DNA of 64,000 nt from Haloarcula salinisoli (GTDB lineage: Archaea > Halobacteriota > Halobacteria > Halobacteriales > Haloarculaceae), in NCBI RefSeq assembly GCF_019599405.1, contig NZ_RKLQ01000001.1, positions 620,001 to 684,000 on the forward strand. The letters are read 5' to 3'. The notes under the pieces are model-generated. The model saw only the letters and a list, made by a program, of their open reading frames with translations, had not been told where the DNA came from and made no database searches. This document shows, in pieces, positions 1-64,000 of this stretch. Each line of letters opens with the position of its first letter. Position 1 is the stretch's first letter. A program made the translations under genes and the position numbers.

Positions 1-768
1 CCCGCCGTCGACGACGATGCGCTCGCCGTTGACGTAGGAGGCCAGGTCGCTGGCCAGGAACAGGGCGACGTTTGCGACCTCCTGGGGTTTGCCAAAGCGA
101 CCCTGCGGTATCGCCCCCAGCAACATCTCCTGGAACCGCTGGCCCTCCTCGCCCTCCGCCATCGGCGACTCAGCCAGCATCTGGGTCTCGGTCCAGCCGG
201 GGTTGATACAGTTGACGCGGATGCCATCGTCGCCAAAGCGGTCGGCCAGCGAGTACGTGAGCTGCTGGACGCCGGCCTTCGCCGGCCCGTACACCGGCAT
301 ATCGGCGCCGGTACGCACCGCCGCCAGACTGGCCATGTTGATGATGGTCCCCGGCGTCTCCTCGTCGAGGAACTGTTTCGCGGCGGCCTGCGCGCCGAAG
401 AAGACGCCTTTCAGGTCGATATCCATCACGTGGTCGAAGTCCTCTGGCGTGACCTCCAGGAAGTCGATGTGGGAGATGACGCCGGCGTTGTTCACCCAGA
501 TATCCAGGCCGCCGAGCTCCCCGGCGACTTCGGCGGCCACCTCGAGGTCACTGTAATCGGTCACCGAACACTCGACGTACTCGGCTCGCTGGTCCGTCTC
601 GGCCTCGATACGTTCGTGAGTCGGGTCGCCGCCTTCCTTCGGGTCCTCGCGGATATCGGCGACGACCACGTCCGCGCCGTGGTCGGCAAACGTCAGCGAG
701 ATAGCCCGGCCGAGGCCGCTCGCGGCTCCCGTGACGACTGCAGTCTGGCCGTCGAGTAGCTTACTCAT
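1..768 (-). CDS. SDR family NAD(P)-dependent oxidoreductase (C-terminus cut by window edge)
   Basis: This is a short-chain dehydrogenase/reductase of the 3-oxoacyl-ACP reductase or glucose dehydrogenase type. The N-terminal Rossmann motif TGAASGLG lies at about residues 14-21. NNAG follows, then the catalytic Ser (NMAS) and the YGPAK motif carrying catalytic Tyr and Lys. The reading frame runs 256 codons from ATG at 766-768 to the window edge. Its last visible residues VDGG are typical of the last few residues of SDRs, so little is missing. The substrate cannot be told from sequence. It is transcribed away from the regulator at 965. Confidence 0.93.
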   Translation of the reverse strand, partial: MSKLLDGQTAVVTGAASGLGRAISLTFADHGADVVVADIREDPKEGGDPTHERIEAETDQRAEYVECSVTDYSDLEVAAEVAGELGGLDIWVNNAGVISHIDFLEVTPEDFDHVMDIDLKGVFFGAQAAAKQFLDEETPGTIINMASLAAVRTGADMPVYGPAKAGVQQLTYSLADRFGDDGIRVNCINPGWTETQMLAESPMAEGEEGQRFQEMLLGAIPQGRFGKPQEVANVALFLASDLASYVNGERIVVDGG

Positions 769-931
769 CGTGCTGGCTCCGTTCGGAACTGCGGCGTGTA
801 ACGAACTATCATGCGGGACACAGTGACAGGCAGGACCGAATCCACAATAAGTACTGTCGAAGCGCCAACAGGAACGCGCAGGCGCCCGTTTTTCGGTCCA
901 CCGCCGGTGGAACGGACCGGTCCGCGGAGTG

Positions 932-940
932 TTTTTATTA
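932..940 (+). promoter_or_regulatory. TATA-like box for the regulator at 965
   Basis: The T/A-rich motif TTTTTATTA stands about 29 nt before ATG 965 in otherwise GC-rich DNA, the spacing expected for a leaderless haloarchaeal transcript. It supports ATG 965 rather than the upstream GTG at 929. Confidence 0.55.
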
Positions 941-964
941 CACTGTGGCGAGTCGGTCAGAACG

Positions 965-1777
965 ATGCCGACCGACTCGCCGAACGAGTTCGTCATCGCG
1001 TCCACGGTCCGGACGGCCATCGTCCAGGACCTCGCCGACAGTCCGACCACGACCGACGAACTGCTCTCAGGGATTTCTGCGAGTAGCACGGCGGTGTACG
1101 ACGCGCTCTCGGCGCTCGAGGAGCGGGGTATCGCCCGCGATGTCGGGGACAGATGGGCACTGACCGCGCAGGGACAGATTGCAGCCGACAGCATCGAGGT
1201 CTGGCAGGGTACCGAGTCGTTTCTCGCGACCGACCCGGAGTACTGGCAGACCCACCGCGTCGACGTGATTCCCGACCCCTTCCGGCGTCGGCTCCCCGAG
1301 CTGGGCGATTACGAGGTCTACCGGGACGGCCCGGGCGAACCCAATCGGGCCGAGCAGATCGCCGTGAGCCGGATGGCCGCTGCGGACGCCCCAGACATCA
1401 CGACCCCGTTTTACTCGCTGAACCATCAGCGAAACGTCCCGGACACCCCGGAGACGCGGATGCTCGTCACCCGCGAGGCGACGGACATCAGTGTCCAGCG
1501 CTATCGCGACGGGCACCGCGAGGAGGTGGAGGACTTGCCCGCGGTCCAGATGCGGCTCACGAGGTGTCAGTTCGCCACGGTCGTCGGCGACGAGTTCGTC
1601 CTGTTCGGGCTCCCGACGGTAGATGCAGCGGAGCCGACGCTCTCGGACACCTCGGCGACGCTGGTCTCCGAGACCGAGGCGGCGGTCGAGTGGGGCAAAG
1701 AGTTGTTCGAGTACCTCTGGGAACGCTCGGACCCGATGGAGCCGTACATGGTCGAGCACCACGCCGACGTGCTGTAG
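965..1777 (+). CDS. Winged-helix transcriptional regulator, FilR1-domain type
   Basis: A 270-residue protein with an N-terminal winged helix-turn-helix (about residues 5-70, including VYDALSALEERGI) followed by a large C-terminal domain. This layout matches the many haloarchaeal regulators with a FilR1-like (DUF1724) middle domain. The start is chosen at ATG 965 because a TATA-like box lies 29 nt upstream. The C-terminal motif AAAVEWGKELFEYLW-like helix is typical of these proteins. Its ligand and targets are unknown. It is divergent from the SDR gene at 1-768, a possible target. Confidence 0.8.
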   Translation: MPTDSPNEFVIASTVRTAIVQDLADSPTTTDELLSGISASSTAVYDALSALEERGIARDVGDRWALTAQGQIAADSIEVWQGTESFLATDPEYWQTHRVDVIPDPFRRRLPELGDYEVYRDGPGEPNRAEQIAVSRMAAADAPDITTPFYSLNHQRNVPDTPETRMLVTREATDISVQRYRDGHREEVEDLPAVQMRLTRCQFATVVGDEFVLFGLPTVDAAEPTLSDTSATLVSETEAAVEWGKELFEYLWERSDPMEPYMVEHHADVL

Positions 1778-1829
1778 CGCCGCCCGTTCGACACCGGCCT
1801 TTTTGTCCGTCTGCCGCCAGCGTCCGTGC

Positions 1830-2126
1830 ATGACCGACGACACCGACCCGGAGTCGAACCTGCAACAGTGGAAGGAGACGATGCAGGCCGAACACGAGGC
1901 GGCCATCCACGACCCGGACCCCGACGAGACCCACCGCATCGAGGGGGTCTCGCAGGTCAGCTACCGCGTCTACTTCGACTACGACCCCGACAGCGGGTCA
2001 CTGGAGCGGGCCAGTCGGGAGCAGGTCGACGACCTCGCGGACCCGGAGCTGCTCGCCTGTGCGTGTGGCGTCCGGGGAATGACACCCGACGAGGCGACCG
2101 CCCACGTCGAAGCGGCCCGCGAGTAG
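1830..2126 (+). CDS. Small acidic hypothetical protein
   Basis: A 98-residue, very acidic protein beginning MTDDTDPES. It has no membrane segment or signal peptide. The mid region (SQVSYRVYFDYD) looks like a beta hairpin, and a CACG segment occurs near residues 76-80. I do not recognise a family with a known role. ATG 1830 follows the regulator stop by 52 nt, so co-transcription is possible. It is convergent with the CPBP gene: its stop abuts the stop of that gene. Confidence 0.75.
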   Translation: MTDDTDPESNLQQWKETMQAEHEAAIHDPDPDETHRIEGVSQVSYRVYFDYDPDSGSLERASREQVDDLADPELLACACGVRGMTPDEATAHVEAARE

Positions 2127-2987
2127 TTACGGGAGGGCCAGTCCCAGCAGCGCCTGTCCCTGCTGTGGCAGTTCGTCGCCCAGCGTCAGGCTGACATAGA
2201 GGAGGGTAAACAACGTCGCGTTGTACAGGCCGTGTATCAGCGACGGGACGACGATGTTCTCGGCGTACTCGTAGGCGACGCCAAAGACCGTCGCGGTGCC
2301 AAAGAGGATGCTCACGACGACGAGGTTGCCCACCAGCGAGCCGCCCACGAGCGCGACGATGTGCAGCGCCGCGAAAAAGAGGGAGGCGATGGCGATACCC
2401 GGCACGCGGCTGAACCGCTCCCGGATGCGCGCCTGGACGACGCCGCGGAAGAGCAGTTCCTCGCCCGGACCGATGACGAGTATCGACGCTGGAATCAACA
2501 GCAGGAGTAGTTCCGGGTTCGACCGCCCGAGCTCCGCGGCGGCGTTTTCTCCCGTGTTGAGTGACTGGCCCCGGAGCTCCTGGAGGACGGTCAGCAGGAT
2601 GCCGGATATCATCACCCAGACGATGGCCGCGGCGTAGCCCGCGAGGACGATACCCACCTCACGCAGGCTCGGGACCGAGACGGGAATCCCGAACGCCGGC
2701 CCCTCGCCGCCGATGTCCAGCGCGGACCGCACACGCGGCGCGATGACCGGCCTGAGCTTGTAGTAGCTCAGCGCGACGCCGCCACAGCCGATACCCTGGA
2801 CGAGGACGAGACTGAGGACCAGGAAGCCGAAGGTCGACAGTCCCGACCCGGTGAGCAGCCCGATACCCAGGACCGTCAGGACGAGCAGCGCGAACCCGAG
2901 TGCAAGCCCGCCGGCCCCGAGACCCAGCGCGGAGACCAGCGCGATGGCCGACTGGAGGCGCGGACGCTCGCGTGACACGGTTGACAT
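2127..2987 (-). CDS. CPBP family intramembrane metalloprotease
   Basis: A 286-residue polytopic membrane protein of the CAAX-protease/bacteriocin-processing (CPBP, Abi) family. The signature motifs are present: EELLFRG (the E-E-x-x-x-R motif), then a membrane segment with FAALH, and near the C-terminus LIHGLYN with another conserved His. These residues line the intramembrane active site. About seven or eight hydrophobic segments are visible. Start ATG 2987 is preferred over an in-frame ATG 15 nt upstream because MSTVSRERPR gives a short cytoplasmic lead. The substrate is unknown; it lies 18 kb from the RiPP cluster, so a role as its leader protease is only speculation. Confidence 0.88.
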   Translation of the reverse strand: MSTVSRERPRLQSAIALVSALGLGAGGLALGFALLVLTVLGIGLLTGSGLSTFGFLVLSLVLVQGIGCGGVALSYYKLRPVIAPRVRSALDIGGEGPAFGIPVSVPSLREVGIVLAGYAAAIVWVMISGILLTVLQELRGQSLNTGENAAAELGRSNPELLLLLIPASILVIGPGEELLFRGVVQARIRERFSRVPGIAIASLFFAALHIVALVGGSLVGNLVVVSILFGTATVFGVAYEYAENIVVPSLIHGLYNATLFTLLYVSLTLGDELPQQGQALLGLALP

Positions 2988-3035
2988 ACCACGCAGTAGC
3001 AACGACGGCCTGAAAAGCCGTTCCCTCTCGGACGG

Positions 3036-3575
3036 TCAGTTTGTCCGTTCGCCGGCCTCGACGGCACCGTCGAGCCAGTTCGCCTCGGGCGGGAGCGGAC
3101 ACGAGAAGGTGTCGCTGTAGGCACAGAAGGGCGCGTACGCGAGGTTGAAATCCAGCGTTACGGTGTCGCCGTCGGCCAGTTCGCCGTCGTGTTCCAGCTC
3201 CATGTAGCGGCCCCGTTTGTACGTCTGCTGGCCTGTCGTCTTGTCCCGGAACGGGACAAAGAGCTGGCCCGGGTCGTCGCCGGCCTGCCGGTAGCCCTGG
3301 AGGGTGGCGGCCTCGCCGTCGATGTCGAACTCGAAGGTGACGACGTGCAGATACCGGACCACGCGCCCGTCGGTCGTCTCCATCTCGACGGGCTCGGGGT
3401 CGTCGTGGCGGGTCACCGACGCCTCGACGCGGTAGGTCGGGTCGGGGTCGAAATACGACAGCCCGTCGAAGCCATCCCGTTCCTCCGGCGGGATGGGCGA
3501 CTGCGGGTGCTCGGCGAAGAAGTCGTCTTTCTCGGCGCGATTCCGGCGAAGTTCCTCGGCGTAGTCGTCGGTCAT
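3036..3575 (-). CDS. DUF1684 domain-containing protein
   Basis: A 179-residue protein matching the DUF1684 family. The hallmark is the C-terminal block with DFNLAYAPFCAYSDTFSCPLPPEANWL, an AYxPxCAY...CPxPPxEN pattern, preceded by beta-rich sequence containing GRYMEL. The N-terminus (RNRAEKDDFFAEHPQSPI) is also typical of the family. The biochemical role is unknown. It sits between the CPBP protease and the sensor kinase on the same strand. Confidence 0.85.
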   Translation of the reverse strand: MTDDYAEELRRNRAEKDDFFAEHPQSPIPPEERDGFDGLSYFDPDPTYRVEASVTRHDDPEPVEMETTDGRVVRYLHVVTFEFDIDGEAATLQGYRQAGDDPGQLFVPFRDKTTGQQTYKRGRYMELEHDGELADGDTVTLDFNLAYAPFCAYSDTFSCPLPPEANWLDGAVEAGERTN

Positions 3576-3631
3576 GGGCGCCCTACCCGCGCGAGCGGTT
3601 TCAGTGCGGCGGTCGCGTGGCCGGGTCGGTC

Positions 3632-5131
3632 TCAGAACTGTATCTCGAAGCGCGCGCCGCCGCGCTCGCTCTCCGTGACGGAAATCGACCAGCCGTGGGC
3701 CTCGACGATTTCGCCGACGATAGCCAGTCCGAAGCCGGTGCTTTCGGCGGCGAGCGCGTGGCCAAAGTCGAAGATGGCGTCGCGCTCGTCCGGTGGGATG
3801 CCGGGGCCGTCGTCGGCGACGTAGACGCCGCCGTCGATGTCACCGACGCGTATCGTCGCCGCCGGCCCGGCGTGGGTGACGGCGTTGTCCAGCAGGTTGT
3901 CGAACAGCTGTCTGAGCCGGCTGCGGTCGGCCGGGACCGTGCGCTCGGTCGTGATCTCGAGGGTCGCCCCGTCGGGCTGGCGGTCGGCCCAGCACGCCGA
4001 GAGCAGCGCGGGCAGCGAGACGGGCTCGGTCGACTCGACGGCGTCGCCCTCGCGGGCCCACGTGAGCACGTCGTCGATGAGCTCGGACATCCGGCGGTGG
4101 GCCGCGGCGACGTCGTCGAGGTGGTCGCTGGCCTGGCTGTCCTCGGCGGCCAGTTCGAGGTGGGCGCCCGCGAGGTCGAGCGGCGTCCGCAGGTCGTGCG
4201 AGACGATAGAGGCGAACTCCTCCAGGCGCTCGTTCTGGCGGGCCAGTGCCTGTTCGCGCTCACGGAGCGTCTCCTCGCGACTGGCCTGCTGGAGCCCCGA
4301 CTGGATGTTCGCGGCCAGCACCTGCCCCAGCGAGCGGTCGGTCGGCTTGAACGTCGCCGGTTCGGTCGAACCGGCCACTAACACGCCGTAGTCGCCCAGT
4401 GGAAGTAGCAGCTCCGAGCGGAACGGCGTGGACGGGTTGAACACGTCCGGGTCCTCGCGCACGTCGTCACAGATGACGGCGTCCCCAGTCTCGAAGGCCC
4501 GCCACGCGATACTGCTCCCGCTGGGGAAGCTCGGGGGCTCACCGAGCAGTTCCCTGCTGCGTGCGGTCGTCGCTGCCGGGTCGAGCGTGTCTGTCTCCTC
4601 GTCGTACCGGTAAATCGCGTTTATCTCGAAGCCCAGGACGTCCCTGGCGGCGTTGACGCCGATGTCGACCACCTCGTCGGTCGTCTCGGCCGCCATCAGC
4701 TCCCGGGCCGTCTCGTGCAGGGCCGTCAGATTCGCCTCGTGAGCCGTCCGTTCGGTGATGTCAGTGTAGAGCCCGTACACCTGGTCCGAACCGTCGGCGC
4801 GGACGCGCCGGAACAGGTACTCGCGCTCCCGGCCCTCGACCGTCTCGCGACGCACCTCGCAGACGCCATCCGCCGGGCCGGCGAGTGCCCCACGTACGGC
4901 CTCGGACGACGGTGACCCGAGCAGCTCGTCAAGCGGTTCTTCGACGACCGATTCGGTGTCGTGACCGAACGCCCGCGCGAACGCGTCGTTGATGCGACGG
5001 ACGCGCGGCTCGTCCGTACCGAAATCCACGAGCACCGCTGGGTCGGGGAGGACATCGAACAGCGGGTCCAGCCGACCGGTGTCACGCGACCGGCCACCGT
5101 CGGTCGCGACCCAGTGAGTCCCGTCTGTCAT
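3632..5131 (-). CDS. PAS-GAF sensor histidine kinase
   Basis: A 499-residue cytoplasmic sensor kinase without membrane segments. Residues about 20-130 form a PAS domain ending in the usual DITER linker. Residues about 135-285 form a GAF domain. A coiled linker leads to the HisKA H-box SHDLRTPL, with the phospho-acceptor His at residue 312. The HATPase domain has the N-box DNLLDNAVTHA near 411-421, the G1 motif DDGPGIP near 440-446 and G2 GFGLAIV near 466-472. No response regulator gene is adjacent, which is common for haloarchaeal kinases. Ligand unknown. Confidence 0.93.
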   Translation of the reverse strand: MTDGTHWVATDGGRSRDTGRLDPLFDVLPDPAVLVDFGTDEPRVRRINDAFARAFGHDTESVVEEPLDELLGSPSSEAVRGALAGPADGVCEVRRETVEGREREYLFRRVRADGSDQVYGLYTDITERTAHEANLTALHETARELMAAETTDEVVDIGVNAARDVLGFEINAIYRYDEETDTLDPAATTARSRELLGEPPSFPSGSSIAWRAFETGDAVICDDVREDPDVFNPSTPFRSELLLPLGDYGVLVAGSTEPATFKPTDRSLGQVLAANIQSGLQQASREETLREREQALARQNERLEEFASIVSHDLRTPLDLAGAHLELAAEDSQASDHLDDVAAAHRRMSELIDDVLTWAREGDAVESTEPVSLPALLSACWADRQPDGATLEITTERTVPADRSRLRQLFDNLLDNAVTHAGPAATIRVGDIDGGVYVADDGPGIPPDERDAIFDFGHALAAESTGFGLAIVGEIVEAHGWSISVTESERGGARFEIQF

Positions 5132-5189
5132 TGTGTACTGGAGGGGGAGTAGCTACTTCAACACCGCGGGCCAGTTATCAGCAACCATA

Positions 5190-7151
5190 CTACTCCTCGG
5201 CGTAGATAGCGTCGACGGCGTCCTGGAACTCCTGGTGGATGTTGCGGCGCTTCTTCTTCATCGACGGCGTGAGGAGGTCGTTGCGCGCTGTCCACTCCTC
5301 GGGGACCAGCTCGAAGGCCTTGATGCGCTCGGTGCGCTCCAGTTCTGCGTTGGCCTCGTCGACGGCGGCCTGAACCCAGCCGCGAACGGCCTCGTGGTCA
5401 CACTGGGCGGCCGGGTCGTCGGGCAGGTCGATACCCTCCCTGGCCGCGAGCCGTTCCATCTCCTCGAAGTCGGGAACGATGAGCGCCCCGACGAACTTCT
5501 CGTCGTCGCCGACGACCATTATCTGGTCGACTCGGTCGACCGTCGCGAACAGGTCCTCGATGGGCTGTGGGGCGACGTTCTTCCCCGTCGAGAGCACCAG
5601 GAGCTGTTTGATTCGGTCGTGATACACCAGAAAGCCGTCGTCGGTCTGCTCGACCACGTCGCCGGTCCGGAACCAGCGCTGCCCCTCAAGTTCGGTGAAT
5701 CCACGGGTCGTCTCGCCCGGGTTCGCCCAGTATCCCGCGGTGACGTTGGGGCCGGCGACGAGCAGCTCGCCTAGCCGACCGCTGGCGTCGTCGAACTCCC
5801 TCTCGTCGACGACGTGTTCGTCGATGTGGATGTCGATTTCGGTTACCGGGTAGCCGAGCGTCCCCGGCCGGAGGTCCTCCGGCGGATTGATGGATATGAC
5901 CGGTGCCGTCTCGGTGAGCCCGTACCCCTCGACGATGTCGATACCCATCCCGATGAACGTCTCACAGAGCTCTTTAGAGAGGCTCCCGCCGCCGCTGACC
6001 ATGAACTCTACTTCACCGCCGACTCCCTCGCGGACTGTGCTGTAGACGAGACGGTCCGCGAGTCGGTGCTGGAGCGTCAACAGTGACCCCGGGTCCTCCG
6101 TGCGGGCGTGCTCTCTGGCGACGCCCAGCGCCCAGTCGAAGATGCGCTCTTTGACCGGCGAGGCGCTGGCCTGCTCGCGCATCCGCCGGAAGATGCGCTC
6201 GTAGACGCGAGGGACGCTCGCACCGAAGTGCGGGCGAACCTGTTCCAGGTCGTCGGCCAGCGTGTCCGGGCTCTCGGCGTAGCAGACGGTCACACCGGAG
6301 GCATACATGAAGAAGTGGCCCGCCAGCCGTTCGAAGACGTGGGCCAGCGGGAGGAAGGCGATAGAGCGCTTCCCGGCCGCGACCGTCGGGAGCCCAGGGG
6401 CCTTGTCCGGACGGGGCCCAAGCCGCCGCCGCGTCTGGTTGACGTTCGTCCGGAAGTTCCTGTGCGTGAGCTCTACCCCCTTCGGTTGCCCGGTGGTCCC
6501 GGAGGTATAGATGATGCTCGCGAGGTCGTCCAGTGACCGGTCGGCGAGCCAGGTCTCGTACTCGCTGGACTCGAAGGCGGCTTCGCCCCGGTCGTAGACG
6601 TCGGAAAGCGTCAGCACGTCCGCCCGGTCGGGCGCGCAGTCGTCCATCGTGACGACGGCCTCGAGGTCGAGGTCGTCCTCCACCGCTAGCACCCGCTCTA
6701 ACTGCTCGTCGGTGCCCACGACCGCCAGCTCGGCGTCCGGGTCGTCGAGGAGATAGCGGACCTGTTTCTCCGAGGAGTCGGTGTACACCGTGGTCACGAC
6801 CCCGCCGGCCGACAGCACGGCGAAATCGGTTAGCGCCCATTCCATCCGCGTCGACGCGAAGATGCCCACGCGGGTGTCGCTACTCACGCCGAGTTCGCGG
6901 AAGCCGGCGGCGAGATATCGAACGAGCTCGCCCATCCGCTCGTAGCTGAGCCGTCCGTAGGCACCGTCGGGCGGTCTCGGGAGTATCTCGCCCGTCAGCG
7001 AGCGGTCGTAGACGCCGCCCTTGTACTGCTGGGCGTCCCGCTCGGCGTTGCGGGTCGCGGTCGCCGCGAACAGTTCACCGAGTGTGTCCAACTCCGTGAC
7101 GTCGTCGCTGTAGGCGGCCTCCGCCTCGAACCAGCTCGGTGGGGCACCCAT
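5190..7151 (-). CDS. Long-chain fatty-acid--CoA ligase (AMP-dependent synthetase)
   Basis: A 653-residue adenylate-forming enzyme of the FadD/ACSL branch that would activate a carboxylic acid to its acyl-CoA. The ATP-binding P-loop YTSGTTGQPKG lies near residues 215-225. GYGLTET follows the acceptor loop, then RTGD, and a C-terminal subdomain that ends with the catalytic Lys region (LLTPSMKKKRR). ATG 7151 is chosen over the in-frame GTG at 7166 because a weak TATA-like stretch lies about 28 nt before 7151. Chain-length preference cannot be read from sequence. Confidence 0.9.
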   Translation of the reverse strand: MGAPPSWFEAEAAYSDDVTELDTLGELFAATATRNAERDAQQYKGGVYDRSLTGEILPRPPDGAYGRLSYERMGELVRYLAAGFRELGVSSDTRVGIFASTRMEWALTDFAVLSAGGVVTTVYTDSSEKQVRYLLDDPDAELAVVGTDEQLERVLAVEDDLDLEAVVTMDDCAPDRADVLTLSDVYDRGEAAFESSEYETWLADRSLDDLASIIYTSGTTGQPKGVELTHRNFRTNVNQTRRRLGPRPDKAPGLPTVAAGKRSIAFLPLAHVFERLAGHFFMYASGVTVCYAESPDTLADDLEQVRPHFGASVPRVYERIFRRMREQASASPVKERIFDWALGVAREHARTEDPGSLLTLQHRLADRLVYSTVREGVGGEVEFMVSGGGSLSKELCETFIGMGIDIVEGYGLTETAPVISINPPEDLRPGTLGYPVTEIDIHIDEHVVDEREFDDASGRLGELLVAGPNVTAGYWANPGETTRGFTELEGQRWFRTGDVVEQTDDGFLVYHDRIKQLLVLSTGKNVAPQPIEDLFATVDRVDQIMVVGDDEKFVGALIVPDFEEMERLAAREGIDLPDDPAAQCDHEAVRGWVQAAVDEANAELERTERIKAFELVPEEWTARNDLLTPSMKKKRRNIHQEFQDAVDAIYAEE

Positions 7152-7325
7152 TGCATGGTCGTTCACCGAGGACGGACAAGTATGTAATGGATGTTAACAC
7201 TGTACACGTTGAAAATCGTTTGAAAACCGGATAGCAACCGTCTGGCGCGGACGACGGGCCCGCCTCCGATAGCGAATATCGGGAGGATGACAAGTCCGGC
7301 GCCGATAGCAACCGCAGACCCCAGC

Positions 7326-7775
7326 TTACTCGATGTGGATGTCCGTGCCGGCGTCGTCCTCGGACACCACTTCGAACTGGATTTCGAGGACGCCGTTGTG
7401 GTAGCTGGCCGTCACGTGGTCGGGGTCGACGTGGGCTGGGAGCGTAATCCGCTCGCTGACCTGTCGGCTCCGGTAGCTCATCCCGTCCCCGACCTCGTGT
7501 TCGCCGCTGAGGTGGAGCACGTCGTCGTGGAGGCGAATGGAGAGCTCGTCCCGGTCGAAACCCGGGAGGTCAGCGAGGACCACGAAGCCGTCGTCTGTCT
7601 CCTCGACGGTGACCCCAGCGTCCCAGCTCCGCTGGTCGGCGCTCTCGATGGCCGGTGCTTCTCGCCGGCTGTCACCGAACTGTCGGCTCTGGGGCCCGAT
7701 GCCGCCGAACATCTCCCGGCGCATCTGGTCGAAGAACCGGTCCATGCCGTCGAAGGGGTATCGCTGGTCTCTCAT
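7326..7775 (-). CDS. Hsp20/alpha-crystallin family small heat-shock protein
   Basis: A 149-residue small heat-shock protein. The N-terminal arm (MDRFFDQMRREMFGG) precedes an alpha-crystallin domain from about residue 50 to the end, with LPGFDRDELSI-like and HNGVLEI motifs. The C-terminal I-x-I anchor is absent or very short. It would hold unfolding proteins in the cytoplasm without ATP. ATG 7775 fits a TATA-like box 26-35 nt upstream. Confidence 0.92.
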   Translation of the reverse strand: MRDQRYPFDGMDRFFDQMRREMFGGIGPQSRQFGDSRREAPAIESADQRSWDAGVTVEETDDGFVVLADLPGFDRDELSIRLHDDVLHLSGEHEVGDGMSYRSRQVSERITLPAHVDPDHVTASYHNGVLEIQFEVVSEDDAGTDIHIE

Positions 7776-7800
7776 AACAGCCTTATATTGGTCCCGAGCG

Positions 7801-7810
7801 GATATAAACA
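7801..7810 (-). promoter_or_regulatory. TATA-like box for the Hsp20 gene
   Basis: Read on the minus strand the motif is TGTTTATATC, about 26-35 nt before ATG 7775. This is the canonical spacing for a leaderless haloarchaeal promoter. Confidence 0.6.
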
Positions 7811-7906
7811 GATATGGACGTGTGATAGCAGGGCGCCGACTACCGTCACCGCCCGCTCGCCCGGCCAACCACGGGGCTTTTTCGCGTCGGGTGCGCACCC
7901 GCGAGT

Positions 7907-8749
7907 ATGACAGACGGCTGGTTCGTCGGGCTGGACCCCGACGACACGACCGCGGCGGCCGAACGCATCGCGAGCGGGCGGGCCGAGTCCCCCGACGACT
8001 GGCCCGCCCAGGCCGTCGACGCAGGCTACGCCGCCGACACCGAGGCGTACTACGAGCGGCTCCACGCGGCGACGACGGCGGCCACCGAGACGGCCGTCAC
8101 TGAGCGCGAACGGGCCGACGACCAACAGCTCGTCCACGCGGTGCGGGCCATGGCCGACTGCGAGCGCACCGCAAACGAGCTGGCCGAACGGGTCGCTGAG
8201 TGGGGCGGCAGTCGCTACGGCGAGGCTGGAAGCGGCGTGGGGTACGCCCGGCGCATCGCCGAGGGCGACGTGGGAGAGGGAGACGAGGGCGGCGACCGGG
8301 CCCTTCGCTCGCTGGCCGAGCGCGTCGTGGCGGTCGCCGAGGAGGCCGACGAGCTCCGGGCGTACATAGAGCGCACCGCGCCCGCCGTCGCGCCGAACCT
8401 CTCAGCGCTGGCCGGACCGGTCCTGGCCGCACGCCTCGTCTCGCTGGCCGGCGGGCTGGAATCGCTCGCGAAGAAGCCAAGCGGCACCGTCCAGGTGCTG
8501 GGTGCCGAGGACGCCCTGTTCGCGCACCTCCGCGGGGGCGCGCCCTCGCCCAAGCACGGCATCATCTTCACCCACGAGTACGTCAGCGGCACCCGCCGCG
8601 AGGAGCGGGGCTCCGCGGCTCGCGCGCTGGCCGGCAAACTCTCCATCGCCGCCCGAATCGACCACTACAGCGGCGATCGCCGACCAGACCTGGAGCGGGA
8701 CCTCGACGAGCGCATCGAACGCATCCGAACCCGGGGAGGTGACCAATGA
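7907..8749 (+). CDS. Nop5/Nop56-family C/D box RNP protein
   Basis: A 280-residue Nop5 scaffold protein of the archaeal box C/D ribonucleoprotein, which positions guide RNA and fibrillarin for 2'-O-methylation of rRNA and tRNA. The NOP domain motifs are clear: KPSGTVQVLGAEDALFAHL, then APSPKHGIIF and the C-terminal RRPDLERDLDERIE region. A helical coiled-coil segment spans about residues 60-170. It is directly followed by, and overlaps, the fibrillarin gene, the conserved partner. It lacks a long C-terminal Lys-rich tail, as usual for haloarchaea. Confidence 0.93.
   Translation: MTDGWFVGLDPDDTTAAAERIASGRAESPDDWPAQAVDAGYAADTEAYYERLHAATTAATETAVTERERADDQQLVHAVRAMADCERTANELAERVAEWGGSRYGEAGSGVGYARRIAEGDVGEGDEGGDRALRSLAERVVAVAEEADELRAYIERTAPAVAPNLSALAGPVLAARLVSLAGGLESLAKKPSGTVQVLGAEDALFAHLRGGAPSPKHGIIFTHEYVSGTRREERGSAARALAGKLSIAARIDHYSGDRRPDLERDLDERIERIRTRGGDQ
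8735..8742 (+). promoter_or_regulatory. Strong Shine-Dalgarno site for fibrillarin
   Basis: GGAGGTGA ends 3 nt before ATG 8746, inside the last codons of the Nop5 gene. It fixes the fibrillarin start and shows translation re-initiation within the operon, in contrast to the leaderless first gene. Confidence 0.75.
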
Positions 8750-9375
8750 CGCTCCCTGACGGCGTCCCTCGCCACGACTTCGACGGCACGACGAGCATCG
8801 CCACGAAGGGCCACCCAGAATACGGCGAGGCCACCGACGGCGAGTGGCGCCGGTGGGACCCGCACCGCTCGAAGCTCGGCGCGATGCTCGCCCTGGGCAT
8901 GGACACTGGTCTGGAAGGCGGGCAGAAAACTCTCTACCTCGGTGCCGCCGCCGGCACGACGGTGAGCCACGTCGCGGATTTCGGCGGGCCGACCTACGCC
9001 GTCGAGTTCGCACCCCGACCCACTCGGGACTTACTCGACGTGGCCGACCACCGCGAGAACCTCTTTCCGCTGCTCAAGGACGCCCGCAAGCCCGAGACAT
9101 ACGCCCACGTCGTCGAACCCGTCGACGTCATCGTCCAGGACGTCGCCACCCGCGGGCAGGCCCGCGTCGCGGCGCTGAACCGCCAGTTCCTCGACGACGG
9201 CGGCCGCCTGCTCGCCGCGGTCAAGGCCCGCAGCGAGGACGTGACTGCCGACCCCGAAGACGTGTTCGACGAGGTGGTGGCCGAACTGCAAGAATCCTAC
9301 GAGGTGCTCGAAACCGAGCAACTGGCCCCCTACCACGAGGACCACCTCGGCGTCGTGGCGCGACCGCTGGAGTAG
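8746..9375 (+). CDS. flpA: Fibrillarin-like rRNA/tRNA 2'-O-methyltransferase
   Basis: A 209-residue SAM-dependent methyltransferase of box C/D RNPs. The SAM-binding motif LYLGAAAGTTVSHVADFGG lies near residues 63-81. VYAVEFAPR-type acidic loop and the catalytic region VDVIVQDVATRGQ follow, ending with the Lys of LAAVKARS. It overlaps the Nop5 stop codon by 4 nt and has its own Shine-Dalgarno site, so the two proteins are translated together. Confidence 0.96.
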   Translation: MTLPDGVPRHDFDGTTSIATKGHPEYGEATDGEWRRWDPHRSKLGAMLALGMDTGLEGGQKTLYLGAAAGTTVSHVADFGGPTYAVEFAPRPTRDLLDVADHRENLFPLLKDARKPETYAHVVEPVDVIVQDVATRGQARVAALNRQFLDDGGRLLAAVKARSEDVTADPEDVFDEVVAELQESYEVLETEQLAPYHEDHLGVVARPLE

Positions 9376-9421
9376 GCGACTCGACTTTCTACGTGGCTTG
9401 TTGCCGATTGTCCAATCGACA

Positions 9422-9544
9422 GGGCGGGACTGAAAGGGGCGGCACGCTGCACGAACCCCGGCGATGCAAGCACCGGAACGACCAGCGGGAGTGAGGAGCA
9501 CAGCGAGCCGCGGGAGTGCAGCGTGCCGGGGCTTTCGGGCTGTT
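9422..9544 (+). repeat. Hairpin repeat element, copy A
   Basis: The element starts with the 19-mer GGGCGGGACTGAAAGGGGC (9422-9440). The left stem arm GGCACGCTGCAC (9441-9452) follows, then a loop of 63 nt, then the perfectly complementary right arm (9516-9527), then the tail GGGGCTTTCGGGCTGTT (9528-9544). The 19-mer recurs exactly at 40203-40221 (minus) and 40238-40256 (plus). A small palindrome (CGATTG/CAATCG, 9405-9418) precedes it. It lies between flpA and gshA. I cannot name the element. Confidence 0.85.
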
Positions 9545-9656
9545 GTGGTCTTCGCTACAGACTGAGACTCGAAATATCGCCCCATATACAGAGATAGTGC
9601 TCTCTGCTAGCCCGCGGACGGAAGGCTTTAGCGGGTCGATTGCGACGTACCGGTCG

Positions 9657-10736
9657 ATGGACGAGACGGGGTCTCCCGAGAACTTCACCCGGATGGGCAC
9701 GCTCGGTATCGAGGAGGAGTGTTACGTCGTCGACGAGCACGGCCGGCCCACCTCGGGCACGGACGAACTCGTCTACGAGGGCGAGCCGCCGGAGATACTC
9801 GACGGCCGGCTGGACCACGAGCTGTTCAAGAGCGTCATCGAGACGCAGACGCCGCTTATCGAGGCACCCGGCGACGCTCGCGAACAGCTACTGTCGGTGC
9901 GCGAGGCACTCGTCGAGTACGCCGCAAGCGAGGGGTTTGGCATCGCCGCGGCGGGGCTTCACCCGCTGGCAAAGTGGCGCGAGCTCGAACACGCCGAGAA
10001 GCCCCGGTATCGGGCGCAACTGGACCGAATCCAGTACCCACAGCACCGCAACACCACCGCGGGGCTGCACGTGCACGTCGGTGTGGACGACCCGGACAAG
10101 GCGGTGTGGGTGGCCAACGAGCTACGCTGGCACGTCCCGGTGATGCTGGCGCTGTCGGCGAACTCGCCGTACTGGAACGGCTTCGACACCGGGCTGCAGT
10201 CCGCCCGGGCGAAGATTTTCGAAGCGTTACCCAACACCGGCATCCCGACGGCGTTCGAGGACTACGCGGCCTTCGAACGGTTCGAGCGCCGGATGGTCGA
10301 AAACGGAAGCATCGACGACCGCGGAGAGCTGTGGTTCGACGTGCGCCCGCACTCGGGCCACGGAACCGTCGAGGTGCGGGCGCCGGACGGCCAGGCCGAC
10401 CCCGACCGCGTGCTCGCCTTCGTCGAATACGTCCACGCGCTCGTAGAGGACCTCGCGGCCCGCTACGAGGACGGTGAGTCGGGGACCGACCTCCGGCGGG
10501 AACTGCTCGACGAGAACAAGTGGCGCGCGATTCGGAACGGCCAGTCGGCCTCGTTCCTGTCGCGCGACGGCGAGGCGACCCTGTCGCTCGAGGATATCGT
10601 CGAAGCCGACTGTGACCGCCTGGATATCGACGGGATTCGGACGCTACTTGCGGCCGAGAGCGGCGCAGAACGGCAACGGCGGCTCCGCGGCGAGGGCGTG
10701 CAATCACTCGCCGCGGCGCTCGAATTGCAGTACTGA
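9657..10736 (+). CDS. gshA: Glutamate--cysteine ligase, haloarchaeal GCS2 type
   Basis: A 359-residue carboxylate-amine ligase of the GCS2 family that makes gamma-glutamylcysteine, the main low-molecular-weight thiol of haloarchaea. Visible family blocks are [13 protein letters not shown] near the N-terminus, the metal- and ATP-binding segment [18 protein letters not shown], and [19 protein letters not shown] 9657 is supported by a TATA-like GGCTTTAG about 28 nt upstream. No glutathione synthetase gene is adjacent, as expected when gamma-glutamylcysteine itself is the end product. Confidence 0.92.
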
Positions 10737-11155
10737 AACGGATCCGCCCCGATGGCGGCGACGAAAGCTCTGGCTGCCACTACCTCCCCTCCCGCTAATC
10801 GGTGGTCCCCTTCTGTGTCCCCTTCGGGAATCGTCTCGGACCGACTGCGGCGCCGCCCCCAGACGGCGACCGCATCCAGCTTCGGATATCGTGTGTAGGC
10901 GCCCTCACAGCACGCCAAGCGACACTCATTCGTAGAGGATACTACAGTAAAATACCAGAGGGTCGCTCTCACGGGCGATAGTGGAGCCGGTTTTTGCCCG
11001 CCATTTATATACCACATTTTTAAATCTTCACAACAGTCGTTAATTTATATCTCTCTGTAAAGAACGATGGCGCCGCTTGGGGACGCGGCGTCCTGCGGTC
11101 GGTCCGAGCCAAGGTTTTTATCCGCCAATCACTTTCGTCCCCACAGAGACAACAT
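10737..11155. other. Long intergenic region, no gene seen
   Basis: This 419-nt stretch holds no convincing gene. Its right half is unusually AT-rich (11000-11060) with several TATA-like words on both strands, including TTTAAAAATG on the minus strand and TAATTTATATC at 11041-11051. A further TATA-like GTTTTTATCC (11114-11123) stands about 33-42 nt before the regulator at 11156. Confidence 0.6.
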
Positions 11156-11653
11156 ATGTCCACAGACGACCCGGAGGACGACGATGACCCACTCGAGGAC
11201 GCGGAGGACGTACGGAATCGCCTGGAACAGGAGGCCGACCGCGCGGTCGAACAGTTCGACGAGGGCATCGTGGAGATGCTCGCGTGGGTGCTCGACACGG
11301 AGACCCGAGCGCGTATCTACGTGAGCCTCCGCCAGCATCCGGGCAGTACGAGCGACGAGATCGCCGATGCGACGGGGCTGTACCCCAGCACAGTCCGGGA
11401 GGCCCTGGCCGCGCTCCACGAGGAAGAGAAGGTGACCCGGGAGAAACGCGAGAGCGATGGTGCCGGTAACAACCCCTACGAGTACAGCGCCATCGCGCCC
11501 AGCGAACTCGTCGAGACCATCGTGGGCGACGTCCAGGCCGAGCTGAACACGGTGTTCAACCTGGACGCACACCTCGGGGACGTGGGACCGGACGAGGACG
11601 CGGACGAGCCGGTCACCATCTCGGTCGAAGACGCTACGGACGACGACGGGTAG
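11156..11653 (+). CDS. Winged helix-turn-helix transcriptional regulator
   Basis: A 165-residue haloarchaeal regulator. An acidic N-terminus (about 1-45) and a helical segment lead to a winged HTH at about residues 50-110: ETRARIYVSLRQHPGSTSDEIADATGL, then the recognition helix YPSTVREALAALHEEEKV and a wing. The acidic C-terminal tail is typical of halophilic proteins. Regulon and ligand are unknown. No operon partner is obvious; the downstream coaD gene is 92 nt away. Confidence 0.82.
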   Translation: MSTDDPEDDDDPLEDAEDVRNRLEQEADRAVEQFDEGIVEMLAWVLDTETRARIYVSLRQHPGSTSDEIADATGLYPSTVREALAALHEEEKVTREKRESDGAGNNPYEYSAIAPSELVETIVGDVQAELNTVFNLDAHLGDVGPDEDADEPVTISVEDATDDDG

Positions 11654-11745
11654 CCGATTACCGGCCACCGACGGCGTTGTGTGACACGCTACCGCGGGTT
11701 GCGTGAGACGACACCACTAAATCAGGCGCCGCCTTTAGCGCGGGT

Positions 11746-12234
11746 ATGAATGTGGCGCTGGGGGGGACATTCGACCCCGTCCACGACGGGCACCGGGCGC
11801 TGTTCGAGCGCGCGTTCGAACTCGGCGACGTGACTGTGGGACTCACCAGCGACGAACTCGCGCCGAACACCCGACACGACGAGCGCCACGTCCGCTCGTT
11901 CGCAAAGCGCCGTGCCGACCTCTCGGCCGAACTGGAGCGGCTGGCAGAGAGTCAGGGCCGCTCGTGGGACATTCGCGAACTGGCCGAACCGACCGGCATC
12001 GCGACCGAACCGCAGTTCGACGTGCTCGTCGTCTCCCCCGAGACCGAGACTGGCGGCAAGCGTATCAACGAAATCCGCCGCGACCGCGGCCTCGACCCGC
12101 TGGAGCTTGAAGTCGTCCCCCACGTGCGGGCCGACGACGGCGGCATCATCTCCTCGACGCGTATCGTCAACGGCGAGATCGACGAACACGGTAATCTCAC
12201 CCCCGAGCGCGACGGTCGCGAGAAGCCAACGTAG
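11746..12234 (+). CDS. coaD: Phosphopantetheine adenylyltransferase, archaeal type
   Basis: A 162-residue nucleotidyltransferase for the fourth step of coenzyme A synthesis (4'-phosphopantetheine plus ATP gives dephospho-CoA). The nucleotidyl-transferase signature GTFDPVHDGH lies at residues 7-16, with both catalytic His residues. The C-terminal ISSTRI segment is the family's second nucleotide-binding motif. It belongs to the archaeal/eukaryotic PPAT group. It is convergent with the TFB-like gene, only 9 nt between stops. Confidence 0.92.
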   Translation: MNVALGGTFDPVHDGHRALFERAFELGDVTVGLTSDELAPNTRHDERHVRSFAKRRADLSAELERLAESQGRSWDIRELAEPTGIATEPQFDVLVVSPETETGGKRINEIRRDRGLDPLELEVVPHVRADDGGIISSTRIVNGEIDEHGNLTPERDGREKPT

Positions 12235-12243
12235 TTGTACTGG

Positions 12244-12552
12244 CTACCACTCCGGCGCGTCCAGCCCGACGCGCTCGATGAGGTCCTTCCAGCGCTTTTG
12301 AATGCTCAGCCGCGAGACGCCGGCGGCGTCGGCGACGGCCGTCTGTGACCGTTCTTCGCCCGCGACCAGCGCGCCGACGTAGATGCTCGCCGCCATCGAC
12401 GCCCGCTTGGAGCGGTCCTCGTCGGGCAGCGTCGAGAGAAACAGGTCCACCGCGTGCGAACGCGCCTGCGTTCCCAGGTCCAGTGTCTCCGCCGTGGCCT
12501 CGATCTCGCCCAGCCACTCGTCCTGTTCGATTCGGTCGCTCGCGCGATACAT
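12244..12552 (-). CDS. Minimal TFB-like protein with a single cyclin repeat
   Basis: A 102-residue protein matching the second cyclin repeat of transcription factor B/IIB: SMAASIYVGALVAGEERSQTAVADAAGVSRLSIQKRWKDLIE. Full TFB is about 320 residues; the N-terminal zinc ribbon, B-finger and first cyclin repeat are absent here. ATG 12552 opens directly into the first helix, so it looks like a designed short protein rather than a truncation of a recent full-length copy. Without the zinc ribbon it is unlikely to recruit RNA polymerase by itself and may compete with or modulate full TFBs (inference). Confidence 0.85.
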   Translation of the reverse strand: MYRASDRIEQDEWLGEIEATAETLDLGTQARSHAVDLFLSTLPDEDRSKRASMAASIYVGALVAGEERSQTAVADAAGVSRLSIQKRWKDLIERVGLDAPEW

Positions 12553-12634
12553 ACACGCAGATGGGTCCCGAAGACCGTAAACACTCGCCCGCAAGCGACG
12601 GGTTTTTAGACCACTCCCGGATACGAGGGAGTGC

Positions 12635-12718
12635 GCGCGGGTAGCCAAGCCAGGAAAAGGCGTAGCGCTTAGGACGCTATCCCGTAGGGGTCCGCCGGTT
12701 CAAATCCGGTCCCGCGCA
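12635..12718 (+). tRNA. tRNA-Leu, anticodon UAG
   Basis: The 84-nt gene folds into a type II tRNA. The acceptor stem is GCGCGGG/CCCGCGC with discriminator A. The anticodon stem TAGCG/CGCTA encloses loop CTTAGGA, so the anticodon is TAG (UAG), reading CUA and related Leu codons. There is a long variable arm and a T-loop TTCAAAT. No intron is present. CCA is not encoded. Its last 23 nt plus TT are duplicated downstream. Confidence 0.95.
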
Positions 12719-12875
12719 TTGCTGCTGCGAGCAAATCCGCGAGCAGCAGCAATCGGACGAGCGGATTTGAAGCACGGAACGAGCGAACGGAGTGAGCGAA
12801 GTTCAGGCGGTTCAAATCCGGTCCCGCGCATTTTGCGACGAACAATTCGTGAGTCGCAAATCCGGTCCTGCGCAT
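12696..12875 (+). repeat. Duplicated tRNA-Leu 3' ends, two followed by inverted repeats
   Basis: The 25-nt segment 12696-12720 (T-arm and acceptor end of the tRNA) recurs exactly at 12808-12832. A shorter third copy with one mismatch lies at 12857-12875. The first copy is followed by an inverted repeat with 10-bp arms (TTGCTGCTGC at 12719, GCAGCAGCAA at 12743). The second is followed by one with 8-bp arms (TTTGCGAC at 12832, GTCGCAAA at 12853). Such repeats are expected of attachment sites left by tRNA-targeting integrases, but no integrase is nearby. Confidence 0.8.
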
Positions 12876-12995
12876 GGCGTGGCGCGAGCGAAGTGAGCGC
12901 CTCGAAAAGACGAACGGCGAGCGGAGCGAACCGTGAGTCTCCGTGCACAGACCGCAAGCTGAGCGTCCGAGAACTGAAACAACCGTTCCGCGACG

Positions 12996-13220
12996 CTACC
13001 GGTGGGTGAAGATGACCACGCGGTCGTCGTGGATGGCCGTACAGAGGTCCATCTCGAAGTCCAGGTTCAGCGACGTCGGCGGGTCCTTGCAGACGACCAT
13101 GTCGTCGAACGGCGTCTCACAGGCCGGGCAGGCGACGGCCGTCGTGTTCTGGTAGGATTTGATGGCCTCGTTGTCCTCGCGCGGGGTCAGCGAGGAGACA
13201 ATCTCGTCGAAATCTTCCAT
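12996..13220 (-). CDS. Small zinc-finger-like haloarchaeal protein
   Basis: A 74-residue protein with CPACETPFDDMVVC, a likely zinc-binding knuckle (C-x2-C near residues 31-34, a further Cys at 44 and one at 60). The C-terminus is a short beta-rich stretch (DDRVVIFTHR). Similar haloarchaeal proteins have been annotated as flagella cluster protein, but no archaellum genes are present here and I would not give it that role. It is divergent from the MinD-like gene. Confidence 0.75.
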   Translation of the reverse strand: MEDFDEIVSSLTPREDNEAIKSYQNTTAVACPACETPFDDMVVCKDPPTSLNLDFEMDLCTAIHDDRVVIFTHR

Positions 13221-13361
13221 ACCCGGCTATGATAGACGATGTCGCATAAATTCTGGGTCCTCGCCGTATCGGTGTTCGATACCGCCGTGCGCGTCCTTGG
13301 GCTCACGAGTAACACCGCTCTGGCCAAGCATTCAAAACAGATGCCGAACACACCCCCCGCC

Positions 13362-14000
13362 ATGCTCGCAATCGCCGGGGGGAAGGGAGGGTGTGGGAAG
13401 ACGACGACAGCCGTCGGGCTCGCGCGCGGGCTGGCCTCGCTGGGGACGCGCCCGCTGGTGGTCGACGCGGACCTCGATATGCCTGACCTGCACCACCGCA
13501 CCGGCGTCGACCGACAGCCGGGTATCGCCGCGGCCCTCGACAGCGAGGACCCGCGTGCGGTTGCACAGCCGGGCGGCCGCTTCCCGGAGATAGACGTGCT
13601 TCCGTGTGCCGGGGCCGACACGGCGACCGCCGCAGCGCTGTTCGAGCGGCTCGCGGACGAGGGGCGCCCCGGCGACCCGGTCTTGCTGGACTGTCCGGCG
13701 GGTGCGAGTCCCGACGCGGCGGTCCCGCTGCGGGCGGCCGACCGGACCGTCCTCGTCTCGACGCCCCGGGAGCGGAGCCTGCGTGACGCGGCCAAGACGG
13801 CGGCGATGGCCCGTGAGCTCGAGGCGCCACCCGTCGCCGTGGTGCTTGTCCGCAGCGACGGGCATCTCGACCCGGGTGAGTTACTGGGCTGTTCCGCCGT
13901 GGTCCACGTCCCGGAGCTATCGGAACCTCCACTCGAAACGCAGGAATCCGCCGCGAGACACCTGCAGTGTGCGAAATCGGTAACCAAGCGGAATATTTAA
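13362..14000 (+). CDS. MinD/ParA-like P-loop ATPase
   Basis: A 212-residue ATPase with the deviant Walker A motif KGGCGKTTT at the N-terminus, a switch-like DADLDMPDLH, and DCPAGASPDAA in place of the usual Walker B. It is shorter than typical MinD (about 260) and lacks an obvious C-terminal membrane-targeting helix. ATG 13362 is chosen because an A/T-rich TTCAAAACAG lies about 25-30 nt upstream; an in-frame ATG at 13341 is possible. It is followed by the RAD55-like gene, whose promoter overlaps its stop codon. Confidence 0.83.
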   Translation: MLAIAGGKGGCGKTTTAVGLARGLASLGTRPLVVDADLDMPDLHHRTGVDRQPGIAAALDSEDPRAVAQPGGRFPEIDVLPCAGADTATAAALFERLADEGRPGDPVLLDCPAGASPDAAVPLRAADRTVLVSTPRERSLRDAAKTAAMARELEAPPVAVVLVRSDGHLDPGELLGCSAVVHVPELSEPPLETQESAARHLQCAKSVTKRNI

Positions 14001-14029
14001 TCGGGTGGGATGGTAAGTTTCATCAGAGT

Positions 14030-14659
14030 ATGGTCAACCGGCTACGCACGGGCATCGATGTCCTCGACCGGAAGCTCGACGGTGGTATCCCAGCGGGGAG
14101 CATCGTCGCGCTGACGGCACAGCCGGCGAGCCAGGCGGAGCTGTTCCTCTACGAACTAACCGCCACACGCGGGACGCTGTGGCTCTCGCTGGACCGCACC
14201 GCCGAGTCGGTCGTCGCCAGTATCGAACAGACACCAGCCAACACCGGCGACCCGACGGTCCGCCACATCTCCGGGGAGGCGCCGCTGGACAACGCGGGCA
14301 AACTCGTCTCGGCGCTGCCCGAGACTTCGAACCTCATCGTCGACCCGCTCGACGTCCTCGAAGCCCAGGAACCCCACTCCCGGTTCCGGGCGTTCATGAA
14401 CGACCTCCAGAACCACATCGTCAACACGGGGAGTCTCGCGATTTTGCACTGTCTCGACGGCCGCGACGTCCCGCCCCTTAGAGACACGACGGAGCACTTC
14501 GCCGACGTCGTCTTCCAACTGAAGACGCGCACGATGGGCGACGAAGTGGAGAACAAGCTCGCCATTCCCAAGTTCCGCGGCGGCCGCGCGCCCAACGACA
14601 TCATCAAACTCGATCTGGTCGAACAGGTCAGCATCGACACGAGCCGGGACATCGCGTAA
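14030..14659 (+). CDS. RAD55/RecA-superfamily protein with degenerate P-loop
   Basis: A 209-residue protein of the RecA/RAD55 superfamily that haloarchaea carry in many copies. Fold-defining parts are LRTGIDVLDRKLDGGIPAGSIVAL and IVDPLDVLE (Walker B region). The Walker A region reads TAQPASQAE, without the GxxxxGKT motif, so ATP binding is doubtful. Such proteins may be regulatory. ATG 14030 is supported by AATATTTAA at 13992-14000, which includes the stop codon of the preceding gene. Role unknown. Confidence 0.75.
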   Translation: MVNRLRTGIDVLDRKLDGGIPAGSIVALTAQPASQAELFLYELTATRGTLWLSLDRTAESVVASIEQTPANTGDPTVRHISGEAPLDNAGKLVSALPETSNLIVDPLDVLEAQEPHSRFRAFMNDLQNHIVNTGSLAILHCLDGRDVPPLRDTTEHFADVVFQLKTRTMGDEVENKLAIPKFRGGRAPNDIIKLDLVEQVSIDTSRDIA

Positions 14660-14819
14660 CGTCACGGCCAACGTCCGCACACTGATTGTCGCCGCCCGTG
14701 CAACTGTTTCCGGACTAGTCGCCCGAAAAGTGTCCGGATACTGTAAATCTCGGCTGGTTCTGTGGAAAATGTTCGGTGACTTGAAAGATTTATGCGGCCG
14801 GAAGTGTTATCCATACCAC

Positions 14820-14960
14820 ATGAACGGCCGAGACCCGCTGGCCAAAGAACAGAAACAATTCAGATGTTCGGACTGCGCGTACCGGACGACAGCCCCGAGT
14901 CGGACGCTAAAGTGCAGGCGCTGTGGTGGTGTGATGAAAAATACGGCCATCCCACGGTGA
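14820..14960 (+). CDS. Rubrerythrin-like zinc-ribbon small protein
   Basis: A 46-residue protein with two CxxC knuckles (FRCSDCAYRTTAPSRTLKCRRCGGVMKN), the pattern of the haloarchaeal rubrerythrin-like domain (DUF7129) proteins. It has only the rubredoxin-like ribbon and no di-iron domain. ATG 14820 is preceded by a TATA-like GATTTATG about 30 nt upstream. It probably binds zinc or iron; its function is not known. It is convergent with the NOS gene. Confidence 0.8.
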   Translation: MNGRDPLAKEQKQFRCSDCAYRTTAPSRTLKCRRCGGVMKNTAIPR

Positions 14961-14988
14961 GGACCGGGACGACAGACCACGGGAGAGC

Positions 14989-16104
14989 CTACTCGGATAT
15001 CAGGTCCGGGTCCTCCTGGTAGAAGAAGTTCGGCGTCTTGACCTCTTCGTCGTAACTGGAGTGGAACACCTGTGTCGTCGCTGGGTTGGTCGGCGGAATC
15101 AGCCACGACCAGTCGCCGGTGATGTCGCGGCCTTCGGCGTTTTCGTTGTGTTCGAACTGCTCGAACTGGTCGGTCACCTCGTGGGGGTCAGTGATCCGGA
15201 CGCCCGCCTCGTCGAACGAGTGGATGACCGCGCGGTGTATCGCCAGGGTCGCTTCGTCCTTCCACAGCGACCGGTCCTCGCTGGTGTCCAGTCCCAGCCG
15301 CTGTGCGACCTCGGGGAGCATATCGTAGCGGTCCTCGTCGGTGAGGTTGCGTGCGCCGATCTCCGTAGAGAGATACCAGCCGTTGAACGGCGCCGCCGTG
15401 TACCGTATCCCCCCGATTTCCAGACACATATTGGACACTATCGGCACGTCGATCCACTTCAGCCCGAGGTCGGCGAACCACTCGTAGTCGGGGTGTGTCA
15501 GTTCGACTTCCTCGACGACGGAGTCTGGGACCTCGAACATCGAGGGGTCCTCCTCGCCGACCTGGATGACGTGAGGCAGGATATCGAAGTCGGTCCGCTC
15601 TGGCTCCCACCCTCGGGAGAGACAGTACTCCGTGAACTCGGTCTCTGCGGGGTCGCCGACGATTCCGTCCTCGGTTTCGTATCCCGCGTACCGGAGCAGC
15701 TCGTAGTTCCAGATTCGGACCTGCTGTTCCCCCGGGACTATGGGTTTAAAAACCGTAATCGTCGGGACGATGTCCCCGCCGTTGCGGCCGTGCTCGATGT
15801 GTCGACAGCAGGCCTCGTGGATCTCGGCGGGCGTCTCGAGGTCCCGCTCGTCTATGACCTCCAGCGTGTCCCAGAACAACCGGCCCACACACCGATTGCT
15901 GTTGCGCCAGGCCATCTTGGCGCCGTGTTCGAGCTCTTCGTAGGTGTGGTCGTAGTGGCCCCGCTCCCGGATTTCGGCCCTGATTTCGGCTATCCTGTCT
16001 TCGATTTCCGCTTCCTTGTCTAATTCCGTGTAACACTCCCTGACGAACGACTCTGCCTCTTCGAGTAGCCCCTCCCTGTCGTAGCGGTTCTCGATGTCGT
16101 ACAT
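14989..16104 (-). CDS. nos: Nitric oxide synthase oxygenase
   Basis: A 371-residue heme enzyme matching bacterial-type NOS oxygenases, which convert L-arginine to citrulline and NO using electrons from separate reductases. The proximal heme ligand is Cys72 in WRNSNRCVGR. The substrate-binding Glu248 is in FNGWYLSTEIGARNL. The pterin region WSWLIPP lies near the C-terminus. No fused reductase domain or N-terminal hook extension is present, as in bacterial forms of about 360 residues. It is divergent from a DICT-domain protein across a 174-nt AT-rich spacer. Confidence 0.95.
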   Translation of the reverse strand: MYDIENRYDREGLLEEAESFVRECYTELDKEAEIEDRIAEIRAEIRERGHYDHTYEELEHGAKMAWRNSNRCVGRLFWDTLEVIDERDLETPAEIHEACCRHIEHGRNGGDIVPTITVFKPIVPGEQQVRIWNYELLRYAGYETEDGIVGDPAETEFTEYCLSRGWEPERTDFDILPHVIQVGEEDPSMFEVPDSVVEEVELTHPDYEWFADLGLKWIDVPIVSNMCLEIGGIRYTAAPFNGWYLSTEIGARNLTDEDRYDMLPEVAQRLGLDTSEDRSLWKDEATLAIHRAVIHSFDEAGVRITDPHEVTDQFEQFEHNENAEGRDITGDWSWLIPPTNPATTQVFHSSYDEEVKTPNFFYQEDPDLISE

Positions 16105-16247
16105 TTATCCAACAATCGTCCAGTCACTACCAATTTGCAGTTAAATTTTTCTAACGTAATTTAATTGGCCGCGTCGCTCCCATCGACACCACCCTCACTG
16201 CGGTTCAGCGTCGTTCCGGTCGGAACAAGCCGGCAGGCCCCCAGCAG

Positions 16248-16257
16248 GCTTAATTGG
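16248..16257 (+). promoter_or_regulatory. TATA-like box for the DICT-domain gene
   Basis: GCTTAATTGG lies about 25 nt before ATG 16279. The spacer to the divergent NOS gene also holds AAATTTAA on the minus strand (about 16140-16148), so both genes may be controlled from this 174-nt region. Confidence 0.5.
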
Positions 16258-16278
16258 TCATGGTGACACATCCCACAT

Positions 16279-17049
16279 ATGTCTTCGGCGGTAGAGCAGT
16301 TGCGGGCACTCGTCGGGGAGACAGCTGCCCCGGAGCAGTCCCTCGTCGTGGTCAATCGAACGGAGGGGGACCCGATTCAGCGGTTGCTCGCGACGACGTT
16401 CGACGGGCAGTCGGTCGACATCAGGGAGTCGGACGTCCCCGACGCGGAGGACGATACGGTTGTGCTCGTCCGGGACGGTGCGGTCGTCGCCACGTCGTCA
16501 CTACAGTCAGTGATGGACGCCTGCTTGCTGGTCAACAGCGACCTCTACCGGACGGGACCGGGCGGTATCGAGAAGTCACGCGCCCCGTCGGTGATTACGG
16601 AACTCGACGAGACCGTCTTCAAGCTGCGGGGGTTCCCTGCGTCAGTGAAGGAGAAGCTCATCCTGATACTCATCTCGCGGTACATAGAGACACTCGCGCT
16701 CGACCATGGAGCGGGCGTCCTCCGCGCGACGTTCCAGGAACTCTCGCGGCTCGGGACCGAGAACGGGACCCGAGAGGTATACCGACGACTGTCCGAGACC
16801 GACCTGTCAGTCCACGTCTACGGCGTCAACGACTGGGAGCTGTCCCCTGACCTCGATATCGTCGCCCACACCGGCTCCCACCGTGGCTACCGGGACTCGT
16901 GGTGTGTCGTGTTCCGCCCGCCAGACGACCGTGACCGCCACGCGGCCCTCCTCGCGCTGGAGACCGGACCAAACGAGTGGGTCGGAACCTGGACCTACGA
17001 CGCACAGAAGGTTCGGCGTGTCGACGAGATACTCGTCGACGAGTTCTGA
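16279..17049 (+). CDS. DICT sensory domain protein
   Basis: A 256-residue soluble protein with a C-terminal DICT (diguanylate cyclase and two-component system) sensory domain. Key parts are ENGTREVYRRLSETDLSVHVYG and the final NEWVGTWTYDAQKVRRVDEIL. Residues about 100-150 form a helical winged-helix-like module (PSVITELDETVFKLRGFPASVKEKLILI). Haloarchaea encode many stand-alone DICT proteins of this layout; their signal is unknown. The divergent NOS gene suggests, without proving, a link to NO or stress signalling. Confidence 0.82.
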   Translation: MSSAVEQLRALVGETAAPEQSLVVVNRTEGDPIQRLLATTFDGQSVDIRESDVPDAEDDTVVLVRDGAVVATSSLQSVMDACLLVNSDLYRTGPGGIEKSRAPSVITELDETVFKLRGFPASVKEKLILILISRYIETLALDHGAGVLRATFQELSRLGTENGTREVYRRLSETDLSVHVYGVNDWELSPDLDIVAHTGSHRGYRDSWCVVFRPPDDRDRHAALLALETGPNEWVGTWTYDAQKVRRVDEILVDEF

Positions 17050-17072
17050 ACAGCCCAAAAGGGTGTCGGGCG

Positions 17073-18032
17073 TTATTCGCCGGCGTTCTCGAGCTCTTCT
17101 GCGATCTCCTCTGCGTCGACGTCGGCGTCCTCTAGCTGCTCTTCGAGGCCACCCATGCCGCCGCCCATCATGCCGGGCATACCCATGCCGCCACCGCCGA
17201 TCTCCTCCTGGACTATGATGCGGTCGACGCCGAGCAGCTGGGTCAGCTGCTGGGCGATCTGCTGTTTGCCCATCATCCACTGCTGGTTCATCGTCAGCTG
17301 CGGCGTCGCCTCGATGTAGAGCGTGTCCTTCTCGACCTCGACGGTCTCGTACTCGGGCTCGCTCGCTTCGGCGTCATCCGACGCCTCGCTCTCCTCGTCT
17401 TCGTCGCTCTCGACGAGCTGCTCTTCCTCGACGGTCTCCTGTTCGAACCAGACGTCGAGCTCGACGTCGAGCATCAGCGAGAGGATGCCCTGGGCCTTCT
17501 CCTCGCGGTCGGTGACCTCGGCGACGACCTCGTATTCGTACTCGACGGCCTCACCGGCGAGCGGGTGGTTGAAGTCGACGCGCGCGCGGCCGCCGATGAT
17601 GGTCTCGAGACGGCCCTGCTCGCCGTCGATCTGGACCTGGGCCCCGGGGTAGCGGTCGTCCTCGTCGATCTTGTCTTTCGTGACGGTGCGGACCTGTTCT
17701 TCGTCGTACTCGCCGAAGGCGTCTTCGGCGGAGACGGTGACGGTCCCCTCGTCGCCGACCTCCTTGCCGTAGATGTCCTCCTCGACGTCCGGGAAGATGT
17801 GGCCTTCCCCCAGCACGATGGTGCGCGGGCCCCAATCTTGCTGGTCGGTGTCGATACCCTCGTCCGCGGCGACCTCCTCGTCGGTCGTGTCGACGAGCTG
17901 GCCTTCGTCGACGGTTCGGGCGGTGTAGGCGAGTTTGACGACGTCGCCGGACTGGAATCCGCTCTCGGGCTCTTCGTCGGCCGCGTCTTCCGCTTCTGGC
18001 TCTGTCTCCTCGGCCTCGGAGTCGTTGCTCAT
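17073..18032 (-). CDS. FKBP-type peptidyl-prolyl cis-trans isomerase, SlyD-like
   Basis: A 319-residue protein. After an acidic N-terminus (about 1-25), residues 26-185 form a SlyD-type FKBP domain with inserted flap: GDVVKLAYTART, VLGEGHIFPDVEEDIYG, and DFNHPLAGEAVEYEYEV. The C-terminal half (about 190-319) is an acidic extension with a Gly/Met-rich segment (GMGMPGMMGGGMGG) and a helical tail, resembling the long archaeal FKBPs. It would assist folding in the cytoplasm. ATG 18032 gives the full acidic lead. Confidence 0.92.
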   Translation of the reverse strand: MSNDSEAEETEPEAEDAADEEPESGFQSGDVVKLAYTARTVDEGQLVDTTDEEVAADEGIDTDQQDWGPRTIVLGEGHIFPDVEEDIYGKEVGDEGTVTVSAEDAFGEYDEEQVRTVTKDKIDEDDRYPGAQVQIDGEQGRLETIIGGRARVDFNHPLAGEAVEYEYEVVAEVTDREEKAQGILSLMLDVELDVWFEQETVEEEQLVESDEDEESEASDDAEASEPEYETVEVEKDTLYIEATPQLTMNQQWMMGKQQIAQQLTQLLGVDRIIVQEEIGGGGMGMPGMMGGGMGGLEEQLEDADVDAEEIAEELENAGE

Positions 18033-18083
18033 ACCCCGAAGGACTGCCGTGGCACTCTTAAGAACAACGTTTCGGCCTGGGAC

Positions 18084-19115
18084 TCACATCGGGTCGCCAT
18101 ACTCGGCGAGGATGGCGTCGAGCTTCCCGTAGTCGATGTTCCGGCCCGAAACCGGGACGACGACAGTCTCGCCCGCGATATCGTCCGCGCCGAGCGCGGC
18201 GGCGACGGCCGTCCCGCAGGCGCCCTCCATGACGATGCGCTCCTCGGTGAACAGCCGAGCGACGGCGTCGTGGATGGCCGCCTCCGAGACGAGCGTGAAA
18301 TCCGCGAGCCCGTCACGGAGGATAGCCATCGTGAGCGCGAAGGGGACGCGGGTGGCGACGCCCTCGGCGCTGGTCTCCATCCTGTCGTGTGGCTCCAGCG
18401 TGTCCTCGTGGTAGGCCCGATGCATCGCCGGGGCCGCGGCGGACTGGACGCCCACGACGTCGGCGTCGGTCAGTGCGCCGACGGTGAGCGAGTAGCCGAC
18501 GGCGGACGTGCCACCGCCGATAGGGGTGTAAAGACGGTCGACATCGGGGAGTTCTTCGACGACCTCGAGCCCGGCGGTGCCGACCCCGGCGAGGAGCTTC
18601 GGCTCGTTGCCCGAGTGGACGTAGCGTTTGCCGGTCTCGACGGCCAGTTCCTCCACGTGCTCGCGGGCCGCGTCGTAGTCCGGCCCGTGCCGGATGACCT
18701 CGGCGCCCAGTTGCTCCATGGCCGCGACCTTCCCCCCGTTCGCGTCTTCGGGCACGCCGATGGTGACGGGCACGTCGAACTCGCGGCCCGCCCAGGCGAT
18801 AGAGAGGCCGTGGTTCCCGGAGCTGGCCGCGATGACGCCCCGCTCTCGGAACTCCTCCTCGAGCGTGGCGAGCAGATTGACGCCGCCACGAACTTTGAAC
18901 GCACCGGTGGGCAGCGTGTCCTCGCGCTTGAGGTAGACGTCGGCGTCGAGTTCGGCCGAGAGGTGCTCGCTGCGGACCAGCGGCGTCTCGGGGAGATACC
19001 GCGAGACGACCTTCCGCGCCCGGGCCACGTCGGCCGTCGTCGGCGGCGTCAGGTCGTGATACGGGAAGACGGTCGTGTCGTCGGGTGACTCGACCGGCTC
19101 GTAGCGACCGTCCAT
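18084..19115 (-). CDS. Threonine/serine dehydratase (PLP fold type II)
   Basis: A 343-residue pyridoxal-phosphate enzyme that would deaminate threonine or serine. The Schiff-base Lys74 lies in PTGAFKVRGG. SSGNHG binds the cofactor carboxylate region and GGGTSA the phosphate. There is no C-terminal ACT domain, so it resembles the short catabolic forms rather than biosynthetic IlvA with allosteric control. ATG 19115 is preferred; longer upstream extensions are not acidic. Substrate preference between Thr and Ser is not decided by sequence. Confidence 0.9.
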   Translation of the reverse strand: MDGRYEPVESPDDTTVFPYHDLTPPTTADVARARKVVSRYLPETPLVRSEHLSAELDADVYLKREDTLPTGAFKVRGGVNLLATLEEEFRERGVIAASSGNHGLSIAWAGREFDVPVTIGVPEDANGGKVAAMEQLGAEVIRHGPDYDAAREHVEELAVETGKRYVHSGNEPKLLAGVGTAGLEVVEELPDVDRLYTPIGGGTSAVGYSLTVGALTDADVVGVQSAAAPAMHRAYHEDTLEPHDRMETSAEGVATRVPFALTMAILRDGLADFTLVSEAAIHDAVARLFTEERIVMEGACGTAVAAALGADDIAGETVVVPVSGRNIDYGKLDAILAEYGDPM

Positions 19116-19237
19116 ACCCTTACCCCGGGAGCACAGACAGTAAAACTCGTGGTCTCCCGCCGGCTCACGGTAGCGGCCCTGCGACCGACACGCCACGCCC
19201 CAGCAACCCTATTGGGGATGCTCCCGATAGCCAGCCC

Positions 19238-19588
19238 ATGGCGAAACACGCATTCCTGCTGCTGTCGTCGCCGGAGAGCCCCGGAAAGCTGGCGAACCCG
19301 CTCACCTACGCCGCGCAGTTACACGACGCGGGCCACGAGGTGGCGGTCTACTTCGACGGCGACGCGACCACCTTCTTCGATGGGGTCGAAGACCACGCGC
19401 CGCCAGCGGTCGAGGCCTACGAGGGAGCCAGAGAGCGCGGGCTCGTCGCCGGCGTCTGTGACCACTGTGCGAACGCGAAAGGCGTCGCCGACGCCGTCGA
19501 GGCCGAAGGGTTCGAGATAGACGGGAGCGAGCACTCGCCCGATACCGCCGCCCTCGTCGAGGACGGCTTCGAACTGCACATGGTCTGA
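19238..19588 (+). CDS. DsrE family protein
   Basis: A 116-residue DsrE/DsrF-like protein, a small alpha/beta fold linked to sulfur transfer. Visible parts are KHAFLLLSSPESPGKLANPLTYAAQLHDAGHEVAVYFDGDA and a C-terminal half with GLVAGVCDHCANAKGV, giving two Cys residues in CDHC that could carry persulfide. No dsr or tus genes are nearby, so a role in sulfur relay to tRNA or general thiol chemistry is open. Confidence 0.87.
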   Translation: MAKHAFLLLSSPESPGKLANPLTYAAQLHDAGHEVAVYFDGDATTFFDGVEDHAPPAVEAYEGARERGLVAGVCDHCANAKGVADAVEAEGFEIDGSEHSPDTAALVEDGFELHMV

Positions 19589-19640
19589 GAGAGACCTCGC
19601 GCGAGAGGAACGGTCGCTGTATTGGTAATGACCGAAACAG

Positions 19641-19656
19641 CCCTTACGATTAAGGG
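19641..19656. promoter_or_regulatory. Inverted repeat in the promoter of the HTH_10 regulator
   Basis: CCCTTA and TAAGGG form perfect 6-bp arms around CGAT, centred about 32 nt before ATG 19681. That is where the TATA box should be, so binding here could block or assist TBP. It may be an operator, perhaps autoregulatory. Confidence 0.45.
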
Positions 19657-19680
19657 ATTTTGACACATCTGGTAGGAAAG

Positions 19681-20427
19681 ATGCAAGAGTTCGTGTTCAC
19701 CGTCACGTACGACCGGGGGAGCGACCCGATAGCCGACGTGTTGATAGAGTATCCCGACGTCGTGATGACGTTGCTGGACTGTAGCGTGACCGAGGACAGC
19801 GTCTGGTTTCTCAACCGTATCACCGGTCCGGCGGCGGCGCTGGACCGGCTGGACGATATCTTCCTCGATTCGACACACTGCAACGAGTGTCTCAGCACGG
19901 AACTGTGCGATACAGAGTGGACCTACGAACTGCTATCGTGCGGCGAGAACAGCCGGACCGTCTACTCCTACGGGACCGAGGGCGATGACTGTCACTCGAT
20001 ACCCGCCATCGGCGGGGCCCACCTCGGCGACGGCCTCATCCACGACGCCGAGCGCCGCGGCGACCAGTACCGGTGGCGCATTCTCGTTCCGGACAACGCG
20101 GAACTGGGCGACCTGTACGAGACGATACGTAGCGGCCTCCGAGACGGGCTCAGTCTTCGCCTCGACCACCTGAAAGAGCCGACCCGGTGGGGGGACACCG
20201 TCGTCTCGCTGGCCGACGTTCCCTACGAGCAGCGGACGACGCTCAGGGCGGCCGTCGAAGAGGGCTACTACGAGACGCCGCGGGAGATAACCACACAGGA
20301 ACTCGCCGACGAACTGGACATCCCACAGTCGACGGTCCAGTACCGGCTCTCCCGTGCCGAAGCGTGGCTGGCGACGGAGTTCGCCTCGGAAGTGTCCTGG
20401 GGCCAGGTTGACGACACCGGTGGGTAA
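19681..20427 (+). CDS. HTH_10 (Bat-like) transcriptional regulator
   Basis: A 248-residue regulator of the bacterio-opsin activator-like family. The C-terminal HTH_10 domain (about residues 185-240) contains LRAAVEEGYYETPREITTQELADELDIPQSTVQYRLSRAE. The N-terminal half is the usual sensor region. It carries four cysteines (67, 70, 76, 87; first two as CNEC) that could bind metal or sense redox. It lies 0.5 kb upstream of the azole-peptide cluster on the same strand, a candidate regulator of it, though a DUF1059 gene and a separate promoter lie between. Confidence 0.85.
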   Translation: MQEFVFTVTYDRGSDPIADVLIEYPDVVMTLLDCSVTEDSVWFLNRITGPAAALDRLDDIFLDSTHCNECLSTELCDTEWTYELLSCGENSRTVYSYGTEGDDCHSIPAIGGAHLGDGLIHDAERRGDQYRWRILVPDNAELGDLYETIRSGLRDGLSLRLDHLKEPTRWGDTVVSLADVPYEQRTTLRAAVEEGYYETPREITTQELADELDIPQSTVQYRLSRAEAWLATEFASEVSWGQVDDTGG

Positions 20428-20543
20428 CAGCCCCGTTTCTAGTGATTGCGGGCAGGACAGCGACGCAGTTCAGCGCCGACGGTGGCGAGTTGGTTCTAAC
20501 CAGACGAACTACCAATGGGGCCCGCCCGAGACGAACAGTCGCA

Positions 20544-20714
20544 ATGGCACAAGAACTCAGCTGTGTCGTCGATGGCTGTGAGGCAACGATTACCGAGGAA
20601 ACAGCGGAAGAGATACTCGAAGTAGCCGAGGCACACGCCGCCGAGGAACATCCCGACCTCGAACTGGATGAAGCGACCGTCGAGATGCTCAAAGACAACA
20701 TCGAGGAAGTCTAA
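20544..20714 (+). CDS. DUF1059 small protein
   Basis: A 56-residue acidic protein of the DUF1059 family: LSCVVDGCEATITEETAEEILEVAEAHAAEEHPD. The conserved core is two cysteines followed by a helix and a His-containing HAAEEH segment. Members are common in haloarchaea and have no established function. It lies between the HTH_10 regulator and the azole-peptide precursor; I see no feature tying it to either. Confidence 0.82.
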   Translation: MAQELSCVVDGCEATITEETAEEILEVAEAHAAEEHPDLELDEATVEMLKDNIEEV

Positions 20715-20902
20715 CCGCATTCGCGGTAGAGAGCGCATCGTTATTGTTCGGTGGCGACGGTCCCTCACGACCGCCCGCCGATGACCCTTCTGGTGTTCGG
20801 GAGCCACCACCGCCGGCCGACGCGGAAACAGGCCAGCGGGAACCTCGCGTATCCTCTCGCAATCGACGGCACGGGGAGGCTGTTGGTCGCTACCAAGTCC
20901 AG

Positions 20903-20910
20903 TTTTATAT
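20903..20910 (+). promoter_or_regulatory. TATA box of the azole-peptide operon
   Basis: TTTTATAT stands 27-35 nt before ATG 20938, ideal for a leaderless transcript starting at the precursor gene. It shows that the precursor is the first gene of its own transcription unit. Confidence 0.65.
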
Positions 20911-20937
20911 GCTACCGACGGCGCAAATCAGGGTGTG

Positions 20938-21162
20938 ATGGGAGAACACACTGACATCGACCTCGAAATCACCGACGGCCTCCCGGACGAGCTCCAGTCG
21001 GACGGGGAGGAGTCCGAGGATTCGGCGGCGTCCGATGCCGAGAACGACACCCCGACCAACGTGGGCGGCGGGTCCTACGGGGGCGGGGGCGGTGGGTCCT
21101 GTGGTGGGGGCGGGAGCGGTGGCTGCAGCGCCGCTGCGCCCGGACACGGGACCGACGAGTGA
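20938..21162 (+). CDS. Putative LAP/TOMM precursor peptide with microcin B17-like core
   Basis: A 74-residue peptide in two parts. Residues 1-41 are an acidic leader (MGEHTDIDLEITDGLPDELQ then Asp/Ser-rich). Residues 42-74 are a core of Gly, Ser and Cys: VGGGSYGGGGGGSCGGGGSG, then GCS and AAAPGHGTDE. It contains Gly-Ser-Cys (53-55) and Gly-Cys-Ser (62-64), the two tripeptides that microcin B17 synthase turns into oxazole-thiazole and thiazole-oxazole pairs. The next genes encode the cognate cyclodehydratase and dehydrogenase, which makes the role as substrate very likely. Unlike microcin B17, the core also has a Tyr and an acidic C-terminal end. No leader cleavage site is evident. Confidence 0.85.
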   Translation: MGEHTDIDLEITDGLPDELQSDGEESEDSAASDAENDTPTNVGGGSYGGGGGGSCGGGGSGGCSAAAPGHGTDE

Positions 21163-21166
21163 ACCA

Positions 21167-22045
21167 ATGAACGCGACCGAGATAACCACCGAGTCGAAGC
21201 TGAAAGTGCCGAATCTCACAGCGATGGCCGAGTACGAGGACGACATCGTCGTCTCGGGCATCACCGGAACCAAAACACTCTCCGGTGGCGCGGCACGGTT
21301 GAGCAGTGAGATACTAGATGCGAGTGACGGGGAAACGCCGCTCCGAGAGGTCGTCCCGGCAATCGGTGACGCGGCGACGGCAGTTGCCATCGCAGAGGCC
21401 CTGTACGAGGATGGCATCCTCTATCCGGTCGAACTGCTCGACCCGTTCGACGTCGACGAGGGCCACCGGAGTCTGCTGGAATCGCTCCTCCTCGGACTCG
21501 ATGTGACACAGCGCCCGGCGTTCGCCAGCCGGGTCCAGGAGACCACCATCGGGCTGTATGGTGACCCGACGGTTGCCGAGGCGCTCCGCGAACCGCTCGA
21601 GGCTATCGGCTGTTCCCTCGACGACCCTGACCCGGACGTGATGGTGTTCGTCGAGACTGAATCGACCCGGGACCGTCGCGAGGTGAATCGAGACTGGCTG
21701 GACTCAGAGGCGACCCTCGTTCGCGCCCGCCTGCGCGGCTCGACCGTCGAAATCGGCCCCCTCCTGACGCCGTCGAGTGACGCCTGCTTAGAGTGTCTGA
21801 CGACCCGGGCGGAACTGAACGACGCCCACCAGCGGCTCGACTACCGAAGTATCGTCTCGGCGTCGACGTACGAGACTGCGTTCTGTGGGCACGTGCTGAC
21901 GAGGCTGGCACTGCAGGCGGGGCTCGACCGCATCCCGCCGGAACTGGTCGGCGAGATACGTCGGTTCGATTGCCGGACGTTCGAGCACACCAGTGCTCGC
22001 CTGCTCGGGGTCCCAGGGTGTGAGGCGTGTGATGCCAACGACTGA
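21167..22045 (+). CDS. LAP cyclodehydratase partner (C protein, RRE + ThiF-like)
   Basis: A 292-residue protein of the leader-binding/partner type that delivers the precursor to YcaO. Residues about 15-90 form a winged-helix RiPP recognition element (SGGAARLSSEILDASDGETPLREVVP, then LYEDGILYPVE). The rest resembles a reduced ThiF/E1-like domain. Two CxxC pairs, CLEC (207-210) and CEAC (285-288), make the structural zinc site of these proteins. ATG 21167 follows the precursor stop by 4 nt. Its last 14 nt overlap the YcaO start. It lacks the ATP-binding motif of active E1 enzymes, as expected. Confidence 0.85.
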   Translation: MNATEITTESKLKVPNLTAMAEYEDDIVVSGITGTKTLSGGAARLSSEILDASDGETPLREVVPAIGDAATAVAIAEALYEDGILYPVELLDPFDVDEGHRSLLESLLLGLDVTQRPAFASRVQETTIGLYGDPTVAEALREPLEAIGCSLDDPDPDVMVFVETESTRDRREVNRDWLDSEATLVRARLRGSTVEIGPLLTPSSDACLECLTTRAELNDAHQRLDYRSIVSASTYETAFCGHVLTRLALQAGLDRIPPELVGEIRRFDCRTFEHTSARLLGVPGCEACDAND

Positions 22046-23324
22046 CCAGACCCTGCAGGCGGGGCAGGCCCTCACTGACGAGGCGATAGGCGTTTTCAGC
22101 GGCATCCGTACCGGTTCGTCGCCGCCCGACGAACCACGGGTTCACACTGCCGCAGTGAACCGGGCACACCCGACATCGCTGACCGACGGCGTCACGGTGC
22201 CACCGAGTGAAGGCGGGTGTGCGCTGGACCCGGACGCCGCACTCGCCTCGGCCATCGGTGAGGGCGTCGAGCGATACTGTGCCGCTATCTACCGGAACAG
22301 CGACCTCCGCGAATCGACCTACGGCGCCCTCAATAGTGCCATCGACCCATCGTCCGTGGTCAATTTCGCACCGGCACAGCGCGACGCCGGGACGGTTCCG
22401 TCGCCACTCTATCGGGACGGGGACGAGATACGGTGGGTCGAGGGCGAACGCCTGTCCGATGGCACCGCGGTCTACGTGCCGGCACAGCTGGTCTACCTCT
22501 CGTATGATATGCGCGACGTGCCGTTTATCCGAGCACCGATAAGTACCGGTCTGGCCGCGGGTCTGGACCGCGAAGCCGCTGTTCGGCGCGGACTGCTGGA
22601 GATAGTCGAGCGGGACGCGTTCATGATTCACTATCTCACCAGGAGCCCGTTGCCGACGCTCCGAGTCGAGAACAGGGACGGCCCGGTCGGGCGGCTCCTC
22701 GACCGGATTGGGCGGGCGGGGCTCACGTGGCATCTACTCGATGCGCGGACGGACATCGGAATTCCGGTCGTAATAGCAGTACTGGTCGACCCACACGGGA
22801 CACCAGCTGTCACCGTCGCCGCATCGGCACGACCCGACGCGCGGGCTGCGGTGCAGGCTGCCCTCGAAGAGGCGATACAGACGCGACTCTATCAGCAACA
22901 TCTCGGTGCGACGAGCGCGCCAGAGGGCGCTCCCGAGGGAGCAGATATCGACCGCGAGAGCCGGCTGCGTGCCTGGAGCGAGCCGGGGTCGGCAGCGGAC
23001 CTCGACTTCTGGACAGAGACGGATGCGACGATGACGCTCGCCGAACTGGACGCCGAGACGGCAGCTCTCGATGCCGACGGGGTGCGGGCGACCGTCGGGC
23101 AGAAGTGGGATGTGTCCGTCGTCGACGTGACGACGCGGGACGTGGCCGAGACCGGCTTCGAGGTCGTCAGGGTCGTCGCACCGGCCGCCCACCCCCTCTA
23201 TCTCAGGGAGACGCGCAGGTACTGGGAGATGAGCCGTCTCGCCACCGTACCGGTAGCGTGTGGCTACCGCGAGGAGCCGCCGACACAGTCTGACCTGACT
23301 GGACAGCCACATCCGTTCCCATGA
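22032..23324 (+). CDS. YcaO-domain azoline cyclodehydratase (D protein)
   Basis: A 430-residue YcaO enzyme, which uses ATP to cyclise Ser and Cys side chains on the precursor to oxazolines and thiazolines. The acidic ATP/Mg-binding segments are visible: SAIGEGVERY (Glu77, Glu80), LLEIVERDAF (Glu190, Glu193) and AALEEAIQTR (Glu279, Glu280). The protein ends in PHPFP (426-430), the PxPxP C-terminus that marks azoline-forming YcaO proteins and distinguishes them from thioamide-forming or ribosome-modifying ones. It overlaps the C-protein gene by 14 nt and the dehydrogenase gene by 4 nt. Confidence 0.95.
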   Translation: MPTTDQTLQAGQALTDEAIGVFSGIRTGSSPPDEPRVHTAAVNRAHPTSLTDGVTVPPSEGGCALDPDAALASAIGEGVERYCAAIYRNSDLRESTYGALNSAIDPSSVVNFAPAQRDAGTVPSPLYRDGDEIRWVEGERLSDGTAVYVPAQLVYLSYDMRDVPFIRAPISTGLAAGLDREAAVRRGLLEIVERDAFMIHYLTRSPLPTLRVENRDGPVGRLLDRIGRAGLTWHLLDARTDIGIPVVIAVLVDPHGTPAVTVAASARPDARAAVQAALEEAIQTRLYQQHLGATSAPEGAPEGADIDRESRLRAWSEPGSAADLDFWTETDATMTLAELDAETAALDADGVRATVGQKWDVSVVDVTTRDVAETGFEVVRVVAPAAHPLYLRETRRYWEMSRLATVPVACGYREEPPTQSDLTGQPHPFP

Positions 23325-24094
23325 GCAAGCTGACCGACACTCTGTTTCCGCTGTACCGTCTGTACCACAAGAATCAGCGTGGGCTCGTCGACGCCGACGC
23401 GGTCGACCAGTCGGCCAAGCGCGAAGAGTGGGAGACTGGCGGGTACAAGGAGTACACTCGACTGGAGTCTGTGAGCCCGCCAGCGTCGTTCGACCCCGAC
23501 GAGAGCGAGTTCCTTCGCGCGCTCCGGTCCAGGGAATCCTTCTCGGACGCGACGGGAGCCCGCCCGGTGACCCGGACGGAGCTGTTCACCGTGCTCAGCT
23601 GTGCCTACCGCATCGACCACGAGACAGCGACCCGCCCGGTCGCGTCTCCCGGCCGGCTGTATCCACTGGAAATCTATCCGCTGGTACTGGACTCGCCGGA
23701 CCTCGACACCGGGCTCTACCACTACAACCCGGCACGGAACACACTGGAGCGGCCGGCCGACCCGTCGTACATCGACGACCGATTCGGTCCTTTCGACGAG
23801 TTTCTCGCGGAGAACTGGACGCATCTGGGCCCCGACCACGAGGTCAGCGTCATGTTCTTCCTGACGGGCATTCCATCGCGTTCGACGGCGAAATACGGCG
23901 AGCGAGGCTATCTGTTCACGCTCGTCGAGGCCGGCGAAGTGATACACGCGATACAGCTCGCGGCGATGCATCTCGGCATCGGTTCGCGCCCGTACGCGGG
24001 ATTCAGGTACGATGTCGCTGACGAACTACTCGGGCTCGCGAGCGACGATAGCGAGTGGGTACTCGCGAGTCTCGCCCTGGCCGGGCCCGGCTAG
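23321..24094 (+). CDS. SagB/McbC-type azoline dehydrogenase (B protein)
   Basis: A 257-residue FMN-dependent oxidase of the nitroreductase superfamily that would oxidise azolines to aromatic azoles. FMN-binding SPGRLYPLEIY lies at 109-119. KYGERGY (191-197) supplies a Lys-Tyr pair at the place of the catalytic Lys-Tyr of McbC. LVEAGEVIHAIQLAAMHLGIG is the family core. The ATGA overlap with the YcaO stop shows coupled translation. It is the last gene of the cluster; the next gene (24210) has its own upstream spacer. Confidence 0.92.
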   Translation: MSKLTDTLFPLYRLYHKNQRGLVDADAVDQSAKREEWETGGYKEYTRLESVSPPASFDPDESEFLRALRSRESFSDATGARPVTRTELFTVLSCAYRIDHETATRPVASPGRLYPLEIYPLVLDSPDLDTGLYHYNPARNTLERPADPSYIDDRFGPFDEFLAENWTHLGPDHEVSVMFFLTGIPSRSTAKYGERGYLFTLVEAGEVIHAIQLAAMHLGIGSRPYAGFRYDVADELLGLASDDSEWVLASLALAGPG

Positions 24095-24209
24095 CCATTC
24101 CATCGGTCGACGGAGACAATCCGCGCAGGGTCACGTCACTGGACACGCCTGCGGACCTCCCGCACCGCGATAACACCGTTTTTTCACCGCCCACGCCGAG
24201 AGGAGCAGT

Positions 24210-24752
24210 ATGTACGAAGTCGAAGTGAAAGTCGCCGCCGACCTGGCCGCCGTCGCCGAGCGCCTCGACGACCTGGGCGCCACACAGACGGGTGACGTCG
24301 TGCAGGTGGATACGTACTACGACGCGCCCCACCGGGACTTTGCCGAGACCGACGAGGCGTTGCGGGTGCGCCGCGAGACCGAAGCCGGCGACACCGAGGC
24401 CCGCATCACCTACAAGGGGCCGCTGGTCGAGGCCGAGTCGAAGACCCGCGAGGAAGAGGAGACGCGTGTCGACGACGGCGAGACGGCCGACGCTATCTTC
24501 GAGAACCTGGGCTTTTCCCCGGCCGCCACTGTCGAGAAGGACCGACGGTTCTACCGCTACGACGGCTACACGGTGACGCTGGACGACGTCGAGGGGGTCG
24601 GCGAGTTCGTCGAGGTGGAGACCGAGACCGACGAGGACGGCGTCGAAGCCGCCCGCGAAGGGGCCTACGAGGTCCTTCGCGAACTGGGACTGGACCCCGG
24701 CGACCAGACCCGGACGTCGTATCTCGGTCTGTTGCTCGAAGATTCCTCGTAG
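24210..24752 (+). CDS. CYTH-domain protein, class IV adenylate cyclase/CyaB type
   Basis: A 180-residue CYTH (triphosphate tunnel) protein. The N-terminal signature EVEVK (ExExK) is at residues 3-7. Further alternating charged strands follow (RVRRETE, RITYKGP, KDRRFYRY, VEVETETDE), lining the tunnel. Family members include class IV adenylate cyclase, thiamine triphosphatase and tripolyphosphatase; the archaeal activity is not established. Its T-rich upstream box (GTTTTTTC near 24179) suggests its own promoter. Confidence 0.88.
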   Translation: MYEVEVKVAADLAAVAERLDDLGATQTGDVVQVDTYYDAPHRDFAETDEALRVRRETEAGDTEARITYKGPLVEAESKTREEEETRVDDGETADAIFENLGFSPAATVEKDRRFYRYDGYTVTLDDVEGVGEFVEVETETDEDGVEAAREGAYEVLRELGLDPGDQTRTSYLGLLLEDSS

Positions 24753-24815
24753 TAATCTTTGCGTGCCGAGCGGTTCCCGTAAGTTATAGGAGCGGCCGCA
24801 GTTTAGGGGCGGGCA

Positions 24816-26018
24816 ATGACCGAGCGGAATATCCACGTCGCCCCCGAGAGCGGACTCGCAGTCGAGGAGCAGAACGTCGAAATCGTCGAGCGGAAGGGTA
24901 TCGGCCACCCAGACTCCATCTGTGACGGGGTCGCAGAGAGCGTCTCCCGCGCGCTCGCACAGACCTACATCGACCGCTTCGGGAAAGTCCTGCACTACAA
25001 TACGGACGAAACACAGCTCGTCGCCGGCACCGCCGCGCCGGCCTACGGCGGCGGCGAGGTGCTCGAACCCATCTACCTGCTCGTGGTCGGTCGCGCGACC
25101 AAGACCTACGACGGCGAGCGCATCCCCGCCGAGACCATCGCCCTGCGCGCCGCCCGCGAGTATCTGGGCGAGAACTTCCCGCATCTCGATCTGGGAACCG
25201 ACATCGTCGTCGACGTGGAGTTCGGCGAGGGCTCTGGCGACCTCCAGACCGTCTTCGGCGAGGAAGAGGTCGTCCCGAACGCCAACGACACCAGCTACGG
25301 CGTCGGCCACGCGCCCTTCTCGGAGACCGAGCAGATCGTCGCCAACACCGAACGGTCGCTCACCGGTGAGTACGCCGCCGACAACCCCGTCGTCGGCCAG
25401 GACGTGAAGGTGATGGGCAAGCGCGAGGGTGACCACATCGACGTGACCGTCGCCGTCGCGATGGTCGACGAGTACGTCGGCGACTTAGACGAGTACAAAC
25501 AGGCCGTCGAAGACGTCCGGCACTACGTCGCCGACCTGGCGACGGAGTACACCGACCGCGACGTGAGCGTCCACGTCAACACCGCCGACGACTACGAGGA
25601 GGAGTCCATCTATCTCACGGTGACCGGGACCAGCGCCGAACAGGGCGACGACGGCTCCGTCGGTCGGGGCAACCGCGCCAACGGGCTCATCACGCCCAAC
25701 CGGCCGATGAGCATGGAAGCCACGTCGGGGAAGAACCCCGTCAACCACATCGGGAAGATATACAACCTCCTCTCGACGGAGATCGCCCAGTCGGTCGTCG
25801 CGGAGGTCGACGGCATCCGCCAGATTCAGATTCGCCTGCTCTCACAGATCGGCTCGCCCATCGACCAGCCCCACGTCGCCGACGCGATGGTCGTCACCGA
25901 CGAGGGCGTCGCCGTCGGGGACATCGAGGCGGAAGTCCGAGCCGCCATGGACGCGGAACTGGCCGACGTGACCGCCGTCACGCGCAAGGTCATCGAGGGC
26001 GAACTCTCGACGTTCTGA
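24816..26018 (+). CDS. mat: Methionine adenosyltransferase, archaeal type
   Basis: A 400-residue S-adenosylmethionine synthetase of the archaeal family, which shares little sequence with bacterial MetK. Visible conserved blocks are [21 protein letters not shown] near residues 22-42, [12 protein letters not shown], and the C-terminal [13 protein letters not shown]. It makes SAM from Met and ATP and so supplies fibrillarin and other methyltransferases. ATG 24816 is preceded by TAAGTTATAGG about 30 nt upstream. Confidence 0.96.
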
Positions 26019-26211
26019 AGTGGTCGTGCGCTGACCCTACCGCTGCTCGCCCACGACATTCCATGGATGCCACCGACCGCGAAGCGGCGCCAGGGGCGCG
26101 TTTTCGGTCGGTATGGTCGGCAAAGCTGACGTGTGTCAACACATAACAAAGACTTCGGCGAACTGTTAGACGACACCGGTGGTGAGCCGTCACGTTCGCC
26201 GCCTGACAGCC

Positions 26212-26616
26212 ATGGCGACAGAGCAACCTCAGACAGACGTCGAACAGCAGATGACCGACACCTTCGGGCAGGTCCCGCCGCCACTGGGGACCATTCCCGA
26301 GGACGATGCGGCGAGCGAGTGGCCGTTCTTCGAGAAGTACACCGTCGGCGAGTCAGAGATTCCGGCGAAGTATCGCGAGCTGATGGGACTGGCAGTCGCG
26401 GCCAACATCAAGTGTCCCTACTGCGCGCACTTCCACCGCCACGCCGCACAGATGCACGGCGCGACCGACGCCGAACTCGAGGAGACGTACGCGCTGTCGA
26501 GTCTCACCTCGCGCTACAGCGCGATGCTCCACGCACAGGAGTACGACCTCGACCAGTTCAAAGTCGAGATAGCACAGATTTCCGACCACCTCCAGTCCGC
26601 GGCGGGCGAGGAATAG
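26212..26616 (+). CDS. Carboxymuconolactone decarboxylase (AhpD-like) family protein
   Basis: A 134-residue AhpD/CMD-fold protein. The signature is IPAKYRELMGLAVAANIKCPYCAHFHRHAAQMHGATDAEL: a CPYC redox pair followed by His, as in alkylhydroperoxidase AhpD-like proteins. It is probably a peroxidatic or thiol-disulfide enzyme in the cytoplasm. ATG 26212 is chosen as the start of the acidic N-terminus; an in-frame GTG lies 33 nt upstream. Confidence 0.9.
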   Translation: MATEQPQTDVEQQMTDTFGQVPPPLGTIPEDDAASEWPFFEKYTVGESEIPAKYRELMGLAVAANIKCPYCAHFHRHAAQMHGATDAELEETYALSSLTSRYSAMLHAQEYDLDQFKVEIAQISDHLQSAAGEE

Positions 26617-26665
26617 GTCGCTCGGCGAGCGACACCCCTTTACCTTCCTTCGGGCAACTCCGGGT

Positions 26666-27853
26666 ATGCACCCGCCCGAGGCCGACGTCGTGCTCGTGCG
26701 CCACGGCGAGCTGGGCGTCAAGAGCGAGCAGGTCCGCCGGAAGATGGAGGACCGCCTCGCACAGAACCTGCGGGCGATGTTCGACGCTCGCGGGCTCTCT
26801 GGCGATATCGAACGCCGGCGCAATCGCCTGTTCGTTCACACCGCCGAGCCGGACGCTGTCGCGGACGCGGCCGCCGACACGTTCGGCGTCGTCTCGGCCT
26901 CGCCGGCCCGCACCGTCGAGCCGACACTCGAGTCCATCGAGGCCGCCCTGGTGGCTGCGACCGAAGCGCACTACGACGGCGGCACGTTCGCCGTCGACGC
27001 CGCCCGTGCCGGCCCCAGCGACGCCCACCCCTTCGCCAGCACCGACATCGAGTCCGAGGGTGGCGCGGCCGTCTGGGACACGATCGAATCACTTAGCCAG
27101 GACCCAGCGGTCGACCTCGACGACCCCGACTTTCGGCTGTTCGTCGAGTGTCGCCAGGACGCGGCGTACGTCTTCCTGGAGAAGCGCGCGGGACCTGGCG
27201 GGCTCCCGCTGGGCACCCAGCGGCCGGTGGTCGCGCTGGTCAGCGGCGGTATCGACTCGCCCGTGGCCGCCTGGAAACTGATGGCGCGTGGCTGTCCCGT
27301 CGTCCCGGTGTACGTCGACCTGGGCGACTACGGCGGGCCGGACCACCGGGCGCGAGCGCGAGCGACCGTCGAGACCCTGGCGAGCTACGCACCGGGCGAG
27401 GAGATGGCTATGCACGTCGTCGATGCGGGTGCCGTAGTGGCCGACCTCGAAGCAGAGATGGGCGACCTGCGGATGCTCGCGCTGCGACGATATATGCTCG
27501 TGGCGGCCGAAGCCGTCGCCGAGTCGGAGCAGGCCGTCGGCGTTGTGACCGGCGAGGCAATCGGCCAGAAGTCGAGCCAGACGAGCGCGAATATCGCGGT
27601 GACCGACGCCGCGGCCTCGCTGCCGGTCCACCGGCCGCTGCTGGCGATGGACAAGGCCGACATCACGAACCTCGCCCGACGTATCGGCACCTTCGAGGAC
27701 GCCACGGTCGACACTGGCTGCAACCGGGTCGCCCCGGAGCTCCCCGAGACGAACGCCGACCTCTATGCGCTCCGAGCCGCCGAGCCGAGCGACCTCTTCG
27801 AGCGGGCGCGGGCCTGTGCCGAGGCCCGCGAGGTCGTCCTCATCGAAAGGTAA
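26666..27853 (+). CDS. thiI: tRNA 4-thiouridine synthase ThiI
   Basis: A 395-residue enzyme that adenylates and thiolates U8 of tRNA. A ferredoxin-like N-terminal region and THUMP domain span about residues 1-170. The PP-loop SGGIDSP is at 193-199. There is no C-terminal rhodanese domain, so the sulfur donor must be a different route, and thiazole synthesis is not implied. TGCNRVAPELPETNA in the C-terminal part is characteristic of the family. Confidence 0.93.
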   Translation: MHPPEADVVLVRHGELGVKSEQVRRKMEDRLAQNLRAMFDARGLSGDIERRRNRLFVHTAEPDAVADAAADTFGVVSASPARTVEPTLESIEAALVAATEAHYDGGTFAVDAARAGPSDAHPFASTDIESEGGAAVWDTIESLSQDPAVDLDDPDFRLFVECRQDAAYVFLEKRAGPGGLPLGTQRPVVALVSGGIDSPVAAWKLMARGCPVVPVYVDLGDYGGPDHRARARATVETLASYAPGEEMAMHVVDAGAVVADLEAEMGDLRMLALRRYMLVAAEAVAESEQAVGVVTGEAIGQKSSQTSANIAVTDAAASLPVHRPLLAMDKADITNLARRIGTFEDATVDTGCNRVAPELPETNADLYALRAAEPSDLFERARACAEAREVVLIER

Positions 27854-27880
27854 ATCTCCGGGGCGCTAGTGAGTCGGGGT

Positions 27881-28372
27881 ATGGCCCAGGTGTGTCTCGT
27901 CGGGAGCGACGACGTGAACCTCCGGTACGAGTTGCTCTCCCGGGAGACCGCGCGGAACGCACTGGTCACCTACGACCTGCGCGAGCCCTTCGAGAACACG
28001 CTCCAGCTGGAGACGGTGAGTCTGGGCGCGGCGGTCGCGCTACTCAACGACCTGAACTGGTATCTCGTCCGGTTTACCGACGCCGCCTTCGTGAAGGTTC
28101 CTTCCATCAGCGAGAGCGAGTGGCTCTCGCGGGAGCTCGCGACGGCGATACGCGACGACGAGGTCGCGCCCGACGAGACGGGGCGGTTCCTGATGGTCTA
28201 CGGCATCGAGGAGTCCGAGGTCGCCTCGGAGGAGGACGAGGAGCCGGCGTCACAGAAACTCGTCGAACCCATGCTGTTGACCCGCACCGGCGAGACAATT
28301 CCGGAGTACGACCTCCGTGAGGTGGCGGACACGCTCGTCGTACGCGTCACTGAGTCGGAGTTCGGTGCCTGA
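27881..28372 (+). CDS. DUF5804 family protein
   Basis: A 163-residue haloarchaeal protein of the DUF5804 type, with MAQVCLVGSDDVNLRYELLSRETARNALVTYDLREPFENTL-like N-terminus. The C-terminal quarter is acidic (ESEVASEEDEEPAS) and ends in a short beta-rich segment. No catalytic motif or membrane segment is visible and the role is unknown. It begins 27 nt after thiI, so it may be co-transcribed with it. Confidence 0.78.
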   Translation: MAQVCLVGSDDVNLRYELLSRETARNALVTYDLREPFENTLQLETVSLGAAVALLNDLNWYLVRFTDAAFVKVPSISESEWLSRELATAIRDDEVAPDETGRFLMVYGIEESEVASEEDEEPASQKLVEPMLLTRTGETIPEYDLREVADTLVVRVTESEFGA

Positions 28373-28602
28373 AAGACGGGTGCCACGCTGCCCCTCCCCT
28401 TCGCCACGACGAGTGTGTCAGAGGCATTGCCGTGACGACTGGACAGGTGTGTGCGAGCGCTGCGGCGGCCCACCCGCTTGAGACGTGGACTGCTGGACTG
28501 AAATACCGACCTGTCGGGAGAATTCCCACCTGCTGAACATCCGGCCACAACCTGGCGACCGAACCGGAACATCCATTCCACACTGGTAATTATTCGTTAT
28601 AT

Positions 28603-29364
28603 ATGCCGCCGGCGAAGAACCACGCGGGCGTCGTCGCGAAACGACAGGATGTCCTCGCGGTCCTCGAGACCGGGATGCGGAAACCGGAGCTCGTCGACCA
28701 GCTCTCGCTGTCCCGGTCGACGGTCGACAGAGCTATCGACGAACTCCAGCAGGCCAGCCTCGTCGAACGCGACGGGAGCCACTACGTGACCACGTACGCC
28801 GGGCGGGAGTCGCTCGCGGCCTACGAGGGGTATCTCGACCGACTCGACGCGCTGGCTGAGGCCCAGCCGGTGCTGTCGGCGTTGCCGCCTGACCTCGACA
28901 TCGACCCGGCCGTCCTGGAGGGTGCCCAGGTCGTCGAGTCGACGCCAGAGGCACCAGAAGCACCGATGGAGGCCAACATGGAGTACGTCACGGGAGCGAC
29001 GCGCTTCCAGGGAACCGGCCCGACCGTGCTCCCGCGACACTTCGAGTTGATGCGGGACCTGGTCGAACAGGGGACCGAGACCGAACTCGTGCTGACCGAG
29101 TCGGTCCTCGGGGCGCTGACCGATACATACGCCGACGACTTCGAAGCGCTGTCCGTCACCGAGGAGCTGTCGCTTTACGTGACAGACGAGGCGATGTCCT
29201 TCGCCGTCTGGACGGCGGAGTCGCCCGACCGGACCGGCAGTGGCATCGTCGTCTACGACGACACCGGCGTGGCCGGCGTCATCAACAACGACACCCAGGC
29301 GATGAACGAGTGGGCCCAATCCGTCTACGAGCGGTACAAGGCCGACGCCGAACAGGTGTTCTAG
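28603..29364 (+). CDS. Winged-helix regulator, FilR1-domain type
   Basis: A 253-residue regulator. Residues 8-70 form a winged HTH (QDVLAVLETGMRKPELVDQLSLSRSTVDRAIDELQQASLVER). The C-terminal 150 residues match the FilR1-like ligand domain, seen as YVTGATRFQGTGPTVLPRHFELMRDLVEQGTETELVLTESVL. The final QSVYERYKADAEQVF helix is typical. It is convergent with cysK and the two stop codons share the palindrome CTAG at 29361-29364, so the coding regions overlap by 4 nt. Confidence 0.85.
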   Translation: MPPAKNHAGVVAKRQDVLAVLETGMRKPELVDQLSLSRSTVDRAIDELQQASLVERDGSHYVTTYAGRESLAAYEGYLDRLDALAEAQPVLSALPPDLDIDPAVLEGAQVVESTPEAPEAPMEANMEYVTGATRFQGTGPTVLPRHFELMRDLVEQGTETELVLTESVLGALTDTYADDFEALSVTEELSLYVTDEAMSFAVWTAESPDRTGSGIVVYDDTGVAGVINNDTQAMNEWAQSVYERYKADAEQVF

Positions 29365-30284
29365 TCGAACATCCCGGTCGACATGTACCGCTCGCCGCTG
29401 TCCCAGTAGACGGTGACGACGAGCGGGTCCGCGACGCCGTCGTCCAGTAGTTCTCCGGCCACCTCGCGGGCGGCGAGGTTCGACGCACCGGAGGACTGGC
29501 CCACGAGGATACCCTCCTCGCGGGCGAGGCGGCGACACTCGGCCTCGGCGTCGTCCAGTTCCACGGTCCTGACGTCGTCGAGCAGGTCCACGTCGAGGTT
29601 GTCGCTGATAAAGCCCGGCCCCATCCCCTGGAAGCTGTCCTCGCCGGTGCCCGGCTCCATCCCCGAGAGGACGGCGTTGCCCGCCGGTTCGACGGCGACG
29701 ATGTCTATCTCTGGAAATTCCTCGCGGAGTCGGCGCCCGGTCCCCGTAATCGTGCCGCCGGTGCCGACACCGGCGACGAGCGCGTCGACGGTCCGGTCCC
29801 CCACCTGCTCGATGACCTCCTCGCCCGTGGTTTCGTAGTGGGCCCGCGGGTTCGCCGGGTTCTCGAACTGGCGCAACTGGACGTGGCCGTCGCGGTCGGT
29901 CAGTTCGTCGGCACGCTCTTTCGCGGCTGTGATGTCGCCCTCGACCAGTTCGATATCGGCGCCGTAGGCTTTCATTATCTGACGGCGTTCGGGCGACTTC
30001 GAGGACGGCATCACCAGCACCACGTCGTACCCTTTCGCCGCGCCGACCATCGCCATCCCGATGCCGGTGTTGCCGCTGGTCGGTTCCACGAGCGTGTCGC
30101 CCGGGCTGATGACTCCCTCGCGCTCGGCTCGTTCTATCATGAACCGCGCCGGCCGGTCCTTCGCGGAGCCGCCCGGGTTGAACGACTCGACCTTCGCGGC
30201 CACGGTCGCCCCCTCGGGCGCGGCGACCGACACCAGCGGCGAGCCGATGGTCTCGACGATAGAGTCGCTGAGTGACTCGTGCAT
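29361..30284 (-). CDS. cysK: Cysteine synthase (O-acetylserine sulfhydrylase type)
   Basis: A 307-residue PLP enzyme. Lys42 in NPGGSAKDRPA forms the Schiff base. TSGNTGIGMAMV binds the substrate carboxylate, and GVGTGGTITGTG binds the phosphate. The C-terminal segment GQSSGASN is conserved. It would make cysteine from O-acetylserine and sulfide, feeding gamma-glutamylcysteine and SAM routes in this window. It could also be a cystathionine beta-synthase-like enzyme without a CBS domain; CysK is the simpler reading. Confidence 0.93.
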   Translation of the reverse strand: MHESLSDSIVETIGSPLVSVAAPEGATVAAKVESFNPGGSAKDRPARFMIERAEREGVISPGDTLVEPTSGNTGIGMAMVGAAKGYDVVLVMPSSKSPERRQIMKAYGADIELVEGDITAAKERADELTDRDGHVQLRQFENPANPRAHYETTGEEVIEQVGDRTVDALVAGVGTGGTITGTGRRLREEFPEIDIVAVEPAGNAVLSGMEPGTGEDSFQGMGPGFISDNLDVDLLDDVRTVELDDAEAECRRLAREEGILVGQSSGASNLAAREVAGELLDDGVADPLVVTVYWDSGERYMSTGMFD

Positions 30285-30393
30285 TGCCCGCGGCTACGCC
30301 GTCGCCGGTTAAAACCCCCCGTGGAACCGCCAAACCCGTGGGGGAGTCGCGAGTGGCGGCAGTTCTTTCCGACAGCGAGGCGAACTGCCACCT

Positions 30394-30828
30394 ATGAGCG
30401 GTGCCGTCTCCGAGGCGTACGTCGCGGCGATACAGCACGACCTGGCAGACCTCGACGGGGCGGAGACGCTCGTCGGCGTGGTCCGGGAGCCCGCTGGTTG
30501 GTTCCACGCGACGGTCGACGAGAACCAGCCCGAACTGGGTCCGCCGACGGACCTGCTCGCGGAGACGAAACAGCGCGCCGAGGACCTACAGATGCAGGGC
30601 CTCTGTGAGGAAGGTGCCCACAACGCCGCCTGGGACGAGACGGATTTCGAGTCCCGGTATCTGGCCCATCTTGACGACGACGAGGACGCCCAGCGGGCAC
30701 TCGAAGAGCTGGCGGCCCGCGTCGCCGATGGTGAAGACGTCGCTCTCGTCTGCTTCGAGGGCGACCGCAAGCGCTGTCACCGGACACTCCTTCGGGGCCG
30801 ACTCCTGGACCGACTCGAGACGGCTTAG
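30394..30828 (+). CDS. DUF488 family protein
   Basis: A 144-residue protein with the DUF488 signature near the C-terminus: VALVCFEGDRKRCHRTLLRGRL, including the conserved Cys, Glu and CHR. The N-terminal half is more divergent than in typical members. Function unknown. It is on the opposite strand from cysK and followed closely by the thioredoxin-like gene. Confidence 0.85.
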   Translation: MSGAVSEAYVAAIQHDLADLDGAETLVGVVREPAGWFHATVDENQPELGPPTDLLAETKQRAEDLQMQGLCEEGAHNAAWDETDFESRYLAHLDDDEDAQRALEELAARVADGEDVALVCFEGDRKRCHRTLLRGRLLDRLETA

Positions 30829-30869
30829 CAGTCGGGAGGTTCAAGCCAGTTGCACCGTTACTGGCGGCC

Positions 30870-31262
30870 ATGAGCGAAACCGGCCACCTCGAAACGATGG
30901 AACCGAACCCGGTCTGGGTACAGGACGCCTACGCCGACACGGTCGACCTCCTCTCCCGATACCGGACCGAGCTGGACTACCACATCTGGGGCGGCGACTG
31001 GTGCAAGGACTGTCGGGCCCAGCTGCCCGACTTCGGCGCGGCGCTGGACGCGGCGGAAATTCCCGACAACCGTATCCACCACTACCCGACCGAAAAGGAA
31101 GAGGACGGTTCGAAGACCGGTCCCGGCGTGGAGGAGTACGGTATCGAGTACATCCCGACCGTCGTCGTCGAGCACGACGGCGAGGAGATCGCACGCTTCG
31201 TCGAGGAGGAGCGGGTACCTATCGCCGTCTATCTCGCCGACGAAATCGAGTCGGCACTCTGA
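30870..31262 (+). CDS. Thioredoxin-fold protein with WCKDC active site
   Basis: A 130-residue thioredoxin-like protein. The redox motif is WCKDC (Trp-Cys-Lys-Asp-Cys) in GGDWCKDCRAQLPDF. The cis-proline region is YIPTVVVEHDGEEIARFVE. It has no signal peptide. The WCxDC type differs from classical WCGPC and suggests specialised thiol partners. It may be in one unit with the DUF488 gene (41 nt apart). Confidence 0.9.
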   Translation: MSETGHLETMEPNPVWVQDAYADTVDLLSRYRTELDYHIWGGDWCKDCRAQLPDFGAALDAAEIPDNRIHHYPTEKEEDGSKTGPGVEEYGIEYIPTVVVEHDGEEIARFVEEERVPIAVYLADEIESAL

Positions 31263-31301
31263 GCCGGCAGGATGCTCCGTCTGTGGCGCAGCGCCACACG
31301 T

Positions 31302-31311
31302 ACTTTTACTT
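31302..31311 (+). promoter_or_regulatory. TATA-like box for the 2-hydroxyacid dehydrogenase
   Basis: ACTTTTACTT lies about 23-32 nt before ATG 31334, supporting this start and a separate transcript. Confidence 0.55.
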
Positions 31312-31333
31312 CTCCCCCGCGCGGAGATGTTAT

Positions 31334-32311
31334 ATGGCTGAAACTTGGGCCGTACTGGTTCCGGAGCAGATAGACCCGTCCGGACCGGAGTCGATAGCCG
31401 ACTTCGCCGACTGTACCGGTATGGACGAGTACGACAGCGTCGACGCTGCACTGGACGATATCGCCAGCTACGACGCCGTCATCGTCAGAGTCGCCGAACT
31501 CGACGCCGACGTCATCGACCGGGCCGACCGGTTACAGATTATCGCCAAACACGGGGCCGGGCTGGACAACGTCGACATCGAGGCGGCCTCCGAGCGGGGT
31601 ATCGTGGTCTGTAACACACCCGGCGCGAACTCACGCTCGGTCGCGGAACACGCGATGTCGCTCCTGTTCGCACTGCGGCGCAACCACCGGGGCGCTGACC
31701 GGCACGTCCGGGGCGGCGGCTGGGACCGCGGGGCCTACACCGGCCGGGAGCTGACCGGGAACACGCTGGGTCTGTTCGGCTTCGGTGCCATCGCCAGAGA
31801 GACCTCGGACCTGGCTCACGGCATCGGTCAGGAGGTGCTCATGTTCGACCCGTACGTCCCCGACGACGACGTCCCGGCGCGGGTCGAGCGGGTCACCGAT
31901 TTCGGTGAGTTGTTCGCCCGGTCGGACGCGGTGAGCGTCCACGCACCGCTGACCCAGGAGACCCGACACGCTATCTCGACCGATGAACTGGCGGCGCTGG
32001 GCGAGCACGGCATCCTCATCAACACCGCCCGGGGGCCGATTGTCGACGAAGATGCGCTCCTGGAGGCGCTCGAGACCGACACCCTGGGCGCTGCGGGGCT
32101 GGATACGTTCGCCGAGGAGCCACCGGCGGACGACCACCCGCTGTTCGACCGGGACGACGTCCTCCTGACCCCCCACGTCGGCGGGGTCACCGAGGAAGCG
32201 CTGGCCCGAATGAGCCAGCGGGCCGCCGCAAACGTCCGGACCGTCCACGACGGCGGCGTGCCCCCGTCGACGGTGAACCGAGACGCCCTCGCGGACGAGG
32301 TCACGGAGTAA
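31334..32311 (+). CDS. D-2-hydroxyacid dehydrogenase, phosphoglycerate dehydrogenase-like
   Basis: A 325-residue NAD-dependent dehydrogenase. The Rossmann motif is LGLFGFGAIARETSDLA. The catalytic triad is visible as Arg in LINTARGPIVDE's upstream strand region, Glu in FAEEPPADDHPL and His in LLTPHVGGVTEEA. AKHGAGLDNVDIEAASERGI fits the SerA/2-hydroxyacid group. There is no C-terminal ACT domain, so it is shorter than classical SerA and its substrate is open. Confidence 0.9.
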   Translation: MAETWAVLVPEQIDPSGPESIADFADCTGMDEYDSVDAALDDIASYDAVIVRVAELDADVIDRADRLQIIAKHGAGLDNVDIEAASERGIVVCNTPGANSRSVAEHAMSLLFALRRNHRGADRHVRGGGWDRGAYTGRELTGNTLGLFGFGAIARETSDLAHGIGQEVLMFDPYVPDDDVPARVERVTDFGELFARSDAVSVHAPLTQETRHAISTDELAALGEHGILINTARGPIVDEDALLEALETDTLGAAGLDTFAEEPPADDHPLFDRDDVLLTPHVGGVTEEALARMSQRAAANVRTVHDGGVPPSTVNRDALADEVTE

Positions 32312-32351
32312 CCACCAGCGCCGCCGCTTGCTCGGCCCCCGGCGCGATGTC

Positions 32352-32660
32352 TCACCCCTCCCCGACACTCTCGGCGCGCCAGTTCCCGAACGCGTCGAGG
32401 ATATCGCTCTCGTCGAACCGTTCGATACACGGGACCTCGGAGGGGTGGAGGTCGACGACACGGTCGCGGAGGGCGGCGTATCGCTCGTCGGTCGTCTTCG
32501 CCAGGAGGACCGCCTCTTCGTCGGTGAGTACCTCGCCGTCCCAGCGATAGACGGAGTCACAGGCGAGGCGGTTTACACACGCCGCCAGTCGCTCCTCGAC
32601 GAGTGTGCGGGCAATCTCCGGGGCCACGTCCCGTGGTGCCGTAATGTAGACAGTCGGCAT
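32352..32660 (-). CDS. cutA: Divalent cation tolerance protein CutA
   Basis: A 102-residue CutA1 family protein. The core is VYITAPRDVAPEIARTLVEERLAACVNRL, followed by VYRWDGEVLTDEEAVLLAKTTDERY and HPSEVPCI. These match the trimeric ferredoxin-like fold. The link to metal tolerance is known from bacteria; the archaeal role is not established. ATG 32660 is the natural start (MPTVYITAP). It is convergent with the 2-hydroxyacid dehydrogenase. Confidence 0.94.
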   Translation of the reverse strand: MPTVYITAPRDVAPEIARTLVEERLAACVNRLACDSVYRWDGEVLTDEEAVLLAKTTDERYAALRDRVVDLHPSEVPCIERFDESDILDAFGNWRAESVGEG

Positions 32661-32805
32661 ACTGACGGCAACGGGGGGCTGGGGAATCAGGCTAGGGTTG
32701 TCTGACTCGTGACGGTATCGGACCCGAGCCAGCGGACAGGGGGTCGCCAGCGAACTCCAGGAACCCGAGGAACTATCACACACAACGTGAGTGTATATGG
32801 AGAGT

Positions 32806-34602
32806 ATGGGTGATGCGATTCGTATTCTCCACGTCGACGACGACCCCGATTTCGCCGACGTGACAGCCGAATTTCTCCAGCGCGGGGACGACCGCTTCAC
32901 TATCGAGACCGCCCTGGGCGGGGCCGATGGACTGGCCCGACTCACGCCGGCGGTCGACTGTATCATCTCCGATTACGAGATGCCCGGGATGGACGGCCTC
33001 GAGTTCCTCGAAGCCGTCCGTGAGGACCACCCCGACCTCCCGTTTATCCTCTTTACCGGCAAGGGGAGCGAGGAAGTCGCGAGCGAGGCGCTCACCCTCG
33101 GGGCGACGGATTATCTCCAGAAAGCGACCGGGACGGACCAGTACGAACTCCTCGCGAACCGGGTCAGTCGGGCAGTGGCGCAGTTTCGCGCGGAGCGGGA
33201 GCTGGAACGGAAGAACGTACTGCTGGAGAAGACCCAGGACCTCGCCGACGTGGGGGCCTGGGAGTACGACCCCCGGGCGGACGCGGCGTACTTCACCGAC
33301 CAGGTGTACGAGATCTACGGCGTCGATACAGATTACAAGCCCGACCCCGAACAGGACATCGAACGGTTCTACCACCCGGACGACCGTGAAACCGTTCGCG
33401 ACGCCGTGGCAGGGGCCTTAGAGGACGGCGAGCCGTACGATATCGAGGTCCGCATCATCGCGGCGGACGGCACCGAAAAGTGGGTGCGTACGCGGGCCGA
33501 CCCGCAGTTCGAGAACGGCACCTGCAAACGTGTCCGGGGGACGATACGGGACATCACCGAACGCAAGGAACGGGAACAGAACATCGCACAGACCAAAGAG
33601 TGGTATCAGACGCTGCTGGACGGCGCCCCGGACGCGGTCTTCGTCGCTGACGCCGACTCCGGCGAAATCCGCGAGACCAACCAGGCGGCGACACGGCTGC
33701 TCGGCCGGTCTCGCGAGGAGATTGTCGGGCTCGACCAGACGGCGCTCCATCCTCCAGAGAAGGCCGGGGAGTACGCCGACGTGTTCAGTGAACACGTCGG
33801 TGCTGACGGTGGCCGTGACGAGACGCTCGGGGAGCAGGTCGAACTCGCCGTCGTCGACACGGACGGCGAGCAGATACCTGTAGAGATCAACGCCCAGACC
33901 GTCGAAATCGACGGGGAGGAGTACAATCAGGGGTACTTCCGCGATATCTCGGCCCGGAAGGAGCGCGAACGCGAACTCAGGCGGCAGAACGACCGTCTCG
34001 ACGAGTTCGTGACGGTGGTGAGCCACGACCTCCGGAACCCGCTCCGGACGCTTTCGGCGTCACTGGACCTCATCGAGACCGACGACGAAGAGTCACTCGA
34101 ACGCTGTCACGACACCGTGGCTCGGATGGAGCGGCTCATCGATAATCTGGTGAACCTCGCGCGACACGGTGAGACGGACTCCGAGCCAGCGCCGGTCCGG
34201 CTTCCGGACCTTGCCAGGGCGTCTGCCCGGACGACCGGGGTGTCTGCGGACGCACTCTCAGTGACGACGGACGCGACCATCGTCGCCGAGGAATCCCGTC
34301 TCAGACACCTGTTCGAGAACCTCTTTGCCAACGCAATCAGCCACGGCGGTCAGGACGTCTCGATTACCGTCGGCCGCCTCGACGACGGCTTCTACGTGGC
34401 CGACGACGGGTCGGGCATTCCCGTGGCCGAACGCGACCGCGTCTTCAGAGTCGGCTACTCGACGAGTGGCGAAGGAACCGGCTTCGGACTGAACATCGTC
34501 AAGCAGGTGGCCGAGGCACACGGCTGGTCGATTCGGGCGACGGCGAGTGCTGAGGGGGGCGCCCGCTTCGAGATTACCGGCGTCGAGTTCACGGCGGACT
34601 GA
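32806..34602 (+). CDS. Hybrid sensor: receiver-PAS-PAS histidine kinase
   Basis: A 598-residue soluble signalling protein. The N-terminal receiver domain has Asp56 (SDYEMPGMDG) as phospho-acceptor and Lys86 (FTGKG). Two PAS domains follow at about 145-255 and 262-385, each ending in a DI-type linker. The HisKA H-box SHDLRNPL has His407. The HATPase domain has NLFANAISHG, DDGSGIP and GFGLNIV. A receiver in front of the kinase is common in haloarchaea. Start ATG 32806 is preferred; ATG 32797 is also in frame. Confidence 0.92.
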   Translation: MGDAIRILHVDDDPDFADVTAEFLQRGDDRFTIETALGGADGLARLTPAVDCIISDYEMPGMDGLEFLEAVREDHPDLPFILFTGKGSEEVASEALTLGATDYLQKATGTDQYELLANRVSRAVAQFRAERELERKNVLLEKTQDLADVGAWEYDPRADAAYFTDQVYEIYGVDTDYKPDPEQDIERFYHPDDRETVRDAVAGALEDGEPYDIEVRIIAADGTEKWVRTRADPQFENGTCKRVRGTIRDITERKEREQNIAQTKEWYQTLLDGAPDAVFVADADSGEIRETNQAATRLLGRSREEIVGLDQTALHPPEKAGEYADVFSEHVGADGGRDETLGEQVELAVVDTDGEQIPVEINAQTVEIDGEEYNQGYFRDISARKERERELRRQNDRLDEFVTVVSHDLRNPLRTLSASLDLIETDDEESLERCHDTVARMERLIDNLVNLARHGETDSEPAPVRLPDLARASARTTGVSADALSVTTDATIVAEESRLRHLFENLFANAISHGGQDVSITVGRLDDGFYVADDGSGIPVAERDRVFRVGYSTSGEGTGFGLNIVKQVAEAHGWSIRATASAEGGARFEITGVEFTAD

Positions 34603-34612
34603 CTGGCGCGGC

Positions 34613-35080
34613 CTACAGCGTTCGGAGTTTCCACCGGAGCATCCGGGGCAGGTGTCCAAGCACCGCCGGGAACGAGATGCCGAGCTGTCGCTTGAACGTC
34701 GCCAGGTCCCAGTAATCCCGCCAGGTCGTAATGCCCGCATCTGACATCGTAAACAGCGAGACGGTGGGCAGTGCGAGCGACTCGCCAGTCGGGGGAACGT
34801 GTTCCAGTGACTCCTCGAACGTCCCGTAAAGCGTCGCTTGCACGGCGACCGTGCTGTCCTCGCCCCCGATAACCCGCTCGCGCTCCCACCTGGCGTCGGG
34901 GAACACGTCGAAGAAGCCGACACACATCTCGTGGAACTCGGCTTTCGCGAGCGGTTCGTCCTGGAACGGGTCGGTAAAGGTCCCTTCGGGGGCCATCTCG
35001 GCGACGATGCCGTCCGTATCGTGGTCGTTGAACGCCTCGAACACCCGCTCTACGCGCCGTACCCTCTCAGCCCGGGACAT
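34613..35080 (-). CDS. SnoaL-like (NTF2-fold) protein
   Basis: A 155-residue protein with the SnoaL/ester-cyclase NTF2-like fold: VERVFEAFNDHDTDGIVAEMAPEGTFTDPF at the N-terminus, FHEMCVGFFDVFPDARWERERVIGGEDSTVAVQATLYGTF in the middle. The final 40 residues are basic and extend beyond the fold. Members bind or cyclise small molecules, but the substrate here is unknown. It is convergent with the hybrid kinase. Confidence 0.85.
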   Translation of the reverse strand: MSRAERVRRVERVFEAFNDHDTDGIVAEMAPEGTFTDPFQDEPLAKAEFHEMCVGFFDVFPDARWERERVIGGEDSTVAVQATLYGTFEESLEHVPPTGESLALPTVSLFTMSDAGITTWRDYWDLATFKRQLGISFPAVLGHLPRMLRWKLRTL

Positions 35081-35247
35081 GACCGTAGCCTACTCCGGGC
35101 GGGAGTGATAACCGCTTGGACTGTGCGAACGAGTTGTCCGGGAACCGCCGTCGAATCGCGATGGCCTCGGCGTTGGGACGCCTCGCGTTCAGCCCCTGGA
35201 TTCGGGGGTAAACTACACGAAGCTGGGCGATAGAAACTTGGGTACTA

Positions 35248-36021
35248 ATGCCCGAGATAACGGTCACCGAGTCACAGCGTGAGCGTCTAGAGGCGATTCA
35301 GGAAGAGATCGAGTCGGCCTACATCGACACGTACGGCCACATCCGGACGACGGATGTCGTCCAGTATCTCCTCGACACGTACACGCCCCCCGAGCAGCAG
35401 GGCGACGTCGCCCACGAACGAATCGCCACAGCCGAGTTCGGGGCGCTCCAGGCGGTCGCGACCGACGTCGAAGGAGTCCCCGGCAGCGGCATCGACGCCG
35501 AGACCATGCGAGGGGAACTGCTCTCGACGCTGGGGGTCGGGGAGTTCGCGGCGCGACTCGCCGACGTCGAGGGCGGCGACGCAGAAAGCGGGGTCGAGGA
35601 CGACGCGGCGGAGACCAGTGAGGCCGACGAGTCGTCGTCGGAGACACCGTCGACTGCGGAAACGGACGCCGATGACGATTCGGAGCCCGAGACTGATGCG
35701 GACGACGAGGCAGCGGACGAGACTGATGTGGGTGAGGAGACGGGGGACGAGACTGACGCGGGTGAGGAGGTGGGAGACGAGACTGACGCGGGCGCGGAGA
35801 CGGAGAGCGACGATAGTGGCGGGAGCACGTCGACCTCGGCAGCAGCCAACGACGGGCCGGGTGCGGTCCTCTCGGCGGCCAACCAGCTACTGACCGACCA
35901 CGAGGACAAGTGGCGCGAGGGCGGGAGCGACTCGCCGTACGAGGTCGACCTGCCGGACGGGACGACTGAGACGGTTCGAACGAAAGACGACGTGAGAGGA
36001 TTGCTGTTCAAACACTACTGA
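35248..36021 (+). CDS. Haloarchaeal protein with acidic Glu/Asp-Thr repeat linker
   Basis: A 257-residue protein in three parts. Residues 1-110 are an ordered N-terminal domain starting with a helix (TESQRERLEAIQEEIESAYIDTYGHIRTTDVVQYLLDTY), resembling small DNA-binding dimerisation helices. Residues about 115-200 are a low-complexity acidic linker with tandem copies of a GDETDxGEE-like unit. Residues 205-257 are a second ordered segment ending in a beta hairpin (YEVDLPDGTTETVRTKDDVRGLLFKHY). No family with known role is recognised. Confidence 0.75.
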   Translation: MPEITVTESQRERLEAIQEEIESAYIDTYGHIRTTDVVQYLLDTYTPPEQQGDVAHERIATAEFGALQAVATDVEGVPGSGIDAETMRGELLSTLGVGEFAARLADVEGGDAESGVEDDAAETSEADESSSETPSTAETDADDDSEPETDADDEAADETDVGEETGDETDAGEEVGDETDAGAETESDDSGGSTSTSAAANDGPGAVLSAANQLLTDHEDKWREGGSDSPYEVDLPDGTTETVRTKDDVRGLLFKHY

Positions 36022-36048
36022 GCCGGGGGCGACCGGTTCGGGCGGCCG

Positions 36049-38238
36049 CTAGTTCTCGCCCCAGTCCAGCGCCGCCCCGAGGTCGTGCTGGGGCGGCGAA
36101 CAGGCGAAGTCCCGGCAGGCGTACACCGTCGGTTCGCCGTCGGCGGCGTCACGGCCGGCCCAGATTGGCGGTGCCTCGTCAAGGTCTATGGTTTCGAGCC
36201 AGGACTGGAACGCGCCGTCGTCGTCGGGCCGCCAGGCCAGCAGCCGGCGCGGGACGTACCGCTCGGCGAGCGTCTCGGTCCACTCGCTGGGCGGGTCGGC
36301 CGGGTCACAGACGAGCGTCAGTTCGAGCGACCCCTGCTCGTAGGTGTCCGTCGCGAGGGTGAGCGAGGCGTGCTGGAGCGGGTTCGCCGAGGTGCGGTCG
36401 GCGTGGCTCCGGAGGACCCGTTCGGCGACTTCACCCAGGCGGTCACCCTCTCGGAAGTGGTCGAGTTCCAGCAGGAGCGAGGCGGCCACACCCGTACTGG
36501 AGGGCGTGGACTGGTCGGTCAGTTCCTGCGGGCGGGCGACGAGCGACTCGCCGCCGGTCGGGGTGAAATACAGCGTCCCCTCCTCGCTGTCCCAGAACGC
36601 CTCGACGATAGCGTCGGCCAGCTCCAGCGCGAACGCCAGATACTCGACCTCGCCGGTGGCCTGATACAGGTCGAAGGCGCCACGGCCGAGGAACGCGTAG
36701 TCCTCGAGATAGCCGTCGATGGCAACGTCGCCGTCCTTGTAGCGACGTGAGAGCCGTTTCTCGGACTCGTCCCAGAGGTGCTCGCGGACGAAGCCCAGGG
36801 CGTCGGCGGCCACGTCGGCGTAGGCGTCGTCGAGCACCACGGCGCCCTCGGCGAGGGTGGATATCATCAACCCGTTCCAGCCGGCCAGTATCTTCTCGTC
36901 GCGGGCGGGCCGGGGGCGCTCCTCGCGGGCCTCGAAGGCCTCGTTGAGCGCCCCCTGCAGTTTCTCGGTCAACTCGGCCTCGCTCAGTTCGTACTCTTCG
37001 GCCAGCACGTCCACGGGCTTGCGAACACCCAGGACCGTCGCACCCTCGAAGTTCCCCTTCTCGCTGACACCGAAGTACTCACAGAAGATATCCGCCGCCT
37101 GCTCGTCCGCGACGGCTTCGTGGACCTGTTCGGGCGTCCAGACGTAGAAGGCACCCTCTTCAGTGTCGGCCTTGGGCTCACTTCCTGGCGGTCGACTCAC
37201 TGCATCGAGCGTGCTGAAGAAGCCACCCTCCTCGTGCTGGAGTTCCCGCTGGACGAACTCGAACGTCTCCCGGACCACGGAGGCGTACCGCTCGTTGCCG
37301 ATGGCCTGATACCCCGCGAGGAAGGCCCGCGGAATCTCGGCGTTGTCGTACAGCATCTTCTCGAAGTGGGGCACCGCCCACTGCATATCCGTCGAGTAGC
37401 GGTGGAAGCCGCCGCCGACGTGGTCGTACAGGCCACGGTCGGCCATCGCGTTGAGCGTCTGTTCGACGACGGTCAGGTAGTCGTCGCTGGGCTCCCCACC
37501 GCCACCCTGTGGTCCGGAGAGCCCGCCGCCGCTCGGCGCCTCGCCGTCCGCGTGAGCACGAAGCAAGGCGTGGATACGGCCGGTCTGGGGGAACTTCGGG
37601 CCGCCCGACCCCCAGCCGCCGTGGTCGCGGTCCGCACCGCGGTGGGCGATGGTCGCCGCCGTCCCGATGATGTTCTCGTCGGGGTCGCCGGGCTCGCCGA
37701 CGTCTTCGAGGTCGCTCTCGATGGCGTCGGTCCACTGCTGGGCGCGGTTCTCCATCTCGCTGCGTTGTTCAGGGTCAGACCAGGAGTTTGCGAGCCGGTC
37801 CAGAAGCTGTGAAAAGCCGGGGCGACCGTGTTTCTCTTCGGGTGGGAAGTACGTCCCCACGTAGAACGGTTTCCCGTCGGGCGTGAGCCACGCGGAGAGG
37901 GGCCACCCGCCGCCGCCGGTCACCTGCTGACAGATGCTCATGTAGACCGAATCGAGGTCTGGCCGCTCCTCCCGGTCGACCTTGACGGGGACGAAGTGCT
38001 CGTTCAGCATCTCCGCGACGGCCTCGTCCTCGAAGCTCTCCTCCTCCATGACGTGACACCAGTGACAGGCGGCGTAGCCGATAGAGAGGAAGATGGGGAC
38101 GTCACGTTCTTTCGCGGCCGCTAGGGCCTGCTCGTCCCAGGGCTGCCAGTTGACGGGGTTGTCCGCGTGCTGGCGCAGATAGGGGCTCTCGGCCTCGTCG
38201 AGTCGGTTCCGCTCGGTGGGGGGCGTGCTGTCGCTCAT
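36049..38238 (-). CDS. DUF255 thioredoxin-domain protein (YyaL/spermatogenesis-associated 20 type)
   Basis: A 729-residue protein. The N-terminal thioredoxin-like DUF255 domain contains GYAACHWCHVMEEESFED with Cys58-x2-Cys61. The remaining 550 residues form an (alpha/alpha)6 barrel typical of N-acylglucosamine 2-epimerase-like and glycoside hydrolase folds, with GGGFHRYSTD and HFEKMLYDNA. The family is present in all domains; its activity is not firmly known. ATG 38238 (MSDSTPPTERNRLDEAESPYLRQHADNPV) matches the family N-terminus. Confidence 0.92.
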   Translation of the reverse strand: MSDSTPPTERNRLDEAESPYLRQHADNPVNWQPWDEQALAAAKERDVPIFLSIGYAACHWCHVMEEESFEDEAVAEMLNEHFVPVKVDREERPDLDSVYMSICQQVTGGGGWPLSAWLTPDGKPFYVGTYFPPEEKHGRPGFSQLLDRLANSWSDPEQRSEMENRAQQWTDAIESDLEDVGEPGDPDENIIGTAATIAHRGADRDHGGWGSGGPKFPQTGRIHALLRAHADGEAPSGGGLSGPQGGGGEPSDDYLTVVEQTLNAMADRGLYDHVGGGFHRYSTDMQWAVPHFEKMLYDNAEIPRAFLAGYQAIGNERYASVVRETFEFVQRELQHEEGGFFSTLDAVSRPPGSEPKADTEEGAFYVWTPEQVHEAVADEQAADIFCEYFGVSEKGNFEGATVLGVRKPVDVLAEEYELSEAELTEKLQGALNEAFEAREERPRPARDEKILAGWNGLMISTLAEGAVVLDDAYADVAADALGFVREHLWDESEKRLSRRYKDGDVAIDGYLEDYAFLGRGAFDLYQATGEVEYLAFALELADAIVEAFWDSEEGTLYFTPTGGESLVARPQELTDQSTPSSTGVAASLLLELDHFREGDRLGEVAERVLRSHADRTSANPLQHASLTLATDTYEQGSLELTLVCDPADPPSEWTETLAERYVPRRLLAWRPDDDGAFQSWLETIDLDEAPPIWAGRDAADGEPTVYACRDFACSPPQHDLGAALDWGEN

Positions 38239-38362
38239 GGCTGTCACTCGGAGAGCCACACGCAAAAGCGGTGTGTCCTGTGTTCTCGGCGGCCGATGGG
38301 AGGCCCTGTCGGACTTTTCCAGCCCACACAAGACATATGCACCGATATGATGACCAACCAAC

Positions 38363-38686
38363 ATGGACAAGACAGTGGACCTCTCGCTGTCCCAGCGGAC
38401 GGTGCAGTATTTCGTCGCGGCTGGCGTTACCTGGTTCTTCGCGCTGGCAGCGTTCGGCTTGCTGACCACGTTCACCGACGTGGCTATCCGAACGGCCCTC
38501 GTGGCCACGGTCGTTGCGTGGCTCGTGGTGACGGTACTGTGGGTCCGCCGGCTCGGCGGCGACGACGACGCCACGACGTGGGACGCCATTCCGGAGTGGC
38601 AGTACAACGGCCGGTTCGCCGAGGCGGGCGGACTGACCCGGAGCGAGCAGGAAGCGGCACTCGACGAACTCAACGACGAGGAGTGA
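38363..38686 (+). CDS. Small two-TM membrane protein
   Basis: A 107-residue protein with two hydrophobic segments (about 17-37 and 41-62: YFVAAGVTWFFALAAFGLL and ALVATVVAWLVVTVLWV) followed by an acidic cytoplasmic tail. The tail has WDAIPEWQYNGRFAEAGGLTRSEQEAALDEL, reminiscent of SHOCT-like short helices. Function unknown. It is divergent from the DUF255 gene. Confidence 0.78.
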   Translation: MDKTVDLSLSQRTVQYFVAAGVTWFFALAAFGLLTTFTDVAIRTALVATVVAWLVVTVLWVRRLGGDDDATTWDAIPEWQYNGRFAEAGGLTRSEQEAALDELNDEE

Positions 38687-38767
38687 GCGGTCGGGTCGAC
38701 ACTGGGAGGGGACAGCCTGAGCCACTGAAAGACAATACTTACGTCGAAGCCAGTCAGGCCTTGAGGT

Positions 38768-40057
38768 ATGACAGAGACAGTGCTGCTCGTGGGTGGCGGC
38801 GGCCGCGAACACGCCGTCGCACGTGCACTCGCAGACTCCGACGCCGACCTCTACGCCTGTGCGGGCAACCGAAACCCGGGTATCGTCGAACTGGCCGAAG
38901 GGTTCGAGACCCTGGAGACGACCAACCCCCAGGCGGTTACCGAGTACGCCGAATCGGTCGACGCCACGCTCGCCGTCGTCGGTCCGGAGGCACCCCTCGC
39001 CGCCGGCGTCGCCGACGCGCTCGACGAGGCCGGCGTCTACGCCTTCGGTCCGCAGGCCGAGGAGGCCCGCATCGAGACGGACAAGGCCTTCCAGCGTCGG
39101 TTCATGGCCGAACACGACATCCCCGGCTGTCCGGACTTCGAGACGTTCGACGATATGGAGGCCGCCTGTGACTACATCGACGAGTACGACGGCGACCTCG
39201 CCGTCAAACCCGCCGGCCTGACCGGCGGCAAAGGGGTCCGTGTCATCGGCGACCAGTGCACCGCCGCGGAGGCCAAGGAGTACCTCCGTGACTCGGACTA
39301 CGACCGCGTCGTCCTCGAAGAGCGACTGGTCGGCGAGGAGTTCACGGTTCAGGCCTTCGTCGCGAACGGCCAGCTTCGCGTGACGCCGGCCGTCCAGGAC
39401 CACAAGCGCGCCTACGAGGGCGACGAAGGGCCAAACACCGGCGGGATGGGGAGCTACTCCGACGCCAGCCTGGAGCTGCCCTTTATGACCGAAGACGACT
39501 ACGACGCTGCCGTCGACGTGCTGCGAGCCACCGTCGATGCCCTGGACGGCTACAAGGGCGTGCTGTACGGCCAGTTCATGCTGACCGAGACCGGCCCCCG
39601 CGTCGTGGAGTTCAACGCCCGCTTCGGTGACCCCGAGGCGATGAACACCCTCCCCGTGCTCAACACGGACTTCCTCGACGTGCTCGTCGCCGCCCGCGAG
39701 GAGCGCTCGATTCCACAGTTGTCCTTCCAGCCCAAAGCCACGGTCTGTAAGTACGCCGTCCCCGACGGCTACCCGACCGACCCCGAGGCTGGCGCGAAGG
39801 TCACCATCGACGCCGAGAACGCCGGCGACGCCCTGCTGTTCTACGCCTCCGTCGACGACCGCGAGGACGGCATCTACACGACGACCTCACGGTCCTACGC
39901 CGTCGTGGGCATCGCCGACTCGATTACGGAGGCCGAGGAAATCGCCGAGGGCGCCCTCCAGCGAGCGGGAACCGAGGGCCTGCGTGTGCGCCACGACATC
40001 GGCAAACCCGACCTCGTCCAGCAGCGCATCGACCACATGGACGAGATCCGGGACTAG
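38768..40057 (+). CDS. purD: Phosphoribosylamine--glycine ligase
   Basis: A 429-residue GAR synthetase of the ATP-grasp family, second step of purine synthesis. The N-terminal Rossmann part has LLVGGGGREHAVA. The ATP-grasp core shows FGPQAEEARIETDKAF, KPAGLTGGKGVRV and VVEFNARFGDPEAMNTL, the family signature. TATA-like AATACTTACG lies about 30 nt before ATG 38768. It is not clustered with other pur genes. Two hairpin repeat elements follow its stop codon. Confidence 0.96.
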   Translation: MTETVLLVGGGGREHAVARALADSDADLYACAGNRNPGIVELAEGFETLETTNPQAVTEYAESVDATLAVVGPEAPLAAGVADALDEAGVYAFGPQAEEARIETDKAFQRRFMAEHDIPGCPDFETFDDMEAACDYIDEYDGDLAVKPAGLTGGKGVRVIGDQCTAAEAKEYLRDSDYDRVVLEERLVGEEFTVQAFVANGQLRVTPAVQDHKRAYEGDEGPNTGGMGSYSDASLELPFMTEDDYDAAVDVLRATVDALDGYKGVLYGQFMLTETGPRVVEFNARFGDPEAMNTLPVLNTDFLDVLVAAREERSIPQLSFQPKATVCKYAVPDGYPTDPEAGAKVTIDAENAGDALLFYASVDDREDGIYTTTSRSYAVVGIADSITEAEEIAEGALQRAGTEGLRVRHDIGKPDLVQQRIDHMDEIRD

Positions 40058-40100
40058 GAGCGGTATCTGTTTTCACGACTTGCGAGATCACGATTGTTTA

Positions 40101-40221
40101 CAGCCAGAAAGCCCCGGCGGGCTCCGGTCGGGGGTCTCGTTGCGCCCTTCACTCACTTCGTTCGTTCCAGTGCTTACTTCGTCCGCCTTCCCGGAGCCCG
40201 CCGCCCCTTTCAGTCCCGCCC
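40101..40221 (-). repeat. Hairpin repeat element, copy B1
   Basis: On the minus strand this copy starts with the exact 19-mer GGGCGGGACTGAAAGGGGC (40203-40221 reversed), then stem arm GGCGGGCTCCGG, a loop of 63 nt, the perfectly complementary arm (40116-40127) and tail GGGGCTTTCTGGCTG (40101-40115 reversed). The 12-bp stem differs entirely from copy A. It faces copy B2 head to head, 16 nt apart. Confidence 0.85.
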
Positions 40222-40237
40222 CGTGGACCAGCCGACC

Positions 40238-40413
40238 GGGCGGGACTGAAAGGGGCCGGACGCTCAGGGAGCGAGATCGTTCGAAAGGCGCTTCGCGCCT
40301 TTCGTGATGACGAGAGAGCGAAGCTCTCTCGAACCACGACGTAAGCACGCGAGCGAAGCGAGCGCGCGCAGCGAGTCGCAGCCCCTGAGCGTCCGGGGGC
40401 TTTCTGGCTGTTT
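40238..40413 (+). repeat. Hairpin repeat element, copy B2
   Basis: The 19-mer GGGCGGGACTGAAAGGGGC (40238-40256) is followed by arm CGGACGCTCAGGG (40257-40269), a loop of 113 nt, the perfectly complementary arm (40383-40395) and tail GGGGCTTTCTGGCTGTTT (40396-40413). The loop contains two further hairpins: GAAAGGCGC-TTC-GCGCCTTTC and CGAGAGAGC-GAA-GCTCTCTCG. The 40058-40497 gap between purD and the acyltransferase is otherwise empty. Confidence 0.85.
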
Positions 40414-40497
40414 GGAACAAGAGTTTCGGCGCCGGTAACAACACTTCCTCACACTGCTAGCGGGGCGTTCAAGAGGGGAGCCGTACAAGCGACAGGC

Positions 40498-41052
40498 GTG
40501 AGCGACGCGACAGAGCCAGACGCCGAGCCGGAGCAGAGACACGACCGACTCCATCGCGTCGCGACCCCTGGCCCGCGCAACTCGTTGTTCCCGTGGCCGG
40601 ACGGGAAAGGCCGGCTGCGAATAATGATCAACTACGTCGTCATCCTGGTCTGTCGGGTCTCGCCGAGTTTACCGCTCAAGAACTGGCTCCTGCGTCGTCT
40701 CGGTGTCACCGTCGGCGAGGGGGTCGCCTGGGGGCTCGAATCCACGCCGGACGTGTTCTGGCCGGAACTCATCACCGTGAAAGACGACGCTATCGTCGGC
40801 TACGACGCGACCCTGCTCTGTCACGAGTTCCTGCAAGAGGAGTACCGGACCGGCGAGGTCGTCGTCGGCGAGCGGGCGATGATAGGCGCGGGCGCTATCG
40901 TCCTGCCGGGGGTCGAGATTGGTCCCGACGCCCAGGTCGCGGCGAACTCGCTGGTCGTCGCAGACGTGCCGGCCGGCGAGACAGTCGCCGGCGTTCCGGC
41001 CGAGCCGCTGGGCGGCGGTGACAGTGGCGAGAGCGGGGAGCGAGTCGACTGA
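40498..41052 (+). CDS. Hexapeptide-repeat acyltransferase
   Basis: A 184-residue left-handed beta-helix acyltransferase of the LbH superfamily. Imperfect hexapeptide repeats run through LGVTVGEGVAW, ITVKDDAIVGYDATLL and the terminal VVVGERAMIGAGAIVLPGVEIGPDAQVAANSLVVADVPAGETVAGVPAEPL. A hydrophobic segment precedes them (about residues 43-65, INYVVILVCRVSPSLPLKNWLL). Start is GTG 40498. Donor and acceptor are unknown; sugar or serine O-acetyltransferases have this build. Confidence 0.85.
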   Translation: MSDATEPDAEPEQRHDRLHRVATPGPRNSLFPWPDGKGRLRIMINYVVILVCRVSPSLPLKNWLLRRLGVTVGEGVAWGLESTPDVFWPELITVKDDAIVGYDATLLCHEFLQEEYRTGEVVVGERAMIGAGAIVLPGVEIGPDAQVAANSLVVADVPAGETVAGVPAEPLGGGDSGESGERVD

Positions 41053-41077
41053 AAAACGGTCCGAGCGGGCCGACCGA

Positions 41078-41872
41078 CTACTCTCGCACGCGGACGATAC
41101 CCTCTTTCATCACCTGCTGGTTCGGGATAATGTGCTCTTTCCCGTCGGCCTCGACGCGGGTGACGAACATATCCACTTCCTGGACGACGCCGCGCTGGTC
41201 GCCGATGACGACCTCGTCGCCGATGCTGTAAGGTTCGGTGAGTAACAGATAGAGCCCGGCGGCGGCAGCCGCCAGCAGGTCCTTCAGCGCCAGCCCGGTG
41301 AGAAAGACCAGCCCGAAGGCGTAGGCGGCAAGCAGGATGAGCAGCGCCAGCGTCGCGACGCCCAGCTGGCCGAGTGCGATGAGGATAGCGAGATAGAAGA
41401 TGCTGTACTTGACGATTTCGGGGACGATGCCCGCCTCAGGGAGCTTGACGCTGCGGAGGCGCTCGGAGACGACCAGCTTCGCTTTGTCACCGGCGATGAG
41501 GCCGATGATGATGGCGAAGACGGCGATAAAGAGGTTCGGGAGGAAGGCGGTAAAGCGGGTCCAGTAGGCCTCTGGCTGGACGAGCTGGGCGATGTTCAGG
41601 GCGACGGTGATGGAGATGATGTAGACGAACAGCGCGGCCAGATTCGAGACGATGCCGACCGTCGAGGTGCCCAGGCTGCGGGCGGTCCGCTCGAAGGGGG
41701 TCCCCTCGACGGTCTCCGGGACGCCGAGTTCCTCCATGAACTGACGGGAGGCCCGCCAGACGAGAAAGCCGGCCAGCAGGCCGATACCCAGGACGACGAG
41801 CGAGACGACGAAGGTCCCCTGCGGTGAGAACAGCGTCCGGATGAGGTCGGGCCAGTCCTGAATCGACTGCAT
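41078..41872 (-). CDS. Mechanosensitive ion channel family protein (MscS-like)
   Basis: A 264-residue membrane protein with about five hydrophobic segments and a C-terminal MscS beta domain (GDEVVIGDQRGVVQEVDMFVTRVEADGKEHIIPNQQVMKEGIVRVRE). The pore-lining helix region is ALLILLAAYAFGLVFLTGLALKDLLAAAAAGLY. It would release solutes on membrane tension. It lies 2 nt downstream of the diadenylate cyclase gene, almost certainly in one operon, which suggests that c-di-AMP and turgor control are coupled. Confidence 0.9.
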   Translation of the reverse strand: MQSIQDWPDLIRTLFSPQGTFVVSLVVLGIGLLAGFLVWRASRQFMEELGVPETVEGTPFERTARSLGTSTVGIVSNLAALFVYIISITVALNIAQLVQPEAYWTRFTAFLPNLFIAVFAIIIGLIAGDKAKLVVSERLRSVKLPEAGIVPEIVKYSIFYLAILIALGQLGVATLALLILLAAYAFGLVFLTGLALKDLLAAAAAGLYLLLTEPYSIGDEVVIGDQRGVVQEVDMFVTRVEADGKEHIIPNQQVMKEGIVRVRE

Positions 41873-41874
41873 CG

Positions 41875-42684
41875 TTAGTACTCCTCTGGGTCGATCTCCA
41901 GAACGAGCTCCCCACCTTTGAACGCCCGGACCAGCCCGTCGCTCTCCGAGAGGACGATTGCCGTCGCGTTCGTGTCGCGAGTGATGGCCCCGCCGGCCAT
42001 GTGGCGGGCGCCAAGGCCCTTCGGGATGTCCACGCCCTCGGCGGAGGGTTCGAGATAGCGGTAGGCCGACACTATCTTCCCGGCGTCGGAGATGACGAAG
42101 GCGCCGTCGAGCCGGGAGAACTCCTTGAGCATCACGTTGACGATGGGGTCGCCGACGTGGACGTGGGACTTCTCGAAGGGGTTGTACGAGAGCGGCCGTG
42201 ACTTGTTCATCACCTTGCCGGCGTCGCCGACGACGAAGAGGGCGCCGACTGGCTTGCCCTTCTGGCCTTTCTTCCCGAGTTCGACGGCCACCTCGAAGAC
42301 GTCTCTGACGACGCCGGGTTCGGCCCGCGAGTTGACAAAGAGGTCATAGACGCCCGACGGCGAGAACTCGTTGGTCTGGATGCGGGCGACGGCGTTTGCC
42401 GTCCCGTTCATGAAGTCGCTCACGCAGGCCACTTCGTCGCCCTCTTCGATGAGTTCCTGCTCCATCGCGCCCTCGATGCCAAAGCGGATGCGTCCCTCGA
42501 GGTCAGTAAAATCGATGGGGAGTTGCACGAACTCGTCGGCGTCGACGGTGTTCTCCGGCCCGACCACGACTACGGTGCCGTCTACCTCTCTGAGCGTCTC
42601 GTAGTCACTCGAACTCGGCGAGAAAAGAAAGACGGCGTCGATATCTGCGACCAGTCTATCGACCAGGTCGCGCAACTCGGTCAT
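41875..42684 (-). CDS. dacZ: Diadenylate cyclase DacZ
   Basis: A 269-residue archaeal diadenylate cyclase that makes c-di-AMP from two ATP. The N-terminal part (1-~125) is the archaeal-specific domain. The DisA_N domain follows, with DGA (193-195, LDGAFVISDAG) and the RHR-type motif LGARHMAGGAIT (224-235). ATG 42684 gives MTELRDLVDRLV; further upstream codons are not typical. In Haloferax the enzyme is essential. Pairing with an MscS channel gene is seen here. Confidence 0.95.
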   Translation of the reverse strand: MTELRDLVDRLVADIDAVFLFSPSSSDYETLREVDGTVVVVGPENTVDADEFVQLPIDFTDLEGRIRFGIEGAMEQELIEEGDEVACVSDFMNGTANAVARIQTNEFSPSGVYDLFVNSRAEPGVVRDVFEVAVELGKKGQKGKPVGALFVVGDAGKVMNKSRPLSYNPFEKSHVHVGDPIVNVMLKEFSRLDGAFVISDAGKIVSAYRYLEPSAEGVDIPKGLGARHMAGGAITRDTNATAIVLSESDGLVRAFKGGELVLEIDPEEY

Positions 42685-42778
42685 TGTTCCTACCACGACG
42701 GCTAACAAGAAAAAACCTTATGGGCGATCAGCCGTCCGTCAGCGTTCCGTCTGACAGATTGTTCCCCAAACCGGACAG

Positions 42779-44083
42779 TCAGTCGGCCAGCAGGTCGTCG
42801 AAGGCGCCACTGGCCGGGTGGGCGTGACAGTAGGTCCCGACCGTGGCGTATTCGGTCAGCCCGTCGTGGTCGCCGTCGATGCCGTCGCCGCGCTCGACGT
42901 CGAACGCGAAGGTGGCGTCACCATCGACGGTCGCGGCGGAGTAGTGGAACTCGTGGCCCCGCCGACGGCTCCCCGCGGGTGCGACCGGCGAGTCGCGGCG
43001 AGCGCGCAGTTCCACGTGGTCCAGCGCCTGGTAGCGCTCGCGCATCTCGACGGTCGCCGGGAGGACGCCGGCCATTTCATAACTACGGCCCTCGACGGTT
43101 GTCAGTGACTCCGACAGGGCCATCAGCCCGCCACACTCCCCGTAGACAGGTAGTCCATCTGCCGCCCTGGCCGCGAGGTCGTCGAGCGTCGCGGAGTCCG
43201 AAAGCGTCTCGGCGTGCAGTTCCGGGTAGCCGCCGGGGAGGTAGACGGCGTCGGCGTCGGGCACCGGGTCGCCGGCCAGTGGTGAGAACGGGGCAACGGC
43301 GCCGTCGAAGCGCTCCCGCAGGCTCGGATACCGGAAACAGAACGCGGCGTCACTGGCGACGGCGAGCGTCCGTTCGGCGTCGGCCCAGCGACCGGTTTCG
43401 AGCGGGCGTTCGGGGTCCGCCGCTGGCGGCTCGCGGGCGAGGGCGGCGATGGCATCGGCGTCGATGGTCTCGGCCGCTTCGTCGAGCGCACCTTCGTCGA
43501 CCGGCGACTCGGTGCCCATCTCCAGGCCGAGATGCCGGTCGGGAATCTCCAGGTCCGACGTGGGCGGGACGCGTCCGAGATACGCGATATCGTCGGGTAG
43601 CGCCTCGCGGATACCGTCGGCGTGGCGCCCCCCGTGAGCGCGCTGTGCGACGACGCCGGCGACGTCGATATCGACGCCGGAATGGGCGGCGTACTCCCTG
43701 AACCCGAGCGCCGTCGCGCCGACGCTTTGCATCCCCGCTTTGGCGTCGACCACCAGGACGACCGGGAGGTCGAGCACCTCGGCGACGCGGGCCGTCGACA
43801 CCTTCGTCCCGTCGTACAGGCCCATCATCCCCTCGACGACGCAGACGTCGCCCTCGCCCCGCCAGTAGGTCCGCCGGGTGCCCTCTTCGCCGGCCAGCCA
43901 GGGGTCCAGCGACCGCGATGGTTTGCCCGCGACGGCGGTGTGGTGGCTCGGGTCGATGAAGTCCGGCCCCGCCTTCGCTGGCTGGGGGTCGTAGCCCGCT
44001 GCCTCCAGGGCCCGCATGGTCGCCATCGCTGCCACGGTCTTGCCGACGCCCGAGGCGGTCCCGCCCAGCACGACCCCCTTCAT
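42779..44083 (-). CDS. cbiA: Cobyrinate a,c-diamide synthase
   Basis: A 434-residue amidotransferase of cobamide synthesis, adding two amides to cobyrinate using glutamine and ATP. The N-terminal P-loop domain starts with GGTASGVGKT (7-16). The C-terminal class I glutaminase-like domain has the nucleophile Cys in YGECGGLMAL, with His late in GTYCHAHP. It is adjacent to and overlapped by cobT. Other cobalamin genes are not in this window. Confidence 0.95.
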   Translation of the reverse strand: MKGVVLGGTASGVGKTVAAMATMRALEAAGYDPQPAKAGPDFIDPSHHTAVAGKPSRSLDPWLAGEEGTRRTYWRGEGDVCVVEGMMGLYDGTKVSTARVAEVLDLPVVLVVDAKAGMQSVGATALGFREYAAHSGVDIDVAGVVAQRAHGGRHADGIREALPDDIAYLGRVPPTSDLEIPDRHLGLEMGTESPVDEGALDEAAETIDADAIAALAREPPAADPERPLETGRWADAERTLAVASDAAFCFRYPSLRERFDGAVAPFSPLAGDPVPDADAVYLPGGYPELHAETLSDSATLDDLAARAADGLPVYGECGGLMALSESLTTVEGRSYEMAGVLPATVEMRERYQALDHVELRARRDSPVAPAGSRRRGHEFHYSAATVDGDATFAFDVERGDGIDGDHDGLTEYATVGTYCHAHPASGAFDDLLAD

Positions 44084-45132
44084 CGGGACGCACCGCCGGC
44101 GTTCGGCGTCGTGTCGGCCGCGTGCTCACCCAGCAGGTCGTCGTACACCGCCGCGAAGCGCTCGCGGACGTCGGCCATCGGTATCCCGGCCCGGTCGGCC
44201 ATCGTCAGCGCCCCGCCCATGCCGACGCCCTCCTTGGCTTCGCCGGCGACGAACCGCTCCATGGCGACGTGGTCGCTCGCGTCGAAGCCGGGGTCGGTGA
44301 CGGTCAGGTCGAGGTCGAGGTCTGTGGCACTGGATCGGAGGTCCACCGTCCGGTCGTCGGCGACGTAGCTCGTCGTCGCCAGTCCGAGCCGCCCCTCGTA
44401 GCCGGTGTGGCGGACCAGGGCCCCAACGGCGAGTTGCTGTGTGCCGCCGGCCAGTGTCACTGCGGTGTCGGTCTCGACGGCCCCGGTGGTGAGTCCGGCG
44501 AGCGTCGCGAGCACCGGGTCACCCATCCGCCGCACTGCTCGCTTGGGTTCACCCGCGGCGTCGCCCGGCTCCATCGAACTCGCTTCGAGCCCCTCGCGGA
44601 CGGCCTGCTCCTTTCGTTCGATTGGGTTCTCGGGCAACGACGAGGAGACCATCGCCTCCTCGCCAAGCGCCCGCAAAACGCCGAGGGCGGTCGTCGTCCC
44701 GCCCGGAATCGTCTCGGCCAGCCACAGTTCGTTCGTCGGGAGCTTGCGGCCGAACTGCCGGGCCGCCTCGAACGCCCCGTACGCCGTCGGTACCGGGTCC
44801 TGCTCACCGATGTCCCGGCCGACGCCGGCACCGACCGAGACCGTGGGTGCGGCCGTGGGTTCGGCAAGCCCGCCGTCGACGACTGTCAACTCGACGTCCA
44901 GGAGCTCTCGCACTGCCCGCGTCACCAGCGCCGGCGTCGGACAGCCGCTCGGACTCACTGGGACCGTCTCGGTCCGGACCGGCCGTCCGTACGTGAGCAG
45001 TTCCGCGTCCGCCGCGGGCGTCGTCGACAGCAGGTCAGCGTCCGCGCCAGCGGCGCTGATACCCTCTCGTCGCGCCGTCTCCGTCGTCCCGGCGACCAGG
45101 ACGAACCGTGTCGCCTCCGGGGACCGTGTCAT
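44080..45132 (-). CDS. cobT: Nicotinate mononucleotide-dependent phosphoribosyltransferase CobT
   Basis: A 350-residue protein of the CobT family that makes the alpha-ribazole phosphate of the lower cobamide ligand from nicotinate mononucleotide. Visible blocks are SVGAGVGRDIGEQDPVP, AETIPGGTTTALGVLRALG and VTLAGGTQQLAVGALVRHTGY. Its last codons overlap the CbiA start by 4 nt, so the two are one operon. The archaeal-type sequence may act on bases other than dimethylbenzimidazole. Confidence 0.92.
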   Translation of the reverse strand: MTRSPEATRFVLVAGTTETARREGISAAGADADLLSTTPAADAELLTYGRPVRTETVPVSPSGCPTPALVTRAVRELLDVELTVVDGGLAEPTAAPTVSVGAGVGRDIGEQDPVPTAYGAFEAARQFGRKLPTNELWLAETIPGGTTTALGVLRALGEEAMVSSSLPENPIERKEQAVREGLEASSMEPGDAAGEPKRAVRRMGDPVLATLAGLTTGAVETDTAVTLAGGTQQLAVGALVRHTGYEGRLGLATTSYVADDRTVDLRSSATDLDLDLTVTDPGFDASDHVAMERFVAGEAKEGVGMGGALTMADRAGIPMADVRERFAAVYDDLLGEHAADTTPNAGGASR

Positions 45133-45332
45133 ACTAGTTTGGACTACTGCAACCGGACTTTAACGCTCCGGTCGTGCCAGGAAGTGTGGGCGTCGAATGC
45201 GTGGCTGGGTCGAGAGGCCGTCGGTCTCTCGTCTCGATGAGCGAGTCACGCAGGCAGCAGGAAAACCGAACATGACCGGGCGCTCGTCGTGTCGAGAGAT
45301 TCAAGAGCGTCGGGGGCGGGTGTGGGAGTAAG

Positions 45333-46247
45333 ATGCGGCACGACCACATCATCAGCGCCAAACAGCTGTCGCGGGCCGACATCGAGGCGGTGCTCGACCA
45401 CGCGGCCGACATCGCGGCGGACCCGGGAGCCTACGCCGACCGGCACGCCGACACGCTGCTGGGGCTGCTCTTTTTCGAACCCAGCACGCGCACGAAGATG
45501 AGCTTCACGACGGCGATGAAGCGCCTGGGCGGGGACATCGTCGACATGGGGTCGGTGGAGTCCTCCAGCGTGAAGAAGGGTGAGTCCCTGGCCGATACGG
45601 TACGCGTCGTCGAGGGCTATGCCGACGCGCTGGTCCTGCGCCACCCGATGGAGGGGTCGTCGAAGATGGCCAGCGAGTTCGTCGACGTCCCGCTGGTCAA
45701 CGCCGGCGACGGCGCCGGGCAGCACCCGACCCAGACGCTGCTTGACCTCTACACGATACGGGAGAACGCCGGCTTCGACGACCTGACTATCGGTATCATG
45801 GGCGACCTGAAGTACGGTCGCACGGTCCACTCGCTGGCCCACGCGCTGACGAACGTCGACGCCCACCAGCACTTCATCAGCCCCGAGTCCCTGCAGCTGC
45901 CCCGCTCCGTTCGGTACGACCTCCACCAGGAGGGTGCCGAAGTGCGCGAACACACCGAGCTGGACGAAGTCCTCCCGGAACTCGACGTGCTCTATGTCAC
46001 CCGAATCCAGCGCGAGCGGTTCCCCGACGAGAGCGAGTACCGGGCTGTCGCCGGGCAGTACCAGATAGACAGCGAGACTCTCGAGGCCGCCAAGGACGAC
46101 CTGACCGTGATGCATCCGCTGCCCCGCGTCGACGAGATCGCCCACGACATCGACGACACCGACTATGCGACCTATTTCGAACAGGCCCACAACGGCGTCC
46201 CCGTCAGGATGGCGCTGCTCGATATGCTTCTGGAGGCAAACGAATGA
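45333..46247 (+). CDS. pyrB: Aspartate carbamoyltransferase, catalytic subunit
   Basis: A 304-residue ATCase catalytic chain, second step of pyrimidine synthesis. The carbamoyl-phosphate motif is [15 protein letters not shown], with Lys in the position where many bacteria have Arg and Thr instead of the common Glu after [12 protein letters not shown] and [17 protein letters not shown] are conserved. The C-terminus has HPLPRVDEI. It overlaps pyrI by 4 nt. Confidence 0.97.
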
Positions 46248-46711
46248 CCGACGACGACCAGCAACTCCGCGTCTCGAAGATACGCAACGGCACCGTCATC
46301 GACCATATCACGGGCGGCCAGGCGCTGAACGTGCTGGCCATTCTGGGCATCGACGGCACCAGCGGCGACTCCGTCTCCGTCGCGATGAACATGCCCTCCG
46401 ACCGGCTGGGGAAGAAAGACATCGTGAAAGTCGAGGGCAAGGAGCTCTCCCAGAACGAGGTCGACGTCCTCTCGCTTATCGCGCCCGCAGCTTCCATCAA
46501 CATCGTCCGGGACTTCGAGGTCGTCGAGAAGGCCCGTGTCGAGCGCCCTTCGATGGTCGAGGGCGTCCTGGAATGTCCCAACCACAACTGCATCTCGACG
46601 GAGGACGAACCGGTCAAGTCCCGTTTTGCCGTCGTCGACGACGGCGTCCGCTGTGAGTACTGCGAGACGATTATCCGGGACAACCTGCCGGCCCACATCC
46701 TCGCGGAGTGA
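46244..46711 (+). CDS. pyrI: Aspartate carbamoyltransferase, regulatory subunit
   Basis: A 155-residue regulatory chain. The N-terminal allosteric domain begins [24 protein letters not shown]. The C-terminal zinc domain has Cys4: CPNHNC, then CEYC. Nucleotide binding (CTP/ATP) would tune ATCase activity. Overlap of 4 nt with pyrB couples the synthesis of the two chains. It is convergent with mobA (3 nt apart). Confidence 0.97.
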
Positions 46712-46714
46712 GCG

Positions 46715-47308
46715 CTACTCAACGGGCTCTAGCTCCCACAGGCGCGCCTCGGTATCGACGCTTGTGAGCGAGCGCGCCGGAACAGCGCCCTCGACGTCGG
46801 TCACGTCGAGGCGGTCGAGCAGCGACCGGAGGCTCCGCTCGCCGTCGGCCAGTGTCGCCCGCGCCGCCCGCAGTGTCGGTTCGACCCGGTACACTGCGTG
46901 CAGGGGTTCCGGGCCGCCCTCCGTTCGGGGAACGACTGCGTCGCTGCTTTCCAGTCGGCTCCGTAGCCCCGACAGTGCCTCGGCCTCGGCCAGCGGCATA
47001 TCACAGCCCAGCACGACCGCACGGTCGGTGTCCACGGCGGCGAGCGCGGTCGCCAGCCCGGACAGCGGTCCCTCGTCTGGCTGCTCGTCGAGCGCCCACG
47101 CGAGGTCCACGTCGAGTCCCGCCAGCGCGTCGGCGAAGGCGGTCCGCTGGTCCGGCCGGCAGTTCACGACGACGCCGTCGCTCACCGCACCGAGGGTCGC
47201 GACGACGTGGGCGAGCATCGGTCGGCCGTCGAGTTCGGCCAGGGCCTTCTCCCGGTCCCCGAAGCGGGTCGAGCGGCCGCCCGCCACGACGACGCCGGTG
47301 GTGTTCAT
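46715..47308 (-). CDS. mobA: Molybdenum cofactor guanylyltransferase
   Basis: A 197-residue nucleotidyltransferase that adds GMP to molybdopterin. The N-terminal motif VVVAGGRSTRFGDREKALAEL is the GTP-binding and catalytic segment, with VLGCDMPLAE the metal-binding Asp. ATG 47308 (MNTTGVVVAGG) fits the family N-terminus. Divergent from moaB; both belong to the cofactor gene group in 46.7-52.7 kb. Confidence 0.93.
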   Translation of the reverse strand: MNTTGVVVAGGRSTRFGDREKALAELDGRPMLAHVVATLGAVSDGVVVNCRPDQRTAFADALAGLDVDLAWALDEQPDEGPLSGLATALAAVDTDRAVVLGCDMPLAEAEALSGLRSRLESSDAVVPRTEGGPEPLHAVYRVEPTLRAARATLADGERSLRSLLDRLDVTDVEGAVPARSLTSVDTEARLWELEPVE

Positions 47309-47385
47309 AGACGGGCGAACGCACGCGCTGCAGTTACCTGTAGGTATCCCCGACAGTTTTGCCCCACGGGGCCGCTGTCGGGGGT

Positions 47386-47934
47386 ATGAGCGACCACGAG
47401 GATCACGACCACGGAGACGGCTCGCACGGGGACGACAACCACGACGACCACCACGCACACGACGAAGACGCGGTCTCGATTGCCGTCGTCACCGTCTCCT
47501 CCTCGCGCACACTGGAGGAGGACCCCGGCGGTGACGTCATCGAGGCGGCACTGACCGATGCCGGTCACGACGTAACCGACCGATTGCTCGCCACCGACGA
47601 CCGGGTCGCCATCGCCCACGCGGTGACGGGCGCCCTCGAGGCAGGCGCCGACGTGGTGGTGACGACCGGCGGCACCGGGCTGACGGCCGACGACGTGACC
47701 GTCGACGCCACCCGTCCGCTGTTCGACCGCGAGATTCCCGGCTTCGGGGAGCTGTTCCGCTACGTCTCCTTCGAGGAAGTCGGCCCGATGGCGATGGCTT
47801 CGCGGGCCACTGCCGGCGTCGTCGCCGACCGGCTGGTCTTCTGTCTGCCCGGCAGCGAGAACGCGGCCCGCACCGGGAGCGAGCAGCTGGTCGCCCCCGC
47901 TGTGGGTCACCTGCTTGGACTCGTCAGGCGGTGA
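47386..47934 (+). CDS. moaB: Molybdopterin adenylyltransferase MoaB/MogA family
   Basis: A 182-residue MoCF-domain protein. The first 28 residues are a His/Asp-rich lead (DHEDHDHGDGSHGDDNHDDH), a likely metal-binding tail. The fold follows with VVTVSSSRTLEEDPGGD, VVTTGGTGLTADDVTVDATRPL and CLPGSENAARTG, the molybdopterin-binding motifs. It would adenylylate molybdopterin before metal insertion. The His-rich tail is unusual and could bind Mo-competing metals such as Cu, Zn or Ni (inference). Confidence 0.93.
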   Translation: MSDHEDHDHGDGSHGDDNHDDHHAHDEDAVSIAVVTVSSSRTLEEDPGGDVIEAALTDAGHDVTDRLLATDDRVAIAHAVTGALEAGADVVVTTGGTGLTADDVTVDATRPLFDREIPGFGELFRYVSFEEVGPMAMASRATAGVVADRLVFCLPGSENAARTGSEQLVAPAVGHLLGLVRR

Positions 47935-47979
47935 GCGGGCGTTAGCCCGCGAGGCATGTCAGAAAGCGGTCTGACGGTG

Positions 47980-49648
47980 TCAGCACTCACCGGCCCGGTC
48001 GATATCGGTCTCGCCTGCGGTCAGTTCGCTTTCGAGCGTGTCCCGGTCCCCGTCACTGCCGGCCTGGGACGCAGCCACGAAGTGGTCCATCGCGTTCCGG
48101 AGGTGGCCGACACGACACAGCGCCCGGTCAATTTCCGGGCCGTACGCCTCGCCGGCGTCCGACTGAGCCCCTGTGAAGACGCGTTCGGCCTCTCCGAGTG
48201 TGCTGTCGGCCGTCTGAAACTTCGACTTGGCCGCCTCGAAGTTCCTGCCCCGCAGTTCTTGTCGCCCTGCCTCGGCTGTCGCTCGACTCTGTACGACCAG
48301 GCCGTAGCCCTCACTCAGGGACTGCAGGACCGAGGTCCGCTGGAACGCCCGGTCGAACGCGTCGTCGAAGAAGCTGGCCTCGTCGCCGGGTTCCCCGTCC
48401 GAGAACGTCGTCTCCGCACGGTCGGCGGTGGCGCCGGCATCACTGAACGCGGTGTCTGCCTGGTCGTAGTTCTCGTCGCGGAACGCGGCCTCGCCGTCTT
48501 CGAGGTGGTCGCGCGCGTCGAGAACGTCTACGTACCCGTCCGAGAGCGACTGCATCGCCGTCGCCCGCTCCTGGGCTGTCTGGAACTCCTCGACGCACTC
48601 GTCGTCCCGGACGGTCGCCCCCTCCTCGAATCGGTCCGACGCTGTCGTCGCGTCCTCGCTCCCGTCCCTGAGAGCTGTCCGCGGGTCGCCGTCGCCCGCC
48701 TTTCGATGGCCGATTCCGCGGCGCTGACGTGGTCGCGGCTATCGAGCAACGAGATGTACCCCGCGGACAGTCGGTCGAGTGCGCGACTCCGTTCCTCACC
48801 CGTCGTGAGCTCGCTCTGGAGGTCGTCGGCCACCCCCTCCATAGCGTCCGTAAACTCCGATTCGGCGTCGCTGAAGCTCGATTGTGCCCCCGAGAACGAC
48901 TCCCTGGCCGCGTCGAACTTCTCCGCGTCGACCTCGTCTTGGGCCGTCTGTACCCCGTCGATTCCCGCGACGTACGTGTCGTACCCGACTGCGAGACCCT
49001 CGACACCGACGATATACCCGAGCAGTGTGTCGACGCCAGAGCTCAGCGCATCGTACCTGGCTTCGACCGCACGGAGGCGCTCGCGGTCCGCCGATGCGAG
49101 TGCCGTCTCGGCGTCCTCCTGGTCGGTACGTGCGGCCGCGCTGGCAGTCGTCGCCTCCGCTAGCGTCGCGCTCGCGGCGTCGGTATCGATGTCGTCGCCG
49201 TCGAAACTGTCGTCTACTTCCGCCAGGCGATTGCTTGCTGTGGTGACGTTCGCAACCGCGTCGACTGTCCCACCGACGCCGTCGGCGTACCGCCTGACCG
49301 CTCGAACGTCGGCCTGCTCGGCGCCGTTGTCCTCGGCACGTGCTATCGCTTCGCGAGCGGCCGTCACTCGCTCTCGTGGCTTGCTGGCGTCGAACGTCCG
49401 TCGTTGGGTGTCGCTCTCAGAAGGCGTTCCCTCACCATCGGAGCCGTTGTCAGGACCATCGGTCCCGTCTCCGTTCTGGAACTCGTCGACCGAGAGCGCG
49501 GCCTTGTTGAGTTGCCCGACGGCCACCGCGAGATTGTCCGCGGCGCTGGGCTCGTAGGTCCCCTGTGCGTTCTCGGAGTCGCCGAGCGCACTACAGCCGG
49601 CGATACCGGCCGTGCCAGCGTGCCCAGTAGAAATTCGCGCCGTCCCAT
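47980..49648 (-). pseudogene. Frameshifted Tat-lipoprotein with helical repeats
   Basis: One gene is broken by two apparent single-base losses. The reading begins MGRREFLLGTLA (ATG 49648). One missing base near 49612-49616 shifts it; the next frame continues with TAGIAGCSALGD, so the intact N-terminus is a twin-arginine lipoprotein signal with lipobox AGC. A second loss in the T-run at 48701-48703 shifts it again. The final part runs to the stop at 47980. Adding one base at each place gives an intact 556-residue protein. The mature part is a series of helical repeats sharing SxGYxxLLDSRDHxxxAE. Sequencing errors are an alternative. Confidence 0.7.
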
Positions 49649-49760
49649 GCGTTCTCATGCGATTCGGACCACGTAACTGTTCTGGCGGTCGCGTTCGATT
49701 CGGGCGCGGTGGCATCGCCCTTGCCAGCACGCTTATTCTCTCCCACACTATCTATGTCCT

Positions 49761-50497
49761 ATGGACGGTGACGAACGCGGACCTCCCGTCTTTATCGTGG
49801 CCGTTCTCGGCCGGATACGGGGGCTATCGCGACGAAAACTGGTAGTTGGGAGCGGTGTTCTTACCACACTCGTCGTCGTCGCCCTGCTACTCGCTCTCGT
49901 TCCGACAGGAGTCTCGGACTGGTCGTCAGCGATAGCGCCTCCCTCAGCGCCACGCCGGCGACGCCCGACAACGAGACGCTGACCGACACCGGGTACGAAC
50001 TCAACGACACCGACACCGTCACCGTCGAACGGCAATTCACTGTCGCCGGGCGAGACCGGACCGTCGTGGTGAACAACCCCCAGCGCGTCTACCACAAGCC
50101 GGTCGCGGTGGGCAACCGGACGGTGACAGGCGGGGTGTTCGCCACTGCCTCGACACCGGCGATAAACGTCGCGGGCTCTCCCCGGAATCCGATCGCCGAA
50201 GAGAGCCACAGGGAACTGCTCGGCCGGTTCCAGTCGAATCTCGGCGTCGCCGATACCGCGACGGTCGAGAACGTCACGACCCACGAGGCCGTCATGCTAG
50301 GCAGTCAGACGACCGTGACGCAGTTCGAGACGAACCTCTCGGTCGACGGGGAGCGACGCGAGTTCGCTATTTACGTTACGACAGCGCGCGCGGGCGGCGA
50401 TATCGTCGTCGCAATCGGCGGGCACCCGACGGCCTTTGCCGACGAGCGTGTCGCTATCATGCGGCTCATCTACGCCGTCGAGGCCGGCGGCCGGTAA
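49761..50497 (+). pseudogene. Frameshifted DUF6517-like membrane-anchored protein
   Basis: ATG 49761 opens a frame with a transmembrane anchor (about residues 27-48, VVGSGVLTTLVVVALLLALV) that stops near 49982. The downstream frame continues without a stop from about 49917 to 50497, reading LTDTGYELNDTDTVTVERQF, then VAGRDRTVVVNNPQRVYHKP and the conserved region NVTTHEAVMLGSQTTVTQFE of DUF6517 proteins. One base added near 49911-49919 (VSG-LVVSDSASLS) restores a 245-residue protein. It is divergent from, and close to, the other frameshifted gene, suggesting linked function or a local sequencing problem. Confidence 0.7.
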
Positions 50498-50541
50498 CGG
50501 ATATCCCTATCGTTTTCCGTTCGGTCGCGGAAGGGCGACCC

Positions 50542-51024
50542 ATGACAGAGGAGTTCACGCACGTCGACGCGGACGGCGACGCGCAGATGGTCGACGTCGG
50601 CGAGAAGGCCGACACACAGCGCCGCGCGGTCGCGCGGGGGGAGATTCGCCTCTCGACGGCCACACTCGATGCAATTTCCGCCGACGACATCGGCAAAGGC
50701 GACGTGCTGACGACGGCCCGAATCGGCGCCATCCAGGCGGTCAAGCACACCTGGGAGACGATTCCGATGTGCCACCAGATTCCCATCACGAACGTCGAGA
50801 CGGACTTTTCGGTCGGGGACGGCGCCGTCGAATGCACCGTCGCCGTCGAGACGGTCGGCAAGACTGGCTGCGAGATGGAGGCCCTGGAGGGCGTGACGAC
50901 GGGACTGAACGTCGTCTGGGACATGGTGAAAGCAAGCGAGAAAGACGACGACGGGCAGTACCCCACGGCGGCTATCGAAGACGTCCGCGTCGTCGAGAAG
51001 ACGAAGTCGGCGCTGGGCGAGTAA
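50542..51024 (+). CDS. moaC: Cyclic pyranopterin monophosphate synthase
   Basis: A 160-residue MoaC, which converts the MoaA product to cyclic pyranopterin monophosphate. Conserved blocks are MVDVGEKADTQRRAVARGEI, KGDVLTTARIGAIQAVKHT and the active-site IPMCHQIPI, then TGCEMEALEGVTTGLNVVWDMVK. It is in full frame, between the frameshifted pair and the DUF4382 protein. Confidence 0.97.
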   Translation: MTEEFTHVDADGDAQMVDVGEKADTQRRAVARGEIRLSTATLDAISADDIGKGDVLTTARIGAIQAVKHTWETIPMCHQIPITNVETDFSVGDGAVECTVAVETVGKTGCEMEALEGVTTGLNVVWDMVKASEKDDDGQYPTAAIEDVRVVEKTKSALGE

Positions 51025-51029
51025 GGGCC

Positions 51030-51752
51030 TCAGCGAGACGGTGTCGTCGCGTCGGCGGTGCCGGTACTCGTCTCGCCGTCCTCGGTCGCCGTGGTCGCGC
51101 TCGCGTCTTCGGTCGCCGTCTCGGTCATAGTCGCGTCCTCGGCGGTGTACTCTTCCTCGCCGTACAGCACTTTCGTCCCCGTGGCGACCGGCTGGATGAT
51201 GTAGCCGTTGGGGCCACGCTTGACCGGCGTGAAGTCGGCGATGAACCTGGTCGTCTCTTCCTCCCGAATCTCGAACGCCGCGTTGAACTTCAGCGGCGCG
51301 TTGCCGGGGGTGTCGACCGTCGTCTCGCTCCCGTCGTCGAGGGTCCCCTCGACGCCCGTGACGTCGAGCTGGAGATACCGGTAGTCGCCCGTCTCGACCT
51401 CGGTCTCGTCCAGCAGCTGGGTGTTGGCGCCCTGCAACTGGACGAGGTCGGCCTCCTGTGGCTCCTCGAACTCGATGTAACGGCGGCCGTCGGCGTCGGT
51501 GCCGTCCTCGGTGGCCGTCTCCGGCGTCTCTTCGGCCGACTCGGTGCCAGATTCGGCGGGCTTGACCCAGATACCCGCAATCGTCACGACACAGGACTCG
51601 AAGTCGGCGATGTCGCCCGGCATATCGGTGACACTCGTCGCGAGCGTGCCGTAGGTCTTTGTACCGTCTCCGCCTGTCGAGCCGCTACAGCCGGCGATGA
51701 GGCCAGCTGTCGCGGCGACCCCTGCTGTCTGTAGATACTGTCGTCGGTTCAC
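51030..51752 (-). CDS. DUF4382 lipoprotein
   Basis: A 240-residue Tat-exported lipoprotein. Start is GTG 51752: VNRRQYLQTAGVAATAGLIAGCSG, a twin-arginine-like lead and lipobox AGC. Residues about 30-150 match DUF4382 (GTLATSVTDMPGDIADFESCVVTIAGIWVKP). The tail is Thr/Ala/Glu-rich (TETATEDASATTATEDGETS), a probable O-glycosylated spacer. Function unknown; it would stand on the outer face of the membrane. Convergent with moaC. Confidence 0.85.
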   Translation of the reverse strand: MNRRQYLQTAGVAATAGLIAGCSGSTGGDGTKTYGTLATSVTDMPGDIADFESCVVTIAGIWVKPAESGTESAEETPETATEDGTDADGRRYIEFEEPQEADLVQLQGANTQLLDETEVETGDYRYLQLDVTGVEGTLDDGSETTVDTPGNAPLKFNAAFEIREEETTRFIADFTPVKRGPNGYIIQPVATGTKVLYGEEEYTAEDATMTETATEDASATTATEDGETSTGTADATTPSR

Positions 51753-51851
51753 GCCTGATACATCGGCCAGCCTGTGAAGTGCTTGGTGGCCGACGTGGTG
51801 GTTGTTTCCCGAGCGGAAACACCTACGTGGGACGGCCAGCAAAACAGTCGT

Positions 51852-52679
51852 ATGCAGGTCCTGGGGATCGTGGGCGACTCCGACAGCGGGAAGACGACGC
51901 TGGTCGAACGGCTCGTCGAGCGCTGTGACGGCAGCGTCGCCACCGTGAAGCACTGTACAGACTCGCCGGATATCGACACCGAGGGGAAAGACACCGCCCG
52001 ACACCGGGCAGCCGGCGCCGCACAGACCGTTGCGCTGACCGACGATGGCGAGTGGTTCGCCACCGGCGAGTCACGCTCGCTGACCGACACGCTCGACGCG
52101 CTGGCGCCCGACTACGACTACACGTTCGTCGAGGGGTGCAGCGACGCCTCGCTCCCGAAGGTCGTCCTGGGTGAGCGCGAGGCCGCCGACCCGGTGCTCT
52201 CCCGGTTCGACAGCGGCCAGGGTGCCGACCTCGACGAAATCCTCGACGCGCTCGATGAACGGGACCCCTATATCACGCTGGAGACGCTCGTCGAGTCGGT
52301 CAAGCGCTCGCCCGACGAAGACCGTTCGGGGGCTATCGCCACCTTCACCGGCCGCGTGCGGGCGAGAGACGGACCCGAGGACCCGCCGACGGAGTTCCTG
52401 GAGTTCGAGCGCTACGACGGGGTCGCCCGGGAGCGGATGGCCACCCTGCGGCGGGAACTGGAAGCTCGCGACGGCGTCCACGCCGTCCGGCTCCACCACA
52501 AGACCGGCGTCGTCGAGGCCGGGGAGGACATCGTTTTCGTGGTCATCCTGGCCGGCCACCGCGGGGAGGCCTTCGCCGCCGTCCAGGACGGCATCAACCG
52601 ACTGAAAGCGGAGGTCCCACTGTTCAAGAAGGAAGTCACCGTCGACGAGGAGTTCTGGGCCCACGAGCGGGAGTGTTAG
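51852..52679 (+). CDS. MobB-MoaE fusion (molybdopterin synthase large subunit)
   Basis: A 275-residue two-domain protein. Residues 1-135 are MobB-like with P-loop VGDSDSGKTTLVERLVERC and KHCTDSPDIDTEGKDTARHRAAGA. Residues 145-275 are MoaE, with RSGAIATFTGRVRA, RDGVHAVRLHHKTGVVEAGEDIVFV and the final LFKKEVTVDEEFW, which contains the active-site Lys motif. MoaE with MoaD makes molybdopterin; no moaD is nearby. The fusion is known in haloarchaea. ATG 51852 is followed at once by the P-loop domain. Confidence 0.93.
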   Translation: MQVLGIVGDSDSGKTTLVERLVERCDGSVATVKHCTDSPDIDTEGKDTARHRAAGAAQTVALTDDGEWFATGESRSLTDTLDALAPDYDYTFVEGCSDASLPKVVLGEREAADPVLSRFDSGQGADLDEILDALDERDPYITLETLVESVKRSPDEDRSGAIATFTGRVRARDGPEDPPTEFLEFERYDGVARERMATLRRELEARDGVHAVRLHHKTGVVEAGEDIVFVVILAGHRGEAFAAVQDGINRLKAEVPLFKKEVTVDEEFWAHEREC

Positions 52680-52841
52680 CGTCTCCATACTCGATTCGGT
52701 TTACAGCAACGCTTCTTCCTGAGACGGACATCTGTGGCTGTGTCCCGGTAACCGCTCTCCCGGGAAGGTAGGAGACTGCAACCGCCCGTTCGAGCCTGAC
52801 GTCTGTCCCGTTCGGTAGCGACGTATATGCGTCCTCCCCGA

Positions 52842-52850
52842 AATTTATAA
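52842..52850 (+). promoter_or_regulatory. TATA-like box for thiC
   Basis: AATTTATAA lies about 25-33 nt before ATG 52875. The leader would be absent or a few nt long, which argues against a TPP riboswitch in the transcript and for protein control of thiC. Confidence 0.6.
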
Positions 52851-52874
52851 CCAAGTAGTATAACTAGATTATCG

Positions 52875-54293
52875 ATGACGCAGCTCCAGGCGGCTCGCAA
52901 CGGTACAGTGACCGAGGCGATGGAACGGGTGGCTGAACGGGAACGGACGTCGGCGGAGTTCGTTCGCGAGCAGGTCGCCGACGGGCAGGCGGTCATCCCG
53001 GCGAACGTCGACCACGACTCACTCGACCCGATGATTATCGGCCGGGAGTTCGGGACGAAGGTCAACGCCAACATCGGGAACAGCGAGGAGACCAGCGACC
53101 TCGAGGGCGAACTGGAAAAACTCCACACCGCGGTTCACTACGGTGCCGACACCGTGATGGACCTCTCGACCGGGAGCGACCTCGACGCTATCCGCGAGGC
53201 CAACGTCGAACACTCGCCGGTTCCTATCGGGACGGTCCCCATCTACGAGGCCGTCAAGCGTGTCGATGAGCCGGCCGACATCACACACGAGCTCCTGCTG
53301 GATGTCATCGCGAAGCAGGCCAGACAGGGGGTCGACTACATGACCATCCACGCCGGCGTTCGGATGGAACACCTCCCGCTTACGGACGGACGAAAGACGG
53401 GTATCGTCTCACGGGGCGGGTCGATTCTCGCGCAGTGGATGGAGGAAAACGGGATGGAGAACCCGCTGTACACGAAGTTCGAGGCGATATGCGATATCTT
53501 CGTCGACTACGACGTTACCTTCAGCCTCGGCGACGGCCTGCGACCCGGCTCGCTGGCCGACGCCGGTGACGAGGCCCAGTACGCCGAACTCGACACGCTC
53601 GGGGAACTGACCCGGACCGCGTGGGACAACGGCGTGCAGGTGATGGTCGAGGGGCCGGGCCACGTCCCGATGGACGAGGTCGCCGAGCAGGTCGAACGCC
53701 AGCAGCGCGTCTGTGACGGCGCGCCGTTCTACGTGCTTGGCCCGCTGGTGACCGACATCGCGCCGGGCTACGACCACATCACCAGCGCTATCGGGGCGAC
53801 TGAAGCCGCCCGGGCCGGTGCTGCTATGCTCTGTTATGTCACCCCCAAAGAGCACCTCGGACTGCCCGAGCAGGAAGACGTACGGGACGGGCTGGCGGCC
53901 TACCGTATCGCCGCGCACTCGGCGGACGTTGCTAACGGTCGCGATGGGGCCCGTGCCTGGGACGACGCGCTCTCGGAGGCCCGCTACGCCTTCGACTGGC
54001 GCGAGCAGTTCGACCTGGCGCTCGACCCCGAGCGCGCTAAATCGTACCACGACCAGACCCTCCCCGGTGATAACTACAAGGAGGCCCGCTTTTGCTCGAT
54101 GTGTGGCGTCGACTTCTGTTCGATGCGCATCGACCAGGACGCACGCGAGGACGGCGAGATGACCGACATCGAGACGGGGAGCGACGAGCGGACCGACGCT
54201 GGCGACTCGGCCGCCGCCGAGGTGAACCGTCCGCCGGTCGGCACGCACGGCGGCGCGTCGGTACCATCTGGGGCCCTCGGAGACGACGAGTAA
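52875..54293 (+). CDS. thiC: Phosphomethylpyrimidine synthase ThiC
   Basis: A 472-residue radical SAM enzyme converting aminoimidazole ribotide to the thiamine pyrimidine. The Fe-S motif C407-x2-C410-x4-C415 ([10 protein letters not shown]) is near the C-terminus, as in all Thi[12 protein letters not shown] and [14 protein letters not shown] are signatures. The C-terminal 45 residues are an acidic haloarchaeal tail. The non-canonical length (family up to 600) reflects a short N-terminus, typical for archaeal ThiC. Confidence 0.97.
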
Positions 54294-54312
54294 ACTCAAC
54301 GCTCCGATAGTT

Positions 54313-54320
54313 CTTTATGA
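54313..54320 (+). promoter_or_regulatory. TATA-like box for the 23-residue protein
   Basis: CTTTATGA lies 23-30 nt before ATG 54343. With this spacing it makes the tiny downstream frame a credible leaderless gene. Confidence 0.45.
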
Positions 54321-54342
54321 GACGGTTGTCTACGATGAAACG

Positions 54343-54414
54343 ATGTCAAAGAAGATACTCCTCCTGCTTACGGTCGTCGCCGCCGTCGGTGCGGCGTACG
54401 TCGTCAAGAAGTAA
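54343..54414 (+). CDS. Very small single-span membrane peptide
   Basis: A 23-residue frame, MSKKILLLLTVVAAVGAAYV then VKK. Basic ends flank one hydrophobic span with a Gly and Ala stripe, as expected of a small inserted membrane peptide. A TATA-like box is at leaderless distance. I do not recognise a family; conserved small haloarchaeal membrane peptides of this kind exist but are rarely annotated. It could be chance, although the amino-acid pattern is strongly membrane-like. Confidence 0.5.
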   Translation: MSKKILLLLTVVAAVGAAYVVKK

Positions 54415-54490
54415 CGCGGTCTCCGCCGTCGTATCGTATCCGACCACCCTTTTCAGAACGCTTACCCGACCGACCGGTCTAGTCGTGCCT

Positions 54491-55315
54491 ATGTACGGTG
54501 TCGTCACGCGAAACGAGGAGGAGACGGAGTGGTCCGAGTTCGACCGGGCGTTCTACGAGGTCAAAGACGTCACCGGACGGGCGACCGACCCCGTCGAGGG
54601 GGCGGTGAACATGGTGTCGTGTTTCGGGGACAACGCCGTCGAGGGCGAGGAAGAACTGCTCGCGTTCGACGACGAGGGAACCGCTGCGACACGGAACGAA
54701 CCGTACTTCGACTGGACCTACGTCTGTCCGACCCACGACCGCTACCGGGAGGGGCTGCTCGACATTATCGAGGAGGCCGCCGGCGTGAACGAGGACGTGC
54801 GACTGGACGACGTCGGCTTCCCGCGCGAGGAGTACTGCCACTGTGACCGATGTGAGCGACGCTTCGCCGACAGTGAGTTCGACGACTGGGAGGCCTGGCG
54901 GACCCAGGTCATGACCGACTTCGTCGCGGCGGCCCGCGAGCGGGTCCCCGGCGACCTCTATCTGACACTCTACCCCGACCCCTATCCCGGCCATCTCGAG
55001 GCCCGCACCGGCGTCGCCGTCGACGACATCGAGCCCTACGTCGACGAGTTTGTCGTCCCCATCTACGATATGGCCTACTCGACGACCTACTGGCTGGAGA
55101 TACTCGCGAAGGGCTTTCTCGACCGCCTCTCGACGCCCTTCAGTATCGAGCTGTACGCCGTCGACGTCGATATCGACGACCTCGCGAAGGCGACGGAGGT
55201 GGCCGCGGAGTACGGCCACTCGGTGCTCTTTGGCTACGACGCCAGCAACGCACGTGCGACGGTTCGCCGGCTCGGCGCGGACGCCCGCGATGGCCAGTCC
55301 TTCGGGCCCGAGTAA
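54491..55315 (+). CDS. Conserved haloarchaeal protein, TIM-barrel-like
   Basis: A 274-residue soluble protein starting MYGVVTRNEEETEWSEFDRAFYEVKD. The middle has CPTHDRYREGLLDIIEEAA, then a CHCDRCERRF cysteine cluster (metal-binding candidate), a stretch DLYLTLYPDPYPGHLEARTG and FVVPIYDMAYSTTYWLEIL. The pattern of strands ending in D/P and helices fits a sugar-hydrolase-like barrel found in many haloarchaea, but no catalytic pair is certain. ATG 54491 is preferred. Function unknown. Confidence 0.78.
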   Translation: MYGVVTRNEEETEWSEFDRAFYEVKDVTGRATDPVEGAVNMVSCFGDNAVEGEEELLAFDDEGTAATRNEPYFDWTYVCPTHDRYREGLLDIIEEAAGVNEDVRLDDVGFPREEYCHCDRCERRFADSEFDDWEAWRTQVMTDFVAAARERVPGDLYLTLYPDPYPGHLEARTGVAVDDIEPYVDEFVVPIYDMAYSTTYWLEILAKGFLDRLSTPFSIELYAVDVDIDDLAKATEVAAEYGHSVLFGYDASNARATVRRLGADARDGQSFGPE

Positions 55316-55368
55316 AGGCCCGGCAGCCGCCACGTGGCTTTTTACGTCCGTGTGCCGAACTTTCAGCT

Positions 55369-55605
55369 ATGCGACAACGAATTAACCGCGCGTTCAGCCG
55401 TGCCAAGTACGCAGCCACCGGCGGGGCCATCGGCGGCGCTATCGGCGGACTGTTCAGTTCGAAGCTCGCGAGCACGGGCGCCGGCATCGGGGCGCTGGTC
55501 GGTGCGATGGTCGGCGAGAAGTGGGCCGACGCCGAGCCGGTGGTCGAGCGAGCCAAGGAGTCCGCGAAGGCGAAAGCCGGCGACAAACTGGGCGCGGCGG
55601 AGTGA
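55369..55605 (+). CDS. Glycine-zipper small protein
   Basis: A 78-residue protein with a glycine-zipper segment (TGGAIGGAIGGLFSSKLASTG, then GAGIGALVGAMVGEKWA), about residues 17-50, preceded by a basic lead and followed by a charged helix. Such zippers insert into or pack on membranes. A TATA-like TTTTTACG stands about 28-35 nt before ATG 55369. Function unknown. It is convergent with the NUDIX gene. Confidence 0.75.
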   Translation: MRQRINRAFSRAKYAATGGAIGGAIGGLFSSKLASTGAGIGALVGAMVGEKWADAEPVVERAKESAKAKAGDKLGAAE

Positions 55606-55648
55606 CCACGGCGGCGGAGGCCACTCACTCTCGCCGGGGCGTCCCGTC

Positions 55649-56215
55649 TCACGTCCGGCCGAAACGGTGCTCGCGCCAGCGCAGTATCTCCTCGCGGTCC
55701 CGCGTATCCTCGGGCAGTTCGTCGAACCAGCGAGCCTCGCTGATTTCGCCGTCCGGGTCCTGGACGTCTATCTCGGTGGTCTCGGCGCGGGCCTCGAAGA
55801 CCGGGAGCAGCCCCCAGGTGTTGTTGTTCTCACAGTAAAACTCCACGCGCCCGAGCATCCCCAGCCCCTCGATACGGGCCTCGATACCGCTCTCCTCGGC
55901 CAGCTCTCGGAGGGCGGCCTCCCTGAACGATTCCCCGGGGTCGAGTTCGCCGCCGGGTAACACCCACCGACCGACGCCGTCGTGGCGCACCAGCAGGAGC
56001 TCGCCAGTAGGCCGGTAGGGGAGCGTGTGCGCGCCGAAGGGGGCGCCGTGGTCCCGGGCGTCCTCGGCGACGGTGCGAAAGCGGGGCCGCTTGACCCGCC
56101 GGTGGCGCGTAAACTCCACGAACTCGTCGTACTGCTCTCCCAGCTCGTGGTAGGTCTGTTCGGCCTGCTGACTGGCCACGTCGGCGAGATACCACAGGTC
56201 GTCGACGGTAGTCAT
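55649..56215 (-). CDS. NUDIX hydrolase
   Basis: A 188-residue nucleoside diphosphate-linked hydrolase. The Nudix box GGELDPGESFREAALRELAEESGI is complete (GX5EX7REUXEEXGU) near residues 88-111. The N-terminal 60 residues (LWYLADVASQQAEQTYHELGEQYDEFVEFTRHRR) form a helical extension found in several haloarchaeal Nudix proteins. The substrate cannot be predicted. Confidence 0.93.
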   Translation of the reverse strand: MTTVDDLWYLADVASQQAEQTYHELGEQYDEFVEFTRHRRVKRPRFRTVAEDARDHGAPFGAHTLPYRPTGELLLVRHDGVGRWVLPGGELDPGESFREAALRELAEESGIEARIEGLGMLGRVEFYCENNNTWGLLPVFEARAETTEIDVQDPDGEISEARWFDELPEDTRDREEILRWREHRFGRT

Positions 56216-56376
56216 CTGTCTCCGCGAGCTGTGACGTAGCTATCGCGCGCGGACAGCGGAGGGCAGGACGGACCAATCATGCAGGCCAGTACGCGAGAGA
56301 ATTACTATAACCCTTCGACACACCGGCTTCCCGATGAATCAGTCCCTTTTTGAGCAGCCATCGAGTATCGGCGCGT

Positions 56377-56556
56377 ATGGCATTCGAAGAAGACGACGAG
56401 GTCATTCTCCACGACGAGCACAGCGATTACGACGGCGAGACCGGGACCATCACGCAGGTCGTCGACACGATGTTCGGCGACGCCAACTACACGGTCTCCT
56501 TCGAGGACGGCCAGGAGCAGGGCGTCCCCGAGGACAACCTCGAAGCCAGCGAGTAA
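56377..56556 (+). CDS. DUF1918 small SH3-like protein
   Basis: A 59-residue protein: MAFEEDDEVILHDEHSDYDG then ETGTITQVVDTMFGDANYTVSFEDGQEQGVPEDNLEASE. The pattern of a small barrel with a VSFEDGxE turn matches DUF1918-like haloarchaeal proteins. Unknown function. It lies 3 nt upstream of the RNA-binding protein gene and is likely co-transcribed. Confidence 0.82.
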   Translation: MAFEEDDEVILHDEHSDYDGETGTITQVVDTMFGDANYTVSFEDGQEQGVPEDNLEASE

Positions 56557-56559
56557 GCC

Positions 56560-56985
56560 GTGTCGTCGGTTCCGTTCCACTACGTCGACCTGCGGGCGTT
56601 CTGCTACGCCACCGAGGACGAGAAACGCGTCGAGAGCGCGCTCAGGACCTACCTCCCCGAGGAGTACCCCATCGAGCGGGCCGAGAGCGAGGGCCACTAC
56701 GGCGATCGTATCGTGGTCCTCTCGGCCCGTGTCGAGAACGCAGACGAGGTGCGACAGGTCCTCTCGCAGGTGGCGACACTCGATGACATCGACGACGTGC
56801 GGGCGGAACTGGACGACCGTGTCGACGAGAACTGCTCGTTTTTCCTCACGCTGGATAAACAGGCCGCTTTCGGCGACGAGGTCCGCCGGGGCGACGGTAT
56901 CACGCTCCGCGCGAAGGTCGAGGCCTATCCCGCGAAACGCGAGAACGCCGTCGAGAACGCCCGGGACCTGCTGGCCGAACTGTGA
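56560..56985 (+). CDS. RNA-binding protein, exosome-associated type (COG1325-like)
   Basis: A 141-residue protein of the archaeal RNA-binding family found next to RNase P and exosome genes: VPFHYVDLRAFCYATEDEKRVESALRTYLP, then GHYGDRIVVLSARVENADEVRQVL and FFLTLDKQAAFGDEVRRGDGITLRAKVEAYPAKRENA. The start is GTG 56560. Its TGA overlaps the ATG of rnp3. Context and sequence fit a role in RNA processing. Confidence 0.88.
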   Translation: MSSVPFHYVDLRAFCYATEDEKRVESALRTYLPEEYPIERAESEGHYGDRIVVLSARVENADEVRQVLSQVATLDDIDDVRAELDDRVDENCSFFLTLDKQAAFGDEVRRGDGITLRAKVEAYPAKRENAVENARDLLAEL

Positions 56986-57677
56986 TGTACGAGGCGGTTC
57001 ACGCCCGGCCCGACGGGCCGAGCACCCTCGCTCGACAGGCCGAGACCGCCGCTGACTACGGCTTCGAGGGCGTCGTCGTCCGGAACCACGGCGACGAGGG
57101 CGAGCCCGACGATATCACAGCAGTCCGGGAAGCGGTCGACGTGGACGTGGTCGACGGCGTCGAGATTCGAGCCGACGACCCGTCCCAGGCCAGCGGCCTC
57201 GTGGGCAACTACCGCTCGAAACAGACGGTCGTCGTCGTCCACGGCGGCGACAGCGCGGTCAACCGCTTCGCCGTCGAGACCCCCGCTGTCGACGTGCTCG
57301 CTCACCCGATGGCGGGCGACGGCGATTTCAACCACGTGCTGGCCACGGCCGCTGCCGACAACGATGTCCGCGTCGAGTTCAATCTCCGCCCGGTCATCCA
57401 GGGCGAGGGCGGCAGCCGTGTCCGCCGGCTGCGTGGCCTCCGGAAACTCCGTGAACTCGTCGCCGACGCCGACGCACCCTTCGTCGTCAGCGCCGACCCG
57501 CGAAGTCACCTGGAGTTGCGCGCGCCGCGGGAGCTGGCCGCACTGGGCGAGGCTATCGGGTTCGACGCCGACGATATCCGGTCCGGGCTGGCCGAGTGGG
57601 GCCGGCTGGCCGCCCGCAACCGCGACCGGATGGGCGATTCGTACGTCGAGCCCGGGGTCCGACTGGACGATTCGTGA
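56985..57677 (+). CDS. rnp3: RNase P protein component 3 (Rpp30 homolog)
   Basis: A 230-residue PHP-like barrel protein of RNase P. Conserved blocks are YEAVHARPDGPSTLARQAETAADYGFEGVVVRNH, VDVLAHPMAGDGDFNHVLATAAADNDVRVEFNLRPVI and FVVSADPRSHLELRAPRELAALGEAIG. ATG 56985 shares its first base with the preceding stop codon. It acts with Rnp2 to cut pre-tRNA leaders. Confidence 0.94.
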   Translation: MYEAVHARPDGPSTLARQAETAADYGFEGVVVRNHGDEGEPDDITAVREAVDVDVVDGVEIRADDPSQASGLVGNYRSKQTVVVVHGGDSAVNRFAVETPAVDVLAHPMAGDGDFNHVLATAAADNDVRVEFNLRPVIQGEGGSRVRRLRGLRKLRELVADADAPFVVSADPRSHLELRAPRELAALGEAIGFDADDIRSGLAEWGRLAARNRDRMGDSYVEPGVRLDDS

Positions 57678-57731
57678 TGGTTTCCTGAAACCTGATACCT
57701 TTATTTACCATGAGGGCCACAACGCTATTAT

Positions 57732-58151
57732 ATGGCAAACACGAGCCCGAAGTTCGGCGGTCTCGTGGTCGCCTCGCTCGCGGGCGTGGTGGGCACAAAG
57801 TATCTCCTGGGGGGAGCACTGGCAGCGGTCGAAGCGACGTCACTCAGTTCGGTTCTGGTCCTGGATAGCATCCCGGCGACGTTCGCGGTCGGGACAATCC
57901 TGGGACTCGTCACCGGGTCGCTGGTCAGTGGGTTCATCCTGTCTCGACATATGGCTGTCGCCGTCTTCCTCGGCGTCATCGCACTCAGCGTCCCCGCGCT
58001 CCGGGCCGCTGACCCCGTCATTATCGTCGAGACCATCGGGATGATGCTGTCGATCCTGTATCTGCTCGTCCGGAGTCCAATAGAGCGGATAGAGCCGGCC
58101 AACGTCGACGACTCCGACAGCGCCAGTCGGCACGGCTCGACGCTCCGGTGA
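57732..58151 (+). CDS. Haloarchaeal membrane protein between rnp3 and rnp2
   Basis: A 139-residue protein with three or four hydrophobic segments (about 8-30, 42-68, 73-92, 98-115). Its own TATA-like box TTTATTTA (57700-57707) lies at leaderless distance. The C-terminal tail is short and hydrophilic. It is not an RNase P component by sequence, so it interrupts the usual RNA-processing gene string. Function unknown. Confidence 0.78.
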   Translation: MANTSPKFGGLVVASLAGVVGTKYLLGGALAAVEATSLSSVLVLDSIPATFAVGTILGLVTGSLVSGFILSRHMAVAVFLGVIALSVPALRAADPVIIVETIGMMLSILYLLVRSPIERIEPANVDDSDSASRHGSTLR

Positions 58152-58234
58152 CCGCCGCGAGACGTCGATGACATCCGTTTTCACTCCGGCCCGCTAACGC
58201 GAGGTATGGACGCTGAATTCGGGGGTACTGGCTC

Positions 58235-58711
58235 GTGAAACACCTGCCGAAACATCTCCAGCCCCGCTGGCGCTATCTCGCGGTGGCCATCGAGACGTGG
58301 CCAGACGCCGATCTGGACCGGCGAGCCTTCCAGCGTGAGGTGTGGTACGCGACCCAGAACCTGCTGGGCGACACCGGCAGCGCCGACGCGGACATGACCG
58401 TCCTGCGCTTTACCCACGAGGACGGCGTCGGCCACGCTATCGTCCGGGTCCGACGGGGCCACACCGAGGACGCCCGCGCGGCGCTTGCCTGTCTGAACAG
58501 CGTCGACGGCGCGCCCGTGGGCCTTCGTGTCACCGGCACCAGCGGCACCGTTCGTGCCTGTGAGGAAAAATATATACGCGGCCCGGCAAAAGGCCCGGAA
58601 CAGAGACAGGTCGTGTTCGAGACCCGGGACCGGCGTGCGGTCGCCCGCGACGGGCGGGTGGACGTAGCGACCGACGACGGGTTCGTCGGCGCGACAGACC
58701 TCGACATCTAA
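58235..58711 (+). CDS. rnp2: RNase P protein component 2 (Pop5/Rpp14 homolog)
   Basis: A 158-residue Pop5-like protein: MKHLPKHLQPRWRYLAVAIE, the typical N-terminus of haloarchaeal Rnp2, followed by VWYATQNLLGDTGSADADMTVLRFTHEDGVGHAIVRVRRGH and VTGTSGTVRACEEKYI. The start is GTG 58235. Together with Rnp3 it forms the Pop5-Rpp30 subcomplex. psmA starts 4 nt after its stop. Confidence 0.93.
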   Translation: MKHLPKHLQPRWRYLAVAIETWPDADLDRRAFQREVWYATQNLLGDTGSADADMTVLRFTHEDGVGHAIVRVRRGHTEDARAALACLNSVDGAPVGLRVTGTSGTVRACEEKYIRGPAKGPEQRQVVFETRDRRAVARDGRVDVATDDGFVGATDLDI

Positions 58712-58715
58712 CACT

Positions 58716-59495
58716 ATGCAGGGACAAAACCAACAGCAGGCGTACGACCGCGGAATCACTATCTTCTCTCCGGACGGGCGTCTCTATCAGGTCGAGTACG
58801 CCCGCGAGGCGGTCAAACGCGGCACGGCGAGTATCGGCATCCGGACGAGCGACGGTGTCGTCCTGGCTGTCGACAAGCGCATCCGCTCGCCGCTGATGGA
58901 ACGCTCCTCCGTCGAGAAGATACACAAGGCCGACGACCACATCGGTATCGCGAGTGCCGGCCACGTCGCCGACGCCCGCCAGCTCATCGACTTCGCTCGC
59001 CGGCAGGCCCAGGTCAACCACCTGCGCTACGGCGAGCCGGTCGGCGTCGAGACGCTGACGAAGGAGATTACGGACTACATCCAGCAGTACACGCAGGTCG
59101 GCGGCGCGCGACCGTTCGGCGTCGCGCTCATCATCGCCGGCATCGCCAACGGCGAGCCCCGTCTCTACGAGACGGACCCCTCGGGGACCCCCTACGAGTG
59201 GAAGGCACTGGCCGTGGGTGCCGACCGGGGTGACATCCGCGACTACCTCGAAGCACACTACGACGAGTCGATGGTGCTCTCGGAGGGCGTCGACCTCGCG
59301 CTCGAAGCGCTCGCGTCGGTCGCCGAGGACGGACTCGCTCCCGAAGGGATCGGCATCGCGACCATCGACGTCGAGACCGAGACGTTCGGCGAGCTCTCCG
59401 ACGACGAGAAGCGCGAGCATCTGGAGGCGGCCGACCTGCTGGCCGACCCCGAGGCCGAGGACAGCGAGGACGCCGAGGACGTCGACGAGGAGTAG
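58716..59495 (+). CDS. psmA: Proteasome alpha subunit
   Basis: A 259-residue alpha ring subunit of the 20S proteasome. The N-terminal gate segment QAYDRGITIFSPDGRLYQVEYAREAVKRG is intact, including the YDR gate motif. TSDGVVLAVDKR, HIGIASAGHVADARQLIDFAR and GGARPFGVALIIAG follow. The acidic tail is normal for haloarchaea. It is the last gene of the RNA-processing operon. Confidence 0.98.
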   Translation: MQGQNQQQAYDRGITIFSPDGRLYQVEYAREAVKRGTASIGIRTSDGVVLAVDKRIRSPLMERSSVEKIHKADDHIGIASAGHVADARQLIDFARRQAQVNHLRYGEPVGVETLTKEITDYIQQYTQVGGARPFGVALIIAGIANGEPRLYETDPSGTPYEWKALAVGADRGDIRDYLEAHYDESMVLSEGVDLALEALASVAEDGLAPEGIGIATIDVETETFGELSDDEKREHLEAADLLADPEAEDSEDAEDVDEE

Positions 59496-59554
59496 GCGGT
59501 TTCCTTTTCCCAGCCGACCATAGAATTAAGCCCCAGAGTGGCAAAGCGTGCTGT

Positions 59555-59926
59555 ATGAACTGTCCACGGTGTGGGGGAACGCTGACGCGCTATCGGCTGG
59601 GCGAGCGGGAGACCGTCGGCTGTCAGGAGTGTGAGTACGTTGGGGTGACGGTCGACCACACGGCCGAACACGGACCGCCAGAATCCTGGGACGACGCCAT
59701 CGACCGCTTCGAGGAACAGGGACAGTCAGTCGCGAAAATCAGGCGGGAGGACCTGCCGGTCGACGTGCCCGCCGCCGCCGAATCGACGGGCGAGCAACTG
59801 ATCAACGGGATGGGCGACGAACTGGTCGAAGACGGCGACCTAGTCTTCCCCGTCTTCGACGAGGCCGTCTCGGACGACGAGACGGCCGCTCGCGAGAACG
59901 GCGAATCGGCCGACGCGACCCACTGA
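59555..59926 (+). CDS. Zinc-ribbon haloarchaeal protein
   Basis: A 123-residue protein with an N-terminal zinc ribbon: MNCPRCGGTLTRYRLGERETVGCQECEYVGV, two CxxC pairs. The middle has a short helix (PESWDDAIDRFEEQ) and an acidic tail. It is found in many haloarchaea without known function. It follows psmA by 59 nt and could be read from the same transcript. Confidence 0.82.
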   Translation: MNCPRCGGTLTRYRLGERETVGCQECEYVGVTVDHTAEHGPPESWDDAIDRFEEQGQSVAKIRREDLPVDVPAAAESTGEQLINGMGDELVEDGDLVFPVFDEAVSDDETAARENGESADATH

Positions 59927-60053
59927 GTCGGCCCCTGCGAGTGACTGGCGCGGGCCAGGCACCCCGAGCCAGATCACACTCAGCGTGTCGGTCGCTGAAC
60001 ACAGCCCTGGACGGCTGCTTCGGGCGTCAAAAAACGGTACGTCGGTAGCCGGT

Positions 60054-61094
60054 TCAATCGTCGGCTTCGACTTCTTCTTCCTCTTCGGCTTCCTCAGAAC
60101 CGCTGTGACCCGTCTCTTCCTCCTCGGAGCGGGCGGCGACGAGCGACCCGCGTGCGACGCTGTACATCGGCTCGTCGGCGTGCTGAACCTCGCTGATGGA
60201 GAACGGAATCGACGCGTCTTCGAGGTGCTGCTCGAACAGCTTCTTGAAGCCTTTCGGCGAGGAGGTCCCGCCGGTGACGACGACCGGGACGTCGAGCCCC
60301 TCCTCGATGTCTTCCTCGTCGACCTCTTCCTGAATCTTTCCGATGACGTAGTCAAGCAGATTCTCGTAGTAAATCGAGAGCGCGCCTTCGACGCCGCCGA
60401 CGTCGGTCTCGAAGTCCAGCTCGAAGTCGCCCTCCTTGATGGAGGTGACCTTGTCGACGGGCTTGCCCGTCGCCGTCGAGGCCTGCTCGTCGATCCAGTC
60501 GCCACCGCGGGCGACGGAGAACTTCATCACCGGCACGGCGTAGTAGGACAGACAGACGTTCGTCATCCCGGCGCCGAAGCTGATACCCAGCCCGGTGAAG
60601 TTGTTGTCTGCCAGGTCCGAGTAGATGACTGCCATCCCCTCGTTGATGGGCTCTGCGTCGTACCCCATGTCGTTGAGGAACGACTGGATGGTCTTCTGGT
60701 GATACAGCGTGCTCAGGTCCGAGTCGATTGGGTCGGCCGGCGAGGAGAAGTACAGCTTCTCGTTCGGGTGGTCCGGCGAGCCGACGACCTGCTCGATGAT
60801 GAGCTTCATCATCGGGATGGCCGACTGCTCGTCAGAGGAGAGAATCCCCTGGGACATCGGCCGCCGTGTCTCTTGATTGAAGATGTTCGCAAAGTTCAGC
60901 GCGTCGTCGCCCAGCACGTACACGTCTTCGTCTTTCCGGATGTGGAGTACGTCCGAGCGCGAGAGCATCCGCTCGGCCATGTCGCTGTACTCTATCTCCA
61001 CGAACGAGTTTCGCTGCTGGACGAACACCGTGTCGTTGCCGTCCTGCTGTGCCGAGATAAGGTTCATCGTCCCAACGTCGAGTCCTTTTGCCAT
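60054..61094 (-). CDS. Actin-like protein (salactin/volactin type)
   Basis: A 346-residue actin/Hsp70-superfamily ATPase. Phosphate 1 motif is GLDVGTMNL (4-12), phosphate 2 is [12 protein letters not shown] (169-180), and the adenosine motif is [13 protein letters not shown] (271-283). The acidic C-terminal tail ([15 protein letters not shown]) is 20 residues long. It resembles the haloarchaeal actin homologs known as salactin and volactin, which form dynamic filaments; which of these groups it belongs to I cannot decide. ATG 61094 (MAKGLDVGT) is the natural start. Confidence 0.9.
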
Positions 61095-61247
61095 GAGTAG
61101 TTCACTAATATTTCCCCTATACCCCACATAAATGTACGTATCTACCTGATTTGTTATTGTTTTTAGCTGACTAGAGCGGCGCGAAGAGAACCATGAAAGA
61201 TAATGCAACAGTCTCCAGAGCCCGACGAGAGGAGACGTGGTGTAGGT

Positions 61248-62153
61248 TCAGTTCCGACCGAGAAGCGCCGCAACGCGGTCCAGCAGGTTGCCCAGAACGG
61301 TTTCGTCCTCCTCCTGCTCGGCTTCTTTCCGTTTCTGCTCGCGGAGTTCGGCCAGCTTGTTAGTCTGGTCGTCGACCGTCGACGTCGAGCGGTCGGTCTG
61401 CTTCTGGCCGCCCTTGACCATCGCCAGGCCCTGAACCTGGTCGTCGACGCTGCTGCGGTGGACGCGTTCGGCCTCGACGTCCAGCCCAGTCGCGTCCATC
61501 TCCGCCTCGGTCTCGCTGGTCCGAATCTTCAGCTCGCTTCCTTCAGTCTTCTCGACGCCGCCCCACGTGAGGTCGACGTCTTCCATCGCGGACTCGATGT
61601 CCTGCTCGATTTGCTCGTCCGTGATCTCCTCGCCCGCGTCGTCGTCCTCGGCGGTGAAGTCACCGGGTCGGGGTTTCGCCCGGTCGATGTGGTAGGCGAC
61701 CAGCGCGCCGCCGGTGGCCGCCAGCAGGGCGGCCAGACCGACGCCGTAGACGAACAGGACCTGGACGCTGTAGGTCGGGCCTGGTCCGACCGCCCAGCTG
61801 TACGGGTACGCCCAGACGAACCCGCCCAGGCCGACAAGCGAGATAGCTGAGCCGGTGGCCGCACCGTAGAGCGCGCGCTTGCTGACGGGCAGGAGTACGA
61901 CGACGCTCGACAGCGTCGCGGGCAGGGCGAGCATCCCCGTCGCGATGGCCGCCTCCCGATAGATGAAGTCCGCCGACTCGCCGCCTGCTCCCGTCAACTG
62001 GCCGATGGCGCCGATGACGAACGCGGCGATACCGAACCCGATTCCCGCGAAGAACAGCGCGAACCCGAGATAGACGTCGACCTCGCGGTCCGGCTCGCCA
62101 ATATACGTTCGATACCACTCGAAGAGTCGTCCGTCATCGGTGCCGTCTGTCAT
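61248..62153 (-). CDS. DUF7139-like membrane protein with long cytoplasmic tail
   Basis: A 301-residue protein. The N-terminal third has four hydrophobic segments (about 27-48, 66-87, 92-112, 125-150). The C-terminal 150 residues are a charged, probably disordered cytoplasmic tail ending in a short amphipathic helix (ETVLGNLLDRVAALLGRN). Haloarchaeal proteins of this build occur in cell division and shape contexts; an anchor role is possible but not shown. It sits next to the actin-like gene, on the same strand, with 153 nt between. Confidence 0.75.
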   Translation of the reverse strand: MTDGTDDGRLFEWYRTYIGEPDREVDVYLGFALFFAGIGFGIAAFVIGAIGQLTGAGGESADFIYREAAIATGMLALPATLSSVVVLLPVSKRALYGAATGSAISLVGLGGFVWAYPYSWAVGPGPTYSVQVLFVYGVGLAALLAATGGALVAYHIDRAKPRPGDFTAEDDDAGEEITDEQIEQDIESAMEDVDLTWGGVEKTEGSELKIRTSETEAEMDATGLDVEAERVHRSSVDDQVQGLAMVKGGQKQTDRSTSTVDDQTNKLAELREQKRKEAEQEEDETVLGNLLDRVAALLGRN

Positions 62154-62263
62154 AGTAGTTCCTTATAGGGACCCCGTTGATAGAATCCTTTTCCGAACGC
62201 TGTGTAATCAGTCTTTCCCGCGTCGCAGTAAGGACTTTACCTGCCCCACCGCTACGCGCTGGT

Positions 62264-62989
62264 ATGATATCACTGGACGAGGCGGTTACGGCGCGCCTCG
62301 AATCCCACGGACAGCGGTTCGAGGTACTGGTCGACCCCGACGCGGCACTGGCCATCAAACGCGAGGAGTTCGACGGCGACCTGGAGGACGTCATCGCCGC
62401 CGAGGACGTCTTCGAGGACGCCGACCGCGGCGACCGCCCGCCGGAGAACATGCTCGAAGAGGTGTTCGAGACCACCGAGCCGATGGATATCATCCCCGAA
62501 GTCATCAAGCGCGGCGAGATACAGATAACGGCCGACCAGCGCCGCGAGATGATGGAACAGAAGCACAAACAGCTCGTCCAGCGTATCACGCGCAACGCGG
62601 TCAACCCCCAGATGGACGACGCGCCCCACCCGCCCGAGCGCATCGAGTCGGCCCTGGAGGAGACTGACTTCCGAATCGACCCGATGGAGCCCGTCGAGAC
62701 GCAGGTCGACGACGCCCTGGACGCCTTGCGGCCCGTAATTCCGATTCGCTTCGACGAGATAACCGTCGCCGTGCAGGTGCCCGCCGACTACGCCGGCAGC
62801 GCGCAGGCCAAAATTCGGACCTTCGGCGAACTGGAACGCGAGGAGTGGCAGGCCGACGGCTCCTGGGTCGGCGTGCTAACCTTCCCTGCGGGGATGCAAA
62901 ACGACTTCTACGACGTGGTCAACGAGCACACGAGCGGCGAGGCCGAGACGCGAATCATCAAAGACGAAGACGAAATCGGAACGCGGTAA
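62264..62989 (+). CDS. Ribosome maturation protein SBDS
   Basis: A 241-residue SBDS/SDO1 homolog that helps release the anti-association factor from the large subunit. The N-terminal FYSH domain has RLESHGQRFEVLVDPDAAL, then DVFEDADRGDRPPENMLEEVFETT. The central helical domain shows GEIQITADQRREMMEQKHKQLVQRITRNAVNPQ. The C-terminal domain IPIRFDEITVAVQVPADYAGSAQAKIR is complete. ATG 62264. Confidence 0.96.
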   Translation: MISLDEAVTARLESHGQRFEVLVDPDAALAIKREEFDGDLEDVIAAEDVFEDADRGDRPPENMLEEVFETTEPMDIIPEVIKRGEIQITADQRREMMEQKHKQLVQRITRNAVNPQMDDAPHPPERIESALEETDFRIDPMEPVETQVDDALDALRPVIPIRFDEITVAVQVPADYAGSAQAKIRTFGELEREEWQADGSWVGVLTFPAGMQNDFYDVVNEHTSGEAETRIIKDEDEIGTR

Positions 62990-62995
62990 GTTCTG

Positions 62996-63337
62996 TTATC
63001 CTTGCTTGAAGCCGACGAGGAAGCCACCCGAGAAGCCGGCCGAGACGGGCAGGGCCGACAGCAGCGACGTAATCCAGCCCGGCGGTTGACTGGCGGCCGC
63101 GCCAGCACTGGAGGTCGTGTTCTTCGCGGCGCCGCCGATGGCCTGCCAGTTCACTTCGAGGATGCCACGAGTCTCCAGGAACTTGAACAGCGCCAGCTCG
63201 AGGCCGACGATGACCGCGATGAGCTTCGCGACCTTCTTTGCCGCGAAGCCGATGATACCACCGATGACGGCACCGGTACCCAGTTCCAGTCCGATTTGCT
63301 GGAGACTGAAATCCAGCTGTAACGCTAACCCTGCCAT
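62996..63337 (-). CDS. FUN14-family membrane protein
   Basis: A 113-residue protein of the FUN14 family. It has a Gly-rich hydrophobic segment (ELGTGAVIGGIIGFAAKKVAKLIAVIVGLELALFKFLE) and a terminal segment (SAGFSGGFLVGFKQG) with GFxxGF. Two or three membrane spans are likely. In eukaryotes FUN14 acts in mitochondrial quality control; the archaeal role is unknown. It is convergent with SBDS. Confidence 0.88.
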   Translation of the reverse strand: MAGLALQLDFSLQQIGLELGTGAVIGGIIGFAAKKVAKLIAVIVGLELALFKFLETRGILEVNWQAIGGAAKNTTSSAGAAASQPPGWITSLLSALPVSAGFSGGFLVGFKQG

Positions 63338-63417
63338 AGTGGATACCTACCCGTCACGCTGTATAGCCTTTGTGGGACTTCGGCCGATGTCCGGTGGTTT
63401 TCGACCCGACCCCTGAG

Positions 63418-63427
63418 ATTAAATAAT
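63418..63427 (+). promoter_or_regulatory. TATA-like box for hflX
   Basis: ATTAAATAAT lies 24-33 nt before GTG 63451. It supports that start, which has no ATG alternative in this area. Confidence 0.6.
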
Positions 63428-63450
63428 CGGACGGCCTACGTTCGGGTGAG

Positions 63451-64000
63451 TGACGGCGACACACACCACAGACAGCGCAGTCGTGGCCAAACGCGTCGAC
63501 AGCGGCGAGGCCGACACGACGGAGATTCACGACCTCGCCCGAGCGGCTGGCTACGACGTGGTCGGGGAGATAACACAGACTCGCACCGAGGACCCGGCCT
63601 ACCACCTCGGGGAGGGGAAGGTGACGCGGCTGGCAAACACCGTCGCCCGCGAGGGGGCACGGACGGTCATCTTCGACAACCAGCTGGGCCCCTATCAGAC
63701 CTACAACATCGGGAACGAGCTCCCGACGGGCGTGACCGTGATGGACCGGTTCCGGCTCATCCTCGAGATATTCGGCCAGCGCGCCCAGACCCGGAAGGCA
63801 CAGCTTCAGGTCGAACTCGCCGAGCTGCGCTACGAGCTGCCACGCGCGGAAGCCAAGGCCAGCCTCGCGAAACGCGACGAGCGCCCCGGCTTCATGGGGC
63901 TGGGCGAGTACGACGAGTCCCGCGAGGAGGACATCAAAAAGCAGATAGCCAACATCCGGGACGAGCTCGAATCCATCGAGGAGACCGAGCGACACCGGCG
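63451..64000 (+). CDS. hflX: GTPase HflX (N-terminal part, cut by window edge)
   Basis: The frame is open from GTG 63451 to the window end, 183 codons. The sequence VTATHTTDSAVVAKRVDSGE and the following ELARAAGYDVVGEITQTRTEDPAYHLGEGKV pattern is the HflX N-terminal domain, as are VIFDNQLGPYQTYNIGNELP and the coiled linker ELAELRYELPRAEAKASLAKRDERPGFMGLGEYD. The G domain lies beyond the window. HflX splits stalled ribosomes in bacteria; the archaeal form binds the large subunit. Confidence 0.93.

What the first reader, a model, noticed from the sequence alone, without database searches (positions are those of the whole stretch)
20938..24094. Archaeal azole-peptide (LAP/TOMM) cluster in A-C-D-B order
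Seen: a 74-residue Gly/Ser/Cys-rich peptide, a leader-binding protein with two CxxC pairs, a YcaO protein ending in PHPFP, and an FMN-type dehydrogenase with a Lys-Tyr pair. The three enzyme genes overlap or nearly touch, and one TATA box precedes the peptide. Known: these four parts make oxazole and thiazole rings on a precursor in bacterial LAP/TOMM systems. Inference: this haloarchaeon makes a heterocyclised peptide, perhaps a halocin-like antibiotic or a signal. I have an unverified recollection that an archaeal azole peptide has been reported; novelty would lie in this core.
Basis: partly seen in the sequence, partly recalled or inferred. Interest (0 to 1): 0.93.

Follow-up and report, generated by a model that had tools for sequence, protein, structure and literature searches.

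The report
Microcin-B17-like azole peptide genes in haloarchaea
A salt-loving archaeon carries a compact four-gene cluster, rare among its relatives, that encodes a small glycine-rich peptide beside the three kinds of maturation protein that bacteria use to build ring-bearing antibiotics such as microcin B17; it is predicted to make a ring-modified peptide, possibly an archaeal antibiotic, but the chemistry and the activity are untested.

Summary
Window 20938-24094 is a tight A-C-D-B operon: a 74-aa precursor, a leader-binding C protein (TIGR03882, just over cut-off; predicted fold matches the C domain of LynD/TruD), a YcaO cyclodehydratase (TIGR03604 SagD type, over cut-off, ends PHPFP) and a SagB dehydrogenase (over cut-off). 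A related species carries the same four genes at the same site; the closest relative has 21 bp there. Between the two species the 28-residue core is identical, with 13 synonymous and 0 amino-acid changes, while the linker before it changes almost freely: strong evidence that the core is the selected product. The core has Gly-Ser-Cys then Gly-Cys-Ser, the order of microcin B17's two fused-ring sites. A leader motif, [IL]DL[EDST]I, is shared with precursor-like peptides of some other haloarchaeal C-D-B clusters and led to one I had missed. It is not the published 'haloazolisin' type. Most likely an archaeal linear azole peptide system; product, target, export and leader protease are unknown. Archaeal TOMM clusters were predicted in 2015, so this is a new member of a known kind, unusually well supported.

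The parts
20903..20910 (+). TATA-like element TTTTATAT, about 30 nt before the precursor ATG (leaderless-type promoter, inferred)
   Evidence: read from the sequence; the G008 locus has a T/A-rich stretch at a like distance; no transcript data
20938..21162 (+). A: precursor peptide, 74 aa; acidic leader, variable linker, Gly/Ser/Cys core
   Evidence: orthologues in G008 (L046) and in a metagenome protein, P0018; core under strong purifying selection
20956..20970 (+). leader motif IDLEI (general form [IL]DL[EDST]I), proposed C-protein docking strand
   Evidence: 7 of 2286 ORFs of 30-130 aa in the window and 15 loci carry it; 6 of the 7 are Cys/Ser/Gly-rich precursor-like peptides in loci with C-D-B genes
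21064..21147 (+). core GGGSYGGGGGGSCGGGGSGGCSAAAPGH (bounds set by conservation; mature ends unknown); candidate ring sites Ser54-Cys55, Cys63-Ser64, Ser60, Ser46
   Evidence: 28 of 28 residues identical in G008 with 13 synonymous differences; P0018 keeps Cys63-Ser64 and has Ser in place of Cys55
21167..22045 (+). C: leader-peptide-binding protein (RRE plus E1-like domain, two CxxC)
22032..23324 (+). D: YcaO ATP-dependent azoline-forming cyclodehydratase, ends PHPFP
   Evidence: TIGR03604 250 bits, cut-off 219.25; E76, E79, R80, E189, E192, R193, E279 and P427 (numbered without the start Met) invariant in 25 sequences; aligns to TruD and LynD
23321..24094 (+). B: SagB-type FMN azoline dehydrogenase with Lys-Tyr motif
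   Evidence: TIGR03605 90.3 bits, cut-off 78.4; KY..RGY aligns with McbC of the microcin B17 synthetase
19164..24173 (.). 5,010-bp stretch absent from the same site in the closest relative G002 (21 bp there); holds DsrE-like, HTH_10 regulator and DUF1059 genes as well as A-C-D-B
   Evidence: Pfam
19660..20427 (+). HVO_2928_N/HTH_10 regulator in the same insert (linked to the system only by position; no counterpart aligns at the G008 site)
   Evidence: Pfam, site comparison

Best explanation
These four genes encode a glycine-rich precursor peptide, a leader-binding protein, a YcaO cyclodehydratase and a SagB-type dehydrogenase, and together they likely make a linear azol(in)e-containing peptide in this haloarchaeon. 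Inferred steps: the leader strand around IDLEI docks on the N-terminal RRE of C; D uses ATP to cyclise Ser/Cys of the core, most likely Ser54-Cys55 and Cys63-Ser64 as fused ring pairs, perhaps Ser60 and Ser46; B oxidises azolines to azoles with FMN; an unidentified protease then removes the leader. Shown here: the genes and family memberships, the fold prediction of C, the shared leader motif, co-occurrence, and selection on the core. Not shown: any ring, the mature ends, export, and the target. Working guess for function: an anti-haloarchaeal peptide, with a self-acting role as the main alternative.
For: Profile scores over curated cut-offs for C (marginal), D and B. The C model matches the C domain of LynD/TruD across its length and the E1-like part of a McbBCD chain, presumably McbB. 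Catalytic and zinc residues conserved. The same A-C-D-B order sits at the same site in G008. Core: pN 0 over 60 sites, pS 0.54; linker pN 0.48; leader pN 0.20; C pN 0.24; D pN 0.22 (B not measured). Third precursor P0018 with the same leader motif and one ring residue swapped, Cys to Ser. Leader motif shared with precursor-like peptides in loci of other haloarchaeal C-D-B clusters. Of 6 genomes tested, A is found only in the 2 with near orthologues of the enzymes.
Against: C is just over its cut-off by sequence. Among the 13 proteins scanned between 17073 and 27853 there is no transporter, protease or immunity protein; PF01523 (TldD/PmbA) finds nothing in the genome, so leader removal is unexplained. 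No expression or mass data. The cluster is rare: C is in 3 of 32 genomes of the genus, one of these of another type. P0018 is placed beside its C protein P0007 only by equal contig length (1743), not by reading the contig. The leader motif is missing from the sister-clade and B-C-D-order clusters.
Confidence: 0.87

Rival explanations
1. The modified peptide is a microcin-B17-like poison of the haloarchaeal DNA gyrase, made in Archaea by a separately evolved enzyme set.
For: The core has Gly-Ser-Cys followed by Gly-Cys-Ser after a polyglycine stretch, the order of the oxazole-thiazole (oztz39, from Gly39-Ser40-Cys41) and thiazole-oxazole (tzoz54) units of MccB17 (PMC3622597, passages). The PDB search listed MccB17 among weak Gly-rich matches (E 0.13). 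One GyrA-family gene is in the genome.
Against: That match is weaker than those to unrelated Gly-rich proteins (E 0.007-0.06). MccB17 loses activity as its C-terminal Ser-His-Ile is removed (PMC3622597) and has McbEFG for export and immunity (PMC10912980); here the tail is AAAPGHGTDE and no such genes are among those scanned nearby. Pentapeptide-repeat proteins do not track the cluster: found in 13 of 32 genus genomes, including cluster-free G002, not in G008.
Confidence: 0.12
2. The modified peptide acts inside or on its own cell (metal binding, redox buffering or signalling) and not as an antibiotic.
For: No exporter, immunity protein or protease among the 13 neighbouring proteins scanned; a DsrE-like gene and an HTH_10 regulator share the insert.
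Against: Those neighbours do not align at the G008 site, so they are not core parts. Rare, patchy presence is more usual for conflict peptides than for housekeeping functions (inference).
Confidence: 0.25
3. The YcaO modifies another target (McrA-like thioamide or ribosomal protein S12), and the Gly-rich ORF is incidental.
For: TIGR03266 matches (102 bits); Gly-rich ORFs occur by chance in GC-rich DNA.
Against: TIGR03266 is far under its cut-off of 365, RimO-type 16.6 of 700; SagD type over cut-off. Zero amino-acid against 13 synonymous changes in the core.
Confidence: 0.03
4. The operon is decaying or silent and no product is made.
For: Most relatives searched lack it; no transcript data are available.
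Against: All four frames are open; strong purifying selection on the core and intermediate constraint on C and D between species; all four genes are open frames in G008 too.
Confidence: 0.06

Closest known systems
Microcin B17 system (mcbABCDEFG) of Escherichia coli
   Same: separate genes for precursor, RRE/E1-like protein, dehydrogenase and YcaO; polyglycine core with a Gly-Ser-Cys unit, then a thiazole-oxazole (Gly-Cys-Ser) unit (PMC3622597)
   Different: gene order A-C-D-B here (mcb: precursor, McbB, McbC dehydrogenase, McbD); no McbEFG counterpart among the neighbours scanned; no PF01523 protein found in the genome; other leader and C-terminus; target unknown
Haloazolisins (Cox et al. 2015, PMC4603692)
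   Same: haloarchaeal, YcaO, predicted TOMM
   Different: those have a fused, truncated cyclodehydratase, reported in all haloarchaeal genomes and of doubted RiPP role (PMC9953058); here C and D are separate, B is present, the precursor is adjacent and the cluster is rare. The genome holds a second YcaO (open frame 603 aa) like those found in most relatives
Thermoacidophisins (Sulfolobus and some bacteria; PMC4603692)
   Same: archaeal cluster with separate C and D and a B protein
   Different: reported with ABC transporters and Tyr/Gly-rich precursors; not compared by sequence here
Haloarchaeal C-D-B clusters named, as far as seen here, only by automatic annotation (Halonotius terrestris L033; Halohasta salina P0049; plasmids of Haloplanus HW8-1 L089 and Halorubrum CBA1229 L090)
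   Same: C-D-B order and related D (45-row group in the tree); the two plasmid loci also hold peptides with the leader motif
   Different: D 27-45% identical; other precursors and cores (SPxCCSA..; SSCSPSSAPSCGGS)
Cyanobactin heterocyclases LynD/TruD
   Same: C matches their N-terminal RRE/E1-like part, D their YcaO part
   Different: theirs are one fused protein; cyanobactin cores are macrocyclised by dedicated proteases (recalled), of which none is among the neighbours scanned

Membership tests
[quoted passage not shown]
   TIGR03604 250 bits against cut-off 219.25; ends PHPFP; ATP-site Glu/Arg residues invariant (site assignment recalled)
[quoted passage not shown]
   TIGR03882 37.1 of 36.9 bits (marginal); predicted fold matches the LynD/TruD C domain over 260-267 residues
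[quoted passage not shown]
   A adjacent, conserved core with Ser and Cys
[quoted passage not shown]
   needs mass spectrometry
[quoted passage not shown]
   TIGR03605 90.3 of 78.4 bits; Lys-Tyr aligned with McbC
Haloazolisin | fused, truncated CD protein with barely recognisable C part | tested here: not met
   C and D are separate genes; D falls apart from the longer haloarchaeal YcaO rows in the tree
Microcin B17 family | Gly-Ser-Cys and Gly-Cys-Ser ring sites in a Gly-rich core | tested here: met
   residues 53-55 and 62-64 of A; MccB17 sites from PMC3622597
Microcin B17 family | McbEFG export and immunity genes in the operon | tested here: not met
   the operon ends at B; right: CYTH, AdoMet synthetase; left: DUF1059, HTH_10, DsrE-like genes
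Microcin B17 family | TldD/E leader protease in the genome | tested here: inconclusive
   PF01523 finds nothing in the genome; the Haloferax volcanii control does not ring either, so a divergent protein is not excluded
Microcin B17 family | gyrase poisoning | not testable with these tools
   GyrA-family gene present
Thiopeptide | lantibiotic-type dehydratase and cycloaddition enzymes in the cluster (definition recalled) | tested here: not met
   none among the 13 proteins scanned between 17073 and 27853; the rest of the genome was not searched for them

The most novel reading that the evidence does not exclude
An archaeal counterpart of microcin B17: a haloarchaeal azole peptide with the same pair of fused-ring sites that poisons the bacterial-type gyrase of rival haloarchaea. 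It would be one branch of a haloarchaeal family of C-D-B systems, several of which share one leader code, [IL]DL[EDST]I, with interchangeable cores.
Probability: 0.12. Interest if true: 0.88.

Novelty: new member of a known kind. Interest (0 to 1): 0.64.

Why it matters
The paper searches here showed no characterised archaeal azole peptide, and the published haloarchaeal candidate (haloazolisin) has been doubted by those who deleted its YcaO (PMC9953058). This cluster is a much cleaner test case: all four canonical parts in 3.2 kb, an adjacent precursor whose core is frozen by selection, another species with the same core, and a leader motif that points to further precursors. It makes the question 'do Archaea make azole peptides, and against whom?' directly testable in haloarchaeal laboratory hosts.

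Tried and rejected
Thioamide- or RimO-type YcaO: rejected on model scores. Membership in haloazolisin: rejected, separate C and D, rare, other branch of the tree. Homology to MccB17 by sequence: not established, Gly-rich background. Pentapeptide-repeat immunity: no link with the cluster, 13 of 32 genus genomes, not in cluster-bearing G008, present in cluster-free G002. HTH_10 regulator, DUF1059 and DsrE-like genes as core parts: set aside, they do not align at the G008 site. Viral or plasmid carriage: C gave no relative in viral contigs, no match in plasmids, and C, D and B no PHROG; D matched 205 plasmid records, all under 60% identity, among them the two haloarchaeal plasmids followed up. 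SagB alone as a marker: useless, 141 of 392 order genomes have it. Bacterial-type promoter and terminator scan: nothing found. The first ORF surveys missed a precursor for L052; the motif scan found one 6.6 kb from the genes. No precursor was found for L053. The loci other than Halonotius (L034-L038) were not examined for precursors. The precursor search gave, besides P0018, four proteins at E 0.9-8.5, taken as chance.

Literature seen: PMC4603692 passages; PMC9953058 passages and one section; PMC3622597 passages; PMC10912980 passages; PMC12144867 and PMC8600319 passages; all others search listing only. PMC8600319 reports 'thiopeptide' clusters called by antiSMASH in two Halomicroarcula genomes; whether one is of this type could not be checked.
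Full report
What is there. The window (64 kb of a 4.03-Mb genome, G000 contig C1) holds four genes in one direction: A 20938-21162, C 21167-22045, D 22032-23324, B 23321-24094. Gaps are 4 nt between A and C, overlaps 14 nt (C-D) and 4 nt (D-B). A TATA-like TTTTATAT lies about 30 nt before A. The genome is probably a Haloarcula: its genus-mate G008 has a contig of 1451016 bases, the contig length listed for Haloarcula sp. S1CR25-12 (inference).

The precursor. A has an acidic leader with IDLEI, a variable linker and the core GGGSYGGGGGGSCGGGGSGGCSAAAPGH (bounds set by conservation). In G008 the same four genes lie in the same order. Between the two species: core, 28 codons, 13 synonymous differences over 24 synonymous sites, 0 amino-acid differences over 60 sites; leader pN 0.20, linker pN 0.48, C 0.24, D 0.22, with pS 0.52-0.56 in all five; B was not measured. 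If the core drifted like D, zero changes in 60 sites would have a chance of about 3e-7 if sites were independent (my arithmetic, an over-simple model). That is a swap between two residues that YcaO enzymes both cyclise (stated in PMC9953058).

Where it sits. Both flanks align to relatives. The DNA between the flanks is 5,010 bp in the window (19164-24173) and 21 bp in the closest relative G002 (94% over the query), 175 in G025, 44 in G024, 110 in G030, 107 in G029, 178 in G014 and 1,305 in G007; none of these seven has a C match. G008 has A-C-D-B at the same place; the DsrE-like, HTH_10 and DUF1059 genes that precede A in the window do not align there, and about 1.1 kb of other DNA follows B. 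The TOMM genes differ more between window and G008 (71% identity over 20948-24040) than the flanks (79-89%), while core and order are kept; shared descent with losses, or separate arrivals at one site, both fit. C is found in 7 of 392 genomes drawn from the order (G008 is not among those listed) and in 3 of 32 of the genus, of which G016 carries another type. D finds something in 93 of 98 genomes, own included, but besides the window's own genome only G008 exceeds 60% identity; most other matches are in open frames of about 570-670 aa, the widespread haloarchaeal YcaO. The window genome has one of these too. A is found in G000 and G008 and not, beyond chance level, in G016, G002, G025 or G024.

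Kin. In a tree of 87 YcaO rows (midpoint root for drawing only; 12 forks open; a long-branch warning for P0079/P0080) the window protein groups with P0024 (100/99), in a 20-row clade (100/100), next to a 19-row clade holding Halohasta and Halonotius (100/99). G016, G387 and two plasmid clusters join further out (99/94 for 45 rows). Ten rows of mostly longer YcaOs, among them Natrinema and Salinadaptatus, are a separate 100/100 clade. The B-C-D-order loci L053 and L055-L057 fall elsewhere, among rows without source names; L054 was not in the tree. I examined 16 sequences with C-D-B or B-C-D genes: the window, L033, L046-L057, L089, L090 (in L054 and L055 no C protein was detected by the query C). 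Chosen by eye or by motif, without a control, 15 of 16 have a precursor-like ORF; L053 has none. Strength varies: in five of the sister clade (L033, L048-L051) it is a downstream peptide ending SP(V/A)CCSA..N..(L/V)TV or close to it; L055's candidate is Thr-rich and weak; L052's is 6.6 kb away.

A leader code. The motif [IL]DL[EDST]I occurs in 7 of 2286 ORFs of 30-130 aa in those 16 sequences. Six are Cys/Ser/Gly-rich precursor-like peptides: window A, two in G016, one on each plasmid (not in PLSDB's gene table, which is incomplete), and one in G387 that I had missed, with two copies of SSCGGPGCGGPSCNSD. The seventh is unrelated. G008's A carries IDLDI but fell outside the length limit. The motif was framed after seeing the window, G008, G016 and plasmid peptides, so only the G387 peptide is an independent success. 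The sister-clade and B-C-D-order peptides lack it.

How it most likely works. As in bacterial LAP systems: the leader docks on C, D cyclises Ser/Cys with ATP, B oxidises, a protease trims (all inferred from the families). The likely ring sites, Ser54-Cys55 and Cys63-Ser64, have the Gly-Ser-Cys and Gly-Cys-Ser order of microcin B17's fused rings (PMC3622597). The resemblance stops there: sequence similarity is weaker than to unrelated Gly-rich proteins, there is no McbEFG counterpart among the 13 neighbouring proteins scanned, PF01523 finds no TldD/E (the Haloferax control does not ring either), and pentapeptide proteins do not track the cluster. A GyrA-family gene is present.

What is known. 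Cox et al. 2015 (PMC4603692, passages) predicted nearly 100 haloazolisin clusters and an archaeal family in Sulfolobus. Costa et al. 2023 (PMC9953058, passages and one section) deleted the Haloferax mediterranei ycaO, saw no loss of inhibition (halos were if anything larger), and note that this gene is in all haloarchaeal genomes. A 2025 archaeal RiPP paper (PMC12144867, passages) mentions YcaO-related clusters only in general. The paper searches showed me no description of this cluster; the library lacks most subscription papers. NCBI's names already call the C proteins of Haloarcula sp. S1CR25-12 (G008) and Haloarcula onubensis a TOMM precursor leader peptide-binding protein.

Verdict. A real, intact, selected archaeal LAP/TOMM cluster of a kind known from bacteria: new member of a known kind; function untested.

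Noticed in passing
L089 9144-9272 (+) and L090 9141-9272 (+), plasmids NZ_CP098519.1 and NZ_CP054586.1: 42-43-aa precursor-like peptides (..LDLEIEEL..SSCSPSSAPSCGGS), absent from the PLSDB gene table, downstream of C-D-B genes and of a gene annotated as an aminoglycoside phosphotransferase family protein
   Followed up: partly
L052 65-298 (+), genome G387: precursor-like peptide with IDLEI leader and two copies of SSCGGPGCGGPSCNSD, 6.6 kb from its C-D-B genes
   Followed up: partly
L047, genome G016, 6221-6454 (-) and 10621-10836 (-): two precursor-like peptides on either side of C-D-B plus a methyltransferase-domain gene; one core is CGGGGGCGGGGCSCG
   Followed up: partly
L033, L048, L049, L050, L051: sister clade whose small downstream peptide ends in a conserved SP(V/A)CCSA..N..(L/V)TV-like tail
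   Followed up: partly
L053-L057: B-C-D-order haloarchaeal clusters, some beside ORFs that look by eye like ABC transporters (no search made), with short peptides such as ..GYCCCCTEEC.. and ..GGSCCSCCGC..
   Followed up: no
window 19164-20900: DsrE-like, HVO_2928/HTH_10 and DUF1059 genes lie in the same insert as the cluster but do not align at the G008 site
   Followed up: partly
order-wide: SagB-type dehydrogenases are common in haloarchaea (141 of 392 genomes, 133 over cut-off), far beyond the C proteins of this kind (7 of 392); their role is unclear
   Followed up: no
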